Virus record (IMG/VR): IMGVR_UViG_3300050821_002264
Coordinates: 1-50,876 of that record
Length of the DNA: 50,876 bases
Source: a virus
Reading direction: 5' to 3' (one strand)
Below, piece after piece: positions 1 through 50,876 of the stretch; position 1 is the stretch's first letter; every line of letters starts with the position of its first letter. A program made the position numbers and the translations under genes. The notes under the pieces were generated by a model. It ran no database searches and was not told where the DNA came from. It saw nothing but the letters and a program-made list of their open reading frames with translations.

Positions 1-126
1 AGGCATGTGGAGCATAGCGACATTGGCTCTGCAATCCTAGCGGCCAAGGGCTTTGTTCCCGAAGTGGGAACAGTCCATGTGCTTGATTTTGACCATGATA
101 ATGTCGAGGTTGCGCGTGTTAGCTAA
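1..126 (+). CDS. Small Cys/His protein, 3' part (5' part at right edge)
   Basis: The frame is open at base 1 and ends with TAA at 124-126. Joined to the open frame at the right edge (start TTG 50832) it would encode about 56 residues beginning with an ECAGCPRHVEH segment, so a C-x2-C plus two His could bind zinc. The frame match across the window ends is seen; that the ends are physically joined is inferred. Function unknown. Confidence 0.6.
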   Translation, partial: RHVEHSDIGSAILAAKGFVPEVGTVHVLDFDHDNVEVARVS

Positions 127-205
127 TCTGGACGTTATCTTGCTTGGTGCAGCGTCGCTCTACGTTCTCTACGTCGCATTCGAGCCACGGAGGCCAAAGT
201 GGTAA
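116..205 (+). CDS. 29-residue single-pass membrane protein
   Basis: A GTG start at 116 overlaps the end of the previous gene, and the TAA stop overlaps the next ATG as TAATG, the junction style used throughout this operon. The product is about 20 hydrophobic residues (VILLGAASLYVLYVAF) followed by a basic tail EPRRPKW, so one helix with the tail inside is likely. It is too short for most gene finders; the paired overlaps are the main evidence that it is translated. Confidence 0.5.
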   Translation: MLANLDVILLGAASLYVLYVAFEPRRPKW

Positions 206-441
206 TGTTTGAGCCAGACCCGGAATTGGACTTTTGCTCGCGGTGTCATGAGCATGCAGAATTTGTCCATGACACGGACACGGGAGAGCTTTTGTCCACA
301 TGCTGCTCAGCAAAGCCGGAAGTCGTAGACGTTGACCCGTGGAATGATTTTGACCAAGAGATTGAAGCGATTGGGCTCGATGATCCTGACGGCCCGTTCT
401 TGGCGGGTGATGCGAACCTTGCAGAAGGGGAGGAATGGTAA
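205..441 (+). CDS. Acidic zinc-ribbon-like protein
   Basis: 78 residues, unknown family. An early CSRCHEH motif and a later STCC give a four-Cys, zinc-ribbon-like N-terminal half; the C-terminal half is strongly acidic (Asp/Glu-rich). ATG 205 is preferred over the upstream in-frame GTG 199 because it overlaps the preceding stop and has GGAGG at 189-193. The next gene overlaps it as TAATG, so translation is probably coupled. Confidence 0.75.
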   Translation: MFEPDPELDFCSRCHEHAEFVHDTDTGELLSTCCSAKPEVVDVDPWNDFDQEIEAIGLDDPDGPFLAGDANLAEGEEW

Positions 442-674
442 TGCCAGTAGTCAAAGTGCGCGAGTATAGTGACTATGCGCAATGTCCTTGTGGCTGCACA
501 CAGCCAAACTTGCGTGTCTATGTATTCGGGAACGGGAACGTTTCGTTCTTGGTGTCCAATGCAGCCAAAGGCCGCGCAGTCGTGCTGACGCCTGAGCAAG
601 TGCAGAACTTGCGGGAGTATCTTACGGCACCAGAGAGTCCGCGACCGTTGTACAAGGGATGGAGAGACGTATGA
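441..674 (+). CDS. Small CPCGC protein
   Basis: 77 residues, no recognised family. A CPCGC motif lies near residue 15, followed by a beta-rich middle and an LTPEQVQNLREYL helix. ATG 441 is chosen over in-frame ATG 435 because GGGGAGG at 427-433 then has normal spacing (7 bases) and the stop/start overlap TAATG is kept. Confidence 0.75.
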   Translation: MPVVKVREYSDYAQCPCGCTQPNLRVYVFGNGNVSFLVSNAAKGRAVVLTPEQVQNLREYLTAPESPRPLYKGWRDV

Positions 675-1096
675 CCCACGAAATCAGTCGCGCGACAAGC
701 AATCGGCGTTTGCTCGCACTCGCCGCATTCCTGCGCACCGTCCCACGGAAGCGGTTTGATTATGGACGTTGGGTCGGGAGTGACTGGAAAGGCGCGCAGG
801 ATTTGTCGTGTGGGACCACGGCGTGTGCCTTGGGCTGGGCGGCAACGATGCCGCAGTTTCGACGGTTGGGGTTGATCTTGAGGGATGGTGAAAAGTTCGG
901 GGATGGGTTTTACGTCGGCCTGAAAAGCGACCCTCAAGCGTATTCAGGCGAGGCGGCAATGCAAGTGTTTGGTCTCGACGACGTGGAAGTTGACAAGATA
1001 TTCTTTCCGCGAGACGTGATCGAAGAAACAGCGACTCCAAAGCAAGTCGCAAAGAAGATTGAGCGGTATGTCAAGAATCGGGGTAATGACGAATGA
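671..1096 (+). CDS. Conserved phage protein with CGTTACALGW motif
   Basis: 141 residues. It carries an LSCGTTACALGWAATMP segment near the middle, a motif I associate with a widespread but uncharacterised family of phage and actinobacterial proteins. Start ATG 671 overlaps the upstream stop as ATGA and has GGAGAG five bases upstream; the earlier ATG 659 would leave no good ribosome site. The C-terminal helix is basic (KQVAKKIERYVKNR). Biochemical role unknown. Confidence 0.75.
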   Translation: MTHEISRATSNRRLLALAAFLRTVPRKRFDYGRWVGSDWKGAQDLSCGTTACALGWAATMPQFRRLGLILRDGEKFGDGFYVGLKSDPQAYSGEAAMQVFGLDDVEVDKIFFPRDVIEETATPKQVAKKIERYVKNRGNDE

Positions 1097-1446
1097 AGAT
1101 CGCAGTCAAGGCTCTTAAGCAATTGCTGACGGATCGCATTGCCGAGGAAACGAAGCGGATAGAAAAGGACAAAGCGCAGACCATTCGCGAGCGGACGAAG
1201 GAATTACAAGAGCGTATTCGGAAAGCGAAAGGCTGGATCGACAAAGCGGAACTGCGGCTTGCTAGTGGGGATGTGCTGGAGCGATTGAGCGGTCCGAGCT
1301 TGGACTTCTACGCGGAGCACGTGTCACAGGGTGAGTTAGGGACGGCAAAGCGCGCGTTGAAGGTATTGGAGCTAGTTTCCCAAGCAGAGATTACCGTAGC
1401 CGAGGCGTCAAAGATCGTTGGTGAAGCCCTGACGGACTTCGTGTGA
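1093..1446 (+). CDS. Coiled-coil protein
   Basis: 117 residues, almost entirely charged and helical: the first 60 residues are heptad-like (TKRIEKDKAQTIRERTKELQ), then a Leu/Ala-rich helical tail. No enzymatic motif. It overlaps both neighbours by 4 bases (ATGA at the front, GTGA at the back), so it is translated as part of this operon. Function unknown. Confidence 0.7.
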   Translation: MKIAVKALKQLLTDRIAEETKRIEKDKAQTIRERTKELQERIRKAKGWIDKAELRLASGDVLERLSGPSLDFYAEHVSQGELGTAKRALKVLELVSQAEITVAEASKIVGEALTDFV

Positions 1447-1943
1447 GTCGGGTGCTATGGCTAGTGGTGACGGTGCTAATCACATCGTCACCACGGTCTG
1501 TGGTCTTGTGGCCAGACTATGAAATCTTGAGCCACGAAGCCGCAGTGACGTTTGTGCCCTTAGCGCCGGTATTGGGCATCGCGTGGGTAGAATCGAGAGA
1601 GGACACGAACCCAACGCTACGGGCACATTACTGCTGGCATAGCGGATTGCATAGTCCAGATTGCGAAGTCGGTCGGTTTCAGATCAAGCCGAGCACAGCC
1701 AAAGCGAACTGTCCGGGTTTAAACATCTTTACCACTATTGGCAATCATACGTGTTTCTTTCATATGTTCCGAGCGAACTATGAACGGTATGGCATTGACC
1801 GAGCGGTGAAGATGCATCATAGTAGTCCAGTGCCGAGTGAGAACGAGCTATACTTGGCCAAGGTCAAGTCCGTCGTGACGGCGATTGGGATGAATCAGAT
1901 ACCGATTTTGACAACGTGTCGGCATAGTGGGGAGGAAATGTAA
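1443..1943 (+). CDS. Exported lytic-transglycosylase-like protein
   Basis: 166 residues with a hydrophobic N-terminus (about residues 4-23) that looks like a signal or membrane anchor. Residues 42-120 resemble the SLT/goose-lysozyme fold: GIAWVESRED contains the expected catalytic Glu (E50), followed by GRFQIKPSTAKANCP and IGNHTCFFHMFRANYERYG, the usual order of the family core. GTG start overlaps the previous stop as GTGA. Its place in the early operon rather than the lysis cassette suggests a role in DNA entry, local wall remodelling or exclusion; this is inference. Confidence 0.65.
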   Translation: MSRVLWLVVTVLITSSPRSVVLWPDYEILSHEAAVTFVPLAPVLGIAWVESREDTNPTLRAHYCWHSGLHSPDCEVGRFQIKPSTAKANCPGLNIFTTIGNHTCFFHMFRANYERYGIDRAVKMHHSSPVPSENELYLAKVKSVVTAIGMNQIPILTTCRHSGEEM

Positions 1944-2083
1944 TGCGAAGCAGACTGGGAGCACTGCGTTATGCTCGATTGCTCTGGGCACGAGGACGCA
2001 AAGGCCGAGCGCATAGAGTCCTTGCGCGGAAGTATAGTATGTCATTCACAGCGGAAATGCTGGAGGAATTGTTGACGCTATGA
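1943..2083 (+). CDS. 46-residue basic protein
   Basis: TAATG overlap with the gene before and ATGA overlap with the gene after, and GGAGG at 1930-1934, support translation. The first 30 residues are very Arg-rich (RSRLGALRYARLLWARGRK), the last 15 acidic and helical. Possibly nucleic-acid binding. No family recognised. Confidence 0.6.
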   Translation: MRSRLGALRYARLLWARGRKGRAHRVLARKYSMSFTAEMLEELLTL

Positions 2084-2325
2084 TAACCGAGTTCCTGTTG
2101 GCTATTGCGGTCACGATGCCCAGTGACACCACGAAGCATCATAGCGTGTTGCACAATGTCCTTCATGACATTGTGGCCATCGCGCCATTGGCGCTGAGCG
2201 CTACAGCACTATACATTGTCATCAAGGACCGACCAAAGCAATTGGTTTGTACGCAAACGTTAACGGTCGTGCCGCCAGTGGTGGGACAGCCCTATGGCGC
2301 GCAGGCGATTGCGACGTGTCAATGA
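2080..2325 (+). CDS. Small membrane protein
   Basis: 81 residues. A hydrophobic N-terminus (MITEFLLAIAVTM) and a second segment (IVAIAPLALSATALYIVIK, residues 31-49) predict one or two membrane helices, with a short polar tail. ATGA overlap upstream and an overlapping ATG downstream place it firmly in the operon. Unknown role; closeness to the transglycosylase-like gene hints at an envelope function. Confidence 0.65.
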   Translation: MITEFLLAIAVTMPSDTTKHHSVLHNVLHDIVAIAPLALSATALYIVIKDRPKQLVCTQTLTVVPPVVGQPYGAQAIATCQ

Positions 2326-2468
2326 AGCGTACGCATGTCATTCCGGTAATTGTCTGTCAGCATGTGATGCGAGAATGTAAGGGCACGAATCTACGGGAAT
2401 GTACCATTTGCTACGAACTAGAGGAGACCTATGCGTCCGATAGAAGCCCCAAAGCTGACGAAGGCTGA
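2322..2468 (+). CDS. 48-residue Cys/His protein
   Basis: ATG 2322 overlaps the previous stop. The product has C-x2-H, a later C, then C-x2-C (VCQHVMRECK, RECTICYELEE), a plausible single zinc knuckle. It overlaps the next gene's first 38 bases in another frame. No family recognised. Confidence 0.6.
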   Translation: MKRTHVIPVIVCQHVMRECKGTNLRECTICYELEETYASDRSPKADEG

Positions 2469-2844
2469 GCCCAAGAGCGAAACGCCGAATAGGCATCGTA
2501 AGGTGCCAGGGATGTTTAAACGCTTGAGACGGCAGACCATACTGGATCGGGTATGTCGTCTAGGAGAAATGTCTGACGTTGCGGTCATCAAGACAGCAAG
2601 ACGAGAGGACTTGGTCCGCAATCTGGCGTTTGTGATTCATCAGCAAAAGCTCTTTGGGGCATTGGATCGTCTTGGTCAGCTACGTCGTGAGCCTGCTCTT
2701 GATCGGAAAACGGATCAATGTGTGCAGCGGAAAGGAATTCGGTTGACGGTGCAGTGTAATCCGTGGCAATTGACCGTACCGCCAAAGGTTGAACAAGCGA
2801 GATTGGCCAGTGCGGAACGGGCGACGAGGGGAGAGAAGCGATGA
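2431..2844 (+). CDS. Basic protein of unknown function
   Basis: 137 residues, rich in Arg/Lys (FKRLRRQTILDRVCRLGE), without recognisable motifs. GAGGAG upstream of ATG 2431 gives a good ribosome site. It ends with an ATGA overlap onto the GC-rich block that begins at 2841. Confidence 0.65.
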   Translation: MRPIEAPKLTKAEPKSETPNRHRKVPGMFKRLRRQTILDRVCRLGEMSDVAVIKTARREDLVRNLAFVIHQQKLFGALDRLGQLRREPALDRKTDQCVQRKGIRLTVQCNPWQLTVPPKVEQARLASAERATRGEKR

Positions 2845-3206
2845 TAGAGAATATGACTGAGGATCGGCTGCGGGCCCCGCTCTCGCCTTCCGCTGAGGCC
2901 ATTGTGGCGGTCGTACTGCACAAGTTTGGGCCGGTTTTTCCGACGGAGAGACCGAAGGAGTTCGCCAAGGCGTGTGAGCAAGTAGCGGAGGCCGTACAGG
3001 CGTACCTCAACGCGGACCCACGGCTGCGGGCCCTCGTCGCCGCACTGCGGCCGTTCGCGGCAGAGGTCGAGAAGCTCGACAGCAGGTGGGAAGGCGACTG
3101 CCCGGACGACCTCAGGTTGGACGAGGAAGGCGACAGCGAGTTGACCGTTGGCGACCTACGTCGGGCCCGAGCGGCGCTCGCCGCGCTGGAAATGGGGGAC
3201 AAGTGA
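2841..3206 (+). CDS. Helical protein opening the GC-rich block
   Basis: 121 residues, helical and Ala/Leu/Arg-rich, no known domain. Codon choice changes sharply here to G/C at third positions (for example runs of ctg, gcc, cgg), unlike the genes on either side, and stays so to about 4500. This suggests the block came from a source of higher GC. ATGA and GTGA overlaps tie it to its neighbours. Confidence 0.65.
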   Translation: MIENMTEDRLRAPLSPSAEAIVAVVLHKFGPVFPTERPKEFAKACEQVAEAVQAYLNADPRLRALVAALRPFAAEVEKLDSRWEGDCPDDLRLDEEGDSELTVGDLRRARAALAALEMGDK

Positions 3207-3436
3207 TAAAGCGATACTGTGATGGCTGTGGCGAAGAACTGACGCCAGCGTTTCTCGGCCCACGAAACATCAACAACCGGTTCGCCACAGACCCGACCGT
3301 TAAAGCAAGCGGCTTAATGCTTGAGGTCATCACCGGCAAAGACGGCACGTGGAATAGCGGCGATTGGTGCCGCCTCTGTATTGCAGCGGGACTGGCCAAA
3401 CTCATCGGGTTCCCTGGGCCGTCCACCCATGAGTGA
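3203..3436 (+). CDS. Small treble-clef/zinc-ribbon-like protein
   Basis: 77 residues with CDGCGEEL near the start and WCRLCIAAG near residue 60, two C-x2-C knuckles as in treble-clef or ribbon zinc folds. GTG 3203 overlaps the preceding stop as GTGA, with GGGGGAC just upstream. Function unknown. Confidence 0.65.
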   Translation: MIKRYCDGCGEELTPAFLGPRNINNRFATDPTVKASGLMLEVITGKDGTWNSGDWCRLCIAAGLAKLIGFPGPSTHE

Positions 3437-3623
3437 TCTCCCGCGATCACTGAGGCCGCCCATGAGTGATCTCCGCCCCCAAAGGACTGCCAGCGACAAC
3501 CAAATTGCGGCGGCTCGATTGGCGTGGCCCGTCGAGTTGTCGCCACCTAGCGATGATGAATTGCGCTCTATTATCGAGGCCGTCCTTGCGGTGCCCTATC
3601 CCGATGGTTACTCAGATGAGTGA
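3429..3623 (+). CDS. Small protein with doubled MSDL leader
   Basis: 64 residues if started at 3429. Two in-frame ATGs (3429 and 3462) each begin MSDL, and the DNA around them is a near-direct repeat (ccATGAGTGATCTCC), so the first 11 codons may be a duplicated translation start. The rest is acidic and helical (DDELRSIIEAVLAVPYP). Function unknown; part of the GC-rich block. Confidence 0.55.
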   Translation: MSDLPRSLRPPMSDLRPQRTASDNQIAAARLAWPVELSPPSDDELRSIIEAVLAVPYPDGYSDE

Positions 3624-3795
3624 TCTCCGCCCCGAGCGCGATGCGAGACATCCACCGTACTCACGCAGTCCCGTACGCGGTGAGTGGCACGCTTGGAAGC
3701 AGCCGCAGTTGTGCCAGTTCTTCACCGAGATCGCTTTCATCTGGGCGCTAGAATCTCGGTATCCGACTAAGCCGATAGAGGTGTTCGATGCCTGA
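3616..3795 (+). CDS. Small protein with MSDLRPE leader
   Basis: 59 residues; N-terminus MSDLRPERD repeats the leader of the neighbouring genes. The body has WHAWKQPQLCQFFTEIAFIWALE, a Trp/Phe-rich helical stretch. ATG 3616 overlaps the preceding stop by 8 bases. No family recognised. Confidence 0.55.
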   Translation: MSDLRPERDARHPPYSRSPVRGEWHAWKQPQLCQFFTEIAFIWALESRYPTKPIEVFDA

Positions 3796-4501
3796 GCCGC
3801 GTGATCTCCGCCCCGAGCCGAGCGCCGCCGCGATTGACGAACTTGCGTGGTGGTTCTGTGCCGCCGAGCCTCAACGGATTGCTGAGTTTCGACCGCGTGC
3901 TGAAGTGCTCCTGAGAGCCGCCTACGCCGCCGACGAAGGGTTCGCCGCCCTGCGGGAACGCGTCGAGTGCTTGGAACAGGAAAAGAGCGAGGCGTTAGTT
4001 CTGGCCTCCCAACGCCTGCGATTCATCGAGGAGTGCGACGAAACCGGAGATTTATTGGCTGCCGAAAATGAGCGCCTCAACGACACCATTTCTCCACTCA
4101 ACGCGAAGCGGAATATTCTACAAGAAGAACTCGACGCTGAGGCGAGGACGCACATTCATACCAAGGCACGGCGGGACGCGGCCGAGCGCCGGGTGGCCGA
4201 GCTAGAGCGGGAGAATGGCCTGAAGATTAGCGCGCATTGTCATCCTGACCACGGCTATCATCGCCAATGCCAGCAACTCGGCCTTGACTGCGACTGTCGC
4301 TGCCATCGGGAAATCCTTGCGACGAAATTAGCGGCCGCCGAGCGGCAGCGCGAGACGCTGAGAGAGTTGCAATTCACGGTCGAGTTGTTCGTGGCCTGGG
4401 CGAACCGCCAGACGCGGCTCGACCGAGACGTGGTTCGCGGCTACGTGGGCGAGATGCAGAGGCGTTTGGCCGCGCTGGCGGGGCGAGCGGAGGGGACGTA
4501 G
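3788..4501 (+). CDS. Coiled-coil protein with Cys/His cluster
   Basis: 237 residues. Residues 1-10 (MPEPRDLRPE) again carry the shared leader. Residues 55-140 form a long predicted coiled coil, interrupted by an unusual cluster near residue 150 (AHCHPDHGYHRQC then CDCRCH), which has enough Cys/His for two metal sites, and then helix resumes. Last gene of the GC-rich block; codon use returns to the phage norm downstream. Function unknown. Confidence 0.65.
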   Translation: MPEPRDLRPEPSAAAIDELAWWFCAAEPQRIAEFRPRAEVLLRAAYAADEGFAALRERVECLEQEKSEALVLASQRLRFIEECDETGDLLAAENERLNDTISPLNAKRNILQEELDAEARTHIHTKARRDAAERRVAELERENGLKISAHCHPDHGYHRQCQQLGLDCDCRCHREILATKLAAAERQRETLRELQFTVELFVAWANRQTRLDRDVVRGYVGEMQRRLAALAGRAEGT

Positions 4502-4504
4502 TAA

Positions 4505-4624
4505 ATGAGCCCAGAGATACAAGCATGGTTGATTCTTACTGGGCTGTTTGGGCTATCTATTGGCTTGGTCGGATTCTTCATGGCGCTGAGAGACGCTATT
4601 GACAAGTGGAGTATGAGGAAGTAG
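4505..4624 (+). CDS. 39-residue single-pass membrane protein
   Basis: ATG 4505 with GGAGGGG upstream in the end of the previous gene. The product has one clear membrane helix (WLILTGLFGLSIGLVGFFMAL) and a short basic tail. Function unknown. Confidence 0.55.
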   Translation: MSPEIQAWLILTGLFGLSIGLVGFFMALRDAIDKWSMRK

Positions 4625-4627
4625 ATT
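4599..4627 (+). promoter_or_regulatory. Possible sigma-70 promoter
   Basis: TTGACA at 4599-4604, a 17-base spacer, and TAGATT at 4622-4627. The -10 is weaker than the other promoters here. It would feed the membrane protein at 4652 and the Cas4-like nuclease operon. Confidence 0.4.
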
Positions 4628-4651
4628 ACGAATGGGGAGGTACTGTACATA

Positions 4652-4822
4652 ATGACTATATGTAGTATAGTCCTTTTGGTCTATTTGGCTATTGGGTCAA
4701 TGTTCAGCTTCTGGGCATTGAACACATTTGGCCAACGGGCGAATTGGTTGGAAGTCATTGCGGATTTGGCGCTCTGGCCAATCGCCCTAGCGTACATGCT
4801 ATTCTACTACTGGAAATCATGA
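4652..4822 (+). CDS. 56-residue membrane protein
   Basis: ATG 4652 with GGGGAGG at 4634-4640; the stop overlaps the nuclease start as ATGA, which supports it. Two hydrophobic segments (IVLLVYLAIGSMFSFWAL and LWPIALAYMLFYYW) suggest a helical hairpin in the membrane. Function unknown. Confidence 0.6.
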   Translation: MTICSIVLLVYLAIGSMFSFWALNTFGQRANWLEVIADLALWPIALAYMLFYYWKS

Positions 4823-5751
4823 GCCATCTTCAGCTACCCGTCGTCATCACACCAACGCGTGCAGAACTAGGCGCGCGGTGTCATCGAAGACATTTCCTCA
4901 GTGACGTATTGGGGAAAGCACTCTACCGCAGTCCAAGCCTAGAGTTCGGCTCTGTGATTCACGCTGGAGCCGCACAGCATTGGCTGGGTCGAGACTGGCG
5001 GTCAGTAGTTCAGGACGAATGGACCAAACGCTTCGACATGGGCGATCAGCGTCCGAGTCAGGATAACGTCAGTCTGCCAATGGCCATGGCGATGATGGAG
5101 CATTATGTTGAGAACGCGAAGCTCGCTGGGCCATTTCAGGATCAAGGCGAATGGAAGCGGGTCGATGTAGAACAGCGGTTTGAACTACCGCTCAAGGATG
5201 TCAAGCTCTCGTTTCAATGTGACCGGATGGTGTATAACGCAGCGGAGAATTGGCTCGTCATTGTCGATACCAAGACCGCTGGGCGTTTAGACATCAAATG
5301 GGACCGGACGTGGGAAACGTCGTTGCAAATGAAGCTGTATAAGGCAGGAGCCAAGGCAGTCTTTGACACTGGTGGCCGAGTCAGCGTGGTCGTGGAGGGC
5401 TTGCTGAAGAAAGTCCCGTCGTCTATTCGGTATTATGAATGTCCAGATTGGTCTGATTCGCTGGTGGCGGAAGCCATGTTCAACGCGTATACAATCGCTG
5501 GCGTTGACCGGGATTTGATTACCGTCACGTCTGACCGGGTAAGCAATATCATGCAACCGGGACAGTATACGCCTGTGCCGAATGTCCAGAAGGCGACGGA
5601 GTTTGCGTTGAGAATGACGCCAGTGAATTATATGGACTGTTACAGCTATGGCATCGAGTGTCCGTTTAGACGCTTGTGTACCAGTCCGGTTGAGGATCGA
5701 ATGGCGATCTTGGCTGGCGAATACTTTGACATCACAGAGGAGAGTTACTAA
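4819..5751 (+). CDS. PD-(D/E)XK nuclease, RecB/Cas4-like
   Basis: 310 residues. Motifs follow the RecB/AddB/Cas4 order: TPTRAELGARCHRRHFLSD (N-terminal Cys and Arg), GSVIHAGAAQHW, then the catalytic core QCDRMVYN plus VIVDTKTAGRLD (D and D-x-K), and QMKLYKAGAKAVF, the usual Q-x3-Y helix. A C-terminal YGIECPFRRLC with the early Cys may form a 4Fe-4S cluster, as in Cas4. Expected activity: 5' or 3' exonuclease in recombination/replication, fitting its place before a Sak4-like ATPase. Start 4819 (ATGA overlap) is preferred to the longer frame at 4744. Confidence 0.85.
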   Translation: MSHLQLPVVITPTRAELGARCHRRHFLSDVLGKALYRSPSLEFGSVIHAGAAQHWLGRDWRSVVQDEWTKRFDMGDQRPSQDNVSLPMAMAMMEHYVENAKLAGPFQDQGEWKRVDVEQRFELPLKDVKLSFQCDRMVYNAAENWLVIVDTKTAGRLDIKWDRTWETSLQMKLYKAGAKAVFDTGGRVSVVVEGLLKKVPSSIRYYECPDWSDSLVAEAMFNAYTIAGVDRDLITVTSDRVSNIMQPGQYTPVPNVQKATEFALRMTPVNYMDCYSYGIECPFRRLCTSPVEDRMAILAGEYFDITEESY

Positions 5752-6275
5752 TGGGAATCTTCGAACGCTTGTTCAGCAATGACCATGATCGGTTGAAGTC
5801 GATTGTGGATCAACTAAGTGACGAAGTCGCACACCGCGTCGAGACCAAGCTGACCGACGAGTTTGTGGCGCTTGCGGAAGTCGAGCAGGCGACAGAGAAA
5901 GTGGTGAAGCTGACGGGCGAGATTGCGCAGTTGAAGGAGCAGAAGGCGTCAATTGAGGAAGGGTTTGCTCGTCGGGAACGTGAGGGGGAGCATAAGATCG
6001 GTCTGCTGAGACAAGAGATCGAAGCCGAGAAGGCGCAGAGTGAGAAGGACTTTGCCTTGCGCGTCAAGGAAGCCAAGCTCGAAGCACGCGAGGAAGGCTT
6101 GCAGCAGCGTCAACAAGCGTTCACGGAACGTATGGACTTCATGACCAAGCGGTTTGAAGGGGAAGTGGGCTATCTGAAGGAATTGCTGGAAGCCATGAGC
6201 GCACGGTTGCCGGATGCGTCGATTATTGCGGTGGGAGGAGTGAAGCCTCCATATGACGCAACCGTGGCCAGGTAG
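5751..6275 (+). CDS. Coiled-coil protein
   Basis: 174 residues; residues 15-145 are a long charged coiled coil (IEAEKAQSEKDFALRVKEAK), with a short Pro/Gly-rich tail. TAATG overlap with the nuclease gene suggests coupled synthesis and possibly a shared complex. Resembles SbcC-like or scaffold-type helical proteins only in composition. Function unknown. Confidence 0.7.
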   Translation: MGIFERLFSNDHDRLKSIVDQLSDEVAHRVETKLTDEFVALAEVEQATEKVVKLTGEIAQLKEQKASIEEGFARREREGEHKIGLLRQEIEAEKAQSEKDFALRVKEAKLEAREEGLQQRQQAFTERMDFMTKRFEGEVGYLKELLEAMSARLPDASIIAVGGVKPPYDATVAR

Positions 6276-6780
6276 CTTGGGCGGCTTGCTAGGCTTTGGG
6301 AGCATGCTTCAAGGAATACCCTTGTCGGCTGACGCGCTCATGCAGCAAGGAATACAAATGCAGCAATCAGACCTTTGGCAAGCGCAGACTGAGGCGATGA
6401 AGAAAGCGTGGTTAACGACGCGAGAAGCGGTCTTTGGGAAGCCACTTATCGAAGACTATGGAAACTTTAAGGTCGTCATGCCACCAGACCCGTTTGAGAA
6501 GCGACCGCATGCGAAGTGGCTACATGAGCGGTTAGAGACCACGTTGACGCATGGACGAGAGTGGTTGACGAGTGGTCGGACAGTAGCACCAAAGGAGTTT
6601 GTGCGCACGATTGCGACAGTGCCCATATCGGCGGAAATGAAAGCCAAAGTTGGTACGGGCATTCCGACCAAGCGCTTGTTGAATGGTGATTTGGTATATG
6701 TGTATCCTGAAGATCATCATGTGCAACCAGAAGTCCTTGACAAGTGGACAGCAAAGAATCACGAATGGGGAGGCATGTAG
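6253..6780 (+). CDS. Hypothetical recombination-operon protein
   Basis: 175 residues, no recognised domain. A Gly/Leu-rich N-terminus (GSLGGLLGFGSMLQG), a helical middle, and a C-terminal region with PTKRLLNGDLVYVYPEDHHV. It overlaps the coiled-coil gene by 23 bases and the ATPase gene by one base (TAGTG), so it likely works with them. Confidence 0.65.
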   Translation: MTQPWPGSLGGLLGFGSMLQGIPLSADALMQQGIQMQQSDLWQAQTEAMKKAWLTTREAVFGKPLIEDYGNFKVVMPPDPFEKRPHAKWLHERLETTLTHGREWLTSGRTVAPKEFVRTIATVPISAEMKAKVGTGIPTKRLLNGDLVYVYPEDHHVQPEVLDKWTAKNHEWGGM

Positions 6781-7607
6781 TGCCAAATCTTGTACAGTCC
6801 ATCTTGCTGACGGGAGCCTCTGGCACCGGCAAGTCCACACTGATCCGTGGAGCGTTAGAACACTACGGCTCTGGGCTCGTGCTCTTGGCCCCAGGCAAAG
6901 ACGAGATTGATAGCTATGTTGGGTTGGAGGAACCGAAGTATTGCTTTGGTGCATTTGACGATCTAGACTTCAATCCGCAAGCAAAGGAATGGACGGCCAA
7001 TGGACACTTGGACGCAGTCAAGTGGCTCCAGCAACGTCGAAAGGAACTAGAGAGTGACCTGGCGGCTGGTCGTGAACTTCGGTATCGTGTCTTGGGCGTT
7101 GATACGATTAGCGCATTGGCGAGGTTGGCGTATAACGCCACGCTAGCGCATTTCAAGCGGGATACGCCACCACCGGCCCAGAGTCCAGACGGAGCAGCGT
7201 TTTACGGGCATTTGCGAATCACGCTAGAGCAGAGCGCTCGTGGCATGAGAGCATTACGTGGTCTCGGGCTCCATTGGCTCGTAGCCGCGCACCCGACAGA
7301 AGCAGAAGCGACACCAATGCAGCAGACGGCAGGCGCACCGTCGTCGTCAAAGATCATGCCAGATATTCCTGGTGGCTTCAAGAACCAGTTACCGTCATTT
7401 TTTACGACAGTACTGGATGTCAATATCGGAACGGACAAGAAGCATTATGTCCGTTGGGAAGGTGATCCGAAGCGCGTGACGAAAAGTCGGCTAGGTCCGT
7501 TAAGTGCTACGGGGAAGATTGAATTGCCCATTGGTGCGAAAGCAGCATGGGAAGTGGTCGGTACGGCGATTGAGAAAGCCATGGCCAAGTTAGTCAGTGG
7601 TGCTTGA
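6780..7607 (+). CDS. Sak4-like RecA-fold ATPase
   Basis: 275 residues. Walker A GASGTGKSTL near residue 14 and Walker B-like VLGVDTIS near residue 105, with a short RecA-type core, match the Sak4 type of phage single-strand annealing/strand-exchange ATPase. GTG 6780 has GGGGAGG just upstream and overlaps the previous stop (TAGTG); the ATG at 6744 would lack this. Expected partner: the acidic ssDNA-binding-like protein encoded next and the Cas4-like nuclease before. Confidence 0.8.
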   Translation: MPNLVQSILLTGASGTGKSTLIRGALEHYGSGLVLLAPGKDEIDSYVGLEEPKYCFGAFDDLDFNPQAKEWTANGHLDAVKWLQQRRKELESDLAAGRELRYRVLGVDTISALARLAYNATLAHFKRDTPPPAQSPDGAAFYGHLRITLEQSARGMRALRGLGLHWLVAAHPTEAEATPMQQTAGAPSSSKIMPDIPGGFKNQLPSFFTTVLDVNIGTDKKHYVRWEGDPKRVTKSRLGPLSATGKIELPIGAKAAWEVVGTAIEKAMAKLVSGA

Positions 7608-7632
7608 CATATAGTACATAATGTACTATACT
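7604..7632 (+). promoter_or_regulatory. Strong sigma-70 promoter with palindromic operator
   Basis: TTGACA 7604-7609, 17-base spacer, TATACT 7627-7632. A perfect inverted repeat with 10-base arms (TATAGTACAT / ATGTACTATA) and one central base covers 7610-7630, filling the spacer and most of the -10, a classic place for a repressor. Transcript start near 7639, ahead of the ssDNA-binding-like gene and polymerase. Confidence 0.85.
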
Positions 7633-7642
7633 ACAATATGGA

Positions 7643-7668
7643 CCATATGTCGGGTTGGCGGCATATGG
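7643..7668 (+). promoter_or_regulatory. 5'-end hairpin of the polymerase transcript
   Basis: CCATATG at 7643-7649 pairs with CATATGG at 7662-7668, loop of 12, starting a few bases after the expected transcript start. It could protect the mRNA 5' end or act in attenuation. Confidence 0.5.
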
Positions 7669-7712
7669 GCAGATTAACCACCAACACCGTGTACACGAGG
7701 AGGTAGCGAGTG

Positions 7713-8120
7713 ATGACCGAGACGCTGAGTGCTCAGGACGAATTGGACCTGAGTGGGGATAGTGCAGTCGAATCGAAGGAAGCAACGTGGCAGATTACCG
7801 AAGTCGAAGTTGAGGAAACGAGTTCGGATAATGGTGAGGGGAAGCGGGTCGTCCTGACGTTTGAGTCAGAGGACTGGCCGTATCCGATTACCATGAGATT
7901 CTTCACCGAGTATACGCCAACGGACGAGTCGAAGTCCACGGACTGGGTGAAGCGCCAGCGCGGGCAGTTGAAGAATGTCATGAAGGCCGCGACGGGCGAG
8001 CCAAAGTTCAGTCCTGACCCGGATAGTGAGTATTACCCGGTTGGGAAGCATGTCAAGGCCACCACGCGGGATGGTGGGGATGGCTTTGCGGCACTGAGCA
8101 AGTTCAAGAAGGCTGAGTAG
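7713..8120 (+). CDS. Acidic ssDNA-binding-like protein
   Basis: 135 residues, acidic, with alternating beta-strands (WQITEVEVEE, KRVVLTFESEDWPYPITMRF) and a charged FKKAE end. Position between the Sak4-like ATPase and the polymerase, size, and composition fit a phage single-strand binding or DUF669-type protein, but there is no diagnostic motif. CGAGGAGGT at 7696-7704 gives a strong ribosome site for ATG 7713. First gene from the 7604 promoter. Confidence 0.55.
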   Translation: MTETLSAQDELDLSGDSAVESKEATWQITEVEVEETSSDNGEGKRVVLTFESEDWPYPITMRFFTEYTPTDESKSTDWVKRQRGQLKNVMKAATGEPKFSPDPDSEYYPVGKHVKATTRDGGDGFAALSKFKKAE

Positions 8121-8134
8121 TCTTCGCTGATGGC

Positions 8135-8183
8135 GTACCGGACGGAAGTTGGAACCTTGTGAGTTCGAATCTCACCCGGTACA
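8135..8183 (+). tRNA. D-arm-less tRNA-like element, possible GGA anticodon
   Basis: A 7-base acceptor stem GTACCGG (8135-8141) pairs perfectly with CCGGTAC (8176-8182), directly preceded by a canonical T-arm GTGAG-TTCGAAT-CTCAC (8159-8175). Only 17 bases lie between acceptor and T-arm; they can form AAG/CTT around a 7-base loop TTGGAAC whose centre would be GGA (Ser). A D-arm is absent. It is either a decayed tRNA or a minimal tRNA-like RNA in the polymerase leader. Confidence 0.4.
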
Positions 8184-8217
8184 TTGCAATCTAACCTACA
8201 GGAGGCGAGTGCCCTGC

Positions 8218-10869
8218 ATGACTGAGTATTCCCCGAGCGGTAAGTTGGTCTGTCCAAGTGCAGGCCCGCTTACCGCTCGTTTTGTGTTAGTGGGCGAATC
8301 GCCCGCTAGCGACGAAATGAAGGCATTGACTCCGTTTGTTGGCAAGGCGGGGCAGATGCTTAATAAAGCATTGAGCCATGCGGGTATCGACCGTAGCCAG
8401 TGCTATATCATGAATTGCGTACCAGTCCGAGCGCCAGGAGACAAATTTGCTCAGCATAGTCTTGAAGATGTTACTTGGGCTTATGATCGTTTTGGTACTG
8501 AACTTGCTCAGCTTCATGACTGTCATGTGGTTGTTGCGCTTGGGGCAAATCCTACTGAGTGGCTTCTAAGAGGGAAGCCACCAGTTGCGCAGCGGGGAGA
8601 GGGCAAGCGAGAGGGATTCATTGGAGCTTGGCGCGGGTCAGTAATCCCGGCTCCATTGCCGGATGTCGCGAGCGCTGCACCGGAAGACTACTTGAGCACC
8701 ATGGGCGTGAGTCCCTTGACGAAGCAGGGAGTCATTATCCCGACGTTCCCCCCAGCGTATATCCTGCGCCAGTTCGCCTGGCATCCGTGGTTCCTCATGG
8801 ACATCCAGCGGGCAGCGTCAGTGTTGCGCAATGGGGTGCCCCCGACGAAGTATCGGACGTGGTATCGCGATGATCCGCATGCATTGGTCAGACTGACGGA
8901 TAGCGACGTTGACCTGATTGCCGTCGATAGTGAGCTAGACCCATGGATCGTCAGCATTGTGACTGAGGACGAAGTCCATGTATTCGAGTGGACCGAAGCG
9001 TTTAGACGGCCACTGGCCAAGCTCTTGACGAGTCCAAAGGTGCTGAAGGTCGCCCACCGCTGGCTCCATGACTATGCGTTCTTTCGCAAGTGTTTGGAGA
9101 TTGACGTCGAGGGACCGCTGTTTGATAGTGTCGGTGGGGCGCATTGTTTAAACACGGCGTTGCAGAAAGAACTGTCCCCGCATATATCGACGCGGTGGAC
9201 GAATTGGCCGTATCATAAGTGGCTTGCGAATGTTGACCAGCTTCTCTATTGCGGCATGGACGGGATCGTGTGCTATGACTCCTACTGGCCCATGGTCCAT
9301 GACCTGACAGCACGAGGCATGATGAAGCTGGCCTGGATTGGCAAAGATACCCAAGCGGGGATTGTCGAGCATGACCATAAGCTCCTGATGCCATTGCTCA
9401 AGATGCAGGCCAAGGGCTTCAAGATTGACGAAGCGGCACGACGGGACGTTGAGGCAGAGTTAAAGCAAAGTCTTGACTCGAAGATTGTCAAGCTGAATGC
9501 CTTGACGGAGCCGATTATTGAGAAGGAGATCAAGCGGTTTCAGAAGCCACATCTGTTCAGAGTCCTGCGCAAGTGTGAGTGTTGTGGAGGAGGCACGACG
9601 CAGCGAGCGCATTGTCCAACGTGCAATGGTGCGTTCGTACAAGGTGCCGACAAGATCACTGTTGCCGTTGCGAAGACGAATGGATTCAAGACCCTCAAGG
9701 CGTTCAAGGAATCGTGGACACTGCCTTGTCATGTGTGCCAAGGCACCGGCAAGATCACGAAGAAACTAGAATTCAACAGCGACAGCCCAGATCAACTTGC
9801 TGATGTCGTCTATCGCGGGTTGCACATTCGACCACGAAAGTACAAAGGCAACGAAACTGTCAAAGCCGCTCAGCTTGACCCGCTACGGGACAAGCATCCA
9901 GTCATTGCAAGCATTGTGGACGTCAGTGAAGCTCGAAGTGAATACGATACTGTTTCTCGGCTCCGTGCTGGTCCTGATGGCCTGTTGCATTGTGAGTTCG
10001 ATCCTTGGGGTACTGGCGCAGGACGTGTGGCTTCAAAAGAAGGCCTCTTGGAAGCTGGGACGAACGCTCAGAATTTGCCAAAGATCGCGCGGCGATTTGT
10101 TGTTCCGCGCGATGGTTATACGTTACTTTACCCGGATATGGCCCAGATCGAAGCAAGAGCCTATGCAGTAATCAGCGGGGATAAGAACCTACGGAAAGCA
10201 CTCTATGAGACAATACCTGCGCTGGGTAAGCCTGATTATCATACTTGGCTGCTCAACGCTCTTAGTGATTACGACGGTCGAATACGTCTATCACGCGATC
10301 AATCCAAGCGGACATCATATGCCGGTTTCTTCGGAGTACGACCTGAACAGCTTGCGAAAGAATTGACGGCAGAGGCATTTCGTAAGAAGGAAGGTATCAG
10401 CGTTGATGCGAAGATGGCGGTTACGATTCTAGAGACGCTATACCGGATTTGTCCAGACATTCGTCGGGTCCAGCAAGCGATGTGCGATGAAGTGTTACGG
10501 ACGAAGCGGTTGAAGAACGAGTATACTGGACGAGAATTCGCGTTCAATGGTTGGATTGCGGATAAGAAGCATAAGGGTGAAGTGGACTACGAAGTCAAAA
10601 AGCAGATATACAGCCGCAAGGTGCAGGATATGGCGGCATACGTACTGGGCTTGGGGCTGATAGAGTTGTACTATACCTCAAACGAGTGGGGAAAGCTAGT
10701 CACGCCTCTAATCCATGTCCATGATGCATTGCTCATTGAAGCCCCAATTGACCGAGTGCAAGAGGCCAAGGCCCTTGCGGTTAAGACGCTGACACGGTAT
10801 ATTTGGAATATGGACTTTCCGGCAGAAGTAAGTAAGAAAGACGGAGTGAACTGGTATGCTGTGTCCTAG
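8218..10869 (+). CDS. UDG-like domain fused to family A DNA polymerase
   Basis: 883 residues. Residues 1-215 resemble family 4/5 uracil-DNA glycosylase: FVLVGESPASDE, PFVGKAGQMLNKAL, MNCVPVRAPG, VVALGANPTEWLL, and PTFPPAYILRQ in place of the usual HPA motif. Next a 3'-5' exonuclease region: AVDSELD (Exo I), VAHRWLHDYAFF (Exo II), YCGMDGIVCYD (Exo III). Near residue 450 a double zinc knuckle (CECCGGG, HCPTCNG, CHVCQGTGK). Then polymerase motifs A (DMAQIEARA), B (RDQSKRTSYAGFFG, with Tyr at the Pol I Phe762 site) and C (VHDALLIEA). ATG 8218 chosen for AGGAGG at 8200-8206. Confidence 0.9.
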   Translation: MTEYSPSGKLVCPSAGPLTARFVLVGESPASDEMKALTPFVGKAGQMLNKALSHAGIDRSQCYIMNCVPVRAPGDKFAQHSLEDVTWAYDRFGTELAQLHDCHVVVALGANPTEWLLRGKPPVAQRGEGKREGFIGAWRGSVIPAPLPDVASAAPEDYLSTMGVSPLTKQGVIIPTFPPAYILRQFAWHPWFLMDIQRAASVLRNGVPPTKYRTWYRDDPHALVRLTDSDVDLIAVDSELDPWIVSIVTEDEVHVFEWTEAFRRPLAKLLTSPKVLKVAHRWLHDYAFFRKCLEIDVEGPLFDSVGGAHCLNTALQKELSPHISTRWTNWPYHKWLANVDQLLYCGMDGIVCYDSYWPMVHDLTARGMMKLAWIGKDTQAGIVEHDHKLLMPLLKMQAKGFKIDEAARRDVEAELKQSLDSKIVKLNALTEPIIEKEIKRFQKPHLFRVLRKCECCGGGTTQRAHCPTCNGAFVQGADKITVAVAKTNGFKTLKAFKESWTLPCHVCQGTGKITKKLEFNSDSPDQLADVVYRGLHIRPRKYKGNETVKAAQLDPLRDKHPVIASIVDVSEARSEYDTVSRLRAGPDGLLHCEFDPWGTGAGRVASKEGLLEAGTNAQNLPKIARRFVVPRDGYTLLYPDMAQIEARAYAVISGDKNLRKALYETIPALGKPDYHTWLLNALSDYDGRIRLSRDQSKRTSYAGFFGVRPEQLAKELTAEAFRKKEGISVDAKMAVTILETLYRICPDIRRVQQAMCDEVLRTKRLKNEYTGREFAFNGWIADKKHKGEVDYEVKKQIYSRKVQDMAAYVLGLGLIELYYTSNEWGKLVTPLIHVHDALLIEAPIDRVQEAKALAVKTLTRYIWNMDFPAEVSKKDGVNWYAVS

Positions 10870-10882
10870 TGGGCAATAACGT

Positions 10883-11644
10883 GTGCATGACTTTGGCTCG
10901 CTATACCCCAGTGTCAGGTATGATCCCGCAATGGCACTAGACCCAGTCCGTTGGCTCGTTGACGGCTTTTGGCAATTGGGCAAGATCAACGGCATGGCAG
11001 GATTCGAGAAGTCGGGTAAGAGCCGACTGCTCGCGTGGCTCTTGGTCGGCATGTCACGGGGAGACGTGTTAGACCTGCCTGCCATGCCACAGCGTGTACT
11101 GTACCTCTGTGGTGAGGAAACGATCAGTCATGTCAATGCACGGGTGAAACGATATGCGGAGTTGCAAGGTATCCTCGAGACCCAGTTTGACATTGACTTC
11201 ATCGAAGCCGCAGCAATGCGGTTGGATTTGAAGCCAGTGCGGAAAGCACTACATGACCGTCTGCTTGATGACGACAGAGAAATGCTAGTCATTGACCCGT
11301 GGCGTCGGGTCCATGGGGCTGACGAGAATGATTCCAAGGTCATGTCACCGATGTATAATGACTTGAGACGGTGGTCGAATAAGTACAATATGACCATTGT
11401 CATTGTCCATCACACGCCGAAGATTAGCGAGGATACCGACATGAGCCGGATGGCTTCGTGGTTCAGAGGGTCCACGGACCTAGCGGCCATTTTGGACACA
11501 GGTCAATACGTTGATCGCTTAAGCAAGTCATTGATTCAAGTTCGACGGCAAGGAAGATTCCCCCCATTGGACCCGTTGAAGATTACTGACTTAGGTGGTA
11601 CCAAGCTGAACGATGACAAAGGATTCGCGCTGCATGCAAATTGA
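10883..11644 (+). CDS. RepA-like replicative helicase/ATPase
   Basis: 253 residues. Walker A GFEKSGKSRLL, Walker B MLVIDPWRR, and a following TIVIVHHTPK sensor with STDLAAILDT match the AAA_25/RepA type of RecA-fold hexameric helicase. It sits directly after the polymerase, as expected for a minimal replisome. GTG 10883 is the annotated start; an internal ATG at 10931 (MALDPVRWLV) is a reasonable alternative because neither has a strong ribosome site. It overlaps the exonuclease gene by 11 bases. Confidence 0.75.
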   Translation: MHDFGSLYPSVRYDPAMALDPVRWLVDGFWQLGKINGMAGFEKSGKSRLLAWLLVGMSRGDVLDLPAMPQRVLYLCGEETISHVNARVKRYAELQGILETQFDIDFIEAAAMRLDLKPVRKALHDRLLDDDREMLVIDPWRRVHGADENDSKVMSPMYNDLRRWSNKYNMTIVIVHHTPKISEDTDMSRMASWFRGSTDLAAILDTGQYVDRLSKSLIQVRRQGRFPPLDPLKITDLGGTKLNDDKGFALHAN

Positions 11645-12185
11645 CGCACAGACATTTCTACCAATTGCCGAACGGGCCAATGCGCTTGCGTTTGTCGACA
11701 TCGAAGCGTCGAATCTGAAAGCGGACTTTGGCACCGTAGTCGTCGTGTCGATTAAGCCCTATGGCAAAGAGCCAGTAACGTTCTCGACGGGACCAGGACG
11801 GGATAAAGGGTTGCTGCAAGATGTCCAGAAGGAAATGAGCAAGTATCCTGTCTGGGTCACGTTCTATGGCAAAATGTTCGACATTCCATTCTTGAACAGT
11901 AGAGCGTTGGTCAATGGCTTACCGCCATTACCCAAGTATCATCATATTGACTTGTACTGGGTCATCAAGCTCCAGACGGCATTGAGCAGACGGAATCAGG
12001 CACATTTGCTCGAATGGCTGGAAGCGCCGTCGAAGAAAATGTCGGTCAGTCCGAACGTATGGGCAGAGTTGCCAGTACGCAAAGACGCGTTGCCAAAGCT
12101 GGTCGAACGGTGTGAGTCTGATGTCATTGGACTTGAAGCGATGTATGAGAAGACGAAGCATTTGATTCGGGAGATCACACGCTAA
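11634..12185 (+). CDS. RNase H-like (YprB-type) exonuclease
   Basis: 183 residues. FVDIEAS gives the D-x-E metal ligands, VTFYGKMFDIPFL the second motif, YHHIDLYWV the third Asp, and CESDVIGLEAMY the final Asp, as in the YprB/RNase_H_2 exonuclease family. Likely 3'-5' exonuclease used in replication or repair. ATG 11634 lies inside the end of the helicase gene; TAATG overlap with the next gene. Confidence 0.8.
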   Translation: MQIDAQTFLPIAERANALAFVDIEASNLKADFGTVVVVSIKPYGKEPVTFSTGPGRDKGLLQDVQKEMSKYPVWVTFYGKMFDIPFLNSRALVNGLPPLPKYHHIDLYWVIKLQTALSRRNQAHLLEWLEAPSKKMSVSPNVWAELPVRKDALPKLVERCESDVIGLEAMYEKTKHLIREITR

Positions 12186-12376
12186 TGACTGAGAAGAAGG
12201 AACTGACACTTGAGGAGAAGGTTGCTATCCTTTGGGAGTGGCAGCGTCGGATGCACGAATATGCAAAGATCGACCAGGAACTTGGACGCGTAAGTGAGGA
12301 GTTCCAGTATCAACGTTGGGCACTGTTTCGAGACTTGGCGAAGCCGCAGGCGATTGGTGAGGAGATCACGCGATGA
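12185..12376 (+). CDS. 63-residue helical protein
   Basis: Fully helical, charged (LTLEEKVAILWEWQRRMHEY), no known motif. TAATG and ATGA overlaps with both neighbours. Function unknown. Confidence 0.6.
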   Translation: MTEKKELTLEEKVAILWEWQRRMHEYAKIDQELGRVSEEFQYQRWALFRDLAKPQAIGEEITR

Positions 12377-12543
12377 AGGTTGTCTTGCTGAAGACGACGG
12401 CGGCAGGTCTATTGGAAGACGTCGTTGATATTTACCCAAGTGGCGCGTGGATGGTCGTGGAATACCAAGACGGGTCAACGGCATATATTCCCGAACATGC
12501 CGTAGGAGAAATCCTAGTGGAGTCTGAGGAGATAAACAAGTGA
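12373..12543 (+). CDS. 56-residue small beta protein
   Basis: ATG 12373 overlaps the preceding TGA, and its own TGA overlaps the next GTG. Sequence MKVVLLKTTAAGLLEDVVDI then GAWMVVEYQDGSTAYIPEHA looks like a small beta-barrel. Function unknown. Confidence 0.6.
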   Translation: MKVVLLKTTAAGLLEDVVDIYPSGAWMVVEYQDGSTAYIPEHAVGEILVESEEINK

Positions 12544-12956
12544 ATAGCTGGATCGGCGTTGACCTGGACGGCACACTGGCCGTCTATGACGGCTGGCGAG
12601 GTATTCATCATATCGGTGAGCCAATCACGGTCATTAAGCATTATGTCAAAGCGTTGATTGGCTGTGGCGTTGATGTTCGGATCGTCACCGCACGATGCCA
12701 AGAAGGCCAAGAGGCCATTTACGTTATCGAAGAATGGACCGAACGCCATCTAGGCAAGCGGCTACAAGTCACCGACCGCAAAGACATGGGCATGGTCCTT
12801 TTGATTGACGACAGAGCGGTCAATCCGTGGACTGACGATCTACCGCCGGTCCGTGATTTGGTCAAGAAAATCGGCGGCCATTGGACAGACCCAATGGCCC
12901 CACCGATGGAACTGAGTCGGGCAATTCCACAGGGGGATGGGGATAGTGGATCATAA
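12540..12956 (+). CDS. HAD-superfamily phosphatase
   Basis: 138 residues. Motif I IGVDLDGTLA with both Asp residues, motif II VRIVTARC, and motif IV-like LLIDDRAVN place it in the HAD phosphatases. Many phages use such enzymes as nucleotide 5'-phosphatases or polynucleotide 3'-phosphatases. GTG start overlaps the previous stop (GTGA). Substrate unknown. Confidence 0.75.
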   Translation: MNSWIGVDLDGTLAVYDGWRGIHHIGEPITVIKHYVKALIGCGVDVRIVTARCQEGQEAIYVIEEWTERHLGKRLQVTDRKDMGMVLLIDDRAVNPWTDDLPPVRDLVKKIGGHWTDPMAPPMELSRAIPQGDGDSGS

Positions 12957-13581
12957 GCATGGGTGTATGAAGGATACTCCACATCGCGGGTCGTGCGTGT
13001 GTGAGTGTGGCGCAATCGGAACAAACGAGCCCGGTCAGCCTCGTTTGTGGCATCCACCTGTTGCCCTTGAAGATATTCGTGATCGTACCAAGTGTACGTG
13101 TGGCAATGGCGAGCCGTGCATCGTGCATACCCCGTTGAAGTCCATTGGAATGTCTGACCGAGGGGATAAATTGTTCGTGCCACAAGGGACACGGCAGTTT
13201 GAGACGGGAGCCACCCGAGACGCCGATGACGGGAAACTGGATTTCGAAGGCTTCATTGCTCCGGAAGTCCTTCAGCGATACGCAGAGTATATGCACAAAT
13301 GTCGCTTGAAGAACATCCCCGCTGGCCAGACGATCCGGGCGAGTGACAATTGGCAAAAAGGGATACCGCGCAAAGCATACATGAAGTCTTTGGTCCGTCA
13401 TGTCATCGAAGTCTGGAGAGAGCATCGAGCTATTGAGCGAACGCCCAATGTGGCGTGGCCTGACGAAGAAGTCTTATGTGCAATCATGTTCAATGCGATG
13501 GGGTATTTGTTCGAAGTATTGAGAGAGAAGCGTGAGCGAGACCAACGAATCGCCGGAGTCGCCAAGCGTTCTGACGTGTAG
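12937..13581 (+). CDS. DUF5664-like dATP/dGTP diphosphohydrolase with Cys-rich N-terminus
   Basis: 214 residues. Residues about 85-205 match the DUF5664 family (ETGATRDADDGKLDFEGF, then the helical YMKSLVRHVIEVWREH and EVLCAIMFNAMGYLFEVL), the group that includes MazZ-type dATP/dGTP pyrophosphohydrolases. Residues 8-65 hold many Cys/His (GSCVCECGA, KCTCGNGEPCIVH), probably a zinc site. Expected role: trimming dNTP pools. No PurZ is seen. Start could also be GTG 12946, which has GGGGATGGGG upstream. Confidence 0.7.
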   Translation: MGIVDHKHGCMKDTPHRGSCVCECGAIGTNEPGQPRLWHPPVALEDIRDRTKCTCGNGEPCIVHTPLKSIGMSDRGDKLFVPQGTRQFETGATRDADDGKLDFEGFIAPEVLQRYAEYMHKCRLKNIPAGQTIRASDNWQKGIPRKAYMKSLVRHVIEVWREHRAIERTPNVAWPDEEVLCAIMFNAMGYLFEVLREKRERDQRIAGVAKRSDV

Positions 13582-14011
13582 TATCGACGGCTGTGACAAA
13601 GTCGTGCATAGCAAGAAGCTGATGTTATGCATGACGCATTATCAGGCTCAACGTCGAGAGCGGTTAAAGCCCCCAGAAATGCCAGCGGACCTGGGGGCTC
13701 GGGTCAGCCAGGCGAAGACGACGGAGGACTGGCAGAAGATTGCAGCGGCAGTGGCTCCGGTCATGCAAGGGATTCTGGACGGTCAGACCAAGGCTAGTGC
13801 TGCACAAGTCTCGTTGCTCAAAGACATTCTGAATCGAGCGTATGGTAAGCCTGTCGCTACGCAGCATGAGAAACGAGTCGCCGCTGGAGTGATCGTACTG
13901 CCAGCCTTGGACACTGGCGCGGCAACGACGGTCTGTCCGAAATGTGGATACGACGCAACAAAAACCATGGACGTCCGTGAGCCAACAAGTCCTTTTGTGG
14001 CGGTCTCATGA
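13532..14011 (+). CDS. Probable terminase small subunit
   Basis: 159 residues directly before and overlapping the large terminase, where small terminases sit. N-terminal zinc-like segment (LTCSIDGCDKVVHSKKLMLCMTH), a central helical part (EDWQKIAAAVAPVMQGILDG, LLKDILNRAYGKP) typical of small terminases, and a C-terminal CPKCG. GTG 13532 is preceded by GAGAGAG. Assignment rests on position and helical content. Confidence 0.6.
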   Translation: MSETNESPESPSVLTCSIDGCDKVVHSKKLMLCMTHYQAQRRERLKPPEMPADLGARVSQAKTTEDWQKIAAAVAPVMQGILDGQTKASAAQVSLLKDILNRAYGKPVATQHEKRVAAGVIVLPALDTGAATTVCPKCGYDATKTMDVREPTSPFVAVS

Positions 14012-15404
14012 GGGACCGCAGACGGCATTCTTAGCGTCAACAGCGAGAGAAGTGTTATATGGAGGAGCAGCGGGCGGTGGCAAAACCGACGCGCTGATCG
14101 CTCTCGCGTTGCGTTGGGTGGATCATCCAAAGCATAGATGCTTAATGCTTCGACGGACCAGTCCGGACTTGCAGGAAGTCATCGACCGGACGCTTCAGTT
14201 ATACCCCGAAGTCGTGCCTGGGGCCGAATGGCGGGAAGCCGAACACCGCTGGAAGTTTCCGTCAGGCGCGATGATTCAGATGGGCCATGCGGAGCATGAG
14301 AATGACATCTATCGGTACAAGTCCTTCGAATACAATCTCATTTGCTTTGACGAGTTAACGTCATTCACTGAGAAACAATACTTGTTCATGTTCTTGCGGA
14401 ATCGGACGAAGTCGATTGAATTGCCTCCGTTGATCCGGTCAGCGACGAACCCTGGCGATGTCGGACATGAGTGGGTCAAGCGGCGGTTCTTGGACAAGCG
14501 CACTCCCTATAAGGTATACAACGAGTCCGTCAAGATCGACGGTAAGGACCATGTCATCCCGCGTCAGTATATCCCGAGTCGTGTCTGGGACAATCCGTCG
14601 CTACCAAATCGTGATGAATACATAGCGGGTATCATGCAGTTGAGTCCCGAGGACGTTGCCGCGTACCTCTATGGCGAATGGGACAAGCTCGCGGGGGCGA
14701 TGTTCCAGCCGCTCATGATTGCGCAGATGAACGATCTGGCAGACAAGGATTACTTTGTCGTCCGGTCCATTGACTTTGGTATCTATGACCCGACGTGCGT
14801 GTTGTGGCTCGTGCATTATCCAAAGTCTGGTCTGACTGATGTCGTCAGCGAACTGTACATGAAAGAAGCCAGCCTTGACGAAGTGGCCAAGGCGATCAAA
14901 GCGCGGGAAGTGGCGATGGGGTTAAGACCGCCAGTCTATAGCGTGGGCTCGCCGGAAATGTTCAACAAGCAAGCCACGTCGAATCAGTCCATTGCGACCA
15001 TGCTTGGGGCATTGGGGGTATACCTCGAAAAGGGTAATACGGACTTGACGGCAGGATGGGCACGACTGCGGACGTTACAACAGCGAAACGCAATTCGAGT
15101 CTGGCCGGGCGGTGATGACGAGAAGTGGGGCGCACCAAATTTGTGCAGAACGTTGCCGAACCTCCAACGCGACACTGGGGTCAATAAAGACCCGAACCGA
15201 CTCAGACCACGTCAGGAAGACCATGCGGCAGATGCCTTGCGCTATGGGGAAATGGTCATCTACGAGCGTCCGGAAGTCTTGTCCAAGCCTGATCCGGTGC
15301 CGGATGACCCGAATCGGGATAATGTGTTTGACAAGATGATGACGGATATACGTAAGAGTAGCAAGAAGTTATACATACCGGAGCTTGGCACGTGGGACTT
15401 CTGA
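13944..15404 (+). CDS. terL: Terminase large subunit
   Basis: Up to 486 residues. Walker A REVLYGGAAGGGKTDAL, Walker B LICFDELTSF, and C-terminal nuclease acids in VRSIDFGIYDPTC and HAADALRYG. This is the DNA-packaging motor and headful or cos nuclease. The start is uncertain: ATG 13944 or GTG 13977, neither with a good ribosome site; both lie inside the small-subunit gene, so translation is probably coupled. Confidence 0.92.
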   Translation: MDTTQQKPWTSVSQQVLLWRSHEGPQTAFLASTAREVLYGGAAGGGKTDALIALALRWVDHPKHRCLMLRRTSPDLQEVIDRTLQLYPEVVPGAEWREAEHRWKFPSGAMIQMGHAEHENDIYRYKSFEYNLICFDELTSFTEKQYLFMFLRNRTKSIELPPLIRSATNPGDVGHEWVKRRFLDKRTPYKVYNESVKIDGKDHVIPRQYIPSRVWDNPSLPNRDEYIAGIMQLSPEDVAAYLYGEWDKLAGAMFQPLMIAQMNDLADKDYFVVRSIDFGIYDPTCVLWLVHYPKSGLTDVVSELYMKEASLDEVAKAIKAREVAMGLRPPVYSVGSPEMFNKQATSNQSIATMLGALGVYLEKGNTDLTAGWARLRTLQQRNAIRVWPGGDDEKWGAPNLCRTLPNLQRDTGVNKDPNRLRPRQEDHAADALRYGEMVIYERPEVLSKPDPVPDDPNRDNVFDKMMTDIRKSSKKLYIPELGTWDF

Positions 15405-15760
15405 TCGGTGTGCTATTGACAATCGCCGCAATGTGTTGTATATTCCTTGCAGCATTCATTAGGCTCTGGCGCAATCCGCCTATTATGACCATTTATGTCA
15501 ATGCCCCATTGAACGTTCCACCCTTGACAGTAACGGTCCCAGACCATGTGAGCGTTCAATACCAGCATATCCCATCAGATTACGAGACCCGAAAGCCCGA
15601 CGAGGAGCCGATTCCGGTAGATATACTTGAGTACATTGGCGAAGAATCGGATACATGGGCACAAGACGCCAGACGGAAACGGGCACGGATGTTGAAGGCG
15701 GAAACGGGCTCGTGGGACGCGGCGTTTAGACTCCTACAGCGAGAAGACAATCCTGAATAA
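15392..15760 (+). CDS. N-anchored protein between terminase and portal
   Basis: 122 residues. One N-terminal membrane helix (LLIGVLLTIAAMCCIFLAAFIRLW), a short beta region and a charged tail (QDARRKRARMLKAETGSW). GTG 15392 has GGAG upstream and overlaps the terminase end; TAATG overlap with the portal. Function unknown; an internal promoter lies in its first codons. Confidence 0.6.
   Translation: MGLLIGVLLTIAAMCCIFLAAFIRLWRNPPIMTIYVNAPLNVPPLTVTVPDHVSVQYQHIPSDYETRKPDEEPIPVDILEYIGEESDTWAQDARRKRARMLKAETGSWDAAFRLLQREDNPE
15416..15444 (+). promoter_or_regulatory. Sigma-70 promoter for portal/scaffold genes
   Basis: TTGACA 15416-15421, 17-base spacer, TATATT 15439-15444; identical hexamers and spacing to the promoters at 21966, 41757 and 42492, though inside a reading frame. 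Confidence 0.75.
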
Positions 15761-18240
15761 TGACTGCTCCTAGCGTCAGCGCGGGTTTTGGTGGAGACAT
15801 GCCGGGTGACTTCAACAAAGTCAATAACCAACCCGACATTACACAATCGCCAGCCATTGTCAAGAATCAAAAAGAACGCTTACAGCGCAAATTCGGCGTT
15901 GACTTTCCGGACTTAGACTCGACCAATGGCCCCGACTGGCGTCGGTGGATCGAAGGTCAACGACGGAAGCAAGAGCCTATCATGCGGGACAAGCGCTTGC
16001 ATTGGGCACGTCACCGTCATTTCCGAGCCGGTCAACAATGGATCAGTACCCGCGATGGTCGTCTATGGCGGGAACCACAGTCGGATGTCAATGATTTACG
16101 TCCAGTGCTTAATGTTGTTGGACCTGCTCTGGACTTTCGGCTTGGTATACTCTCGGAACAGCGTCCCGGCTTTCGTCACGAGCCTATCGGTGGTGGTGTG
16201 GCTGGTCGGGAAGCTGCTGAAGCGCAACAGGCGGTAAGTGAGTATTACTTCTATGTCCTCCGCGCGTGGGAGTCTTTCTTAGACGCCTGGTTCCATGCGC
16301 AGACGGACGGTGTCGCATTCATTCATGTCTATATCGACCAGACCAAGGGTCCAACCCAAGAAGACCTTGATCTGATTCCTCCCGATGATCCTAGATTCCC
16401 TGGACTCAAAGCGCAAGGCTACGAGATCGGTCCAGATGGACTGTTGATTCTTCCATATCAAGACGAAGGCGTTGAAGCGCCGCCGGGTGCCGCCGCTAGA
16501 ACGATGTACAAGGGCGAAATTGGCCATCGCGTCTTGCTCGCCCATGAAGTGCTGTTCAGTCCCGAGGCCCGGTCGATCAATGGTCCGACAGAACCGAGAG
16601 CCCGATGGGCTCTGGTACGGCGCATGCGTGACGTTAGCGAAGCCCGTCTTGAGACAGGTGATCCGACCATTGAATCCGAAATGGTCATTACGTCGCAGAG
16701 TGACGTGTTGGATATGCCTATTGACCGCTCAATGGGCTGGCAGCGCGGCTTACCGCCTTTCCCGACTCGCAGACAACGCATTATCGACGGCGTTCCGGAA
16801 TACTTGCTCTGGATAGCCCCAGATCAATTTGAACCGGGTCTGGAGTTAGGCAAGTGGATGCGGTTAGTCGGCAATGTGATTGTTGAGCAAGGAGAGGAGT
16901 TGCCCGGTGGAATTATACCTCTTGCCCGCTTCACCGATGGTAGCCCTGATACCGATGTATTCCCGCGCCCGGTTATGTCGGACTGGATCGGGGACCAAAC
17001 AGCCATCAACGCTTTACTGGGTGCATTGCTTAAGCACGCGAGATACTTCGCGGGGGGACGAATCCTGGCCACGAAGAATACCGTCCTCGAAGAAACCTAT
17101 TCAAATGTTGTGGGTAGCGTAGTTGAGTATCAGGGGATGAAGCCGGATGTATTCCCGGCGACGCAGGCGAATCCGGATGCATGGAAGTTGTTGGACTGGA
17201 TGATTAAGAAGCTGGAAGATAAGACAGGATGGAGTGATATTGCGCGTGGACAGATGTCTGAAAGTGGTAGTGCGCAAGACGTGTCTGGTCGGGCAGTGTT
17301 GGCTAGTCAGCAATTATTCGAGCGTACCTTCGGACCCGCCGTACGCGCTGCGTCAGAAGGTGCTACCGAATGGGCACATCTTATTGTCCGCTACGCTCAG
17401 TGGCTATTCGATGAACCCAGACTCATTCCTGCGGTTGGTGGACGTGGGGACTTAGCAAAGCGCATCAGTGGCGAGAAACTGGGTGATCGACCAATGGTTT
17501 ACGTCGACCCAGAAACGCTCATGCCAATGCCGAGAGCATTGCGTCAGCAATTGCTAGAGGATCAGCTAGACAAGGGTCGAATCAGTCTTCAGACGTATCA
17601 GAAGCGGTCGGCATATGCCGACGTCCGTGACATTCAAATGGGCGATACGGACCAGTGGCAGCGGGCTATGTTCATCAATACGCTGATCGAGGAGACCTGG
17701 GAAGAATTGAGCCAGATGCCTCCGCAGATGCGCTATGCGAGCCCTGGCTTTGCGGTCTTGTGGCAAGACTGTGACTTACAGACCCCGCAGCCGCAGCAGG
17801 GAGCGATGGGTCAGGCAAGCCAGCTTCCGTCAGTCTATCGTACAGTCCATAAGCCAGCGCTTATGGATATTATCCTTGACGACCGGAAGCCGTGGGGCAT
17901 GCGGCAAGTCTGTATTGACCGCTGGGGTGTCTATGACCAGTTGGAGCGGGGCATGAACGACCCGACAGGTCAAACGATGGTGCCACCGTTTGTCCTTGGT
18001 ATACCGCCCGACAAGCTACAAATGATGATGATGGCCATGCAGCCGCCTGCGGCAATGCCAGGGCAGCCGGGGCAAGCGCCGCCGCCCGGTGGTGGGCCAG
18101 CGGGGAATAGTCCCATGACCGCGACAAGCCCGACACCGGAAGCGTCAGGCGCGGGATTACCCGCAGCGGTCCAACAAGGCGCAAAGCCACTCGGGTCGTT
18201 TGGTCAAGTTGAACGGACGTTGGGGAATCAGCAGACTTAA
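15760..18240 (+). CDS. Portal protein (P22-like size)
   Basis: 826 residues. Large podovirus-type portal: N-terminal DWRRWIEGQRRKQEPIMRDK and WARHRHFRAGQQW, then RPVLNVVGPALDFRLGILSE, the characteristic opening of P22-like portals, a central dimer-like alpha/beta core, and a Gln/Pro/Gly/Met-rich C-terminal tail (from about residue 750), probably the barrel or a disordered end. It forms the dodecameric DNA gate. ATG 15760 overlaps the previous stop as TAATG. Confidence 0.85.
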   Translation: MTAPSVSAGFGGDMPGDFNKVNNQPDITQSPAIVKNQKERLQRKFGVDFPDLDSTNGPDWRRWIEGQRRKQEPIMRDKRLHWARHRHFRAGQQWISTRDGRLWREPQSDVNDLRPVLNVVGPALDFRLGILSEQRPGFRHEPIGGGVAGREAAEAQQAVSEYYFYVLRAWESFLDAWFHAQTDGVAFIHVYIDQTKGPTQEDLDLIPPDDPRFPGLKAQGYEIGPDGLLILPYQDEGVEAPPGAAARTMYKGEIGHRVLLAHEVLFSPEARSINGPTEPRARWALVRRMRDVSEARLETGDPTIESEMVITSQSDVLDMPIDRSMGWQRGLPPFPTRRQRIIDGVPEYLLWIAPDQFEPGLELGKWMRLVGNVIVEQGEELPGGIIPLARFTDGSPDTDVFPRPVMSDWIGDQTAINALLGALLKHARYFAGGRILATKNTVLEETYSNVVGSVVEYQGMKPDVFPATQANPDAWKLLDWMIKKLEDKTGWSDIARGQMSESGSAQDVSGRAVLASQQLFERTFGPAVRAASEGATEWAHLIVRYAQWLFDEPRLIPAVGGRGDLAKRISGEKLGDRPMVYVDPETLMPMPRALRQQLLEDQLDKGRISLQTYQKRSAYADVRDIQMGDTDQWQRAMFINTLIEETWEELSQMPPQMRYASPGFAVLWQDCDLQTPQPQQGAMGQASQLPSVYRTVHKPALMDIILDDRKPWGMRQVCIDRWGVYDQLERGMNDPTGQTMVPPFVLGIPPDKLQMMMMAMQPPAAMPGQPGQAPPPGGGPAGNSPMTATSPTPEASGAGLPAAVQQGAKPLGSFGQVERTLGNQQT

Positions 18241-18251
18241 AGGGGGATCAA

Positions 18252-19460
18252 ATGGCAGATCGTGATGTCGCGTTAGCGGAACTAGAGACACAAGACGAAC
18301 CAGTTACGAGTCTACCCGAGCATGCAGGTGGGACAAAGCAAGAGACTCGGGATGACTTGTACGCCCAGGCAGAGACTGAGGGTGTTGAAGAAGGTATAAT
18401 TGCCGAACTAGAAGCCAAGCCTGATCTGACGATTGAGGACTTGCGGAGAATTCCTGGTGCTGAGGGAATGTCCGACGAGAAAATCAAAGCCGGATGGGAC
18501 AAGGCGCAAGCGGAAGCGGCGAGATTGGCAGCGGGGGGAAAGCCAGGCGAAGCTGGAACCGACGAGTTTAAACTCCCGTTCCCGGTCTATGACGCCCAGG
18601 GCAATAAGATCGACGCGCTGGACAAGATCAGCCTTCGGGACTTATTCGAGGGTAAGTTGCAAGTTGGCTATCAGGCATTGGGCAAAGAGCAACGGAAGAC
18701 ATTGACGGAAGCCCTGCGCAATGCGAGCCAGGGGCATTGGAACGAGCAGAAGTACACGACCACGCTGCAAGAGCGGAATACGATGGCGCAGCAGGTTGCG
18801 GAATTGCAGAAGCAAGTCAGTGGCTTCGGGGATCAGCGCAAGGTCTGGGACAGTGCATTGACCGCGCTGGCGATGGGCAATGCGGAGCCGATGAAGAAAT
18901 TGGCTCAGGCGTATCAGACTGCGTTGACCCAAATGCCCACTGCGACTCCTGGCATGGTCTCGATTACCGACGTCCAAGCAGAGCAACGGAAGGTTGAGGC
19001 CGGTTGGCAATTCATCAACGATACGATCAATCCAGCGGCGATGGATATTGCGAAGCGGTACGACGCGGACCCAAAGGAAGTCGTTGGAGCGATTCGCTAT
19101 TTCATTGAACGCGAGCCGCCGCAGTTCTTGACCAAAGAGAAGATTGAGAGCATTTTGAATTATGAAGTGCCAATGGCATTTGAAGCCAATGGGTATACTG
19201 CCAATGGCGCAGAGCGTGCCACCGCGAGCCCGGCGGCTCCGGACAAGATTACCACATTAGAGCAAACCGTTGCTGCGTTGCAAAAGCGGATTGCTGACGG
19301 CGCGAATCAGTCAACGCAGCAAGTTCGTGACAAGGGCAAGAAGGCTCCTCCGGTCGGGGGTGGATCGACTCCTGGCGCAGGTGACTCAATGCCATCGTTC
19401 AAGTCCCGTAGTCAGATGCAAGCATGGTTACGCAATGATCCAGATTGGAGTAAGGCATAA
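18252..19460 (+). CDS. Scaffolding protein
   Basis: 402 residues, acidic and helical with a central coiled coil (QQVAELQKQVSG), an Ala/Pro low-complexity linker (AERATASPAAPDKI) and a basic C-terminal helix-turn (SRSQMQAWLRNDPDWSK), as typical for capsid scaffolds that bind coat by a basic end. Follows the portal. GGGGGA ribosome site 8 bases upstream of ATG 18252. Confidence 0.7.
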   Translation: MADRDVALAELETQDEPVTSLPEHAGGTKQETRDDLYAQAETEGVEEGIIAELEAKPDLTIEDLRRIPGAEGMSDEKIKAGWDKAQAEAARLAAGGKPGEAGTDEFKLPFPVYDAQGNKIDALDKISLRDLFEGKLQVGYQALGKEQRKTLTEALRNASQGHWNEQKYTTTLQERNTMAQQVAELQKQVSGFGDQRKVWDSALTALAMGNAEPMKKLAQAYQTALTQMPTATPGMVSITDVQAEQRKVEAGWQFINDTINPAAMDIAKRYDADPKEVVGAIRYFIEREPPQFLTKEKIESILNYEVPMAFEANGYTANGAERATASPAAPDKITTLEQTVAALQKRIADGANQSTQQVRDKGKKAPPVGGGSTPGAGDSMPSFKSRSQMQAWLRNDPDWSKA

Positions 19461-19993
19461 TGGACCTGTTTCCAGAAATCTACGGGGGTGATGTCGGTAT
19501 TACTGCGCTGCAATACGCCTGCGCCACGGCGGATCAGACGCCAGCGAATAACTCCGTTGCGGAGCTATTCAATCCAGCACTGACGGGTACTGCGCAATTG
19601 CTGAATGCCAAGCTCTTGACGCTGGTCGGCATTGTCGTCTGGGGAGCCCAGGCCGCAGCGGTCAATGTGTCCATCTGGAATACGACCAACAGCGCGGTCG
19701 TGGCTGGAGCCGCAACGCTTGGACCGAACTGGATGGACCATCGGCGGTCGTTGTCCACGACGGTTGCGGCTGACGCGCCATTGGGCGTTTTTACCCAAGG
19801 CAACCTGACACCATTGACCCCGTCGAACTCGACGGAGATTTTCCGTGGAGTCTTGGCGTCGACACAATTGATTCCGTATAAGCAACCGTTCAATGAGGAC
19901 ATTTCCCCAGGCACGGGCGTCCTTGTGACGGTCACGGGTTCTGCCCGGTCGGTCGTTAGTCTGATTTGGATTGAACGTCAGCAGACGTCATAA
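19460..19993 (+). CDS. Beta-rich virion-type protein
   Basis: 177 residues, rich in Val/Thr/Ala beta-strands (KLLTLVGIVVWGAQAAAVNVSIWNTTN broken by short turns), no enzymatic motif. Position after the scaffold suggests a head decoration or fibre-type protein. TAATG overlaps on both sides. Confidence 0.55.
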   Translation: MDLFPEIYGGDVGITALQYACATADQTPANNSVAELFNPALTGTAQLLNAKLLTLVGIVVWGAQAAAVNVSIWNTTNSAVVAGAATLGPNWMDHRRSLSTTVAADAPLGVFTQGNLTPLTPSNSTEIFRGVLASTQLIPYKQPFNEDISPGTGVLVTVTGSARSVVSLIWIERQQTS

Positions 19994-20610
19994 TGGCCTT
20001 ATTGCTTGTGAGACATGGGTCAACGGCGCTGAATGCCGGTGATCCCGCTGACCCGAAAGATTACTTTCGCGGTTGGATCGACACGCCGTTAAGCGATTAT
20101 GGCGTCAAGACCATGCAAAAGACTGCGCAATGGTTGAGTCAATTTCCCATTGCTCGGGTGATTTCTAGCGATCTGCCAAGAGCGAGTCAGTCTGCGCAGA
20201 TGATTGGTCAGGCAGTTGGCAAGCAAGTGGAATTGGACCCAAGACTGCGGTCGATGAATATTGGTGCGTTGACCGGCAAGCTGATAACGCCTGAGAATAA
20301 GCGGATTGTCGAACAGGCCCATGAGAATCCAGCGCAACAATTACCAGGCGGCGAGTCGTATGGTGACTTCTTGAATCGGTATAAAGGTATCCTGCCCGAG
20401 CTACTGGCAGCGGGACAGAAGCAGAATATTGCGGTCGTGACGCATCATCGGAACTTACTGGCATTGCCGCATTTGTTCTTTGGTCAAGCGCCGAAAGTGA
20501 CAGACGATAGTATCCCTGGGAGCGTTGTCGTTCTCGGGCGCAAAGGGGTCCATGTGGCCTTTAGTCCTCCAGGTGAGGAAGCAGAGTATAAGGAGCACGC
20601 GCAATCGTGA
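19993..20610 (+). CDS. Histidine phosphatase (phosphoglycerate-mutase-like)
   Basis: 205 residues. LLLVRHGST holds the catalytic RHG, followed by DTPLSDYGV, RVISSDLPRASQSA, an acidic ALTGK region and IAVVTHHRNLLALP with the second catalytic His. Full length for the family. It could dephosphorylate a small metabolite or a protein. Odd place: between structural and lysis genes. Confidence 0.85.
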   Translation: MALLLVRHGSTALNAGDPADPKDYFRGWIDTPLSDYGVKTMQKTAQWLSQFPIARVISSDLPRASQSAQMIGQAVGKQVELDPRLRSMNIGALTGKLITPENKRIVEQAHENPAQQLPGGESYGDFLNRYKGILPELLAAGQKQNIAVVTHHRNLLALPHLFFGQAPKVTDDSIPGSVVVLGRKGVHVAFSPPGEEAEYKEHAQS

Positions 20611-20700
20611 TTGCTGTGTACGAACTGTAACACAGGATTGGGTAAGTTCAAGGACGACGTCGCACTCCTCAAACGAGCAATTGCGTATGTCTCAATTTGA
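20611..20700 (+). pseudogene. Remnant of endonuclease VII C-terminus
   Basis: A 29-codon open frame reads LLCTNCNTGLGKFKDD then VALLKRAIAYVSI, which matches the C-terminal zinc/HNH end of recombination endonuclease VII-type proteins (LLCxxCNxxLGxFKDDxxLLxxAxxYL). The frame is closed just upstream by TGA at 20608-20610 and the catalytic N-terminal part is missing, so this is a fragment. It overlaps the endolysin start. Confidence 0.6.
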
Positions 20701-21232
20701 TGTACTTATTCCCTATATCCTAAAACACGAAGGGTGCAGTGCAACAAATCCAAGCGGTTTTGTTGACATCCCAGGCGACCCCGGTGGCGTGACCAAGTGG
20801 GGATTGAGCCAACGGGAATGGTCATTACTACGGGTCCAGCCAGTCTATGCCAATTACCCAGAAGCGGTAACAGACCTTGACCAAGCCCATGCAATGGCTA
20901 TCTATAAGACTACGTATTATCTAGATGTCTTTGATACGCTACCGCCTAGTGTCGCGTTGATCGCATTCGACTGTCAAGTCAACGAAGGCAATGCCATTGC
21001 GATCATTCAGCGGGCAGTCGGTGTGAATGACGACGGACAATGGGGACCAATGACGCTCAGCGCCGTCAAGCTCGCGCTGCGTAATATCCCCGCATTCCGA
21101 GAGGATGTCTTATGGAGCCGAGTGACGAATTACGACCAAATTGCCCTCAAGGGCCAGCCGCAGGAGCACTTCCTTGCGCGGTTGTGGATACCCAGACTGT
21201 TGCAATGTCGAGCGGAGGCAAAGTTACTATGA
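20687..21232 (+). CDS. Endolysin, GH108 muramidase type
   Basis: 181 residues. IPYILKHEG carries the catalytic Glu; VDIPGDPGGVTKWGLSQREW is the second family signature; the C-terminal half (FDCQVNEGNAIAIIQRAVGV then DDGQWGPMTLSAV) matches the PG_binding_3-like part. Cuts peptidoglycan glycan strands at lysis. No signal peptide, so export relies on the holin next door. ATG 20687 is chosen because the family motif starts within ten residues. Confidence 0.85.
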   Translation: MSQFDVLIPYILKHEGCSATNPSGFVDIPGDPGGVTKWGLSQREWSLLRVQPVYANYPEAVTDLDQAHAMAIYKTTYYLDVFDTLPPSVALIAFDCQVNEGNAIAIIQRAVGVNDDGQWGPMTLSAVKLALRNIPAFREDVLWSRVTNYDQIALKGQPQEHFLARLWIPRLLQCRAEAKLL

Positions 21233-21414
21233 CGATTAGAGATTTGATGGAGAATCATACAGATTTGGTCTATCATTCGATTGCGGTCTTGGCAGGCCTC
21301 GCGGGTATCGGCGTCTATATCGCCAGCCACGCAATCGGACTTGGGCTTGTCGGGTTCATTAGCGTGTTTATTGGTGGTGGAGTCGCCAATGCCCGGTGGA
21401 ATCCAAATCAATGA
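21229..21414 (+). CDS. Putative holin
   Basis: 61 residues: short polar N-terminus, then two membrane helices (SIAVLAGLAGIGVYIASHAI and LGLVGFISVFIGGGVA) joined by a few residues, and a small polar tail. Size, topology and ATGA overlap with the endolysin support a class II-like holin. Confidence 0.65.
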   Translation: MTIRDLMENHTDLVYHSIAVLAGLAGIGVYIASHAIGLGLVGFISVFIGGGVANARWNPNQ

Positions 21415-21953
21415 CGAACACGACAACCAAGTGGCTGATGATCGTTGGGGCCATTGTCCTCTGGAGCGCCATCGTCAGAGGACTGTTCCCGCGTGTGCAG
21501 GTCATTCAGACGCCTGTAGCCATTCGGACCATTCACGACACCGTCTCGGATACCATCTTTGCGCATGACACGCTAAAGATCAAAGTCCCAATGAAGCCGG
21601 ATACTGTCTGGTTGACGCATGAGACCGTTGGCGCGCCCAAGGCCTATGCGGTCATACCCCCAACGACCGGCATTCGGACAATCATTGTCCCGAAGCATGT
21701 GGGGGATACGACAACGATTGTGGGATTCACGATTGAGCCGGATACGGTGACAGGCTACCTCTATTACCCAAAGCTCTGGAAGTTCTATACAACCGGCCCC
21801 TTGGCCGTCGTGCAGATTGACGAAGCCAATGATCGTATCGGTGCCGCGTTTTGGCCAGCGCCAGCGCCGGATTGTACGCTAGGTTGTAAGTTTAAACTGG
21901 TTGTCGAGGGGGCAACGGCGGGAATCTTGACGTATGTCGTATTGCACCATTAA
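21411..21953 (+). CDS. Membrane-anchored protein of the lysis cassette
   Basis: 180 residues from ATG 21411 (ATGA overlap). One N-terminal membrane helix (WLMIVGAIVLWSAIVRGLF), then a Thr/Val/Pro-rich periplasmic-type domain (TVWLTHETVG, TTTIVGFTIEPDTVTGYLYY) and a hydrophobic C-terminus (TAGILTYVVLHH). Topology and position would fit a spanin-like factor, but there is no lipobox and no coiled coil, so this is only a guess. Confidence 0.6.
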   Translation: MTNTTTKWLMIVGAIVLWSAIVRGLFPRVQVIQTPVAIRTIHDTVSDTIFAHDTLKIKVPMKPDTVWLTHETVGAPKAYAVIPPTTGIRTIIVPKHVGDTTTIVGFTIEPDTVTGYLYYPKLWKFYTTGPLAVVQIDEANDRIGAAFWPAPAPDCTLGCKFKLVVEGATAGILTYVVLHH

Positions 21954-21965
21954 CTTAGGAGCCTA

Positions 21966-21994
21966 TTGACATGGGCTATATTAAGTAGTATATT
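21966..21994 (+). promoter_or_regulatory. Sigma-70 promoter
   Basis: TTGACA 21966-21971, 17-base spacer, TATATT 21989-21994. Drives the single gene at 22150 through a 150-base leader. Confidence 0.85.
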
Positions 21995-22000
21995 ACGTAT

Positions 22001-22099
22001 AGCAGGCCATCGACCTGCTCTCAGTGGCTCACGCGCAACTCCCCACGTCGGTCCCTCCTCCCCGACGTCTCAGTTCCTTCCTCGCGCGGTGGGCCACTT
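22001..22099 (+). promoter_or_regulatory. Structured leader RNA
   Basis: Right at the transcript start AGCAGG/CCTGCT (22001-22019) forms a 6-base-pair hairpin with 7-base loop. Downstream GTGGC (22025-22029) pairs with GCCAC (22094-22098), with GCGC pairs inside and an ACGTCGG/CCGACGT hairpin in the centre. No run of T follows, so it is not a simple terminator. Could control translation of the 22150 gene. Confidence 0.45.
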
Positions 22100-22149
22100 T
22101 GCTTTGTAGTATGGGGAGTAATACTTCTTGGAGGTAGGAGAGACTGTAC

Positions 22150-22557
22150 ATGAACGTCGTAGCTACGTGGTTGTATTTGATCGGAACGCCGGAACGTGCT
22201 CGAAAGCTAAGAGCACGAGTTGATGGCTTGGCCAGCCCAAGTCCTATTGACCCACTCTTTGGCCCTGAGCCGCCGCAGTGTCCTACCACTGTCCTCTTTG
22301 GAGCCGAAGTCAGTAGGCTCTGCTATATCAATGGCGCAGCGTTTCGTGCGGCATTAGACGCTTGGGACACTGGTGCTGTCAGTCGTGCGGACCTGCGGCG
22401 CTGGTGCCTAGAGATCGAGAAGGGAAAGTATACCGGACCTACTTTTTATCCTGACGCCGCTTGGCGAGACGGCTTGCGGATTTTGACCACGCTCGTACTA
22501 ACTGCTGGCATCAGAACGGCTCCCTATACAAGCACTTCGAGTTTAAACACTGCATGA
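22150..22557 (+). CDS. Hypothetical protein with its own promoter
   Basis: 135 residues, no recognised domain; several Cys (PPQCPTT, RLCYING, RWCLEIE) and a helical C-terminus. Strong ribosome site (GGAGGTAGGAG) before ATG 22150, and its own promoter and leader, suggest independent, perhaps early, expression. Its 3' end overlaps the convergent gene on the other strand by 47 bases. Confidence 0.65.
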   Translation: MNVVATWLYLIGTPERARKLRARVDGLASPSPIDPLFGPEPPQCPTTVLFGAEVSRLCYINGAAFRAALDAWDTGAVSRADLRRWCLEIEKGKYTGPTFYPDAAWRDGLRILTTLVLTAGIRTAPYTSTSSLNTA

Positions 22558-22732
22558 ACGGTGGCTTTTCCTCGTCTAGCGGCAATTGCAAAATCTGCCT
22601 TGCTCCGCACAACAAACACTTCGACAATGGCGACGGTGCCGGGAGAGATTTCTTCCCCGGTGCTGTCCATGGGGTATCGTAATCATCAGGCAAGTCTTCG
22701 TCGTCAAAGACACTGGGCATCATCGCACCCAT
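22511..22732 (-). CDS. Small zinc-ribbon-like protein
   Basis: 73 residues, last gene of the - strand operon. CLLCGARQIL and QCLNSKCLY give four Cys in ribbon spacing; acidic N-terminus (DDEDLPDDYD). TAATG overlap with the gene upstream. Convergent overlap with the + strand gene. Function unknown. Confidence 0.6.
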   Translation of the reverse strand: MGAMMPSVFDDEDLPDDYDTPWTAPGKKSLPAPSPLSKCLLCGARQILQLPLDEEKPPFMQCLNSKCLYREPF

Positions 22733-22989
22733 TAGGTAATCTTACCGTGCGAGCCCATCGTCATAGCGTTCGATGGCGGCTTGACGCCCATGGTCTTAGC
22801 TGGGGATGTCATTGCGCCAAAGCCACTGCCAGGCAACCGACGCATTGCAAGCCGAAGCATGGAACTGACCAGACTGCTCCCTGGTCCTCCAGCTTTGGGC
22901 GCACCGGCTTCGGCAAAGGGCTTTTCACTTGCGCCACCGGACGCCAGATTATCTGGCTTGTACTGTTGACCCACTGGACTGAATGCCAT
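22732..22989 (-). CDS. Gly/Pro/Ala-rich small protein
   Basis: 85 residues, low complexity (GGASEKPFAEAGAPKAGG), probably disordered; some similarity in style to the ejection-type proteins upstream on this strand. Function unknown. Confidence 0.55.
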   Translation of the reverse strand: MAFSPVGQQYKPDNLASGGASEKPFAEAGAPKAGGPGSSLVSSMLRLAMRRLPGSGFGAMTSPAKTMGVKPPSNAMTMGSHGKIT

Positions 22990-22991
22990 AG

Positions 22992-23342
22992 TTAACCTAC
23001 CTTGACTGTTACGCGTGTATCGGTGTAATGGGCAAACGCGCCAAAGCGGTTGTGCCAGACGGCCATCGTGCCAATCTTCTGACCTTGTCGCAAGACGTCC
23101 ATGGTCAATACCTCATACATATCTCCTGACCGGGATTCTTGAATGCTCTTGGTCAGATTGGTATAGACATACGCTGCTGGCCCGTCTGCATGACTATCGA
23201 CAATCGGCTCGGTCTTTGGCGCTACTTTTGGCGCAACCGGCTCAACCTCAACCCTTACTACGTGTTGTTCCTTTGAGGACAGCGACGGCGTTGACGCCGT
23301 TGCCGAGAGCCGGGATAACCAGCGAAACATCCCCATTGTCAC
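22992..23342 (-). CDS. Hypothetical protein, basic N-terminus
   Basis: 116 residues. Val/Pro/Lys-rich linker (VRVEVEPVAPKVAPKTEP) then a beta region (YEVLTMDVLRQGQKIGTMAV). Overlaps the preceding gene by 95 bases if started at 23342, longer than usual here, so a later start (for example 23336 or inside) is possible. The promoter at 23632-23604 may serve it. Confidence 0.5.
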   Translation of the reverse strand: MTMGMFRWLSRLSATASTPSLSSKEQHVVRVEVEPVAPKVAPKTEPIVDSHADGPAAYVYTNLTKSIQESRSGDMYEVLTMDVLRQGQKIGTMAVWHNRFGAFAHYTDTRVTVKVG

Positions 23343-23625
23343 TTCCTTCGAATGGATGATTCAGGTAATTCAAGACGATTGGAATGAATTGGGACTGTGG
23401 TAACAGGTAGCCATCCAACACAACAGAGCCAGAATCCTTTTGCAACTGGACTTCGATACCCGATGTCGACGGCGCGCCGTCTGCGCTGACCGTCGTACCG
23501 AAGACATAGTGCCGAAATCCTGGCTGTCCTGGTGATGCTTTACTCGCAGTGACCGTCGTATTCTGCCCCGTCACGCGTACCGACCATTCAATAGCCGATG
23601 CTAATAATACTTCCATGGATGCCAT
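23248..23625 (-). CDS. Beta-rich virion-type protein
   Basis: 125 residues, repeating Val/Thr/Gly strands (SVRVTGQNTTVTAS, GSVVLDGYLL), no Cys or enzymatic motif. Likely tail or head accessory. Function unknown. Confidence 0.55.
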   Translation of the reverse strand: MASMEVLLASAIEWSVRVTGQNTTVTASKASPGQPGFRHYVFGTTVSADGAPSTSGIEVQLQKDSGSVVLDGYLLPQSQFIPIVLNYLNHPFEGSDNGDVSLVIPALGNGVNAVAVLKGTTRSKG

Positions 23626-23632
23626 GTGTCAA
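23604..23632 (-). promoter_or_regulatory. Possible - strand promoter
   Basis: Reading the - strand: TTGACA (23632-23627), 17-base spacer, TATTAT (23609-23604). It overlaps the start of the 23625 gene and would transcribe the last four - strand genes. Confidence 0.45.
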
Positions 23633-23636
23633 GTCC

Positions 23637-24113
23637 TTATGGCCAGTACATTGCTTGTAACGCTTTCGTGACGACTGGAATCGTCAGCTTAAAGTCCGTT
23701 AGGTCAATCTGTGGATATGCCTTATAGACTGATGCGAAGCTGACGCCGCTGACCCAGAAGTCTTCGTCCACTGTCCCTGCCAACGCGACGTCTTCGGTAA
23801 TCGGGATCGTTAACACGGGCACTGACCAGAGCGTCTGAATCACATTCTGCCAGTAATCCTCGTCAAACGTTCCTGGTGGAGCATAGTCATCAACCAGCCA
23901 GAGCGAGACAATCGTGTCAATCGCTGGCGGGGTCATCGCGTTCCAGAAGTCTTCGTCAAACGCATTGAAGAACGCCGCGTCGTCGGACGGGAGCCAACTG
24001 GTCAGTTGGACAGTGTTCTGGACTGGTAGGCTCCATTGATAGTCTTCATCAACGATTGTTGGAGCTACTGGTGGCTGGGCATAGTCCGTATCAACGAAAC
24101 GAATGACTGGCAT
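23637..24113 (-). CDS. DEDYW-repeat tail protein
   Basis: 158 residues. Repeats of (V/F)DED(Y/F)(W/Q) occur four times (IVDEDYQW, AFDEDFWN, TFDEDYWQ, TVDEDFWV), spaced roughly 28-40 residues with Pro/Val-rich stretches between, so it is a modular repeat protein. ATG 24113 overlaps the previous stop (TAATG). The gene before ends with a fifth copy. Probably a tail or adhesion component. Confidence 0.6.
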   Translation of the reverse strand: MPVIRFVDTDYAQPPVAPTIVDEDYQWSLPVQNTVQLTSWLPSDDAAFFNAFDEDFWNAMTPPAIDTIVSLWLVDDYAPPGTFDEDYWQNVIQTLWSVPVLTIPITEDVALAGTVDEDFWVSGVSFASVYKAYPQIDLTDFKLTIPVVTKALQAMYWP

Positions 24114-24883
24114 TAGCCGCCCCAGATCGAGACAACAGGCTCTAGTGGCATTGGTAACGGTCCCGTCCAATAGTCTTCATCTGGCTGGAACGTTACGCCG
24201 CCCCCAGCGGGCGTGACGGCGATACCCGCCGTAAAGAAGTTCTGCGAGCCGCCATTGGTTGCATCGGTGAACGTACACGCTTCGCTACCCGTCGCCGTTT
24301 TCCATTCGGTCAAGCAGCCAATGGCCGTATCTAGCGTATGCCCCGCTGAGAAGCCGGTGCCAATGACTTCCGTTGTCGTCGGTCCCGATGCGGGATCGCC
24401 ACTGGAGCCCCAGAGCAAATCGCCATTGTTTGCGGCGACAGACCCAGAGCTAATGACTCCCGTGCCGGTGCCTGGATTCGATTGAAATGCTCCATTGGAT
24501 GCCCGTCGGGTGCTGCTTGAATCGCTGCCGGTGAAATGATCGCCTTGGATCAAGAGGAAATTATGTGAGTTTCCTGGGTCCGGTGTATACGTGATCGTCG
24601 GCGTTCCGGCATGGGTAATAATACACAGCCAGTAATCCTCTGATTCATTGTTCGTGGAGTCGTATAAGACGCCCCCTTGACCCGACGTAATCCGTGTCCA
24701 ACTATTCCCAAGTTGGTCGGCAAGCGTTGAGGCCCAAGAAGACGAGTTGCCCCCGGCTCCAGTTGTCGCGCATACGGTATCGCCCACCGCGACAGCACTG
24801 CCCAGCGTGATCGACGTCGACGGGTTCGTGCTTGATGAATAATGAGACGAGTCACTGAAACTTTGAATCTTTGTCCAAGGCAT
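24113..24883 (-). CDS. Beta-sandwich tail-type protein
   Basis: 256 residues, Ser/Thr/Gly-rich beta domain (TSITLGSAVAVGDTVCATTG, NSHNFLLIQGDHFTG) typical of phage adhesins; C-terminus has QPDEDYWTGPLP, the same motif as in the next gene. TAATG overlaps both sides. Probable host-binding fibre part. Confidence 0.6.
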   Translation of the reverse strand: MPWTKIQSFSDSSHYSSSTNPSTSITLGSAVAVGDTVCATTGAGGNSSSWASTLADQLGNSWTRITSGQGGVLYDSTNNESEDYWLCIITHAGTPTITYTPDPGNSHNFLLIQGDHFTGSDSSSTRRASNGAFQSNPGTGTGVISSGSVAANNGDLLWGSSGDPASGPTTTEVIGTGFSAGHTLDTAIGCLTEWKTATGSEACTFTDATNGGSQNFFTAGIAVTPAGGGVTFQPDEDYWTGPLPMPLEPVVSIWGG

Positions 24884-25764
24884 TAGGGTCCGATCCGTCC
24901 AAGGGAACTGATCGCAAAGCGGTCGTAGTAGATCGAGCCGCTGTTCGTGTTACCGCTATTGATCGTGTCGGTGAACGTGATGATCCCGGGCGTCCAGGCA
25001 GCGCTGTCGGCCACAGCAGTACAGTAATACGGGCCATTTGCCGGGTTCCCATTCACGTCTTGCCATTGACCGAATCCCGCCGCGCCAGGGTTTGCATTCC
25101 CAATCGCGTAGTAATTTGGCGCTCCCGTGTTCGCACCGACGACTGGGTTTCCATCATACCAAAACCGAGCCCGCGCGCCAGTCGTTGCCCAATTTGTGCG
25201 GTCGTCTTCTACCTCGATAGAGTGCCACGTGTTGAGGGTTGGCGCTCCGGTCCCGATGTCGTTCCCCACATCTGAGTTCTCAACGTTGCACCAAACAATC
25301 GCGCCGTTATAATTGTCGTTAGAGAGTTCAAGAAAATTGCGTACAGCGCCAAACCCCGCGCTCCATGGCCGAATCCACTTATGCGGGTTGTTAGGAAGGG
25401 CAGTCGCATAGAAATAGATGCGGAACCAGAAGTGCAGGTTTGAGTGATCGACGTTATTCCCGCCCACGCCGTTACCGTCAAATCGGTAACAGCACGCGAG
25501 AGCCCCACCGCCCGAGCCAAAGGTCGTCCCCATCGAATGCGTGCCCTGATACGCCTGCGTCGTGGAGATCACGACTGAATAGGGACCAGAAGTAGGCGTT
25601 GGTGTTGTGTTCCCACTAAAGTCCTGCCACGATCCAACGCCGCCACCTTGACCGAAGCCGCTTTCAAACCCTTCGTTTGGCAGAATATCCGGCGTGGCAA
25701 AGCCGCCGCCACTTGCGGCGACGGCGGCTTGCCCTGCAAAGGATTGAATCAGTCTGATCGTCAC
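24883..25764 (-). CDS. LamG/lectin-like or lyase-fold tail protein
   Basis: 293 residues, jelly-roll style with FWFRIYFYATAL, TWHSIEVEDDRTNW, RFWYDGNPVVG and YYDRFAISSLG, the sequence style of concanavalin-like polysaccharide-binding or lyase domains. A receptor or capsule-binding role is likely; no catalytic residues can be assigned by eye. Confidence 0.6.
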   Translation of the reverse strand: MTIRLIQSFAGQAAVAASGGGFATPDILPNEGFESGFGQGGGVGSWQDFSGNTTPTPTSGPYSVVISTTQAYQGTHSMGTTFGSGGGALACCYRFDGNGVGGNNVDHSNLHFWFRIYFYATALPNNPHKWIRPWSAGFGAVRNFLELSNDNYNGAIVWCNVENSDVGNDIGTGAPTLNTWHSIEVEDDRTNWATTGARARFWYDGNPVVGANTGAPNYYAIGNANPGAAGFGQWQDVNGNPANGPYYCTAVADSAAWTPGIITFTDTINSGNTNSGSIYYDRFAISSLGRIGP

Positions 25765-25767
25765 CGG

Positions 25768-26250
25768 TTATTCAACAACTTCCGCCGACATTTCGAAGTT
25801 GAGTGAAGCGGTACCCGAAATGTTGTCCACGTCGAGACTCATGTTTGCCGACGCTTCGACGTTCTGCCAGGTGTCCGGATTTGGGGCGACCCAGCCACCA
25901 GGACCAGCAGCACCGCACCCAAACGACTTGAGCAGCGTTGGACCGCCGGTGCCTGGAGTGACCGCTGATGCCGAATATCCCGAGCTATGCTTCGCGTTCT
26001 GTGCGCCAATGTCCGACTTGCTTGGCGTAATCGCGCTACCGCCCGACGATGCCGTCGTGGTCCACCGCTTGATCCGGAAGCTAATCCCGCTGATGGATGT
26101 CAACGCCGAACCGCGACCTTGAACATAGACTGCTTGAAGATTCAATGTCCGCGTGCCTGGGCTGACAAAGAAACAGTCATTCGCCGTGTTCGGCGTGCCG
26201 TTGGTCGTCTGCAACGCGCCAGGGACGTCAGAATATACGAGCCATGCCAT
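25768..26250 (-). CDS. Beta-rich tail-type protein
   Basis: 160 residues, Ser/Thr/Gly-rich strands (LQAVYVQGRGSALTSISG, ASLNFEMSAEVVE). In the tail-fibre cluster. Function inferred from position and composition. Confidence 0.55.
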   Translation of the reverse strand: MAWLVYSDVPGALQTTNGTPNTANDCFFVSPGTRTLNLQAVYVQGRGSALTSISGISFRIKRWTTTASSGGSAITPSKSDIGAQNAKHSSGYSASAVTPGTGGPTLLKSFGCGAAGPGGWVAPNPDTWQNVEASANMSLDVDNISGTASLNFEMSAEVVE

Positions 26251-26267
26251 GTTGAAGTATCCTTGGG

Positions 26268-26480
26268 TTAGTTAGCCAAACTGCTCTCTGGATGCTCACG
26301 GGCGGCACTGGCAGCGTTGGCCTGACTTGGCGGCCCCATCCATTCATTGACGACTTGATAGCCACCAGTCGACGGGTGGAACCAGACCTGATGCGTGTCA
26401 TGGGTCTCGGTCACATGCTTCATCGCGTCACCACGCGCTTCGGATTCAAAGGTGCAGTGGCGGCAGGTATACTTAGCCAT
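26268..26480 (-). CDS. C2H2-type small protein
   Basis: 70 residues beginning MAKYTCRHCTFESEARGDA and KHVTETH: C-x2-C ... H-x4-H, a zinc-finger pattern in a late operon. Overlaps the preceding gene by 8 bases. Function unknown. Confidence 0.65.
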   Translation of the reverse strand: MAKYTCRHCTFESEARGDAMKHVTETHDTHQVWFHPSTGGYQVVNEWMGPPSQANAASAAREHPESSLAN

Positions 26481-26736
26481 TCGGTTGATCCTCGATGTGT
26501 TCAAACCGCAAATGTGGCTCTTGCATATGGTACGCAATTGCGCCCCATGTGTCGCCACAGGGATCACAGAGCGCGAAGGCAAAGTTGGTATTGCTCTTAT
26601 AGACATACCCAGCGGGCTTGCCGCAATTGGCACAAAACACGCGTTCTAGATAGTCCACTTGATCCAGCCGGTTAATGCGGACTTCGGCCTTGGACCAATT
26701 GGTTCGGCAATCTGGAAGAATATCTGGCTGGCTCAT
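26473..26736 (-). CDS. Zinc-ribbon protein
   Basis: 87 residues with FCANCGKPAGYVY and LCDPCGDTWG, a clear C-x2-C...C-x2-C ribbon, followed by a His-rich tail (HMQEPHLRFEHIE). TAATG overlap upstream. Function unknown. Confidence 0.65.
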   Translation of the reverse strand: MSQPDILPDCRTNWSKAEVRINRLDQVDYLERVFCANCGKPAGYVYKSNTNFAFALCDPCGDTWGAIAYHMQEPHLRFEHIEDQPNG

Positions 26737-27131
26737 TAATGCCGTCCGCTTGTGTCTTCAGCGGCTCCATGGCCACCGCCGCTTTGGGCATGCTTGTTTG
26801 ACGGTCCACGTTGCTTAGGATTCAAGGCTGTTTGACCCTCTGTCGACTGCGCGCCAAGGCCAGGGCCACCTGTCAGCGCGCTGGCGAACTGAGCCACACC
26901 GCCCATTGGAGCCTTCTTGGTCAGCGTATTGCCATGCTGCAATGGGGGCTTGTTGCCTCGACTGGGTGTCTTCGCCTTGGCCAATGCCATGAGCGCTGCG
27001 CCAAAATTACCCTTACCCGTCTGAGTCGCGCTGTCTGATCCCGCGTTTTTCGACATCCGCTCGCTAACACCGCTACCCGCTTCGTTCGCCGTCGATCCAG
27101 CGCTTTTCGGAGTGATGAAGAAATCGTTCAT
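26736..27131 (-). CDS. Low-complexity protein
   Basis: 131 residues, rich in Gly, Ala, Ser, Lys, Gln; probably disordered. ATG 27131 has GAGGG five bases upstream; the longer frame to 27200 overlaps the previous gene and has no ribosome site. Perhaps an ejected or packaged protein. Confidence 0.55.
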   Translation of the reverse strand: MNDFFITPKSAGSTANEAGSGVSERMSKNAGSDSATQTGKGNFGAALMALAKAKTPSRGNKPPLQHGNTLTKKAPMGGVAQFASALTGGPGLGAQSTEGQTALNPKQRGPSNKHAQSGGGHGAAEDTSGRH

Positions 27132-27141
27132 AATACCCTCG

Positions 27142-27357
27142 TTAGTTCTGCGTACCGCTTTGCGCTGTCTGTGCGGCTGTTTCCGCTCCACCTTCAGCAT
27201 CGGAATCCGCGTGCGTGCCGGTTGTCAAGAATCCATCGGCTTTGTTCGGGTGTTGCGCTTTGGCTCGAAGCAGCATGAGCTTGAGGAGCTTGGCGTATAG
27301 CTGCTCATGCGGGCTCACGGAACCATCGGTCATATCTTGCACTGGCGCGAAGCTCAT
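27142..27357 (-). CDS. Small helical protein
   Basis: 71 residues: Leu-rich helix (EQLYAKLLKLMLLRAKAQHP) then an Ala/Gly/Thr-rich tail. ATG 27357 overlaps the previous stop (TAATG). Function unknown. Confidence 0.55.
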   Translation of the reverse strand: MSFAPVQDMTDGSVSPHEQLYAKLLKLMLLRAKAQHPNKADGFLTTGTHADSDAEGGAETAAQTAQSGTQN

Positions 27358-27578
27358 TAGTGTGACTCGATTGGGTCGAACAAGTTGCAGCATCCAGCTT
27401 CTTCAATATGCCCTTCGACCTTTATACACGTATGGGGCTTGCGGAAATACTCACACCGCCCACACATGAATGGTCCTTTGGACGGAGGCATATACATGAC
27501 ACTTGGATCACTGGGCTCCCGCTTGCCGCCCCGCAATTCGGCCTCTTTGATCTGATCCGCGTCGGTTTGACCTTTCAT
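27357..27578 (-). CDS. Small Cys-rich protein
   Basis: 73 residues. MCGRCEYFRKPHTC, then GHIEEAGCCNLFDP: five Cys and His in the spacing of a small metal (zinc or iron-sulfur) site. Resembles phage high-potential-iron-sulfur-like or CxxC proteins in outline only. Confidence 0.6.
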   Translation of the reverse strand: MKGQTDADQIKEAELRGGKREPSDPSVMYMPPSKGPFMCGRCEYFRKPHTCIKVEGHIEEAGCCNLFDPIESH

Positions 27579-27581
27579 GCG

Positions 27582-27758
27582 TTAGCCTTCCTCGCAGGAT
27601 GGACGGTAGTGACAGTACACGCATGGGACTCCACACGTCATTTCTTGCTCAACGCCGCATCGAGGACACTCAGTATTCATGAACGTTCGGTTCCAGTTCG
27701 TTGCAAACTGCGTATCGCTAATTGCTTTCGGACGGCGTGCGTCCCCTTTGCCATTCAT
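27582..27758 (-). CDS. 58-residue zinc-ribbon protein
   Basis: Start 27758 overlaps the previous stop (ATGA). Contains ECPRCGVEQEMTCGVPCVYCHY, seen as CPRC ... C ... CVYC pairs, ending just before the next gene. The clear knuckles and junctions support a real gene despite its size. Confidence 0.6.
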   Translation of the reverse strand: MNGKGDARRPKAISDTQFATNWNRTFMNTECPRCGVEQEMTCGVPCVYCHYRPSCEEG

Positions 27759-27964
27759 GCCGCGTCGGCTCCAGCGACCGGAGCGCGTTCGCCTTCTTTG
27801 AACACCGCTGCGACGTCGTGCGTTGGCGTCTGATCGCCATTTCGACGCTTGGCGAGTGCAAGCATTCTTGACGCGACAATACTACGCGGGTCGTGGGCAA
27901 TGGCAGGCCGCTTGGCGTCTTCAGTCGACGTGAGTGTCGGAAACGGCGGTCCGCTGCTGAACAT
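27755..27964 (-). CDS. 69-residue hypothetical protein
   Basis: Polar, basic middle (SRMLALAKRRNGDQ), no motif. TAATG overlap upstream and ATGA downstream. Function unknown. Confidence 0.55.
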   Translation of the reverse strand: MFSSGPPFPTLTSTEDAKRPAIAHDPRSIVASRMLALAKRRNGDQTPTHDVAAVFKEGERAPVAGADAA

Positions 27965-29232
27965 TATTGATTCCCGTTACCAATGCCCGGTGTGCCTTGT
28001 TGACCAGTTGCACCTAATATACCACCTTGCAAGGCTTTGGTCAAGGCCGCGTTGCGCATTGCCGTCATGTCGGGTAATGCGGTAAGTCCTTTACCCGCGA
28101 GCTTTCCGAGGCCGAGACCGCTGAGTAGATACATCATTTCCGGCGTACTGAATCCTGTCTCTGTTGGACGTGATCTAGCAATTTCACCAAGCAAGTCCTT
28201 CACTGAGCCCTTAGCCGCGCTGCTTAGTGGGCTCTCTGGGCCAAATGTCACGCCCTTCGTTCCTTTCCCCGCGAGTTTCGCCCATTGATTCGCACCGCTC
28301 AAATCAGCCAGTGTCGGCTGTGTTGGCGCGGCGGGAGCAGGCGACGGGGGACCATTGAAATCAAGGCCCTGTGGAGCATCGGGTCGTGGCGTCAATGTTC
28401 CATTGGGCTGACTGCCCGTTGGACTCGGCGCGCCGCTGGTCTCTGGCTCCGATGGTCCGATGTCATTACCCGTAAACCCCGTTGGCCGCGTTGGCTGCTT
28501 GAGTCCTTGGGCCAGTTGGCTCAATGCTGCTTCCATACCACCCGCTGCGGGGGCTGGCGGCGTCCCAAAGCGCTCAAAGCCAGTTGGGGCGGATGGTTGG
28601 ACGGGTAGATTCGATGGCGTGCCAAACGCGCTCTCAGGCGCACCAGCGACGGGACTGGGCGAGCTACCAAGGGTGACAGGATTCGGCTCAATTGGACCAC
28701 CTGGACCACTTGGCCCTGGCGGTGTTGGACCTTCAGTGCCGCCACCACGTAATGCACCGACGCCACGGCTAATTTGGCCAGGCAGTGCCATGGCTTCCAA
28801 GCCAGTCAATGCTGAACCGCCCTGTCGAAGCATTTGTTGCCGCTGATCGTTCGGGACGCTTTCACCACCCAATTCGCGCATCGCCAATTCCAATGGCGAC
28901 AACGCTGCTTGTGCGGTTGTCTTGAGCCCGTGGCCAACAGCCCGAGCCGCACCCATTAAGTCTCCTTGGCCGACTTGATGGAGCAGTTGGCCCATAGCGC
29001 CAGGAAGCGCCTTAGCCGCATTGACTGCTCCACTGCCGACACTTGACAAATCTTGCCCAATGCTCGTCGGCTGCGGAATGCGCGCGTCGTGTTCGTTCAA
29101 CGCACTGTTTGCTTCACTAACTGCGCTCATCGCTTCGGTATCATTTGGATTCGCACGATGTGCCGCAAGTGCATTGTTCAAGTATGCTTGCCATTCTTGT
29201 GGCGAGTGAGCCTGCCAGCCGGAATTTGGCAT
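27964..29232 (-). CDS. Ejection-type (internal virion) protein
   Basis: 422 residues. N-terminal helical part (QEWQAYLNNALAAHRANPND), then a long Pro/Gly/Ser/Thr low-complexity region and a short helical C-terminus. Lies in a cluster of four similar proteins after the tail genes, as P22-like ejection proteins do. Assignment by position and composition. Confidence 0.5.
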   Translation of the reverse strand: MPNSGWQAHSPQEWQAYLNNALAAHRANPNDTEAMSAVSEANSALNEHDARIPQPTSIGQDLSSVGSGAVNAAKALPGAMGQLLHQVGQGDLMGAARAVGHGLKTTAQAALSPLELAMRELGGESVPNDQRQQMLRQGGSALTGLEAMALPGQISRGVGALRGGGTEGPTPPGPSGPGGPIEPNPVTLGSSPSPVAGAPESAFGTPSNLPVQPSAPTGFERFGTPPAPAAGGMEAALSQLAQGLKQPTRPTGFTGNDIGPSEPETSGAPSPTGSQPNGTLTPRPDAPQGLDFNGPPSPAPAAPTQPTLADLSGANQWAKLAGKGTKGVTFGPESPLSSAAKGSVKDLLGEIARSRPTETGFSTPEMMYLLSGLGLGKLAGKGLTALPDMTAMRNAALTKALQGGILGATGQQGTPGIGNGNQ

Positions 29233-30192
29233 TTACGGAACCACTCCCATTTGTGGAGCACCTTGTTGTGGTTGCTGTGGAGCTTGACCTGGAGCGAATC
29301 GTGGATTCCATCCACCAGTGCCACCTTGGGCGGCTGGTGGTGTTTGTCCTGGCGCTGGCGTTGCTACGGCTGGACCACCACGGACAGCGGCAAATGGGTC
29401 ATCGGCCTCTAGCTCATTTGGGTCCATCGGAATCCCAAGCGCTTGAGCTTGATTCAATGCCGTCTGCTTGAAGTTGTCATGCAGCATCATATGTCCTCTG
29501 ATAAGAGACTGGGCAGCTGCACGGACTTCTTGCATAGCATTGGCATCAAGCGTATTGCCTTGCGTGTTAAACACTTTGCCCAGGCGATTCCAGATATTCT
29601 CCGTCGCGGTAAACGGTCCACCAAGCAATTGGCCCGACCGCATCTGCGTCAACATGGTCGAGGCTTCACGAGCGTTGTTCGGCACAGCAAGCTGCGTCAG
29701 CGCGCCAACCGCCATCGTTGGCGTCAATGCTGAACCTGAGCTAAGCATGTCATTGACCCGCGTATACGCGTCCATGGCTTGCAAGTGCGGTCTGACTTGG
29801 GCGTTGAACCGATTGATAATCTGACTTGAACCCGTCATCCCAAGTCGCATACCCATCATATGCGCCATTTGTGCCCAGTGGATATATTCATCCGCTTCGG
29901 CGCGGTTAGCAGCGCCAAGCATTCCTGGTCGGTAATTTGGTCCGAGAATCTGTTGCAACTGGGCTTCCTGATCTGCTCCAGCGGGTTCATTGGCATGCGC
30001 CGCCGTGGCCGCAGTCTGCCCAGCGACATTGCCCTGTTCGGTTTCGAGACCCGTCCGTGCGCTCGCGAGCGCTTGTTGCATGGCAATCTGTGCTTGACGC
30101 TGACGTTGACCAATCAGTCCTTGGATAAACGTATCCGCGCCACTGCCGATGTCAGTGCCGATATTGCCAAATTGGACATGAGGAGCAGTCAT
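29233..30192 (-). CDS. Ejection-type (internal virion) protein
   Basis: 319 residues, helical, Ala/Gln/Met-rich (RQAQIAMQQALASARTGL), with a Pro/Gln/Gly-rich C-terminus (PGQTPPAAQGG). Helical Ala/Gln-rich composition is common in proteins ejected with DNA by short-tailed phages. TAATG overlap upstream. Confidence 0.5.
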   Translation of the reverse strand: MTAPHVQFGNIGTDIGSGADTFIQGLIGQRQRQAQIAMQQALASARTGLETEQGNVAGQTAATAAHANEPAGADQEAQLQQILGPNYRPGMLGAANRAEADEYIHWAQMAHMMGMRLGMTGSSQIINRFNAQVRPHLQAMDAYTRVNDMLSSGSALTPTMAVGALTQLAVPNNAREASTMLTQMRSGQLLGGPFTATENIWNRLGKVFNTQGNTLDANAMQEVRAAAQSLIRGHMMLHDNFKQTALNQAQALGIPMDPNELEADDPFAAVRGGPAVATPAPGQTPPAAQGGTGGWNPRFAPGQAPQQPQQGAPQMGVVP

Positions 30193-30998
30193 TAGTATGG
30201 ACTCGATCCGCTAACTGGATTCATGGGTTGTGCTTGACCGCCTGTTGGTCCTGTTCTCGGCGTGATCGCTGGACCTGGTCTCGGGCCGCCCGTTGCTGGT
30301 TGTGTGCCGAATAGCTGACCCAACGCGCTCCAGTCTGTCGGCGGTGGCGTTGGTGGCTGCTGCATACCGCCTTGCCAGAGTAGACCACTCTGCATGCCCT
30401 GCTGAGCCAATTGTTGCTGCATTGCATTGCCGTACATGCCTGCGCCTAATTGACCAAGGCCACGCAGATATTGCGTGTTGATGTCTGCTTCACTGCCGGT
30501 CAATGGCGTGCCATAATACACTCCACGCGCCGACGCATCCGCCGTCGTATTCGCCAACGCTTGCTTGGTCTGATTCGCCAAATCGCTTGCGAAATAGTTA
30601 TAGACATCCCCAAGCGAGGAGCCGCCTGCTTGCACGGGTTGACCAGTGCTATTGTTCATTGCGGTCACACTTGGACCTGGCGTTGGCTGCCCTGTCGCCG
30701 TTGTCGCGGCTGCTGGATACCCTGGTTGACTACCCGCCGCTGGAGCCTGTTGCGCTTTCATTTGCGCTTGAGACGCTGCGGCACCCGCTGGACTAGGATC
30801 ACCCATAGCCGATGGCTTTGGCGTAATGACAGGCTGCGTCTGCTGGCCAGGATACGCAGGAGTCATACCCGCTTGTACTGGACGCCGCATCTGCAAATAC
30901 GGTGGCTGTGCCTGACCGCCCATGCCCGCTGCGCCCATGGTCCGTGGAGTGATATTCGGACCGCCTGCTTGACCGAGATTCAATGCTGGTCCGGTCAT
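30192..30998 (-). CDS. Ejection-type Gln/Gly/Pro-rich protein
   Basis: 268 residues. Long disordered N-terminus (Pro, Gly, Gln, Ala), a helical middle (SLGDVYNYFASDLANQTKQA), then Gln-rich repeats (MQQQLAQQGMQSGL). Likely packaged and ejected with the neighbours. Confidence 0.5.
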   Translation of the reverse strand: MTGPALNLGQAGGPNITPRTMGAAGMGGQAQPPYLQMRRPVQAGMTPAYPGQQTQPVITPKPSAMGDPSPAGAAASQAQMKAQQAPAAGSQPGYPAAATTATGQPTPGPSVTAMNNSTGQPVQAGGSSLGDVYNYFASDLANQTKQALANTTADASARGVYYGTPLTGSEADINTQYLRGLGQLGAGMYGNAMQQQLAQQGMQSGLLWQGGMQQPPTPPPTDWSALGQLFGTQPATGGPRPGPAITPRTGPTGGQAQPMNPVSGSSPY

Positions 30999-31609
30999 TA
31001 GTACCCCCCTGACGTCGAGCTAGATTGCTGATTCAGATTCGGTGCAACTGGACCTGTCCGTTGCATATTGCCAGCGGTGCCTGGACCACCGTTATACGGA
31101 GTGATCTTCGGCAGGGCAAAGTTTGGACTCTGGCCTAATTGCTGCATGAGCTTATTCCGCATGTCAATCTGGCTATTCGCGTAGTCCTGCGCCGAATTCC
31201 GCTGTTGCTGACCACCAATCATATTCGAGATACCACCAACGGCACCCATAATCTTCCCGATGTCTGGCGTACCGCCTGGAGCAAAGGTGTTGCCCAATGC
31301 ACCACCAATCTTACTCGCGATACCTCCAAGACCTGACCCAAGCAATCCGCTAAGGCCCGAGCCTCCACCAATAACCCCCTCACCCGCGTTTGTAAATGCA
31401 TTCGCACCACGACCAAGCATTCCACCCAATGCGCCAGGAATCGCGTCTTCGCCACCTTGCAGAAGGCTCTGACCAATATTCTTCCCTTCCATTAGGCCAC
31501 CAACGCCGCCCAGTGCGCCACTAGCCAGTGTGCCCACGCCGGGGATCATGCCAACGAACGGAGCCGCAGCGCTAGCGACACTACCAAGACCCTTGACTAC
31601 GTCTCCCAT
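30998..31609 (-). CDS. Gly-rich ejection-type protein
   Basis: 203 residues, very Gly-rich hydrophobic stretches (GALGGVGGLMEGKNIG, LSGLLGSGLGGIASKIGG), the pattern seen in P22 gp7/gp20-like and T7 gp14-like pore-forming ejection proteins. It could insert in the host envelope. Composition-based. Confidence 0.55.
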   Translation of the reverse strand: MGDVVKGLGSVASAAAPFVGMIPGVGTLASGALGGVGGLMEGKNIGQSLLQGGEDAIPGALGGMLGRGANAFTNAGEGVIGGGSGLSGLLGSGLGGIASKIGGALGNTFAPGGTPDIGKIMGAVGGISNMIGGQQQRNSAQDYANSQIDMRNKLMQQLGQSPNFALPKITPYNGGPGTAGNMQRTGPVAPNLNQQSSSTSGGY

Positions 31610-31860
31610 GGTTCAATGTCCTTCTTGAGAATATCTAGCTTTTTACCGTCTTGTACAATTGCCGCCATGTAGGTAAAGCCACATTTGCGTGTTAGCCAGT
31701 AAGTCAACGCTGGCTGTAAATGCTCAGGGATCGTGACCAAGGTGCCGCTGGGAATCAGATGACGCAATTCGCTAGCATGGCCAAAGACGCCATCACGCGA
31801 CCAGATATGCGCGTACCGCCAGCCGTTATGATACTCGAATTCAACCCGCAAGCCTACCAT
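31597..31860 (-). CDS. 87-residue hypothetical protein
   Basis: Aromatic-rich (EFEYHNGWRYAHIWSRDG) with a helical C-terminal part ending EPWET. Overlaps both neighbours. Function unknown. Confidence 0.55.
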   Translation of the reverse strand: MVGLRVEFEYHNGWRYAHIWSRDGVFGHASELRHLIPSGTLVTIPEHLQPALTYWLTRKCGFTYMAAIVQDGKKLDILKKDIEPWET

Positions 31861-32411
31861 GGGTGAACAACCTCAAAGTACATATTTGTCGATCCGACAG
31901 TGACGGCCAAGGCCCCACCAGAATCCTGTGACGCTTTGACCGTGAACGTATCGCCATTACTCGGGCTATATACTGTCGTATGAATCGACTGGCTAATCGT
32001 CGTCGCCGGTCCTGTGTTCGTTGCTATCGACACGCCATTGCGCAGTAGGTCAATGGCGCGCAATGAGCCGCCACCGGCACCAGACCACGAGATTGCGACA
32101 GAGAAATTCCACGGCCCAGAGTTCTTGCCCGTTGACGGAATCGTGAATGTTGTCGATCCATTCCACATGCCTTGCGTGTCAAAAAGACTTGTGTCCCAAT
32201 GGAGAATATCTCCGTTACTGACGTTCAATGCTCCGTTTCGATATACATGCGTTCCGTCGACTGCATCTGTTTGGGTCGGACGAATCGTTGGCTTCGGCTC
32301 AAAGCGGCTTGGGTGTCGTGTGCCATGATGCTCCTCAAGCAAGGGCGAGTCTTTGAGCGCTTGGACATAGGGATCAGCGGGCTTATCTGGGCCGCGAAGG
32401 GGATTCGTCAT
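31854..32411 (-). CDS. C1q/TNF-like tail fibre protein
   Basis: 185 residues from 32411 (ATGA overlap). N-terminal polar segment, then a beta jelly roll in C1q/TNF style (NGDILHWDTSLFD, SIHTTVYSPSNGDTFTVKAS, STNMYFEVVHPW). This fold is common in phage fibre tips. Likely virion surface protein. Confidence 0.6.
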   Translation of the reverse strand: MTNPLRGPDKPADPYVQALKDSPLLEEHHGTRHPSRFEPKPTIRPTQTDAVDGTHVYRNGALNVSNGDILHWDTSLFDTQGMWNGSTTFTIPSTGKNSGPWNFSVAISWSGAGGGSLRAIDLLRNGVSIATNTGPATTISQSIHTTVYSPSNGDTFTVKASQDSGGALAVTVGSTNMYFEVVHPW

Positions 32412-34468
32412 GTCGTCCGTTGCATATCCCATGCAACCAGTGTACAGCCTTCAATCGTCACTGGCTGGACCGAGGCATCCACAAATTGAATCCGTGGCCG
32501 AAAGCCCTGACTGCCGTCGCCAGCCAAATCGACTCGATAGTCTTCTTCTCCGTTGTCGTTCGGTATGACAGGGAACGCTGCGAACAATCCCCCGTCGAAT
32601 GCAACATTGACCGTCAGATTCGAGCCAATCGGCAATTGCCCTTGTAGAATCATCCACTTCAATGCCTTCTTGATCCCTGGCATACCAAAGTGCATGACCG
32701 GCAACTCGACCTGCATCGTAATCGCTGACCCGCCAGAGCCGTCAAAGTTCACATCGTCCAACGTTCCAACGTCCATCAGCCGCACATAGCCATCTTGACC
32801 GCCACTAATGACATTCGGGACGTTGTTGACATCATAATACTTTGCCAAGCAATTCATTTGAAACGGATACGTCCATGGACCTTGCCAGGCTTGTAATCTG
32901 ACCGATTGACTAAAGATCGTCTTGGGAATGCCACCGTCATTGATTCCTGGCGCCGCGATCCAGACTTCTTTACGATTCCGGTTATACTCGACAATCGAGG
33001 TCGTCAAGTGTGCCGTATCCAACGCGATCCAGTCTGGGTTTAACTGCTCTCCCATGGGCTGCGCATAGACTTCCGTCACGGCATACGGTCCTCGATCCGT
33101 CATCGCACATGCAACATTCTCGAACCGCTTTAGTGCTGTCGGGCCAATGGCTCCAATTTCCGCACTGACTCCCTCAGTATCCTGGCTGATGACAATGTCA
33201 TCTGAAGCATGACCAGTAAACCGCATGATCGAGTCGGCAGTGGACATGAGCAACGACGAGCCGATGACTTCTAACGCCGTCAATTGCTGCCCAGTCAAGA
33301 AGTCTGTCACAGCGGACCCGCCAAAGGTCTTATCGCCCGTGGCATAGTTCGTCGCATCCCCAATCTTCGACCAGAAGATCGTCTTGGGGAATGACCCTGG
33401 AAATCCTGGCGCAGCGGTCATTGCGAACATTCTTGTGTGATACGAAATAATCGACGTGGCCGCAGGGACATTGTTCGAATTGGGTGGCGCGTCCAATTGC
33501 GTCAACGTACCGACGCCGTCCCAGGAGAAGTAATGTCCACCGCTGGCCATATAGAGCACTAACGGCGCTCCTGCCGTTGCCGCTCTGAACGGTGCAAAGA
33601 GCGTTGGCTGCGTGGACGAGAACGCGGCAGAGCCAGTGTGCCATGTTACCGGGTAATTATCTGTCAACCATGCCGTTGCGTAGACATAGACATTCGAATT
33701 ACAAATCCCATCGGTACCCGTATTCACCGCATTCTGTGTGACCCGCACGCGAATCCAAATTGGCGACCCCGCAGCAGGAATGCTTACTGTCGGATTATAT
33801 ACGATTGTCGTGGACTGCCTGTACCCCGCAACAGCGGAATACGTCCCTGGCAATGCGGTATACGATCCACCACTGTTCACCGAGTATTCTAACGTGACGT
33901 CAGTCTCGCATGTAACGTTGTGACTCAAGTTTCCCGCGGTATTCGCATTGACTCGGAATGTCAACGTGTACAACTGATCTGCCGCTGGCAGATTCCCATT
34001 GATCGCGGGATCACCGAGCTTGTTGACTAAGCAATTCCCTGCGGCAACACTCGTGATCCCATCGCTACTAGTACCCAAGATCGAACTATCGCCATTGTCG
34101 ACCGGGTCCGTCCAACCTGCGCTGGTCCCTTGATTCGCCGTCGTTCTGACTGTCGAATTCGAGACCGCTTTCTGAAACGCAGCGGTATAACTAAAGCCAT
34201 CGCGCCAATAGAGGCTACCACCCGCAATGACGACGACTTGCTTCCCACTCGGCCCGTCCCATTGCGTCACGCAACTGACGCCTCCAGCAAACGGTGTCTG
34301 GTGAATTCGTTGCGTCCCTGACCGCTTGGTGAATCCGCCGTATTGCTGACTGAGTCTCGCGTTAGTGCAATCGACCAATTCATTTGGCGTGAGCAAGTCT
34401 GGGCTGATCGCAGTATTACGACCACCACGGAAATCATATCTATGATCCGTCAGGACTTGCTTTGGCAT
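32408..34468 (-). CDS. Large tail protein, gp10/DNA-stabilisation type
   Basis: 686 residues starting MPKQVLTDHRYDFRGG, with ELVDCTNARLSQQYGGFTKR, an opening typical of podovirus proteins that plug the tail (P22 gp10-like, beta-propeller style). The rest is beta-rich with repeats such as SYHTRMFAMTA and FFSKIGDATNY-like strands. ATG 34468 (TAATG overlap) is preferred to 34501. Likely tail hub or stabilisation factor. Confidence 0.6.
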   Translation of the reverse strand: MPKQVLTDHRYDFRGGRNTAISPDLLTPNELVDCTNARLSQQYGGFTKRSGTQRIHQTPFAGGVSCVTQWDGPSGKQVVVIAGGSLYWRDGFSYTAAFQKAVSNSTVRTTANQGTSAGWTDPVDNGDSSILGTSSDGITSVAAGNCLVNKLGDPAINGNLPAADQLYTLTFRVNANTAGNLSHNVTCETDVTLEYSVNSGGSYTALPGTYSAVAGYRQSTTIVYNPTVSIPAAGSPIWIRVRVTQNAVNTGTDGICNSNVYVYATAWLTDNYPVTWHTGSAAFSSTQPTLFAPFRAATAGAPLVLYMASGGHYFSWDGVGTLTQLDAPPNSNNVPAATSIISYHTRMFAMTAAPGFPGSFPKTIFWSKIGDATNYATGDKTFGGSAVTDFLTGQQLTALEVIGSSLLMSTADSIMRFTGHASDDIVISQDTEGVSAEIGAIGPTALKRFENVACAMTDRGPYAVTEVYAQPMGEQLNPDWIALDTAHLTTSIVEYNRNRKEVWIAAPGINDGGIPKTIFSQSVRLQAWQGPWTYPFQMNCLAKYYDVNNVPNVISGGQDGYVRLMDVGTLDDVNFDGSGGSAITMQVELPVMHFGMPGIKKALKWMILQGQLPIGSNLTVNVAFDGGLFAAFPVIPNDNGEEDYRVDLAGDGSQGFRPRIQFVDASVQPVTIEGCTLVAWDMQRTT

Positions 34469-36120
34469 TACAGGTCTGTAGATACCGCCAAGAGATACCA
34501 CAAGCTCTGTACATTATCCCACCGCCACTTGTACACGACTTGTGTACCATTCGTTGGATTGACAATCGACCCACCCGCGAACTTGAAGCCATTGGCTCCG
34601 GTATTAAATGTCGGCGGCGTCGTCAGCGCTCCACCCGAGCTATTGCGAATTGCGATAGTGATTTCCTGGCTCAAGTTTGCGCCTGGAGGATTCGACGGGA
34701 CGGCAATCGTCACGGCGATGTTGGACAAAATCGCCAGCGTGAAGTATGTTCCAGCCAACGCATTGATCGCTGGGGTCGCTCCTGACACGAGGGCGACGGA
34801 CGTTTCTTGCAATCCGTTCAATTGCGTTGCAAAACTTGTTCCTGAATCAAGGAAGATTTGTCGAGAGTTATCGCCAATGTGAATGAAGTTGTCGATATGA
34901 CACGACAACATGCTCACGGCTGTCGCATTATCTCCAGCATATGCTTGGAATGCCGCAGAGTTCCCAATACGTATTGGAGACCATGTGGACGAGTTGATCC
35001 CGACTGCCTGTATGATGTTCTCAGATAGCAACGTGTTCTGGAACAATCCTGCGCCGTTAATATTCGTCGCCGTGCCAATGTTCGCACAGCGGACAATGTT
35101 AAATTTTGCTGCCGCATTAAACGTACACCGCACCGCACCATTGTTCGTAAATACGCTACCGTCGTAGAAGCAATATTGTCCATCGTTAAAGATGACGGGA
35201 ACGAGTCCACCAACAGACGTATCGTGTACGTCGCCGTGAAACTCGTTAAATTCAGAATCATGCAGTGTTCCATTATCGCCAAACGTAACGCCCGCAGTGG
35301 TGAACACCGATGCCAAGTTAACGTACGCACGATTCCCTTCACAGAACGGTGTTGCATCTGTTCCGGAGACACCTGATGCATATGTTACCAAGCTGCCACA
35401 GTTATTAATAAACTCAACCGTCGCACGGTTGTTAATAGTTCCTGCGGCTTGTCCAGTGCGACCAAAGAGTATGCCCGTACCGGGGAAGTTTTGAATTGCA
35501 CCGCCGTCAACTCGACAGAATTGCGCCCCGACGAAGACAAGTGCATTCGTCGTGCCGCCAACGCCAGTATAATTCAACTGGCCAAAGGTAAATCTCGACG
35601 TCTTCCCAGCGAGCGAAATGGCGTCACCACTTGTCTTTGTGACATTGATGACTCCGCCTTCATGTTGCCAAACGCCATTGTTGAGCAGGGTAATCTGACC
35701 ACCTGGACCAATCGTAATCTGCGCTCCAGCCATGACTTCAACCCGAGCGCTGATGGACCCAGAGATATTCAGTGGGTACATGATCGTCTCAACGTAATTG
35801 TCTGGGACGAATATCGTTCCATTGCCGCTTGGGAGTCCACTAAAGGCCCCACTGAGCGTGCTTCCATATGCCCGAACATCATACGTTGCTGGATTACCAC
35901 CTTCGACCAGCATTCGGATCGCGGTATTGAACGTGACTAACGCTCCATTGAACGGAACCATGTTCGCTGGAATGAAGACGTACAGCGCGCCGTCCGTTGC
36001 CGCCGCATTGATTGCCGCTTGAATCTGCGCTTCATGGGTCGCGCCGCTAAACCATGCGGCATTATATGTCAACGCCGCAATGACCGTCAGGAGCGGACTG
36101 GGGGTCTGAGGAAATGGCAT
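34468..36120 (-). CDS. Beta-helix tail spike
   Basis: 550 residues. Pectate-lyase-like right-handed beta-helix style: QAAINAAATDGALYVFIPAN near the start is the usual opening, followed by many short strands with Asn/Gly turns (GGQITLLNNGVWQHEGG) and a C-terminal jelly-roll (YKWRWDNVQSLWYLLAVST). Such spikes bind or cleave host surface polysaccharide. Catalytic residues cannot be assigned by eye. Confidence 0.7.
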   Translation of the reverse strand: MPFPQTPSPLLTVIAALTYNAAWFSGATHEAQIQAAINAAATDGALYVFIPANMVPFNGALVTFNTAIRMLVEGGNPATYDVRAYGSTLSGAFSGLPSGNGTIFVPDNYVETIMYPLNISGSISARVEVMAGAQITIGPGGQITLLNNGVWQHEGGVINVTKTSGDAISLAGKTSRFTFGQLNYTGVGGTTNALVFVGAQFCRVDGGAIQNFPGTGILFGRTGQAAGTINNRATVEFINNCGSLVTYASGVSGTDATPFCEGNRAYVNLASVFTTAGVTFGDNGTLHDSEFNEFHGDVHDTSVGGLVPVIFNDGQYCFYDGSVFTNNGAVRCTFNAAAKFNIVRCANIGTATNINGAGLFQNTLLSENIIQAVGINSSTWSPIRIGNSAAFQAYAGDNATAVSMLSCHIDNFIHIGDNSRQIFLDSGTSFATQLNGLQETSVALVSGATPAINALAGTYFTLAILSNIAVTIAVPSNPPGANLSQEITIAIRNSSGGALTTPPTFNTGANGFKFAGGSIVNPTNGTQVVYKWRWDNVQSLWYLLAVSTDL

Positions 36121-36275
36121 TACGGAATCGCTCTTAGAATATCAGGTCTACCTGGCGTGTACGTATGATACCGACAGCCACGTACACACCGCCGATGGCC
36201 GTTGATGCCAAAGCGGTCGTGCAAACCAACGAAGCAAAGGATACGACCAATGATCTTCTTCAAATGCCGCCCCAT
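36120..36275 (-). CDS. 51-residue basic Cys/His protein
   Basis: ATG 36275 lies inside the end of the gp4-like gene; TAA overlaps the spike's ATG as TAATG. Product MGRHLKKIIGRILCFVGLHD then HRRCVRGCRYH: C-x3-H and C-x3-C-x2-H, Arg/Lys-rich. Missed by length cut-offs; junctions support it. Confidence 0.55.
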   Translation of the reverse strand: MGRHLKKIIGRILCFVGLHDRFGINGHRRCVRGCRYHTYTPGRPDILRAIP

Positions 36276-36970
36276 TCCCACATATTGCTTGGTGCAAACG
36301 GCTGAGTCATACCGTGATATTGACGTCTAATTGAGTTGAGCAACTTTTGCATCGCTTCATCACCAATGGACTTGAGTTGTGCTGCATCTTCTGCGTTGCC
36401 CTTGGGCAATGCCGTCGCGGCAGCAAGGTGAATCAATGCCTTATACGATCCTTCTGGCATATCGACCTGATAGCCATTGGTCAATTGCGTGAAGGCAGTC
36501 GGCTTGTAATTGTACCGTAGCTCCACGAATGTCGTCACATTGCCCAATGGATGCAACCAGAGTTGATTGCCAAGAAATTGAAAGCTAAACCGCTGCTCAA
36601 CACCCGTTGACGCTTGAATGGTCGAGACGTCGCCCGTCTGAGCGCTGGCGACCATTAGGTAATCTCTCGGGTCTTTACAAAAGTAATGTCGCCCGTCTGC
36701 GATACACTGTTGAAGCCGGTAGAATCGTTGGGTCAGCGCGCCGCCATAGTTCGAGAGCCGAAGGTCGATATAGCCTGGTGGCGTCAGTGGCAGACCAATC
36801 TGTTGGTACATGGAGTTGATGTACGGAGCGCCGTCAAGAATATCTCCGTACAAATCGTCAAGGACCAATTCTATTTGCTGATCCAAATTCGCATCTGACC
36901 AGCGTTTCGCGCTTGGATCATCAATCATCTGCCGAACTGCCGTGCGCACTTGCGCTTTAGTGAGGGGCAT
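36260..36970 (-). CDS. Head completion / tail accessory factor, P22 gp4-like
   Basis: 236 residues. N-terminal helix pair (TKAQVRTAVRQMIDDPSAKR, WSDANLDQQIELVLDDLYGD) and the later FVELRYNYKPTAF match the style of gp4-type factors that bind the portal and seal the head. Position between head and tail genes agrees. Confidence 0.65.
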   Translation of the reverse strand: MPLTKAQVRTAVRQMIDDPSAKRWSDANLDQQIELVLDDLYGDILDGAPYINSMYQQIGLPLTPPGYIDLRLSNYGGALTQRFYRLQQCIADGRHYFCKDPRDYLMVASAQTGDVSTIQASTGVEQRFSFQFLGNQLWLHPLGNVTTFVELRYNYKPTAFTQLTNGYQVDMPEGSYKALIHLAAATALPKGNAEDAAQLKSIGDEAMQKLLNSIRRQYHGMTQPFAPSNMWEWGGI

Positions 36971-37259
36971 TGCTCACCGTTGGCGGAATAATACACGCCG
37001 TCCAATCTGAACGACGGTGGTCGGCAATCTGGATACAGAGCATTTTGTCGTGAACATCGCTCAAGTGTTGCAAAATATCCGTCTGGTCTCGTAGTCTTGA
37101 CTGCGTTGTCGAATCATGCACAAAGACTTGCTTTGGCAAGCCAAACAGTGCATGGGTTCCAAGTACCGCAGCGGTCAGGAGCGTAACCGCTCCCCCGACC
37201 GCCACGACGACTTGCCAGCCTGCGCCAATTGCCGAGACGAAATCCGACAGCTTTTGCAC
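36957..37259 (-). CDS. Single-pass membrane protein
   Basis: 100 residues with one membrane helix (WQVVVAVGGAVTLLTAAVLG) and a helical, charged C-terminal domain (SRLRDQTDILQHLSDVHDKM), a topology shared with inner-membrane spanins and small phage anchors. Function unknown. Confidence 0.55.
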   Translation of the reverse strand: MQKLSDFVSAIGAGWQVVVAVGGAVTLLTAAVLGTHALFGLPKQVFVHDSTTQSRLRDQTDILQHLSDVHDKMLCIQIADHRRSDWTACIIPPTVSNAPH

Positions 37260-37261
37260 AA

Positions 37262-37702
37262 TTACTCCTTCTGCGTTGCGACCTTGAGCCGTTCTTTTGC
37301 TTCTTCAAGGTTGGCCATTAAGAGTTCAGGCACAATCTTATCATGCCCTTCGACCACACTCGGATGATCCTTCTTCAGATGCTCGCGAATTTGCTGCTCA
37401 GCCCCAAGGTTCTGCGGACCAGGAATGCCCCATTGCAACCCGCACCAAATGCAGGTCAACGGATGGCCGTCCTTCGCTGCCTTGAGCACCATAGCCATTG
37501 CCCGGTCTAACGGATTGCCCATCGTCTCAGGAATGACTTCGGTATCCACGTCGATATTGGCTTCTGCGAGTTGATGTTTAAACCCTCGATGCAAGTCGCC
37601 ATTCGGCAGAGGAACCAAATGTTCCTCCATCTTCTGATACGTCTTCAACCGCTCCTCAAGCGACTTGATCTTGGCTTTCGCCAGTTCCAGTTCTGCGCTC
37701 AT
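37262..37702 (-). CDS. Coiled-coil protein with C2H2 knuckle
   Basis: 146 residues. N-terminal coiled coil (LAKAKIKSLEERLKTYQKM), a central CIWCGLQW ... REHLKKDH zinc-type motif, helical C-terminus. ATGA overlap upstream. Function unknown. Confidence 0.6.
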   Translation of the reverse strand: MSAELELAKAKIKSLEERLKTYQKMEEHLVPLPNGDLHRGFKHQLAEANIDVDTEVIPETMGNPLDRAMAMVLKAAKDGHPLTCIWCGLQWGIPGPQNLGAEQQIREHLKKDHPSVVEGHDKIVPELLMANLEEAKERLKVATQKE

Positions 37703-38229
37703 GTTCTCCCCCGACTCACTTCCTCCAGCAACTTCTCGACATGATGATTGTCATGCTTGCCAACCGCGTTCCATAACGTCTCCGCGACGTCTTGTACCTG
37801 CTCCAACGCGATCTGATGACGGTCCTTCCGAACCTTCTTGTTATGCTCGATATGATCCTGCATTCTGAACTTCCAGTCTTGGCGGTTGTTATCACACGAC
37901 GCCAAGAGTTCCAACACTTTGTTCTCGATGTCATCAAGACTCGTGGGCAACGACGTTGGGTCTTGCATATCCACGCAGAACCAGCCTAATGCATCGTGAT
38001 GCGCGCCGATTTCTCCGCGTTGATACATTTCCCACCGCGCGTCACCTTGGGGCCAATTGCAGATTAGCGAATACCGCCCTGCCCATTCGATATAGACAAT
38101 ATCGAGCAATTCATCAATGGACTTGAGCTTTTCGCGAAGTGCGGCTTCCTGACCCTCTTGATGATCGGCGCGGATAGCACGGTCTGAATGTCCAGAACGC
38201 ACTTCCGCGCCGTCAGGTCCATAGATCAT
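37699..38229 (-). CDS. Helical hypothetical protein
   Basis: 176 residues, charged and helical (EGQEAALREKLKSIDELLDI, VLELLASCDNNRQDWK), His-rich near the end (HDNHHVEKLLEE). No recognised domain. TAATG overlap with the gene before. Confidence 0.55.
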   Translation of the reverse strand: MIYGPDGAEVRSGHSDRAIRADHQEGQEAALREKLKSIDELLDIVYIEWAGRYSLICNWPQGDARWEMYQRGEIGAHHDALGWFCVDMQDPTSLPTSLDDIENKVLELLASCDNNRQDWKFRMQDHIEHNKKVRKDRHQIALEQVQDVAETLWNAVGKHDNHHVEKLLEEVSRGRT

Positions 38230-38486
38230 TATGCGTTGATCGTCGCTGTGATCCGAATACGGCTTGGCGGCGGCGTCAACTCGCCCATATAGACGTCATA
38301 GGGACTTGCAACCGCTGTGCCAAGGGCCGTTCCGCTTTCCGAGGCGGTTGCCGCCAACGGAAATGGCGTTGCCGCGATCAGTTCCGCGTCACTGCGGTAA
38401 TAATTCACCGCTGTCACCGCGACGGTCTGCGCGCCGTTATTCGTCGTGACCTTGAGTTCCAAGGTCCGAATATGCAGCTTAGCCAT
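38229..38486 (-). CDS. Small beta-rich protein
   Basis: 85 residues (LHIRTLELKVTTNNGAQTVA), one beta domain without Cys, likely head or tail accessory. GGAG ribosome site in the 93-base gap upstream. Confidence 0.55.
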   Translation of the reverse strand: MAKLHIRTLELKVTTNNGAQTVAVTAVNYYRSDAELIAATPFPLAATASESGTALGTAVASPYDVYMGELTPPPSRIRITATINA

Positions 38487-38579
38487 AGCTAGGCTCCTGT
38501 ATTGTCGGACGCACTTTTGAACGAGGAGGAGACCCCATCCAAACGTCTATCCGCAATTTGCTAGTACACGCTAGCGCGC

Positions 38580-39275
38580 TTACGGGATATAGCCAACAAT
38601 CAGTGTGTCTTGGACAGTATCGCCTGCACCGGCTGCGGCGCTGACGCCCTGGAATTGCAGCGTCAATGCGCTGGTCAGCGTGAGACCTGTGACCGCCAAG
38701 TCCGCACCGCCGCCTTGGAACGATGCACCTGCCGATGTGCAAGTGCCGCCCTGGCCGCTCAAGACAACCGACGTGTTCGACCGGACAAGGACAGTGCCCC
38801 AGCAGGCCCACGGCGAAATGACCGTCGTAGCGATTGGGACAATCGAAACCTGCGAAGAACCACCAAAGCTGACAGTAATCTGCTTCGTGTTCGCCGCGTT
38901 CGATGTCGTGCCGCTGGCGTAGAACCAAAGCCCACGGACGCCAGGAACCGCTGTCGTGCCAAGACCGAGAATTTGCGGAACCGCTGCGGGAACGGTAAAC
39001 GACTTCAGGTTCGTCGGGCTGGCTGCGGCGCTGGACACCGATGCCGCATCCACCGTCCGTGCCATCATGTTCGTGCCCGTTAGCGTTTCCCCACCAGGGA
39101 AGAACGAGCCCAATGCGCCGGTTGGCAGCACGAGCCCTGACTGGCTGGCCCCGTACATTTCGTACAGGATTTGGGCCAAGACGTCAGCGGTGACGTACTC
39201 GCTCGACTGCCCAGCGCCAGCATTGCCAGCGACGGTCGCTTGAGCGTTCTTCTTGAGAAATTCGTAAATAGCCAT
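38580..39275 (-). CDS. Ser/Thr/Ala-rich head-associated protein
   Basis: 231 residues: helical start (AIYEFLKKNAQATVAG) then a beta domain (FTVPAAVPQILGLGTTAVPG, TKQITVSFGGSSQVSIVP). Close to the coat gene, so a decoration or head-fibre role is likely. Confidence 0.55.
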   Translation of the reverse strand: MAIYEFLKKNAQATVAGNAGAGQSSEYVTADVLAQILYEMYGASQSGLVLPTGALGSFFPGGETLTGTNMMARTVDAASVSSAAASPTNLKSFTVPAAVPQILGLGTTAVPGVRGLWFYASGTTSNAANTKQITVSFGGSSQVSIVPIATTVISPWACWGTVLVRSNTSVVLSGQGGTCTSAGASFQGGGADLAVTGLTLTSALTLQFQGVSAAAGAGDTVQDTLIVGYIP

Positions 39276-39850
39276 TAGTATGTCTCCACGAGAACAGTTG
39301 GAAGGCCCTTTGCTGTATTGCCGATGCTGGTGAGCGCTGTCGCGACGGTAATCTGGACTTCAAGCAGGAACAGATCATTCTGTCCACCGCCAGGGTTGTA
39401 CATCGTCCAGAGATCGCCCGAGGCACCATCATTCGATGCGTCGGTCATCGCGTAAATGGACTGTGGCTGACCGAGGGCGACTCCTGAGCCCGTGGTCACA
39501 TCAAACCATTGCAGCGAGAGTAGACCCGTTGCACCAGAGAATAGCACGTAGCCTGGCGAGCATTCGAGCTTATAGAGCTTGCCGCCCCGGACAGTGAACC
39601 GTCCAATGGACGCGACTCCGCTCGTGTTCGTATAGTTCGTTGTCGTATCCAGCGTAATCGCGGTGCCTTGCTGCGCACCGGATGGATCGCTTGCGCCAAC
39701 GACCGGACGGCTGAAATCGACGGTATTGAATTGGATATGATCGGCAGCGCCGATATTCGAGTTGACTAATGCCGACACATGGGCGAAGATGAAATCTTTC
39801 GTCCCGCTGAATGTCTGGGTGTCAACAGTACCACTGCGAGGAAATGCCAT
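39275..39850 (-). CDS. Beta-rich head-associated protein
   Basis: 191 residues, beta-strands with few charges (ASIGRFTVRGGKLYKLEC, LLSLQWFDVTTGSGVALG). Directly after the coat protein, a usual place for decoration or stabilisation protein. TAATG overlap with the next gene. Confidence 0.55.
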   Translation of the reverse strand: MAFPRSGTVDTQTFSGTKDFIFAHVSALVNSNIGAADHIQFNTVDFSRPVVGASDPSGAQQGTAITLDTTTNYTNTSGVASIGRFTVRGGKLYKLECSPGYVLFSGATGLLSLQWFDVTTGSGVALGQPQSIYAMTDASNDGASGDLWTMYNPGGGQNDLFLLEVQITVATALTSIGNTAKGLPTVLVETY

Positions 39851-39933
39851 AGTGTCAAACCTTTCCTGCCCTTGGCTGGTAGACCGTGAAGCCTACCAGC
39901 CAATGCAGATTTGGTGTTGCGTGAGTCGAAAGG

Positions 39934-41211
39934 TTATGCGAAGACCGGGCTGTAGTTCACGGTATCGGTGATACCGCTAATCACGCCCTGACTCAACCGA
40001 TTCAGCACGCCATAGTTCCAGTAGCTTGCGAACACGGCTTCCCAAGCGTCTCGATTGCTAACCCGCTGCCACTTCGGCGCGTCTTGGAACGAAATCTCGC
40101 CAAAGTCCATCAGGTCGATAAAGACGGTGTCGGGACCATAGACCGCGTAGAGCCGACCACGTGGAGCCCATGGGTCGTCAATCAGTGTTGCATTGGCAAC
40201 TTGAACGCCCGTGAATCCGCCCTTGAGTTCCATCGTCGGGGCCGAGAAGCGCCGCAGACCAAGCAACGATTCACCGTAGGCCTGCCAAATACCCGTCGAC
40301 GTCAACAAGAGCATGTTCTTCGGGCTCTTTCTCCAATCAACACCAGCCCGTGCTCTGATGGTGTTCAAGAGCTTCATGACAATCGTTTCGTCAATCGTGG
40401 TCGACGTGATCTTGTTCGCCGTCCACCGGGGATCGTTCAGCCCCTCGAATGTGGCGAATGCTGCTTCGACGTCCATGATCGACTTTAGACCATGCGGTTC
40501 CGCACCAAACGACGTATCGCTGGCGTCGACCGAAGCCGGAACGCAAGTGACAATCAAGTCATTGGCTTGCTGACCCGCAACCGCTGCGGTGTACGTAAAC
40601 GTCACGTTGTCACCGCTGACGGTGTGGCTCAAAATCTGCGTCTTGCCTCTCAAGGCAAACGTTGTACCGTTCAGGATGGCAATATCATCACCGTCGACCA
40701 AGTGTAGATTACCGATTCCTGCTCCGGTAATTCCGTATGGTGCGCTGGCGATAACGTGCGTGGTATCCGTGACCGTGCCGATGACGGCTCTGATACCCAG
40801 CGAGTCACTGTGCAGAATTCTCTCCTGCTCAATTTCCCATTGGTCCATGACGTCTTCGACAATCTTCTTGGCAGCACTGATATAACTGCCCTTTTCGTTA
40901 TTCGTCGCCTTCAGCGCGAGACCGTCGACCTGAACCTTGGCGTACGTTCTAGCAACCGAGAGCCGACCCTGCTTTTCTCTCGCGATACGCGAGGTTGGCA
41001 GGAAGCCTGCTGCCGACGAGACAAATCCACCCCGACGTTCGACCTTGACGTCGAAGAATAGATCGTTACCCGCATAGGTCACGTGCTCAGGACCGAGCTT
41101 GCGTGCTTGTGCGAGTAGGACTGTGTTGATCGGGAAAATCTTTTTGCGGATTGGCAAATACACGTTCTTCAAGACCGGCGTAAAGTCTTGAAGAATCTGG
41201 GGGTCTGCCAT
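39934..41211 (-). CDS. Major capsid protein
   Basis: 425 residues, near the 430 of P22-like coats. Features of an HK97-fold coat: N-terminal helix, E-loop-like stretch (AGNDLFFDVKVERRGGFVSS), spine helix region (AAKKIVEDVMDQWEIEQERI), and a C-terminal P-domain (SREDAWEAVFASYWNYGVLN-like). It is the first structural gene after the - strand promoter. No protease gene is seen; a separate scaffold lies on the other strand. Assigned on fold features and context. Confidence 0.75.
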   Translation of the reverse strand: MADPQILQDFTPVLKNVYLPIRKKIFPINTVLLAQARKLGPEHVTYAGNDLFFDVKVERRGGFVSSAAGFLPTSRIAREKQGRLSVARTYAKVQVDGLALKATNNEKGSYISAAKKIVEDVMDQWEIEQERILHSDSLGIRAVIGTVTDTTHVIASAPYGITGAGIGNLHLVDGDDIAILNGTTFALRGKTQILSHTVSGDNVTFTYTAAVAGQQANDLIVTCVPASVDASDTSFGAEPHGLKSIMDVEAAFATFEGLNDPRWTANKITSTTIDETIVMKLLNTIRARAGVDWRKSPKNMLLLTSTGIWQAYGESLLGLRRFSAPTMELKGGFTGVQVANATLIDDPWAPRGRLYAVYGPDTVFIDLMDFGEISFQDAPKWQRVSNRDAWEAVFASYWNYGVLNRLSQGVISGITDTVNYSPVFA

Positions 41212-41216
41212 AGGAA

Positions 41217-41564
41217 TTAGTCCTTAGAGTGTTTGATCTCGTGGCAATTCGCACATAACGCTTGAAATCGTTCTGGAGTCTTAAGGACTTCTTCGATCAT
41301 TCGCCACTGGCCAAGTTGACGGCGCTGTGCTGCTCCGTCGTTATGGACATGGTCAATATGAAGGACGCGCATGTCGTTGTTGCCACACTCTACGCACTTT
41401 CCGCCAAGCAGCATTAGCGCTCTGACGCGCTTCATGTGCCGATGTCTTTGCGAATATTCCGCCTGCGGATACTTGCGTGGAATCTTTACAGATTGAATAG
41501 AATACACATATTCTCCATGTCGAGTTGTCTGCTTGATACGTTTTTGGTGGGAGCGAGCCGTCAA
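41217..41564 (-). CDS. HNH endonuclease
   Basis: 115 residues. CVECGNNDM, LHIDHVHNDG and LCANCHEIKH give the HNH core and its zinc Cys pairs. Free-standing homing-type or packaging-linked nuclease, inserted directly before the coat gene. The start is a TTG at 41564; an internal ATG at about 41435 would keep the whole HNH domain, so the start is uncertain. Confidence 0.75.
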   Translation of the reverse strand: MTARSHQKRIKQTTRHGEYVYSIQSVKIPRKYPQAEYSQRHRHMKRVRALMLLGGKCVECGNNDMRVLHIDHVHNDGAAQRRQLGQWRMIEEVLKTPERFQALCANCHEIKHSKD

Positions 41565-41636
41565 GCCGGGATCGCACGCGTTGGTTCTCGACAGGGACAG
41601 TGCTCTAAGGAGGGACTGGCCTGTTGAACTGGGGTA

Positions 41637-41665
41637 AATATACCACTATTTACTTCTGATGTCAA
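41637..41665 (-). promoter_or_regulatory. Main - strand late promoter
   Basis: On the - strand: TTGACA (41665-41660), 17-base spacer, TATATA (41642-41637). It starts the coat/tail operon. GGTAAATA repeats at 41631-41638 and 41668-41675, and the inverted pair CTATTTAC (41646-41653) / GTAAATAG (41669-41676), surround it and look like operators. Confidence 0.8.
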
Positions 41666-41756
41666 GTGGTAAATAGCAGACTTAGGCCGGGTAGCTTGAC
41701 TGGAGGGTTAGACTAGGCTATGTTTAGGTAGGGGTAGCCAGAGACCAGTTCGGGTA

Positions 41757-41785
41757 TTGACAATATGGTCTGTATAGTATATATT
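41757..41785 (+). promoter_or_regulatory. Sigma-70 promoter, divergent from the late promoter
   Basis: TTGACA 41757-41762, 17-base spacer, TATATT 41780-41785. Starts the regulator gene. Just downstream TGTACA is repeated at 41800-41805 and 41812-41817, possible operator half-sites. Confidence 0.85.
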
Positions 41786-41854
41786 ATAGTATGACCCTAT
41801 GTACAACCTACTGTACAGCATTATGTCCGATACTACAAAACTGAGGCTAATTCT

Positions 41855-42097
41855 GTGGAAGTAAGTAAGAAACGAAATGCCGGTAAACACCTGATCCAAC
41901 TCTGGCTCGGAGAGGAGAAGTATCAGCAGGTCAAGAAAGCAGCGGAATCTGCCGAAGAACCAGTCACGGTCTGGATTCGTCGTGCGGTCTATGGCATGCT
42001 CCGCAAGTGGGAAGTGCCCGAGTCGAAGAAGTTGTACGAGCCGTGCTCAATGTGCGGGAAGCGGCATGATCGAAACGAGCATTTCAATGGTGCCTAA
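41855..42097 (+). CDS. Ribbon-helix-helix regulator with zinc tail
   Basis: 80 residues. KHLIQLWLGEEKYQQVKKAA then PVTVWIRRAVYGMLRK is the strand-helix-helix pattern of Arc/MetJ-type DNA-binding proteins; the tail EPCSMCGKRHDRNEH adds a C-x2-C/H-x4-H-like site. GTG 41855 with GAGG upstream. Between divergent promoters with palindromic motifs, it is the best candidate for the phage's early/late transcription regulator. Confidence 0.65.
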   Translation: MEVSKKRNAGKHLIQLWLGEEKYQQVKKAAESAEEPVTVWIRRAVYGMLRKWEVPESKKLYEPCSMCGKRHDRNEHFNGA

Positions 42098-42345
42098 TGG
42101 TCTTAGCGGCATTGGTCTTCTTGAGCGATATGGCCATAACGTGGCTAGCGGCTCAGGAAAAGCTCGCGTTACAAGAGCTTAGCTGGTCAGCGGTGTGGTG
42201 GGACGGGGCGTTTGCCCTAGCCTTGGGAATCAACATGATCGGCTTTGTCAAGGCCGTTTGGCTGATGATTCCCGTCTCGGTAGCAGGCAGTATGACAGGA
42301 ATGGGGTTGGCAATCTGGCATGGTCGACAGCATCGTCATGTGTGA
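42097..42345 (+). CDS. Membrane protein
   Basis: 82 residues, two or three hydrophobic helices (MVLAALVFLSDMAITWLAA, GAFALALGINMIGFV, AVWLMIPVSVAGSMTGMG). TAATG overlap with the regulator gene. Function unknown. Confidence 0.65.
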   Translation: MVLAALVFLSDMAITWLAAQEKLALQELSWSAVWWDGAFALALGINMIGFVKAVWLMIPVSVAGSMTGMGLAIWHGRQHRHV

Positions 42346-42514
42346 GAATGGGCATCAGTTTCCGCTGAAGGACTTTGAGCCGGGCGAGGGCGTTATTGCC
42401 TCAATAAGCTGGTGTCCATTAGACGTTCCGCATCCGGAAGTCGGGGGGATCATATATCCGTGTAGCGCAAGAGTGGTCTGGCGCAGACCCCTTGACAATT
42501 CGAAGCCAAAGTGA
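42320..42514 (+). CDS. Small Cys/His protein
   Basis: 64 residues with MCENGHQFP, SWCPLDVPHP and IYPCSARVVWR, a possible zinc ribbon of C-x4-H...C...C. Could start at ATG 42338 instead. The stop overlaps the tRNA-array promoter. Confidence 0.6.
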   Translation: MVDSIVMCENGHQFPLKDFEPGEGVIASISWCPLDVPHPEVGGIIYPCSARVVWRRPLDNSKPK

Positions 42515-42520
42515 TATATT
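42492..42520 (+). promoter_or_regulatory. Sigma-70 promoter of the stable-RNA array
   Basis: TTGACA 42492-42497, 17-base spacer, TATATT 42515-42520. Transcript would start near 42527, just before the first structured RNA. Confidence 0.85.
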
Positions 42521-42532
42521 ACGAATAGAGGG

Positions 42533-42644
42533 GCACAGTCGAGGATGCTAGTAGCGTGGTCCCCGACGCGTTTGGGGCCTAGTCAGCCTATATGCCTGAC
42601 CGCAGAACGCGCGGAGGTAAAGTATCGGGCTTAGTAGACTGTGC
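42533..42644 (+). ncRNA. Structured RNA element A (unknown)
   Basis: GCACAGTC (42533-42540) pairs with GACTGTGC (42637-42644). Inside are three hairpins: GG(t)CCCC/GGGGCC, GTCAG/CTGAC and CCGC/GCGG. The 112-base element begins 6 bases after the expected transcript start and ends 9 bases before tRNA-Pro. No T-loop consensus. It could be a strongly divergent class II tRNA or another small RNA. Confidence 0.5.
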
Positions 42645-42653
42645 TTCTCGTAC

Positions 42654-42725
42654 TGGGAATAACGTTCGAGGTGAACAGCGGGCCTTGGAAGCTCGAAATG
42701 GCCAGTTCGACTCTGGCATTCCCAA
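42654..42725 (+). tRNA. tRNA-Pro(TGG)
   Basis: Acceptor TGGGAAT/ATTCCCA, D-arm GTTC/GAAC, anticodon loop CTTGGAA, T-arm GCCAG-TTCGACT-CTGGC. No encoded CCA. Confidence 0.9.
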
Positions 42726-42727
42726 TT

Positions 42728-42798
42728 TGGCGTTGGTCAGGATGCGTGACACACATATAATAGCCTAGTTGCTAGATGCACGTTCAGTCGCAGCGCCA
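42728..42798 (+). ncRNA. tRNA-sized element E (unknown)
   Basis: TGGCGTT (42728-42734) pairs with AGCGCCA (42792-42798) and GTCA/TGAC forms a D-arm-like hairpin, total 71 bases, fitting tightly between two tRNA-Pro genes. Anticodon and T arms are not convincing. The same DNA holds a possible promoter. Confidence 0.35.
42733..42761 (+). promoter_or_regulatory. Possible promoter inside the array
   Basis: TTGGTC 42733-42738, 17-base spacer, perfect TATAAT 42756-42761. Confidence 0.45.
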
Positions 42799-42804
42799 TT
42801 TACT

Positions 42805-42878
42805 CGGGATTCGGGCTCAAGGTGGGCCTCTCGTTTCGGAGACGAGACATCAGGCAGGTTCGATTCCGGCAATCCCGA
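42805..42878 (+). tRNA. tRNA-Pro(CGG)
   Basis: Acceptor CGGGATT/AATCCCG, anticodon arm CTCGT-TTCGGAG-ACGAG, T-arm GCAGG-TTCGATT-CCGGC with one mismatch. Confidence 0.88.
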
Positions 42879-42970
42879 CTGTATTGCACCACATGGTTCC
42901 GTGCTCTATAAAGCGAAAAACAGTCATAAAGTACCGCTAGCGGGAAATATGCTCCTGCCGGAATCATTCT

Positions 42971-43042
42971 CTGACGTTGGTCGAGTGGCATAGGCGGTCG
43001 CCTGCAAAGCGACTCAGGTAGGTTCGATCCCTACACGTCAGT
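42971..43042 (+). tRNA. tRNA-Cys(GCA)
   Basis: Acceptor CTGACGT/ACGTCAG, anticodon arm GTCGC-CTGCAAA-GCGAC, T-loop TTCGATC. The 92 bases before it (42879-42970) hold only small hairpins (GCAC/GTGC, CCGCTAGCGG). Confidence 0.9.
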
Positions 43043-43046
43043 CTTT

Positions 43047-43146
43047 GAACGTTGGATACTTGGTACATGATCGCGATTGTACCGGACAAGCACGATGTCG
43101 TGTTGGTGCGTACCGTAGCCAACGAGCCGACTCGTAGTCCAACGTT
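43047..43146 (+). ncRNA. Structured RNA element B (unknown)
   Basis: A perfect 10-base-pair closing helix GAACGTTGGA (43047-43056) / TCCAACGTTC (43137-43146) holds three hairpins: GGTAC/GTACC, CACGA/TCGTG and ACGAG/CTCGT. Four bases after tRNA-Cys and 11 before tRNA-His. Cloverleaf-like but without a T-loop or anticodon loop I can recognise. Confidence 0.5.
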
Positions 43147-43157
43147 CATGGTTTACT

Positions 43158-43233
43158 CAGCTACGTGGCCTAATCCCGGCAGAGGCATCGGTCTGTGAAG
43201 CCGAGGAACTGGGTTCGAATCCCAGCTAGCTGA
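43158..43233 (+). tRNA. tRNA-His(GTG)
   Basis: Acceptor CAGCTAC/CTAGCTG (last pair C-C), anticodon arm TCGGT-CTGTGAA-GCCGA, T-arm CTGGG-TTCGAAT-CCCAG. Confidence 0.88.
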
Positions 43234-43253
43234 CTTGACAGGGAGCCGTACAT

Positions 43254-43324
43254 GCCACTTTCGTCCAAAGGTAGGACGCGAGGCTTTCAACCTTGAAACG
43301 AGGGGTCAGTACCCTCAAGTGGTA
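43254..43324 (+). tRNA. tRNA-Glu(TTC)
   Basis: Acceptor GCCACTT/AAGTGGT, D-arm GTCC/GGAC, anticodon loop CTTTCAA, T-arm GAGGG-GTCAGTA-CCCTC (non-TTC T-loop). Confidence 0.88.
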
Positions 43325-43325
43325 C

Positions 43326-43354
43326 TTGACATTTTGACTCAGAAGTGTTATACT
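43326..43354 (+). promoter_or_regulatory. Promoter inside the tRNA array
   Basis: TTGACA 43326-43331, 17-base spacer, TATACT 43349-43354, placed exactly between tRNA-Glu and tRNA-Gly. Confidence 0.8.
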
Positions 43355-43369
43355 ACAAAAGTAGCCAAT

Positions 43370-43440
43370 GCATCAATGACATAGCGGCTGTGTGCCAGCC
43401 TTCCAAGCTGGAGAGCCGGGTTCAACTCCCGGTTGGTGCT
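43370..43440 (+). tRNA. tRNA-Gly(TCC)
   Basis: Acceptor GCATCAA/TTGGTGC, anticodon arm CCAGC-CTTCCAA-GCTGG, T-arm CCGGG-TTCAACT-CCCGG. Confidence 0.9.
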
Positions 43441-43453
43441 TGTAGGTCCATAT

Positions 43454-43525
43454 GCGTGTGTAGTTCAACAGCAGAACGCTGCATTGCCAATGCAGAAGTA
43501 GCGGGGGCAGCACCCGCCATGCGCT
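43454..43525 (+). tRNA. tRNA-Gly(GCC)
   Basis: Acceptor GCGTGTG/CATGCGC, anticodon arm CTGCA-TTGCCAA-TGCAG, T-arm GCGGG-GGCAGCA-CCCGC. Confidence 0.88.
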
Positions 43526-43535
43526 CTTGTACAAC

Positions 43536-43607
43536 GGCTCTTGAGTCTGTTGGATACGACGTTCGGTCCACACCCGAGAGGATTGGGTTCGATTCCCAGA
43601 GGAGCCA
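43536..43607 (+). tRNA. tRNA-Val(CAC)
   Basis: Acceptor GGCTCTT/AGGAGCC, anticodon arm TTCGG-TCCACAC-CCGAG (C at position 33), T-loop TTCGATT. The next tRNA begins at the very next base. Confidence 0.85.
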
Positions 43608-43681
43608 TGGTCGTTAATCTTAATTGGCAAAGGAAGGGTCTTTTAAACCCGAGTTGTGGGATCGTTGCCCACACGACCAAT
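43608..43681 (+). tRNA. tRNA-Lys(TTT)
   Basis: Acceptor TGGTCGT/ACGACCA, anticodon loop CTTTTAA, T-arm GTGGG-ATCGTTG-CCCAC. Confidence 0.87.
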
Positions 43682-43730
43682 GCACTGACGCGGCACCGAC
43701 ACAGTGGGTAAACTCATTCGGGCTACCAGA

Positions 43731-43804
43731 GCGGGTGAGCAGGCACGGTTCCTGCGTCAGTCTCATAAGCTGAAATCCAAGGGTTCGACTCCCTTACCCG
43801 CCAT
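43731..43804 (+). tRNA. tRNA-Met-type (CAT anticodon)
   Basis: Acceptor AGCGGGT/ACCCGCC with an A1-C72 mismatch, D-arm GCAGG/CCTGC, anticodon arm TCAGT-CTCATAA-GCTGA, T-arm AAGGG-TTCGACT-CCCTT. Elongator Met, initiator or Ile-lysidine type cannot be told apart by eye; the 1-72 mismatch is an initiator-like trait. Confidence 0.87.
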
Positions 43805-43806
43805 TG

Positions 43807-43877
43807 CTCACGTCGTCTAGTGGTACGGACGGGTGGTTCTCAACCACCAGACTAGGGTTCGATTCCCTACGAGAGCA
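43807..43877 (+). tRNA. tRNA-Glu(CTC)
   Basis: Acceptor GCTCACG/CGAGAGC (one mismatch), anticodon arm GGTGG-TTCTCAA-CCACC, T-arm TAGGG-TTCGATT-CCCTA. Confidence 0.9.
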
Positions 43878-43882
43878 CTGAC

Positions 43883-43956
43883 GCTCGTGTGGCGTAATTG
43901 GTAAACGCGGTTGGCTTAAACCCAACTTTGTGCAGGTCCGAATCCTGCCATGAGCA
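43883..43956 (+). tRNA. tRNA-Leu(TAA), short variable loop
   Basis: Acceptor GCTCGTG/CATGAGC, Leu-type D-arm (TGGCGTAATTGGTAAACGC), anticodon arm GTTGG-CTTAAAC-CCAAC, then only 5 variable-loop bases before T-arm GCAGG-TCCGAAT-CCTGC. Confidence 0.88.
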
Positions 43957-43960
43957 CTTT

Positions 43961-44034
43961 GCGCGGGTGATGCAACTGGCAGACATCGTGGTCTCAAAAA
44001 CCATGTCTTGTGGGTTCAAATCCCACCCTACGCA
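43961..44034 (+). tRNA. tRNA-Leu(CAA), short variable loop
   Basis: Acceptor GCGCGGG/CCTACGC (one mismatch), D-arm ATG/CAT, anticodon arm GTGGT-CTCAAAA-ACCAT, 5-base variable loop, T-arm GTGGG-TTCAAAT-CCCAC. Confidence 0.87.
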
Positions 44035-44037
44035 CTT

Positions 44038-44109
44038 GTCGTATAGCGTGTCGGTACGCACGCCGCACCTGTAATGCGGTCCTCGCTGGTTCGACTCCAG
44101 CATACGGCT
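44038..44109 (+). tRNA. tRNA-Thr(TGT)
   Basis: Acceptor GTCGTAT/ATACGGC, D-arm CGTG/CACG, anticodon arm CCGCA-CCTGTAA-TGCGG (C33), T-arm GCTGG-TTCGACT-CCAGC. Confidence 0.88.
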
Positions 44110-44113
44110 CTTT

Positions 44114-44184
44114 GCTTTGATAGTTCAGTGGTAGAACAGTTGCTTGGTAAGCAACTAGCGCAGGTTCGATTCCTGCTCTTAGCT
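44114..44184 (+). tRNA. tRNA-Thr(GGT)
   Basis: Acceptor GCTTTGA/TCTTAGC with two T-T mismatches, D-arm GTTC/GAAC, anticodon arm GTTGC-TTGGTAA-GCAAC, T-arm GCAGG-TTCGATT-CCTGC. Confidence 0.82.
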
Positions 44185-44190
44185 CTGTAT

Positions 44191-44264
44191 GCGTGTGTGA
44201 TGCAATTGGTAGACATACTAGTCTCAGAAACTAGGTTTTGTAGGTTCGAATCCTACCATACGCA
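44191..44264 (+). tRNA. tRNA-Leu(CAG), short variable loop
   Basis: Acceptor GCGTGTG/CATACGC, Leu-type D-loop CAATTGGTAGA, anticodon arm CTAGT-CTCAGAA-ACTAG, 5-base variable loop, T-arm GTAGG-TTCGAAT-CCTAC. Confidence 0.9.
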
Positions 44265-44265
44265 C

Positions 44266-44336
44266 TGGCTGAAAACATTGCAGCGATGTAGCGGTCTCTT
44301 AAACCGCAAAGCAGGGGGCAGCACCCTGTCAGCCAA
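44266..44336 (+). tRNA. tRNA-Lys(CTT)
   Basis: Acceptor TGGCTGA/TCAGCCA, D-arm ACAT/ATGT, anticodon arm GCGGT-CTCTTAA-ACCGC, T-arm CAGGG-GGCAGCA-CCCTG. Confidence 0.88.
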
Positions 44337-44339
44337 TAC

Positions 44340-44412
44340 GGTCGATTGGCGCAATAGTCAGCGCAGACGCCTGATACGCGTAAGGTTCTTGGTGCAAGTC
44401 CAAGATTGACCA
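44340..44412 (+). tRNA. tRNA-Ile(GAT)
   Basis: Acceptor GGTCGAT/ATTGACC, D-arm GCGC/GCGC, anticodon loop CTGATAC, T-arm CTTGG-TGCAAGT-CCAAG. Confidence 0.88.
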
Positions 44413-44419
44413 CTGGTCG

Positions 44420-44512
44420 TTTTGTCGGACGGTGAGAAGGTGTTCTAGACACTAGGGCCTCACCCAGTAGGGATCATGACCCTGCGTAGCAGTGTTGCCC
44501 TGTAGACAAAAT
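44420..44512 (+). tRNA. Probable tRNA with CAT anticodon and D-loop insertion
   Basis: Acceptor TTTTGTC/GACAAAA is perfect; D-stem GGTGAG/CTCACC encloses a 22-base loop with its own hairpin; anticodon arm TAGGG-ATCATGA-CCCTG has three stacked G-C pairs next to the loop, the hallmark of initiator tRNA; T-arm AGCAG-TGTTGCC-CTGTA. About 93 bases long. A weak T1-A72 end pair would also suit an initiator. Confidence 0.5.
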
Positions 44513-44520
44513 GGCTTTCT

Positions 44521-44595
44521 GCTGATCTGCTGCAATTGGTAGACGGACGTGGTCTGAGAAGCCACGGGATGAAGGTTCGAATCCTTCGGTCAGCA
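44521..44595 (+). tRNA. tRNA-Leu(GAG), short variable loop
   Basis: Acceptor GCTGATC/GGTCAGC, Leu-type D-loop CAATTGGTAGA, anticodon arm GTGGT-CTGAGAA-GCCAC, 5-6 base variable loop, T-arm GAAGG-TTCGAAT-CCTTC. Confidence 0.9.
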
Positions 44596-44599
44596 CTTT

Positions 44600-44673
44600 G
44601 TCGGTAACGGTTAACTGGCAGACCACCGCACCCGTAATGCGGCATAGATGTGGTTCGAGTCCACATACCGGCT
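44600..44673 (+). tRNA. tRNA-Thr(CGT)
   Basis: Acceptor GTCGGTA/TACCGGC, D-arm GGT/ACC, anticodon arm CCGCA-CCCGTAA-TGCGG (C33), T-arm TGTGG-TTCGAGT-CCACA. Confidence 0.88.
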
Positions 44674-44689
44674 CTTGTCGTACAAGTAC

Positions 44690-44761
44690 CGTGGTCGGGA
44701 GCGAATGGCGCTCACAGGGCCGTAAACCCTCAGATGCTTGGTTCGAATCCAAGGTCCACGA
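44690..44761 (+). tRNA. tRNA-Tyr(GTA), short variable loop
   Basis: Acceptor CGTGGTC/GTCCACG (one T-T), D-arm GAGC/GCTC, anticodon arm CAGGG-CCGTAAA-CCCTC (C33), 5-base variable loop, T-arm CTTGG-TTCGAAT-CCAAG. Bacterial tRNA-Tyr normally has a long variable arm. Confidence 0.87.
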
Positions 44762-44764
44762 CTT

Positions 44765-44850
44765 GGAGTGTTGGCAGAGAGGCTTATCGCAGCGGTTTGC
44801 TAAACCGCCGTGTCTAATCAACACCGGAGGTTCGAATCCTCCACGCTCCG
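44765..44850 (+). tRNA. tRNA-Ser(GCT), class II
   Basis: Acceptor GGAGTGT/ACGCTCC, anticodon arm GCGGT-TTGCTAA-ACCGC, a long variable arm (CGTGT...ACACCG), T-arm GGAGG-TTCGAAT-CCTCC, discriminator G. Confidence 0.9.
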
Positions 44851-44861
44851 TTAGCATTGCT

Positions 44862-44946
44862 GGAAGTAGTCTGGTTCGGTCGAAGACGCCGTCCCGAAAA
44901 CGGTTGGGCCTAAAACGCCTCGGGGGTTCGAGTCCCTCTGCTTCCG
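44862..44946 (+). tRNA. tRNA-Ser(CGA), class II
   Basis: Acceptor GGAAGTA/TGCTTCC, anticodon arm GCCGT-CCCGAAA-ACGGT (C33), long variable arm GGGC/GCCTC, T-loop TTCGAGT, discriminator G. The 73 bases after it (44947-45019) hold hairpins GCAGT/ACTGC and CGTGGT/ACCACG and no gene I can name. Confidence 0.88.
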
Positions 44947-45019
44947 CTACGGCAGTTCTGAGATACTGCGTTACCAACAATCTCCGTGGTGCCGGATAAA
45001 CCACGCTAAACCCCGGTAT

Positions 45020-45093
45020 GCGATTTTAGGGGAGAGGCCGTCCCCGCGTCCCTGTCACGGATGAAATCGAGGGTTCGAATCCCTCAAGTCGCG
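45020..45093 (+). tRNA. tRNA-Asp(GTC)
   Basis: Acceptor GCGATTT/AAGTCGC, D-arm GGGG/CCCC, anticodon arm CGTCC-CTGTCAC-GGATG, T-arm GAGGG-TTCGAAT-CCCTC, discriminator G. Confidence 0.9.
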
Positions 45094-45096
45094 CTT

Positions 45097-45165
45097 CTCG
45101 ATGTGCGTTTGGACCGCAGCGACGTTTCTACCGTCGTCAAGAGGGTTCGACTCCTTCCATCGGGA
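45097..45165 (+). tRNA. tRNA-Arg(TCT)
   Basis: Acceptor CTCGATG/CATCGGG, small D-arm GCG/CGC, anticodon arm CGACG-TTTCTAC-CGTCG, T-arm GAGGG-TTCGACT-CCTTC. Only 69 bases. Confidence 0.87.
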
Positions 45166-45167
45166 CT

Positions 45168-45238
45168 GGCGCATAGCTCAATTGGTTAGAGCAGGGAGCT
45201 TATATCTCTCAGATGCGGGTTCAAGTCCCGATGTGCCC
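45168..45238 (+). tRNA. tRNA-Ile(TAT)
   Basis: Acceptor GGCGCAT/ATGTGCC, D-arm CTC/GAG, anticodon arm GGGAG-CTTATAT-CTCTC, T-loop TTCAAGT. A TAT anticodon is uncommon in bacteria. Confidence 0.88.
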
Positions 45239-45242
45239 ATAC

Positions 45243-45315
45243 GGCTCGGTAGTTCCAATGGTAGAACGGCGGTTTGAAGCACCGCGCGTTGCTGGTTCGA
45301 ATCCAGCCCTAGCCA
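45243..45315 (+). tRNA. tRNA-Phe(GAA)
   Basis: Acceptor GGCTCGG/CCTAGCC (one mismatch), D-arm GTTC/GAAC, anticodon arm GCGGT-TTGAAGC-ACCGC, T-arm GCTGG-TTCGAAT-CCAGC. Confidence 0.9.
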
Positions 45316-45316
45316 C

Positions 45317-45388
45317 TTCGCTGTGTTGCAACGGATAGCCTGAAGGGTTCCGAACCCTTCGATCCGGGTTCGATTCCCGGCAGCGAGA
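45317..45388 (+). tRNA. tRNA-Arg(CCG)
   Basis: Acceptor TTCGCTG/CAGCGAG, anticodon arm AAGGG-TTCCGAA-CCCTT, T-arm CCGGG-TTCGATT-CCCGG. Confidence 0.9.
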
Positions 45389-45389
45389 C

Positions 45390-45461
45390 TCGGTCATAAG
45401 CTAACGGATAGACGGAAAGGCTACGAACCTTTCAGTGCGAGTTCGACTCTCGCTGACCGGA
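45390..45461 (+). tRNA. tRNA-Arg(ACG)
   Basis: Acceptor TCGGTCA/TGACCGG, anticodon arm AAAGG-CTACGAA-CCTTT, T-arm GCGAG-TTCGACT-CTCGC. A34 would need conversion to inosine by host TadA. Confidence 0.9.
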
Positions 45462-45462
45462 C

Positions 45463-45534
45463 TGCGCTATAGTTTAACCGGCAGAACGCTGGGCTCTGAA
45501 CCCAGAAGTCATGGTCCGAATCCATGGTGCGCAA
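45463..45534 (+). tRNA. tRNA-Gln(CTG)
   Basis: Acceptor TGCGCTA/GTGCGCA (two mismatches at the inner end), D-arm GTTT/GAAC, anticodon arm CTGGG-CTCTGAA-CCCAG, T-arm CATGG-TCCGAAT-CCATG. Confidence 0.87.
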
Positions 45535-45582
45535 TTGTCGTATAGTACATATGGAAGCTATGGAAGCCAGCTTCCGTACCAT
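45535..45582 (+). promoter_or_regulatory. Array gap with TATAGTACATA half-site and hairpin
   Basis: TATAGTACATA at 45541-45551 matches the operator half-site at 7610; downstream GGAAGC/GCTTCC can form a hairpin. Perhaps a weak or regulated promoter (TTGTCG upstream) for the RNase P RNA and last tRNAs. Confidence 0.35.
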
Positions 45583-45657
45583 TGGAGTATAGCCTAACTG
45601 GCAAGGCGCTCGGCTGTTACCCGAGATTGAATGGGGGTTCGAAGCCCTCTGCTCCAG
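45583..45657 (+). tRNA. tRNA-Asn(GTT)
   Basis: Acceptor TGGAGTA/TGCTCCA, D-arm GCC/GGC, anticodon arm CTCGG-CTGTTAC-CCGAG, T-arm GGGGG-TTCGAAG-CCCTC. Confidence 0.9.
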
Positions 45658-45659
45658 CT

Positions 45660-45909
45660 TGACCGTTTGACGTGTCGCGGTCTTGGGCAGCACAAGAGCC
45701 AACGACCGAGGAAGTTCGCGACTGCAAGTGGGAGGTAGGAGCAGATCGTGGCCCGTTCGACTCGGGTGAAGGTAAGGCGGCCTTCTGATCTGCGCTTGCA
45801 CTACCGCAACGCAGCAACCCGAACAGGTGACTGAGTGACCCACGCTAACACCGGGTCGGGGCATAGGCAGATGACACGATAAAACAGAATCGCGGCTATG
45901 GGACGGTCA
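45660..45909 (+). ncRNA. rnpB: RNase P RNA (phage-encoded)
   Basis: The 250-base RNA folds by hand into the bacterial RNase P core. P1: TGACCGT 45660-45666 / ACGGTCA 45903-45909. P2: CGTGTC 45671-45676 / GACACG 45873-45878. P3: CGGTC 45678-45682 / GACCG 45704-45708. P4: AG-(T bulge)-TCGCGA 45713-45721 with TCGCGGCT 45890-45897, keeping the conserved bulged U. P5: CTGC 45722-45725 / GCAG 45811-45814, then AGCAACCCGAACAGG (45813-45827), matching the conserved AGCAAggCcAAAtAGG segment. The 3' core ACAGAAtcgcGGCTAT (45885-45899) and 5' GAGGAAGT (45708-45715) match the family. Stem GACCC/GGGTC (45837-45857) is P15-like. It lies 2 bases after tRNA-Asn and 4 before tRNA-Val. Predicted job: 5' maturation of the array's tRNAs with host RnpA protein. 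Confidence 0.88.
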
Positions 45910-45913
45910 TAAT

Positions 45914-45984
45914 GCTTGGTGAGTAGGTCGGTAATACGCGGCATTGACATTGCCGAAGACTAGGTTCGACTCCTAGATCAAGCA
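45914..45984 (+). tRNA. tRNA-Val(GAC)
   Basis: Acceptor GCTTGGT/ATCAAGC, D-arm GTA/TAC, anticodon arm CGGCA-TTGACAT-TGCCG, T-arm CTAGG-TTCGACT-CCTAG. Confidence 0.9.
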
Positions 45985-45987
45985 CTT

Positions 45988-46060
45988 GAGTCATATGGTT
46001 CAATGGTGAACCGCCAGTCTCCAAAACTGGAAACGCTGGGTTCGATTCCTAGATGGCTCG
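45988..46060 (+). tRNA. tRNA-Trp(CCA)
   Basis: Acceptor GAGTCAT/ATGGCTC, D-arm GGTTC/GAACC, anticodon arm CCAGT-CTCCAAA-ACTGG, T-arm CTGGG-TTCGATT-CCTAG, discriminator G. Confidence 0.9.
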
Positions 46061-46061
46061 T

Positions 46062-46145
46062 TCGGCAGGGTAACGGTGTGCATTGGGGCGAGCAGTCCCC
46101 GATGACTGTGTACCGGGTGTCTTCGTCCATTCTACCCGCGTGCCA
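46062..46145 (+). ncRNA. Structured RNA element D (unknown)
   Basis: GGCA-GGGTA near 46063-46071 pairs with TACCC-(GCG)-TGCC ending near 46144; inside are CGGT/ACCG, GGGG/CCCC and CGGGT/ACCCG pairings. It follows tRNA-Trp directly. The next 66 bases to tRNA-Ala contain GGCTG/CAGCC and no gene I can name. Confidence 0.4.
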
Positions 46146-46211
46146 AAGGGCTGTGATATGGCCAGCCATGTGAAAGCCGACACAAGACAGCGCTGAAGGA
46201 GAATGGCGATT

Positions 46212-46284
46212 GGGCTAGGTAAGCTCCGGGGAGTGATGGTGACTTGCAATCACCTCGCGGTGGGTTCGACTCCCACGTGGTCCA
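46212..46284 (+). tRNA. tRNA-Ala(TGC)
   Basis: Acceptor GGGCTAG/GTGGTCC (G-T pairs, one G-G), anticodon arm GGTGA-CTTGCAA-TCACC, T-arm GTGGG-TTCGACT-CCCAC. Confidence 0.87.
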
Positions 46285-46297
46285 CTGTTTGACATAC

Positions 46298-46368
46298 TGG
46301 GCTTTCGTCTAATGGCAGGACTGATGGCTTTGAACCATCGTATCTAGGTTCGACCCCTAGAGGCCCAA
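46298..46368 (+). tRNA. tRNA-Gln(TTG)
   Basis: Acceptor TGGGCTT/AGGCCCA, D-arm GTC/GAC, anticodon arm GATGG-CTTTGAA-CCATC, T-arm CTAGG-TTCGACC-CCTAG. Last tRNA of the array. Confidence 0.9.
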
Positions 46369-46369
46369 T

Positions 46370-46398
46370 TTGACATATAGTACATAGCTTCAATAGCT
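46370..46398 (+). promoter_or_regulatory. Possible promoter/operator after the array
   Basis: TTGACATATAGTACATA at 46370-46386 is identical to 7604-7620, so it shares the -35 and operator half-site, but the -10 (ATAGCT) is poor. Confidence 0.4.
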
Positions 46399-46403
46399 TC
46401 CAT

Positions 46404-46682
46404 ATGCTCCACATTCACACCCGCCTCGTTACCGACCCTACTGGAACCGTTGATCTTGCTGGCAATGATGCGCCATATACGTACGGTGAGCCTGATCCCC
46501 AGTTTAAACCCTTCGAAGTCGACCTCAGTACCCTCAAGAATGCCAAATGGCTTGACATCTGCCCATTTGGGCATACCGCGCCATGGGAACCCAAGTCCTA
46601 TGACGTAGAAGTCATTTGTCATTGTCCCTCCAGCCAATCTCCCCATACATACGTCGTTAAAGGTGTCAAAACGCGTCAATAA
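46404..46682 (+). CDS. Small Cys/His protein
   Basis: 92 residues with DICPFGHTAPW and VICHCPSSQ, a C-x3-H...C-x-C possible metal site, and an N-terminal MLHIHTRLV. Stands alone between the tRNA array and the iteron region. No strong ribosome site is visible, so confidence is moderate. Confidence 0.55.
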   Translation: MLHIHTRLVTDPTGTVDLAGNDAPYTYGEPDPQFKPFEVDLSTLKNAKWLDICPFGHTAPWEPKSYDVEVICHCPSSQSPHTYVVKGVKTRQ

Positions 46683-47150
46683 CGCGTTACAAACCCGCTG
46701 TAACCCTCCATAACCCGATATTTCACATAGATTTAGCTGAGACGGCTAACACCGTGAATATTTATGCACAGGGCTGATTATTTATGCACTGACCGCTGCA
46801 TATTTATGCATTGACGTGCATATTTATACGCCAATTGAGCACAAACGCCAGTGTCGAGACTGTATAATATGCGTTCCATCCGGAAACAGTGCATAATATA
46901 CACTTTCAAGAAGCGTGCCATGTATACTTATGCAACGGATTGCATAAATATTCACCATCTGCCAGCTTGGCAGTCCAGCCCGTGCTCAAAACTGTCACAA
47001 TGGCATAACTGCCATATTGGCAATGTATAAGTATGCCAATTGGGCACGGTGGCATGATTCTTGTAAACTGAATTCGTTACGTAAACGTTACTTGTGGTTT
47101 AGCTCTGACGGGTGAATATTGGGTTAGGTCTTAAACGTGAGGGAACAAGT
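46683..47150 (+). other. AT-rich iteron region (candidate origin or control region)
   Basis: No gene in 468 bases. TATTTATGCA occurs at 46759, 46779 and 46801, with TATTTATACG at 46821: spacings of 20, 22 and 20 bases, about two helical turns. The inverted form TGCATAAATA is at 46941-46950 and looser copies lie near 46890, 46923 and 47024. Small palindromes TGCCA-N3-TGGCA lie at 46960-46972 and 47009-47021, and a GTTACGTAAACGTTAC imperfect palindrome near 47076. Looks like an initiator-binding origin or a regulator array. Confidence 0.6.
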
Positions 47151-47315
47151 ATGAGCGTACACGATGCATGGCTTACAGACCCGCATGGCGATAAGAAAGC
47201 CATTGACCGGGAGAAGCCTTACGCACTAGCCGAGCGCTACCGTCGTCTCTCAACGTTATGGCTCATGAATAACGTTCCATACTATGGCGAGTATGGCTAT
47301 GGAGACATTGACTAA
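47151..47315 (+). CDS. 54-residue protein
   Basis: MSVHDAWLTDPHGDKKAIDR, charged helix, Tyr/Gly-rich end (YYGEYGYGDID). ATG 47151 has GAGGGAAC upstream; a GTG at 47112 is less likely. TAATG overlap with the SprT-like gene. Function unknown. Confidence 0.6.
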   Translation: MSVHDAWLTDPHGDKKAIDREKPYALAERYRRLSTLWLMNNVPYYGEYGYGDID

Positions 47316-47875
47316 TGAACCGCGAGCAATGGCTATCCGACGCTGTTGAGCTTATGCGGCCATGGTTCGAAACGCACGGGTACCCAGTACCGGAAAAGCT
47401 CAGAGTGTCCGTAGGCTGGCCCCGGTCAAGCCGCAAGGCAATCGGGCAATGCTGGCACAAGAGCGCGGCAAAGGATGGGGTTGGTCAGGTATTCATTAGC
47501 CCCGTGCTCGACACGTCAGTAAGCGCGCTAGACACGTTAGCGCACGAGCTAGTGCATGCGGCTATTGACCCGCATCCGGGGCATGCTGGGAAGTTCGTTA
47601 CTGCCATGAAAGCGCTGGGTTTAAACGGTAAGCCTAAGAGCGCTGGCGCTGGTCCGTTGCTTATGCCATTGATCCTTGACATTGCGGCCAAGTTGGGCGA
47701 TTATCCACATGCGGCACTAGACCCGCGTGATGGGATTAAGAAGCAGTCAACACGATTGCTCAAGGTTGAGTGTTCCAATTGCGGGTATGTATGCCGAGTC
47801 ACAAGGAAGTGGTTAGACGATGCTGGCGCGCCAATTTGTCCTACGGATCATGAACCGATGACGGGAGAGGTTTAA
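47315..47875 (+). CDS. SprT-like zinc metalloprotein
   Basis: 186 residues. AHELVHAAIDPHPGHAGKF gives the HExxH plus downstream His ligand set of SprT/WSS1-type metallopeptidases; the C-terminal domain has VECSNCGYVC and PICPTDHE, the zinc ribbon expected in the family. Such proteins act on DNA-protein crosslinks in cells; in phages the role is unknown. Confidence 0.85.
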   Translation: MNREQWLSDAVELMRPWFETHGYPVPEKLRVSVGWPRSSRKAIGQCWHKSAAKDGVGQVFISPVLDTSVSALDTLAHELVHAAIDPHPGHAGKFVTAMKALGLNGKPKSAGAGPLLMPLILDIAAKLGDYPHAALDPRDGIKKQSTRLLKVECSNCGYVCRVTRKWLDDAGAPICPTDHEPMTGEV

Positions 47876-47879
47876 ACCC

Positions 47880-48179
47880 ATGGCCAAACTAACCGCGCGC
47901 GGTGGGGTTATCGTTGCCCGCGCAACACGCGAGCAAGAGACGCCAGACAGTGACTTGACAATCTGGACACGGGAACGGCGCGCGGTACGTCGCGAAGCTA
48001 GCGGTACGTTGCGCACGTTGTCGGGTCACGACTGTCGTTTTACACCCGACCGCTACGATTCGAATGGCCGCTATCACTCGTTCGGATGGAACGTTCGGGG
48101 CAAGCTAAAGCCCGGTGTCACTGTCGAGCAATGGGTTGAGACCTACACGCGGTTAGGGTGGACTGTAACGCGCGACTAG
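47880..48179 (+). CDS. Hypothetical protein
   Basis: 99 residues, Arg/Thr-rich and basic N-terminus (RERRAVRREASGTLR), then a beta/helix region (RYHSFGWNVRGKLKPGVT). Follows the SprT-like gene by 4 bases; GGAGAGG ribosome site in the end of that gene. Function unknown. Confidence 0.65.
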   Translation: MAKLTARGGVIVARATREQETPDSDLTIWTRERRAVRREASGTLRTLSGHDCRFTPDRYDSNGRYHSFGWNVRGKLKPGVTVEQWVETYTRLGWTVTRD

Positions 48180-48182
48180 GAC

Positions 48183-48226
48183 GAAACGGGGCACGTTGCC
48201 CCGTCTAGCGGTCAAGACCGCTACTG
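48183..48226 (+). terminator. Tandem hairpins (attenuator or terminator-like)
   Basis: ACGGGGC (near 48184) pairs with GCCCCGT over a 5-base loop, then 2 bases later AGCGGTC pairs perfectly with GACCGCT over a 2-base loop. No T-run follows, so simple intrinsic termination is doubtful; a processing site or attenuator is possible. Confidence 0.4.
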
Positions 48227-48251
48227 ACGAGTCCTGAACCTTGGAGGAGCT

Positions 48252-48437
48252 ATGCGCAAGCAAGACGACGATAGGAGATATGCCGATTGGTACTTGGCAT
48301 ACGTGGAAGATGTCAGAGACCGCGTGAAGCATTGGGGCGATAAGCGGGGACATGCGGTAGGCAAAGCTCGGAGTGACGCACTAGCCATACACAACGGTAC
48401 GGACCTTGACGGGGCGCTCTTTGCGCCTGGAGAGTAG
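48252..48437 (+). CDS. 61-residue hypothetical protein
   Basis: Charged N-terminal helix (DDDRRYADWYLAYVEDVRDR). Strong ribosome site TTGGAGGAG before ATG 48252. Function unknown. Confidence 0.65.
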   Translation: MRKQDDDRRYADWYLAYVEDVRDRVKHWGDKRGHAVGKARSDALAIHNGTDLDGALFAPGE

Positions 48438-48441
48438 CCAT

Positions 48442-48732
48442 ATGCTTTGGGTCAATGAAGCATGGGTCAACGCCACCAAGGATTACCGCATTGGCGAGAG
48501 TGGCGTCTATGAGACGTGCTACGAAGATAAAGGCAAGCTCTACCGCGCCATGGTGCGCGAGTATGGGCGTTGCACGGGACACGTCTACATTGATCCTGAC
48601 GCAAAGGTAGTCGGGTGGGTATTCCTGAAACGTAAGGAATATGAAGACACGCACGAGACGTACCTAGCGGAAACGTGGGTAACGGTGCATACTGCACCAG
48701 ACACCGTGACAAGGACGGCGCACTATGCTTAG
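48442..48732 (+). CDS. 96-residue hypothetical protein
   Basis: ATG 48442 with GGAGAG upstream. Beta-rich with aromatic residues (LWVNEAWVNATKDYRIGESG, VVGWVFLKRKEYED). No recognised domain. Confidence 0.65.
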   Translation: MLWVNEAWVNATKDYRIGESGVYETCYEDKGKLYRAMVREYGRCTGHVYIDPDAKVVGWVFLKRKEYEDTHETYLAETWVTVHTAPDTVTRTAHYA

Positions 48733-48904
48733 GGACCGGATACGCGAGATATTAACCGATGCTGAACGGTACCGCGAAGTAGAAGCAATGCAACACAAGG
48801 GAACAGTGCTTGCAGACCACAACCTAGACGCAGTCGCAGCGCTGGCGTACCTGCGGACTCGACTAGAGCTAGAACTAGATTGGGTGGGCTACCTACACGG
48901 GTGA
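48725..48904 (+). CDS. 59-residue helical protein
   Basis: ATG 48725 overlaps the preceding stop by 8 bases. Helical: IREILTDAERYREVEAM then AVAALAYLRTRLELELDW. Function unknown. Confidence 0.6.
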   Translation: MLRDRIREILTDAERYREVEAMQHKGTVLADHNLDAVAALAYLRTRLELELDWVGYLHG

Positions 48905-48908
48905 AACG

Positions 48909-48930
48909 CCCCTTGCGCGGTGCAATGCCG
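48909..48930 (+). terminator. Possible terminator hairpin
   Basis: TGCGCGG pairs with CCGCGCA over a 7-base loop just after the stop at 48904, followed by TTAGGTTT, a weak T-rich tail. Confidence 0.4.
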
Positions 48931-48981
48931 CGCATTAGGTTTAGTAATGGAGTGCATAATTAACCCGAACTAAGGGGACAT

Positions 48982-49212
48982 ATGGCACACTTTCGCGGAG
49001 TGATTCATGGGAGCCGGGGAGCCGCTAGTAGATTGGGCACCAAGCGGTCCGGACTGACGCTCAAGGGTCAGACGTGGGGCAAGGATGTGATTGTTGAGAT
49101 AACGCACGAGCCCGACAGCATTGCGGGGAGCGTGGACATTGCACGGGTGTATGTGGTTGGGCATGGGGAAAGCGCTGCAAGCAATCCGGTAGCAGTCTTG
49201 GTGCTCCAATGA
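48982..49212 (+). CDS. 76-residue hypothetical protein
   Basis: Basic N-terminus (GVIHGSRGAASRLGTKRSGL) with a small beta domain (WGKDVIVEITHEPD, VYVVGHGESA). AAGGGG ribosome site upstream. Function unknown. Confidence 0.65.
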   Translation: MAHFRGVIHGSRGAASRLGTKRSGLTLKGQTWGKDVIVEITHEPDSIAGSVDIARVYVVGHGESAASNPVAVLVLQ

Positions 49213-49382
49213 CGTACCAACCCAAGACTGGCGAGCCGTGCGGCTGCAAGCGTGGCGTCGAGCGCGACAATTGCCCAGCGTGTGAGGGAACGGGTTGGCG
49301 GATTGACTTTCGCAAGATTCGCGAGCGCGTCAAGATCGAAGGGGAAGCTATGCCGCGTACAGCGTGGGACGGTGTGGTATAA
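49209..49382 (+). CDS. 57-residue DnaJ-type zinc knuckle protein
   Basis: ATG 49209 overlaps the preceding TGA. Contains PCGCKRGV and CPACEGTGW, the C-x2-C-x-G-x-G knuckle of DnaJ-like and polymerase-like zinc ribbons, and a basic end. Likely zinc-bound; partner unknown. Confidence 0.65.
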   Translation: MTYQPKTGEPCGCKRGVERDNCPACEGTGWRIDFRKIRERVKIEGEAMPRTAWDGVV

Positions 49383-49409
49383 CTCACAGTGACAAGGAGT
49401 TTAAACGCT

Positions 49410-49634
49410 ATGTTGAGCACACAAGTAGGCAGTAGCTTTGAGTACGACGGTGGAGACAACGGACCCGTGCGGCTGAGCGTTTCGCAGAGTCAACGCTTTA
49501 TGCTTACGATGACGAGGTAAGAGGCTGAAGCGGTCTCGAAAGGGTTGGAGCATCAGGCTGTCGGGTATGGGGTCTATGTGATCCTGACGGACGCGCTGGA
49601 GGCATTGTATGGCGTACCCGACAACGCGGGCTGA
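49410..49634 (+). pseudogene. 75-codon frame interrupted by in-frame TAA
   Basis: The frame from ATG 49410 (AAGGAG upstream) reads 36 codons, meets TAA at 49518-49520, then continues open for 37 codons in the same frame as EAEAVSKGLEHQAVGYGVYV and more. Both halves look coding and the second half flows smoothly, so a sense codon was probably changed to TAA, or the stop is read through. Confidence 0.55.
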
Positions 49635-49809
49635 GGAAATAGCGGTCTGGGAAGCAAGGGGCAATCTCGATCCGAATTGCCCATTCTGTAAACGGGAGTT
49701 TTACGCGTCAGGTCGGAAGCCATCGGAAGTCTTTGCGCCGAGTCATAGAGCCAGTGGCTTATGTCAATCCGGCAAGCGACCGCATTGTACGTGTGATACT
49801 TGCTTTTAG
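49609..49809 (+). CDS. Small zinc-type protein
   Basis: 66 residues: NCPFCKREFY, then GLCQSGKRPHCTCDTC, several Cys/His in ribbon spacing. ATG 49609 overlaps the interrupted frame by 26 bases. Function unknown. Confidence 0.6.
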   Translation: MAYPTTRAEEIAVWEARGNLDPNCPFCKREFYASGRKPSEVFAPSHRASGLCQSGKRPHCTCDTCF

Positions 49810-49866
49810 CGTATTGACGTGTTATGATTCGATATGGGCAGGAACACTAACAAGGAGAGCAAGCAG

Positions 49867-50091
49867 ATGTTCGTTATCTATGTCCCAGCGATTGGGTTTT
49901 ACCGGGGCGAAGGAAGTGTCTCAGCTAGTGGACACTCAGACCGCATTGAGGATGCTGCAAAGTACCACAAGGTAGACGAGGCGATTCAGACCATTCGAGA
50001 CGACTATGGGGATCGTTGGGTTGGGGTTGCAGTACACCGTCTTGTCGAGACCAAGACGGTAACGTATAGCGACGGTGGACCGGTCGAGTAG
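49867..50091 (+). CDS. Small alpha/beta protein
   Basis: 74 residues (MFVIYVPAIGFYRGEG, then a helical DAAKYHKVDEAIQTIRDDYG and a strand). ATG 49867 is chosen for GGAGAG 7 bases upstream over ATG 49834. No family recognised. Confidence 0.65.
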   Translation: MFVIYVPAIGFYRGEGSVSASGHSDRIEDAAKYHKVDEAIQTIRDDYGDRWVGVAVHRLVETKTVTYSDGGPVE

Positions 50092-50350
50092 ATAGTCACA
50101 CAGCGCGCCAGTAACCACGCTGGCAGGTAGTTGCAAGACTACCGCGCGCTCTAGGGCTCTGCCATATTGAGCTAAGGACCGATAACTGCGTAGCTTAAGC
50201 AACTACGCTCGATATAATCGGTCGGGGTGGGATACTATCTCTCACTCAAAGAGGGCTATATCCCTCGTGGCATCCCTATCGCTATTGGAGAGTGACGAAG
50301 TGCTAGGGGTTGTGTAGGCTGCGGCCGGAAAATTACTCTAGGGCTCTCCA
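50092..50350 (+). ncRNA. Non-coding stretch with a chain of hairpin structures
   Basis: No gene in 259 bases. Four closed structures follow one another: AGCGCG/CGCGCT around two hairpins (CCAG/CTGG, GGTAG/CTACC) near 50104-50152; GACCGAT/ATCGGTC around a GCGTAG/CTACGC hairpin near 50177-50223; GGGAT/ATCCC around GAGGG/CCCTC near 50231-50269; and TTGGAGAG/CTCTCCAA near 50285-50350, ending at the HNH start codon. Could be small RNAs or a regulatory leader. Confidence 0.45.
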
Positions 50351-50668
50351 ATGATATTGCGTAAACGATTCTTTAGCAAGGTCGTTCCGTTGCCGTCAGG
50401 GTGTCATTTATGGCTTGGCAAACGGAATCGACCACGGATAAGTCCAAAGAGCGGAAAGCAACGTGGCGCTCACGGGCGGTTTTGGCGGAATGGCAAGTTT
50501 GTCTATGCCCATCATGTCGCATGGGAGCTTGCACGACACCGCAAACCGCCTGTGGGTGCGACGATGTGTCATAGTTGTGATAATGACTGGTGTGTGAATC
50601 CAAGGCATATTAAGGCTGCAACCCAGTCGGATAACGTACAGGATCAATGGGACCGGGGGAGACGGTGA
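50351..50668 (+). CDS. HNH endonuclease (HNH_3-like)
   Basis: 105 residues. AHHVAWELAR, MCHSCDNDWCVNPRHIK and a following NVQDQWDRG are the usual HNH_3 homing-type signature. N-terminal part is basic (KRNRPRISPKSGKQR). Start codon sits at the base of the last leader helix. Free-standing homing-type nuclease. Confidence 0.85.
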   Translation: MILRKRFFSKVVPLPSGCHLWLGKRNRPRISPKSGKQRGAHGRFWRNGKFVYAHHVAWELARHRKPPVGATMCHSCDNDWCVNPRHIKAATQSDNVQDQWDRGRR

Positions 50669-50835
50669 AAAAGCTCTGGTGGCGACTGGCAGTCTGGCGG
50701 TTTAAACGTGTTGAGAGTCCAGGCTATCGGCGTTGTGTCAAATGCAATCACTTAGTCTGGAACCGAGTGCTTGACATTCATGTGGGCTTGTGTTATGCTA
50801 GGAATAGGGGAGTAGTGAGTAAACCGACCTATTGA
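50665..50835 (+). CDS. Small zinc-type protein
   Basis: 56 residues from GTG 50665, which overlaps the HNH stop (GTGA) and has GGGGGAG upstream. Basic helix (KKLWWRLAVWRFKR) then RRCVKCNHLVWN ... HVGLC, a C-x2-C...H...C site. Its 3' part contains a promoter for the next transcript. Confidence 0.6.
   Translation: MKKLWWRLAVWRFKRVESPGYRRCVKCNHLVWNRVLDIHVGLCYARNRGVVSKPTY
50771..50799 (+). promoter_or_regulatory. Sigma-70 promoter reading off the right edge
   Basis: TTGACA 50771-50776, 17-base spacer, TATGCT 50794-50799. Positioned to start the early operon whose genes are found at the left edge. Confidence 0.75.
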
Positions 50836-50876
50836 ACGCTAGGGCTAGTGGGGTATTTGAGTGTGCGGGATGTCCC
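50832..50876 (+). CDS. Small Cys/His protein, 5' part
   Basis: TTG 50832 overlaps the previous stop as TTGA; the frame is open to the last base and continues in register into base 1. The joined product would be about 56 residues with an ECAGC...H...H site. The TTG start is a guess. Confidence 0.5.
   Translation, partial: MNARASGVFECAGCP

Follow-up and report, generated by a model that had tools for sequence, protein, structure and literature searches.

We found that the 50,876-nt viral DNA analyzed here (IMG/VR record IMGVR_UViG_3300050821_002264, hereafter the window) encodes, at 45660-45909 (+), a phage minimal RNase P RNA lodged within an array of tRNA genes, and that dozens of unrelated phages besides this virus, including one that is laboratory-grown, carry the RNA as well. 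RNase P RNA is among the oldest trans-acting ribozymes, and it has been regarded as a gene of cells (and of organelles). The gap that hosts it (45659-45913) lies between tRNA-Asn(GTT) (45583-45658, +), which ends 1 nt before P1, and tRNA-Val(GAC) (45914-45985, +), which starts 4 nt after P1; the gene, taken from P1 to P1, rests on a covariance-model match (model R1, see below) and on covariation. A first-pass annotation had proposed this identity, and architecture, covariation and homology bear it out, with P1, P2, P3, P4 with its bulged U, P5 and the conserved segments all present where they had been placed. That the RNA is phage-encoded was likewise confirmed, as the contig carries genes for a terminase large subunit, a DNA polymerase and a major head protein, and relatives of the RNA were found by motif scan on approximately 98 IMG/VR viral contigs and, in addition, in a cultured phage.

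All elements of the RNA were located on the + strand. P1 (7 bp; TGACCGT, 45660-45666, with ACGGTCA, 45903-45909) was read from the sequence and is supported by the comparison of own with mixed partners, while P2 (6 bp; CGTGTC, 45671-45676, with GACACG, 45873-45878) is supported by paired cells and double changes. The P3 hairpin (45678-45708), helix 3 of the alignment, pairs CGGTC (45678-45682) with GACCG (45704-45708). CR-I and the 5' strand of P4, with its bulged U, form GAGGAAGTTCGCGA (45708-45721), which is invariant in all aligned relatives, and P4 itself pairs 45713-45721 with 45890-45897 in the alignment. P5 joins CTGC (45722-45725) to GCAG (45811-45814), and the P6 pseudoknot of type A, whose pairing in the window was read directly in the sequence, joins GTGGG (45728-45732) to CCCAC (45839-45843). 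The reduced specificity domain, also read from the sequence, is closed by P7 (GGTAG/CTACC, 45734-45805) and capped by a single hairpin (CAGATC at 45742, GATCTG at 45787). Within 45818-45860, alignment pairing defines P15 (45818-45821 with 45857-45860) and P16 (45826-45829 with 45849-45852), together with GGT (45854-45856), the GGU motif for binding the CCA of pre-tRNA, which does not vary among the 31 aligned sequences. The alignment places J18/2, AGGCAGAT (consensus AGATAAAT), at 45865-45872, and the window copy has no P18 hairpin. Finally, CR-V (45884-45898) is composed of ACAGAA, the P4 3' strand TCGCGGCT and GGCTA, in invariant columns. GGU binds the 3' CCA of tRNA in bacteria; a simple check of 3' ends indicated that CCA is apparently encoded in only 3 of the 30 window tRNAs. 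A protein-coding reading of the region was rejected, the only listed open reading frame of at least 90 codons being antisense (45421-45864, -) and overlapping tRNAs as well.

The hallmarks of the RNase P superfamily (Rfam clan CL00002) are met, namely P4 with a bulged U, the long-range CR-I/CR-V pseudoknot with P2, and P1, P2, P3, P5 and P15 in order and covarying; moreover, the superfamily core letters GAGGAA, ACAGAA, AGA..AAU and GGCU.A are present as invariant columns. From type A, the P6 pseudoknot (J5/7 to the P16/P17 loop) and the GGU motif are present, and the specificity domain P8-P14 with CR-II/CR-III is absent. The single-sequence fold of the window RNA is only mildly stable relative to shuffles (z of -1.9), so that the single sequence alone is not decisive. 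Covariation across relatives, which the first-pass annotation had named as a test of its reading, was clear: in an alignment of 31 sequences, the window among them, pairing holds in 92.9% of cells, versus 61.4 +/- 1.0% in shuffles, and falls to 30-43% when partners are slid by one to three columns. Changes on both sides of a pair occur in 382 cells versus 117 in shuffles, and the covariation score is 0.764 versus 0.189. By helix, pairing reaches 93% in P2 (double changes in all 6 pairs), 98.8% in P4 (with compensatory changes), 100% in P5 (double changes in 4 of 4 pairs), 98.9% in P15 and 97.6% in P16. Mixed partners equaled own pairing in 0 of 2000 permutations for P1 and for P2, and in 0 of 5000 for the P6 pseudoknot in 42 relatives; the window GGU was outside the search range of the P6 script, and the window P6 was read by hand. 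A further set of 31 distinct sequences outside the model, from the third scan described below, gave 93.8% pairing and a covariation score of 0.846 versus 0.182, though here the alignment had been fitted to the model. The active-site letters (GAGGAAGTTCG, ACAGAA, GGCTA, AGA..AAT and GGT) are invariant. Hundreds of compensatory changes around an invariant catalytic core point to long selection on the structure.

The expectation that the bacterial RNase P models of Rfam would match significantly was not fulfilled for the window copy: no RNase P match in the window reaches the gathering score, and the best one, to RNaseP-T, covers 45664-45905 with 15.7 bits (gathering score 60). Relative L025, for which this model was likewise the best among the RNase P families, reached 30.9 bits, again below 60. 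What stood of that expectation came from two relatives, in which RNaseP_bact_a does match, below its gathering score of 100 bits (RF00010): 54.7 bits in phage DLP6 and 54.0 bits in locus L060, with none in the window. Other weak Rfam matches in the window, including a NiCo riboswitch (19 bits, cut-off 37), were attributed to chance. The window copy was recovered with a family-specific covariance model, R1, built from 29 relatives, excluding the window as well as L018, its nearest kin. Searched against the whole window, R1 gave exactly one match (45658-45911, +; 111.4 bits, E 7.1e-34), and a chance origin of the structure is excluded. R1 also matched every locus of the third (short-core; 41 loci) and second (long-core; 18 loci) scans, as well as DLP6 (161 bits) and the head-protein relative L054, both reached by a motif-free route. 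E. coli rnpB gave no match with R1, which is specific to the phage form. The three cellular genomes with motif matches gave at most 16.9 bits except for L040.

Relatives were collected by scanning IMG/VR with a motif in which the CR-I and CR-V ends were fixed and the middle was free, which retrieved 39 contigs at first, 18 with a longer middle and 41 with a shorter middle; 79 distinct RNAs were left after duplicates and false matches were dropped. The first motif, run on 84,980 cellular genomes, gave three matches, of which only L040 was true. This locus scores 167.8 bits with R1 and stands on a 3-kb contig with 13 tRNAs in a Roizmanbacteria bin (JAAXWV010000224.1); the contig is probably of phage origin and was binned there, or belongs to a CPR phage. 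The other two, L041 (Micrarchaeum, 15 bits) and L042 (Bradyrhizobium, with no R1 match at E <= 1), were judged to be chance. Patterns for the canonical bacterial form had 0 matches in viral contigs, which rules out host contamination and indicates that the viral RNAs are neither host DNA nor fresh captures. The RNAs are 192-290 nt long (median about 235). All 79 share GAGGAAGTTCG and GGCTA, versus GAGGAAAGTCCG and GGCTTA in the bacterial consensus; P4 is thus short of an A on one side and of a U on the other, which amounts to the matched loss of one pair. Part of this P4 signature was fixed by the scan patterns, and the DLP6 copy was found without them. P8-P14, with CR-II/III, are lost or down to a hairpin in the Rfam alignments of DLP6 and L060, in which 110 RNaseP_bact_a positions of the specificity domain are represented by 20 and 38 nt, respectively, and the window has one hairpin. 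In an RNase P core at L038:3792-4063, CR-I lies only 16 nt from tRNA-Asp, so that P1-P3 seem to be missing, and the 3' side has a hairpin of its own.

The copy in a cultured isolate was found in Stenotrophomonas phage DLP6 (KU682439.2, 168 kb), at 105773-106019, where it is unannotated. No isolate phage was matched by the window RNA with blastn, and DLP6 was reached through relatives L010 and L031. Its RNA lies within the tRNA region, 6 nt before tRNA-Arg, and matches RNaseP_bact_a over the full length (E 3.7e-14); this match was lost with 313 bases as input and regained with 801 bases, while that of L060, end to end, was stable in both searches. In the paper on DLP6, 30 tRNAs are reported and RNase P goes unmentioned (PMC5349666). 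Gathering cut-offs, as used in standard annotation, thus miss the phage RNA even in a sequenced laboratory phage.

We then considered the tRNA context. The array enclosing the RNA (42654-46368) holds 30 tRNA genes predicted by ARAGORN, all on the + strand; with 3 found only by Rfam the union is 33, short of the "35 or more" counted in the first-pass annotation. A consensus scan, the only basis for these assignments, located four near-identical promoter-like sites (TTGACA-17-TATATT/TATACT) at 41637-41665 (-), 41757-41785 (+), 42492-42520 (+) and 43326-43354 (+), which are probably phage promoters. The third of these, TTGACA-17-TATATT, is upstream of the array, and the fourth stands after its early tRNAs. 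The same scan showed no further site on the + strand from 43354 to the RNA, which fits co-transcription with the array. An HNH endonuclease gene (41217-41564, -) lies beside the array, and a weak SprT-like match (47315-47875, +) lies downstream. Among the relatives, the RNA was on the tRNA strand in 71 of 71 tRNA-bearing loci, with 943 tRNAs co-oriented and 0 opposite, and 43 of the 45 records searched contained tRNAs (the 45 include three without the RNA, L045, L048 and L052). Two contigs, L006 (94 kb) and L066 (108 kb), have the RNA and no tRNA along their whole length, perhaps because they are incomplete or because the RNA is used differently there.

Among the relatives of the window by head protein, presence of the RNA is mixed. 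It occupies the same place in L054 (66% identical head protein) and in L018 and L049 (76%). In L043 and L044 (96%), a copy stands beside tRNA-Asn at about 6057-6302 (-), and the 5' strands of P1 and P2 were not found; this copy appears to be decayed or rearranged, with P1 and P2 lost. L045, L046 and L052 (94%) keep 28 tRNAs and have 12 nt at the expected site of the RNA, while L048 (91%) has three tRNAs and no RNA. Since kin without the RNA retain 28 tRNAs, the RNA is not essential for using the array, and this mixed pattern suggests that it helps rather than being required, or that the host enzyme replaces it.

In our view the RNA is most likely a phage-specific minimal RNase P RNA that is transcribed with the array, probably borrows RnpA and cleaves phage pre-tRNAs in trans, with transcription and catalysis being inferred. 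The intact catalytic domain (P1-P7, P15, P16 and the P6 pseudoknot), with a specificity domain cut to one hairpin, would be transcribed as part of the tRNA array. As the RNA is sandwiched at distances of 1 and 4 nt, tRNA 3' processing together with RNase P cleavage at tRNA-Val would excise the ribozyme. It would then probably bind host RnpA and cleave the 5' leaders of phage pre-tRNAs in trans; the benefit, also an inference, may be extra processing capacity while dozens of phage tRNAs are made at once. The borrowing of RnpA is inferred from the absence of an RnpA gene (PF00825) from 38 phage records (the window and 37 related ones), in a search whose control was detected in 10 of 14 genomes; host RnpA is therefore presumably needed in vivo, and the "self-contained" tRNA supply suggested by the first-pass annotation overstates the case. 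In bacteria, elements of the specificity domain bind the T-loop of pre-tRNA, and as they are absent here, efficiency on pre-tRNA is uncertain. Nevertheless, an invariant catalytic core under compensatory changes argues for a working ribozyme and not a decoy or relic, and the tRNA linkage argues for pre-tRNA as the substrate. With less assurance, we favor the broader proposal that these RNAs are a distinct and widespread phage class reduced to the catalytic domain, which is active and makes the tRNA supply partly independent of the host; some members may act protein-free or on changed substrates, although activity has not been shown.

Alternatively, the RNA could be a decoy that titrates host RnpA and slows host tRNA maturation, the phage tRNAs being processed by the remainder. 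RnpA is not phage-encoded, the regions of the catalytic domain that contact RnpA in bacteria are retained, and the specificity domain, on which good substrate binding depends, has been lost, all of which would suit this explanation. However, a decoy would need neither the catalytic P4 core nor the CCA-binding GGU, both invariant in the alignment, and strict co-orientation with phage tRNAs fits use better than sabotage, so that we regard titration as improbable. Slightly more improbable still is a role mainly in cis, in which the RNA would process its own polycistronic transcript and free itself and the neighboring tRNAs, in a placement resembling that of theta ribozymes beside phage tRNAs. Adjacency speaks for it: of about 80 RNAs (the 79 and one chance match), 37 are found no more than 10 nt behind or 20 nt ahead of a tRNA, as in the window. 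Yet more than half have no tRNA directly beside them, the distance in many cases amounting to hundreds of bases, and the identity of the neighbor varies (Asn, Thr, His, Ala, Ser and others); in addition, RNase P acts in trans with multiple turnover. A functionless captured fragment of host rnpB, hitch-hiking in tRNA arrays, would accommodate the loss or decay of the RNA in close kin (L043-L046, L048, L052), but is hardly tenable given a catalytic core that stays invariant amid hundreds of compensatory changes and the lack of canonical bacterial patterns, hence of fresh captures, in viral contigs.

Compared with bacterial type A (RF00010; E. coli M1 RNA), the phage RNAs share P1-P5, the P6 pseudoknot, P15/P16, the GGU motif and the CR-I/CR-V order. 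They differ in length (about 190-290 nt versus 377 for M1 RNA), in having no specificity domain beyond one hairpin, in scoring below the gathering cut-off, in carrying GAGGAAGUUCG/GGCUA instead of GAGGAAAGUCCG/GGCUUA with a P4 one A-U pair shorter, and in sitting in phages, in tRNA arrays. Type T of Pyrobaculum (RF02357) similarly has the catalytic domain and has almost lost the specificity domain, but is archaeal and chromosomal, whereas the phage RNAs retain a bacterial-style P15 GGU and P6. Diverged CPR RNase P RNAs lack P12-P14 and often fall below Rfam thresholds; unlike the phage RNAs they are cellular genes, and some are without the UGG/GGU that the phage RNAs keep (PMC8172020). Theta ribozymes of gut phages also lie beside tRNA genes and were proposed to act in tRNA maturation (PMC10879173), but they are HDV-like cis self-cleavers at tRNA 3' ends with an unrelated fold. 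The large structured RNAs GOLLD and ROOL, which have likewise been described in phages and in tRNA arrays (PMC12286853), have a different structure, are not RNase P and are of unknown function. In agreement with the first-pass annotation, which knew of no such phage feature, we found no description of a phage-encoded RNase P RNA in the open-access literature (subscription papers and bioRxiv were not covered): the term RNase P is absent from a survey of huge phages (PMC7162821), and the passages on phages and viruses in a 2024 RNase P review include none (PMC11143913). As reports could exist elsewhere, a claim of first description is provisional.

The finding suggests that phages supply some of the machinery for maturing their own tRNAs, activity not having been shown. 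The RNA would account for the maturation of dozens of tRNAs in tRNA-rich phages, and it adds a ribozyme to the translation parts that phages carry. About 79 distinct viral sequences, almost devoid of the specificity domain, would offer fresh natural material on the minimum for pre-tRNA cleavage, and because DLP6 can be grown, the idea is testable now. In phages with this RNA, tRNAs with anticodon CTA (labeled Pyl by ARAGORN), likely amber suppressors, occur in L002, L011, L016, L085 and L096, including contigs of 371 and 494 kb. Moreover, permuted tmRNA (RF04321) was matched above gathering near the tRNA arrays of DLP6 (L073:3026-3247, 136.8 bits), whose record has no tmRNA feature annotated there, and of L020 (3628-3819, 53.7 bits), while L093 has a one-piece tmRNA.
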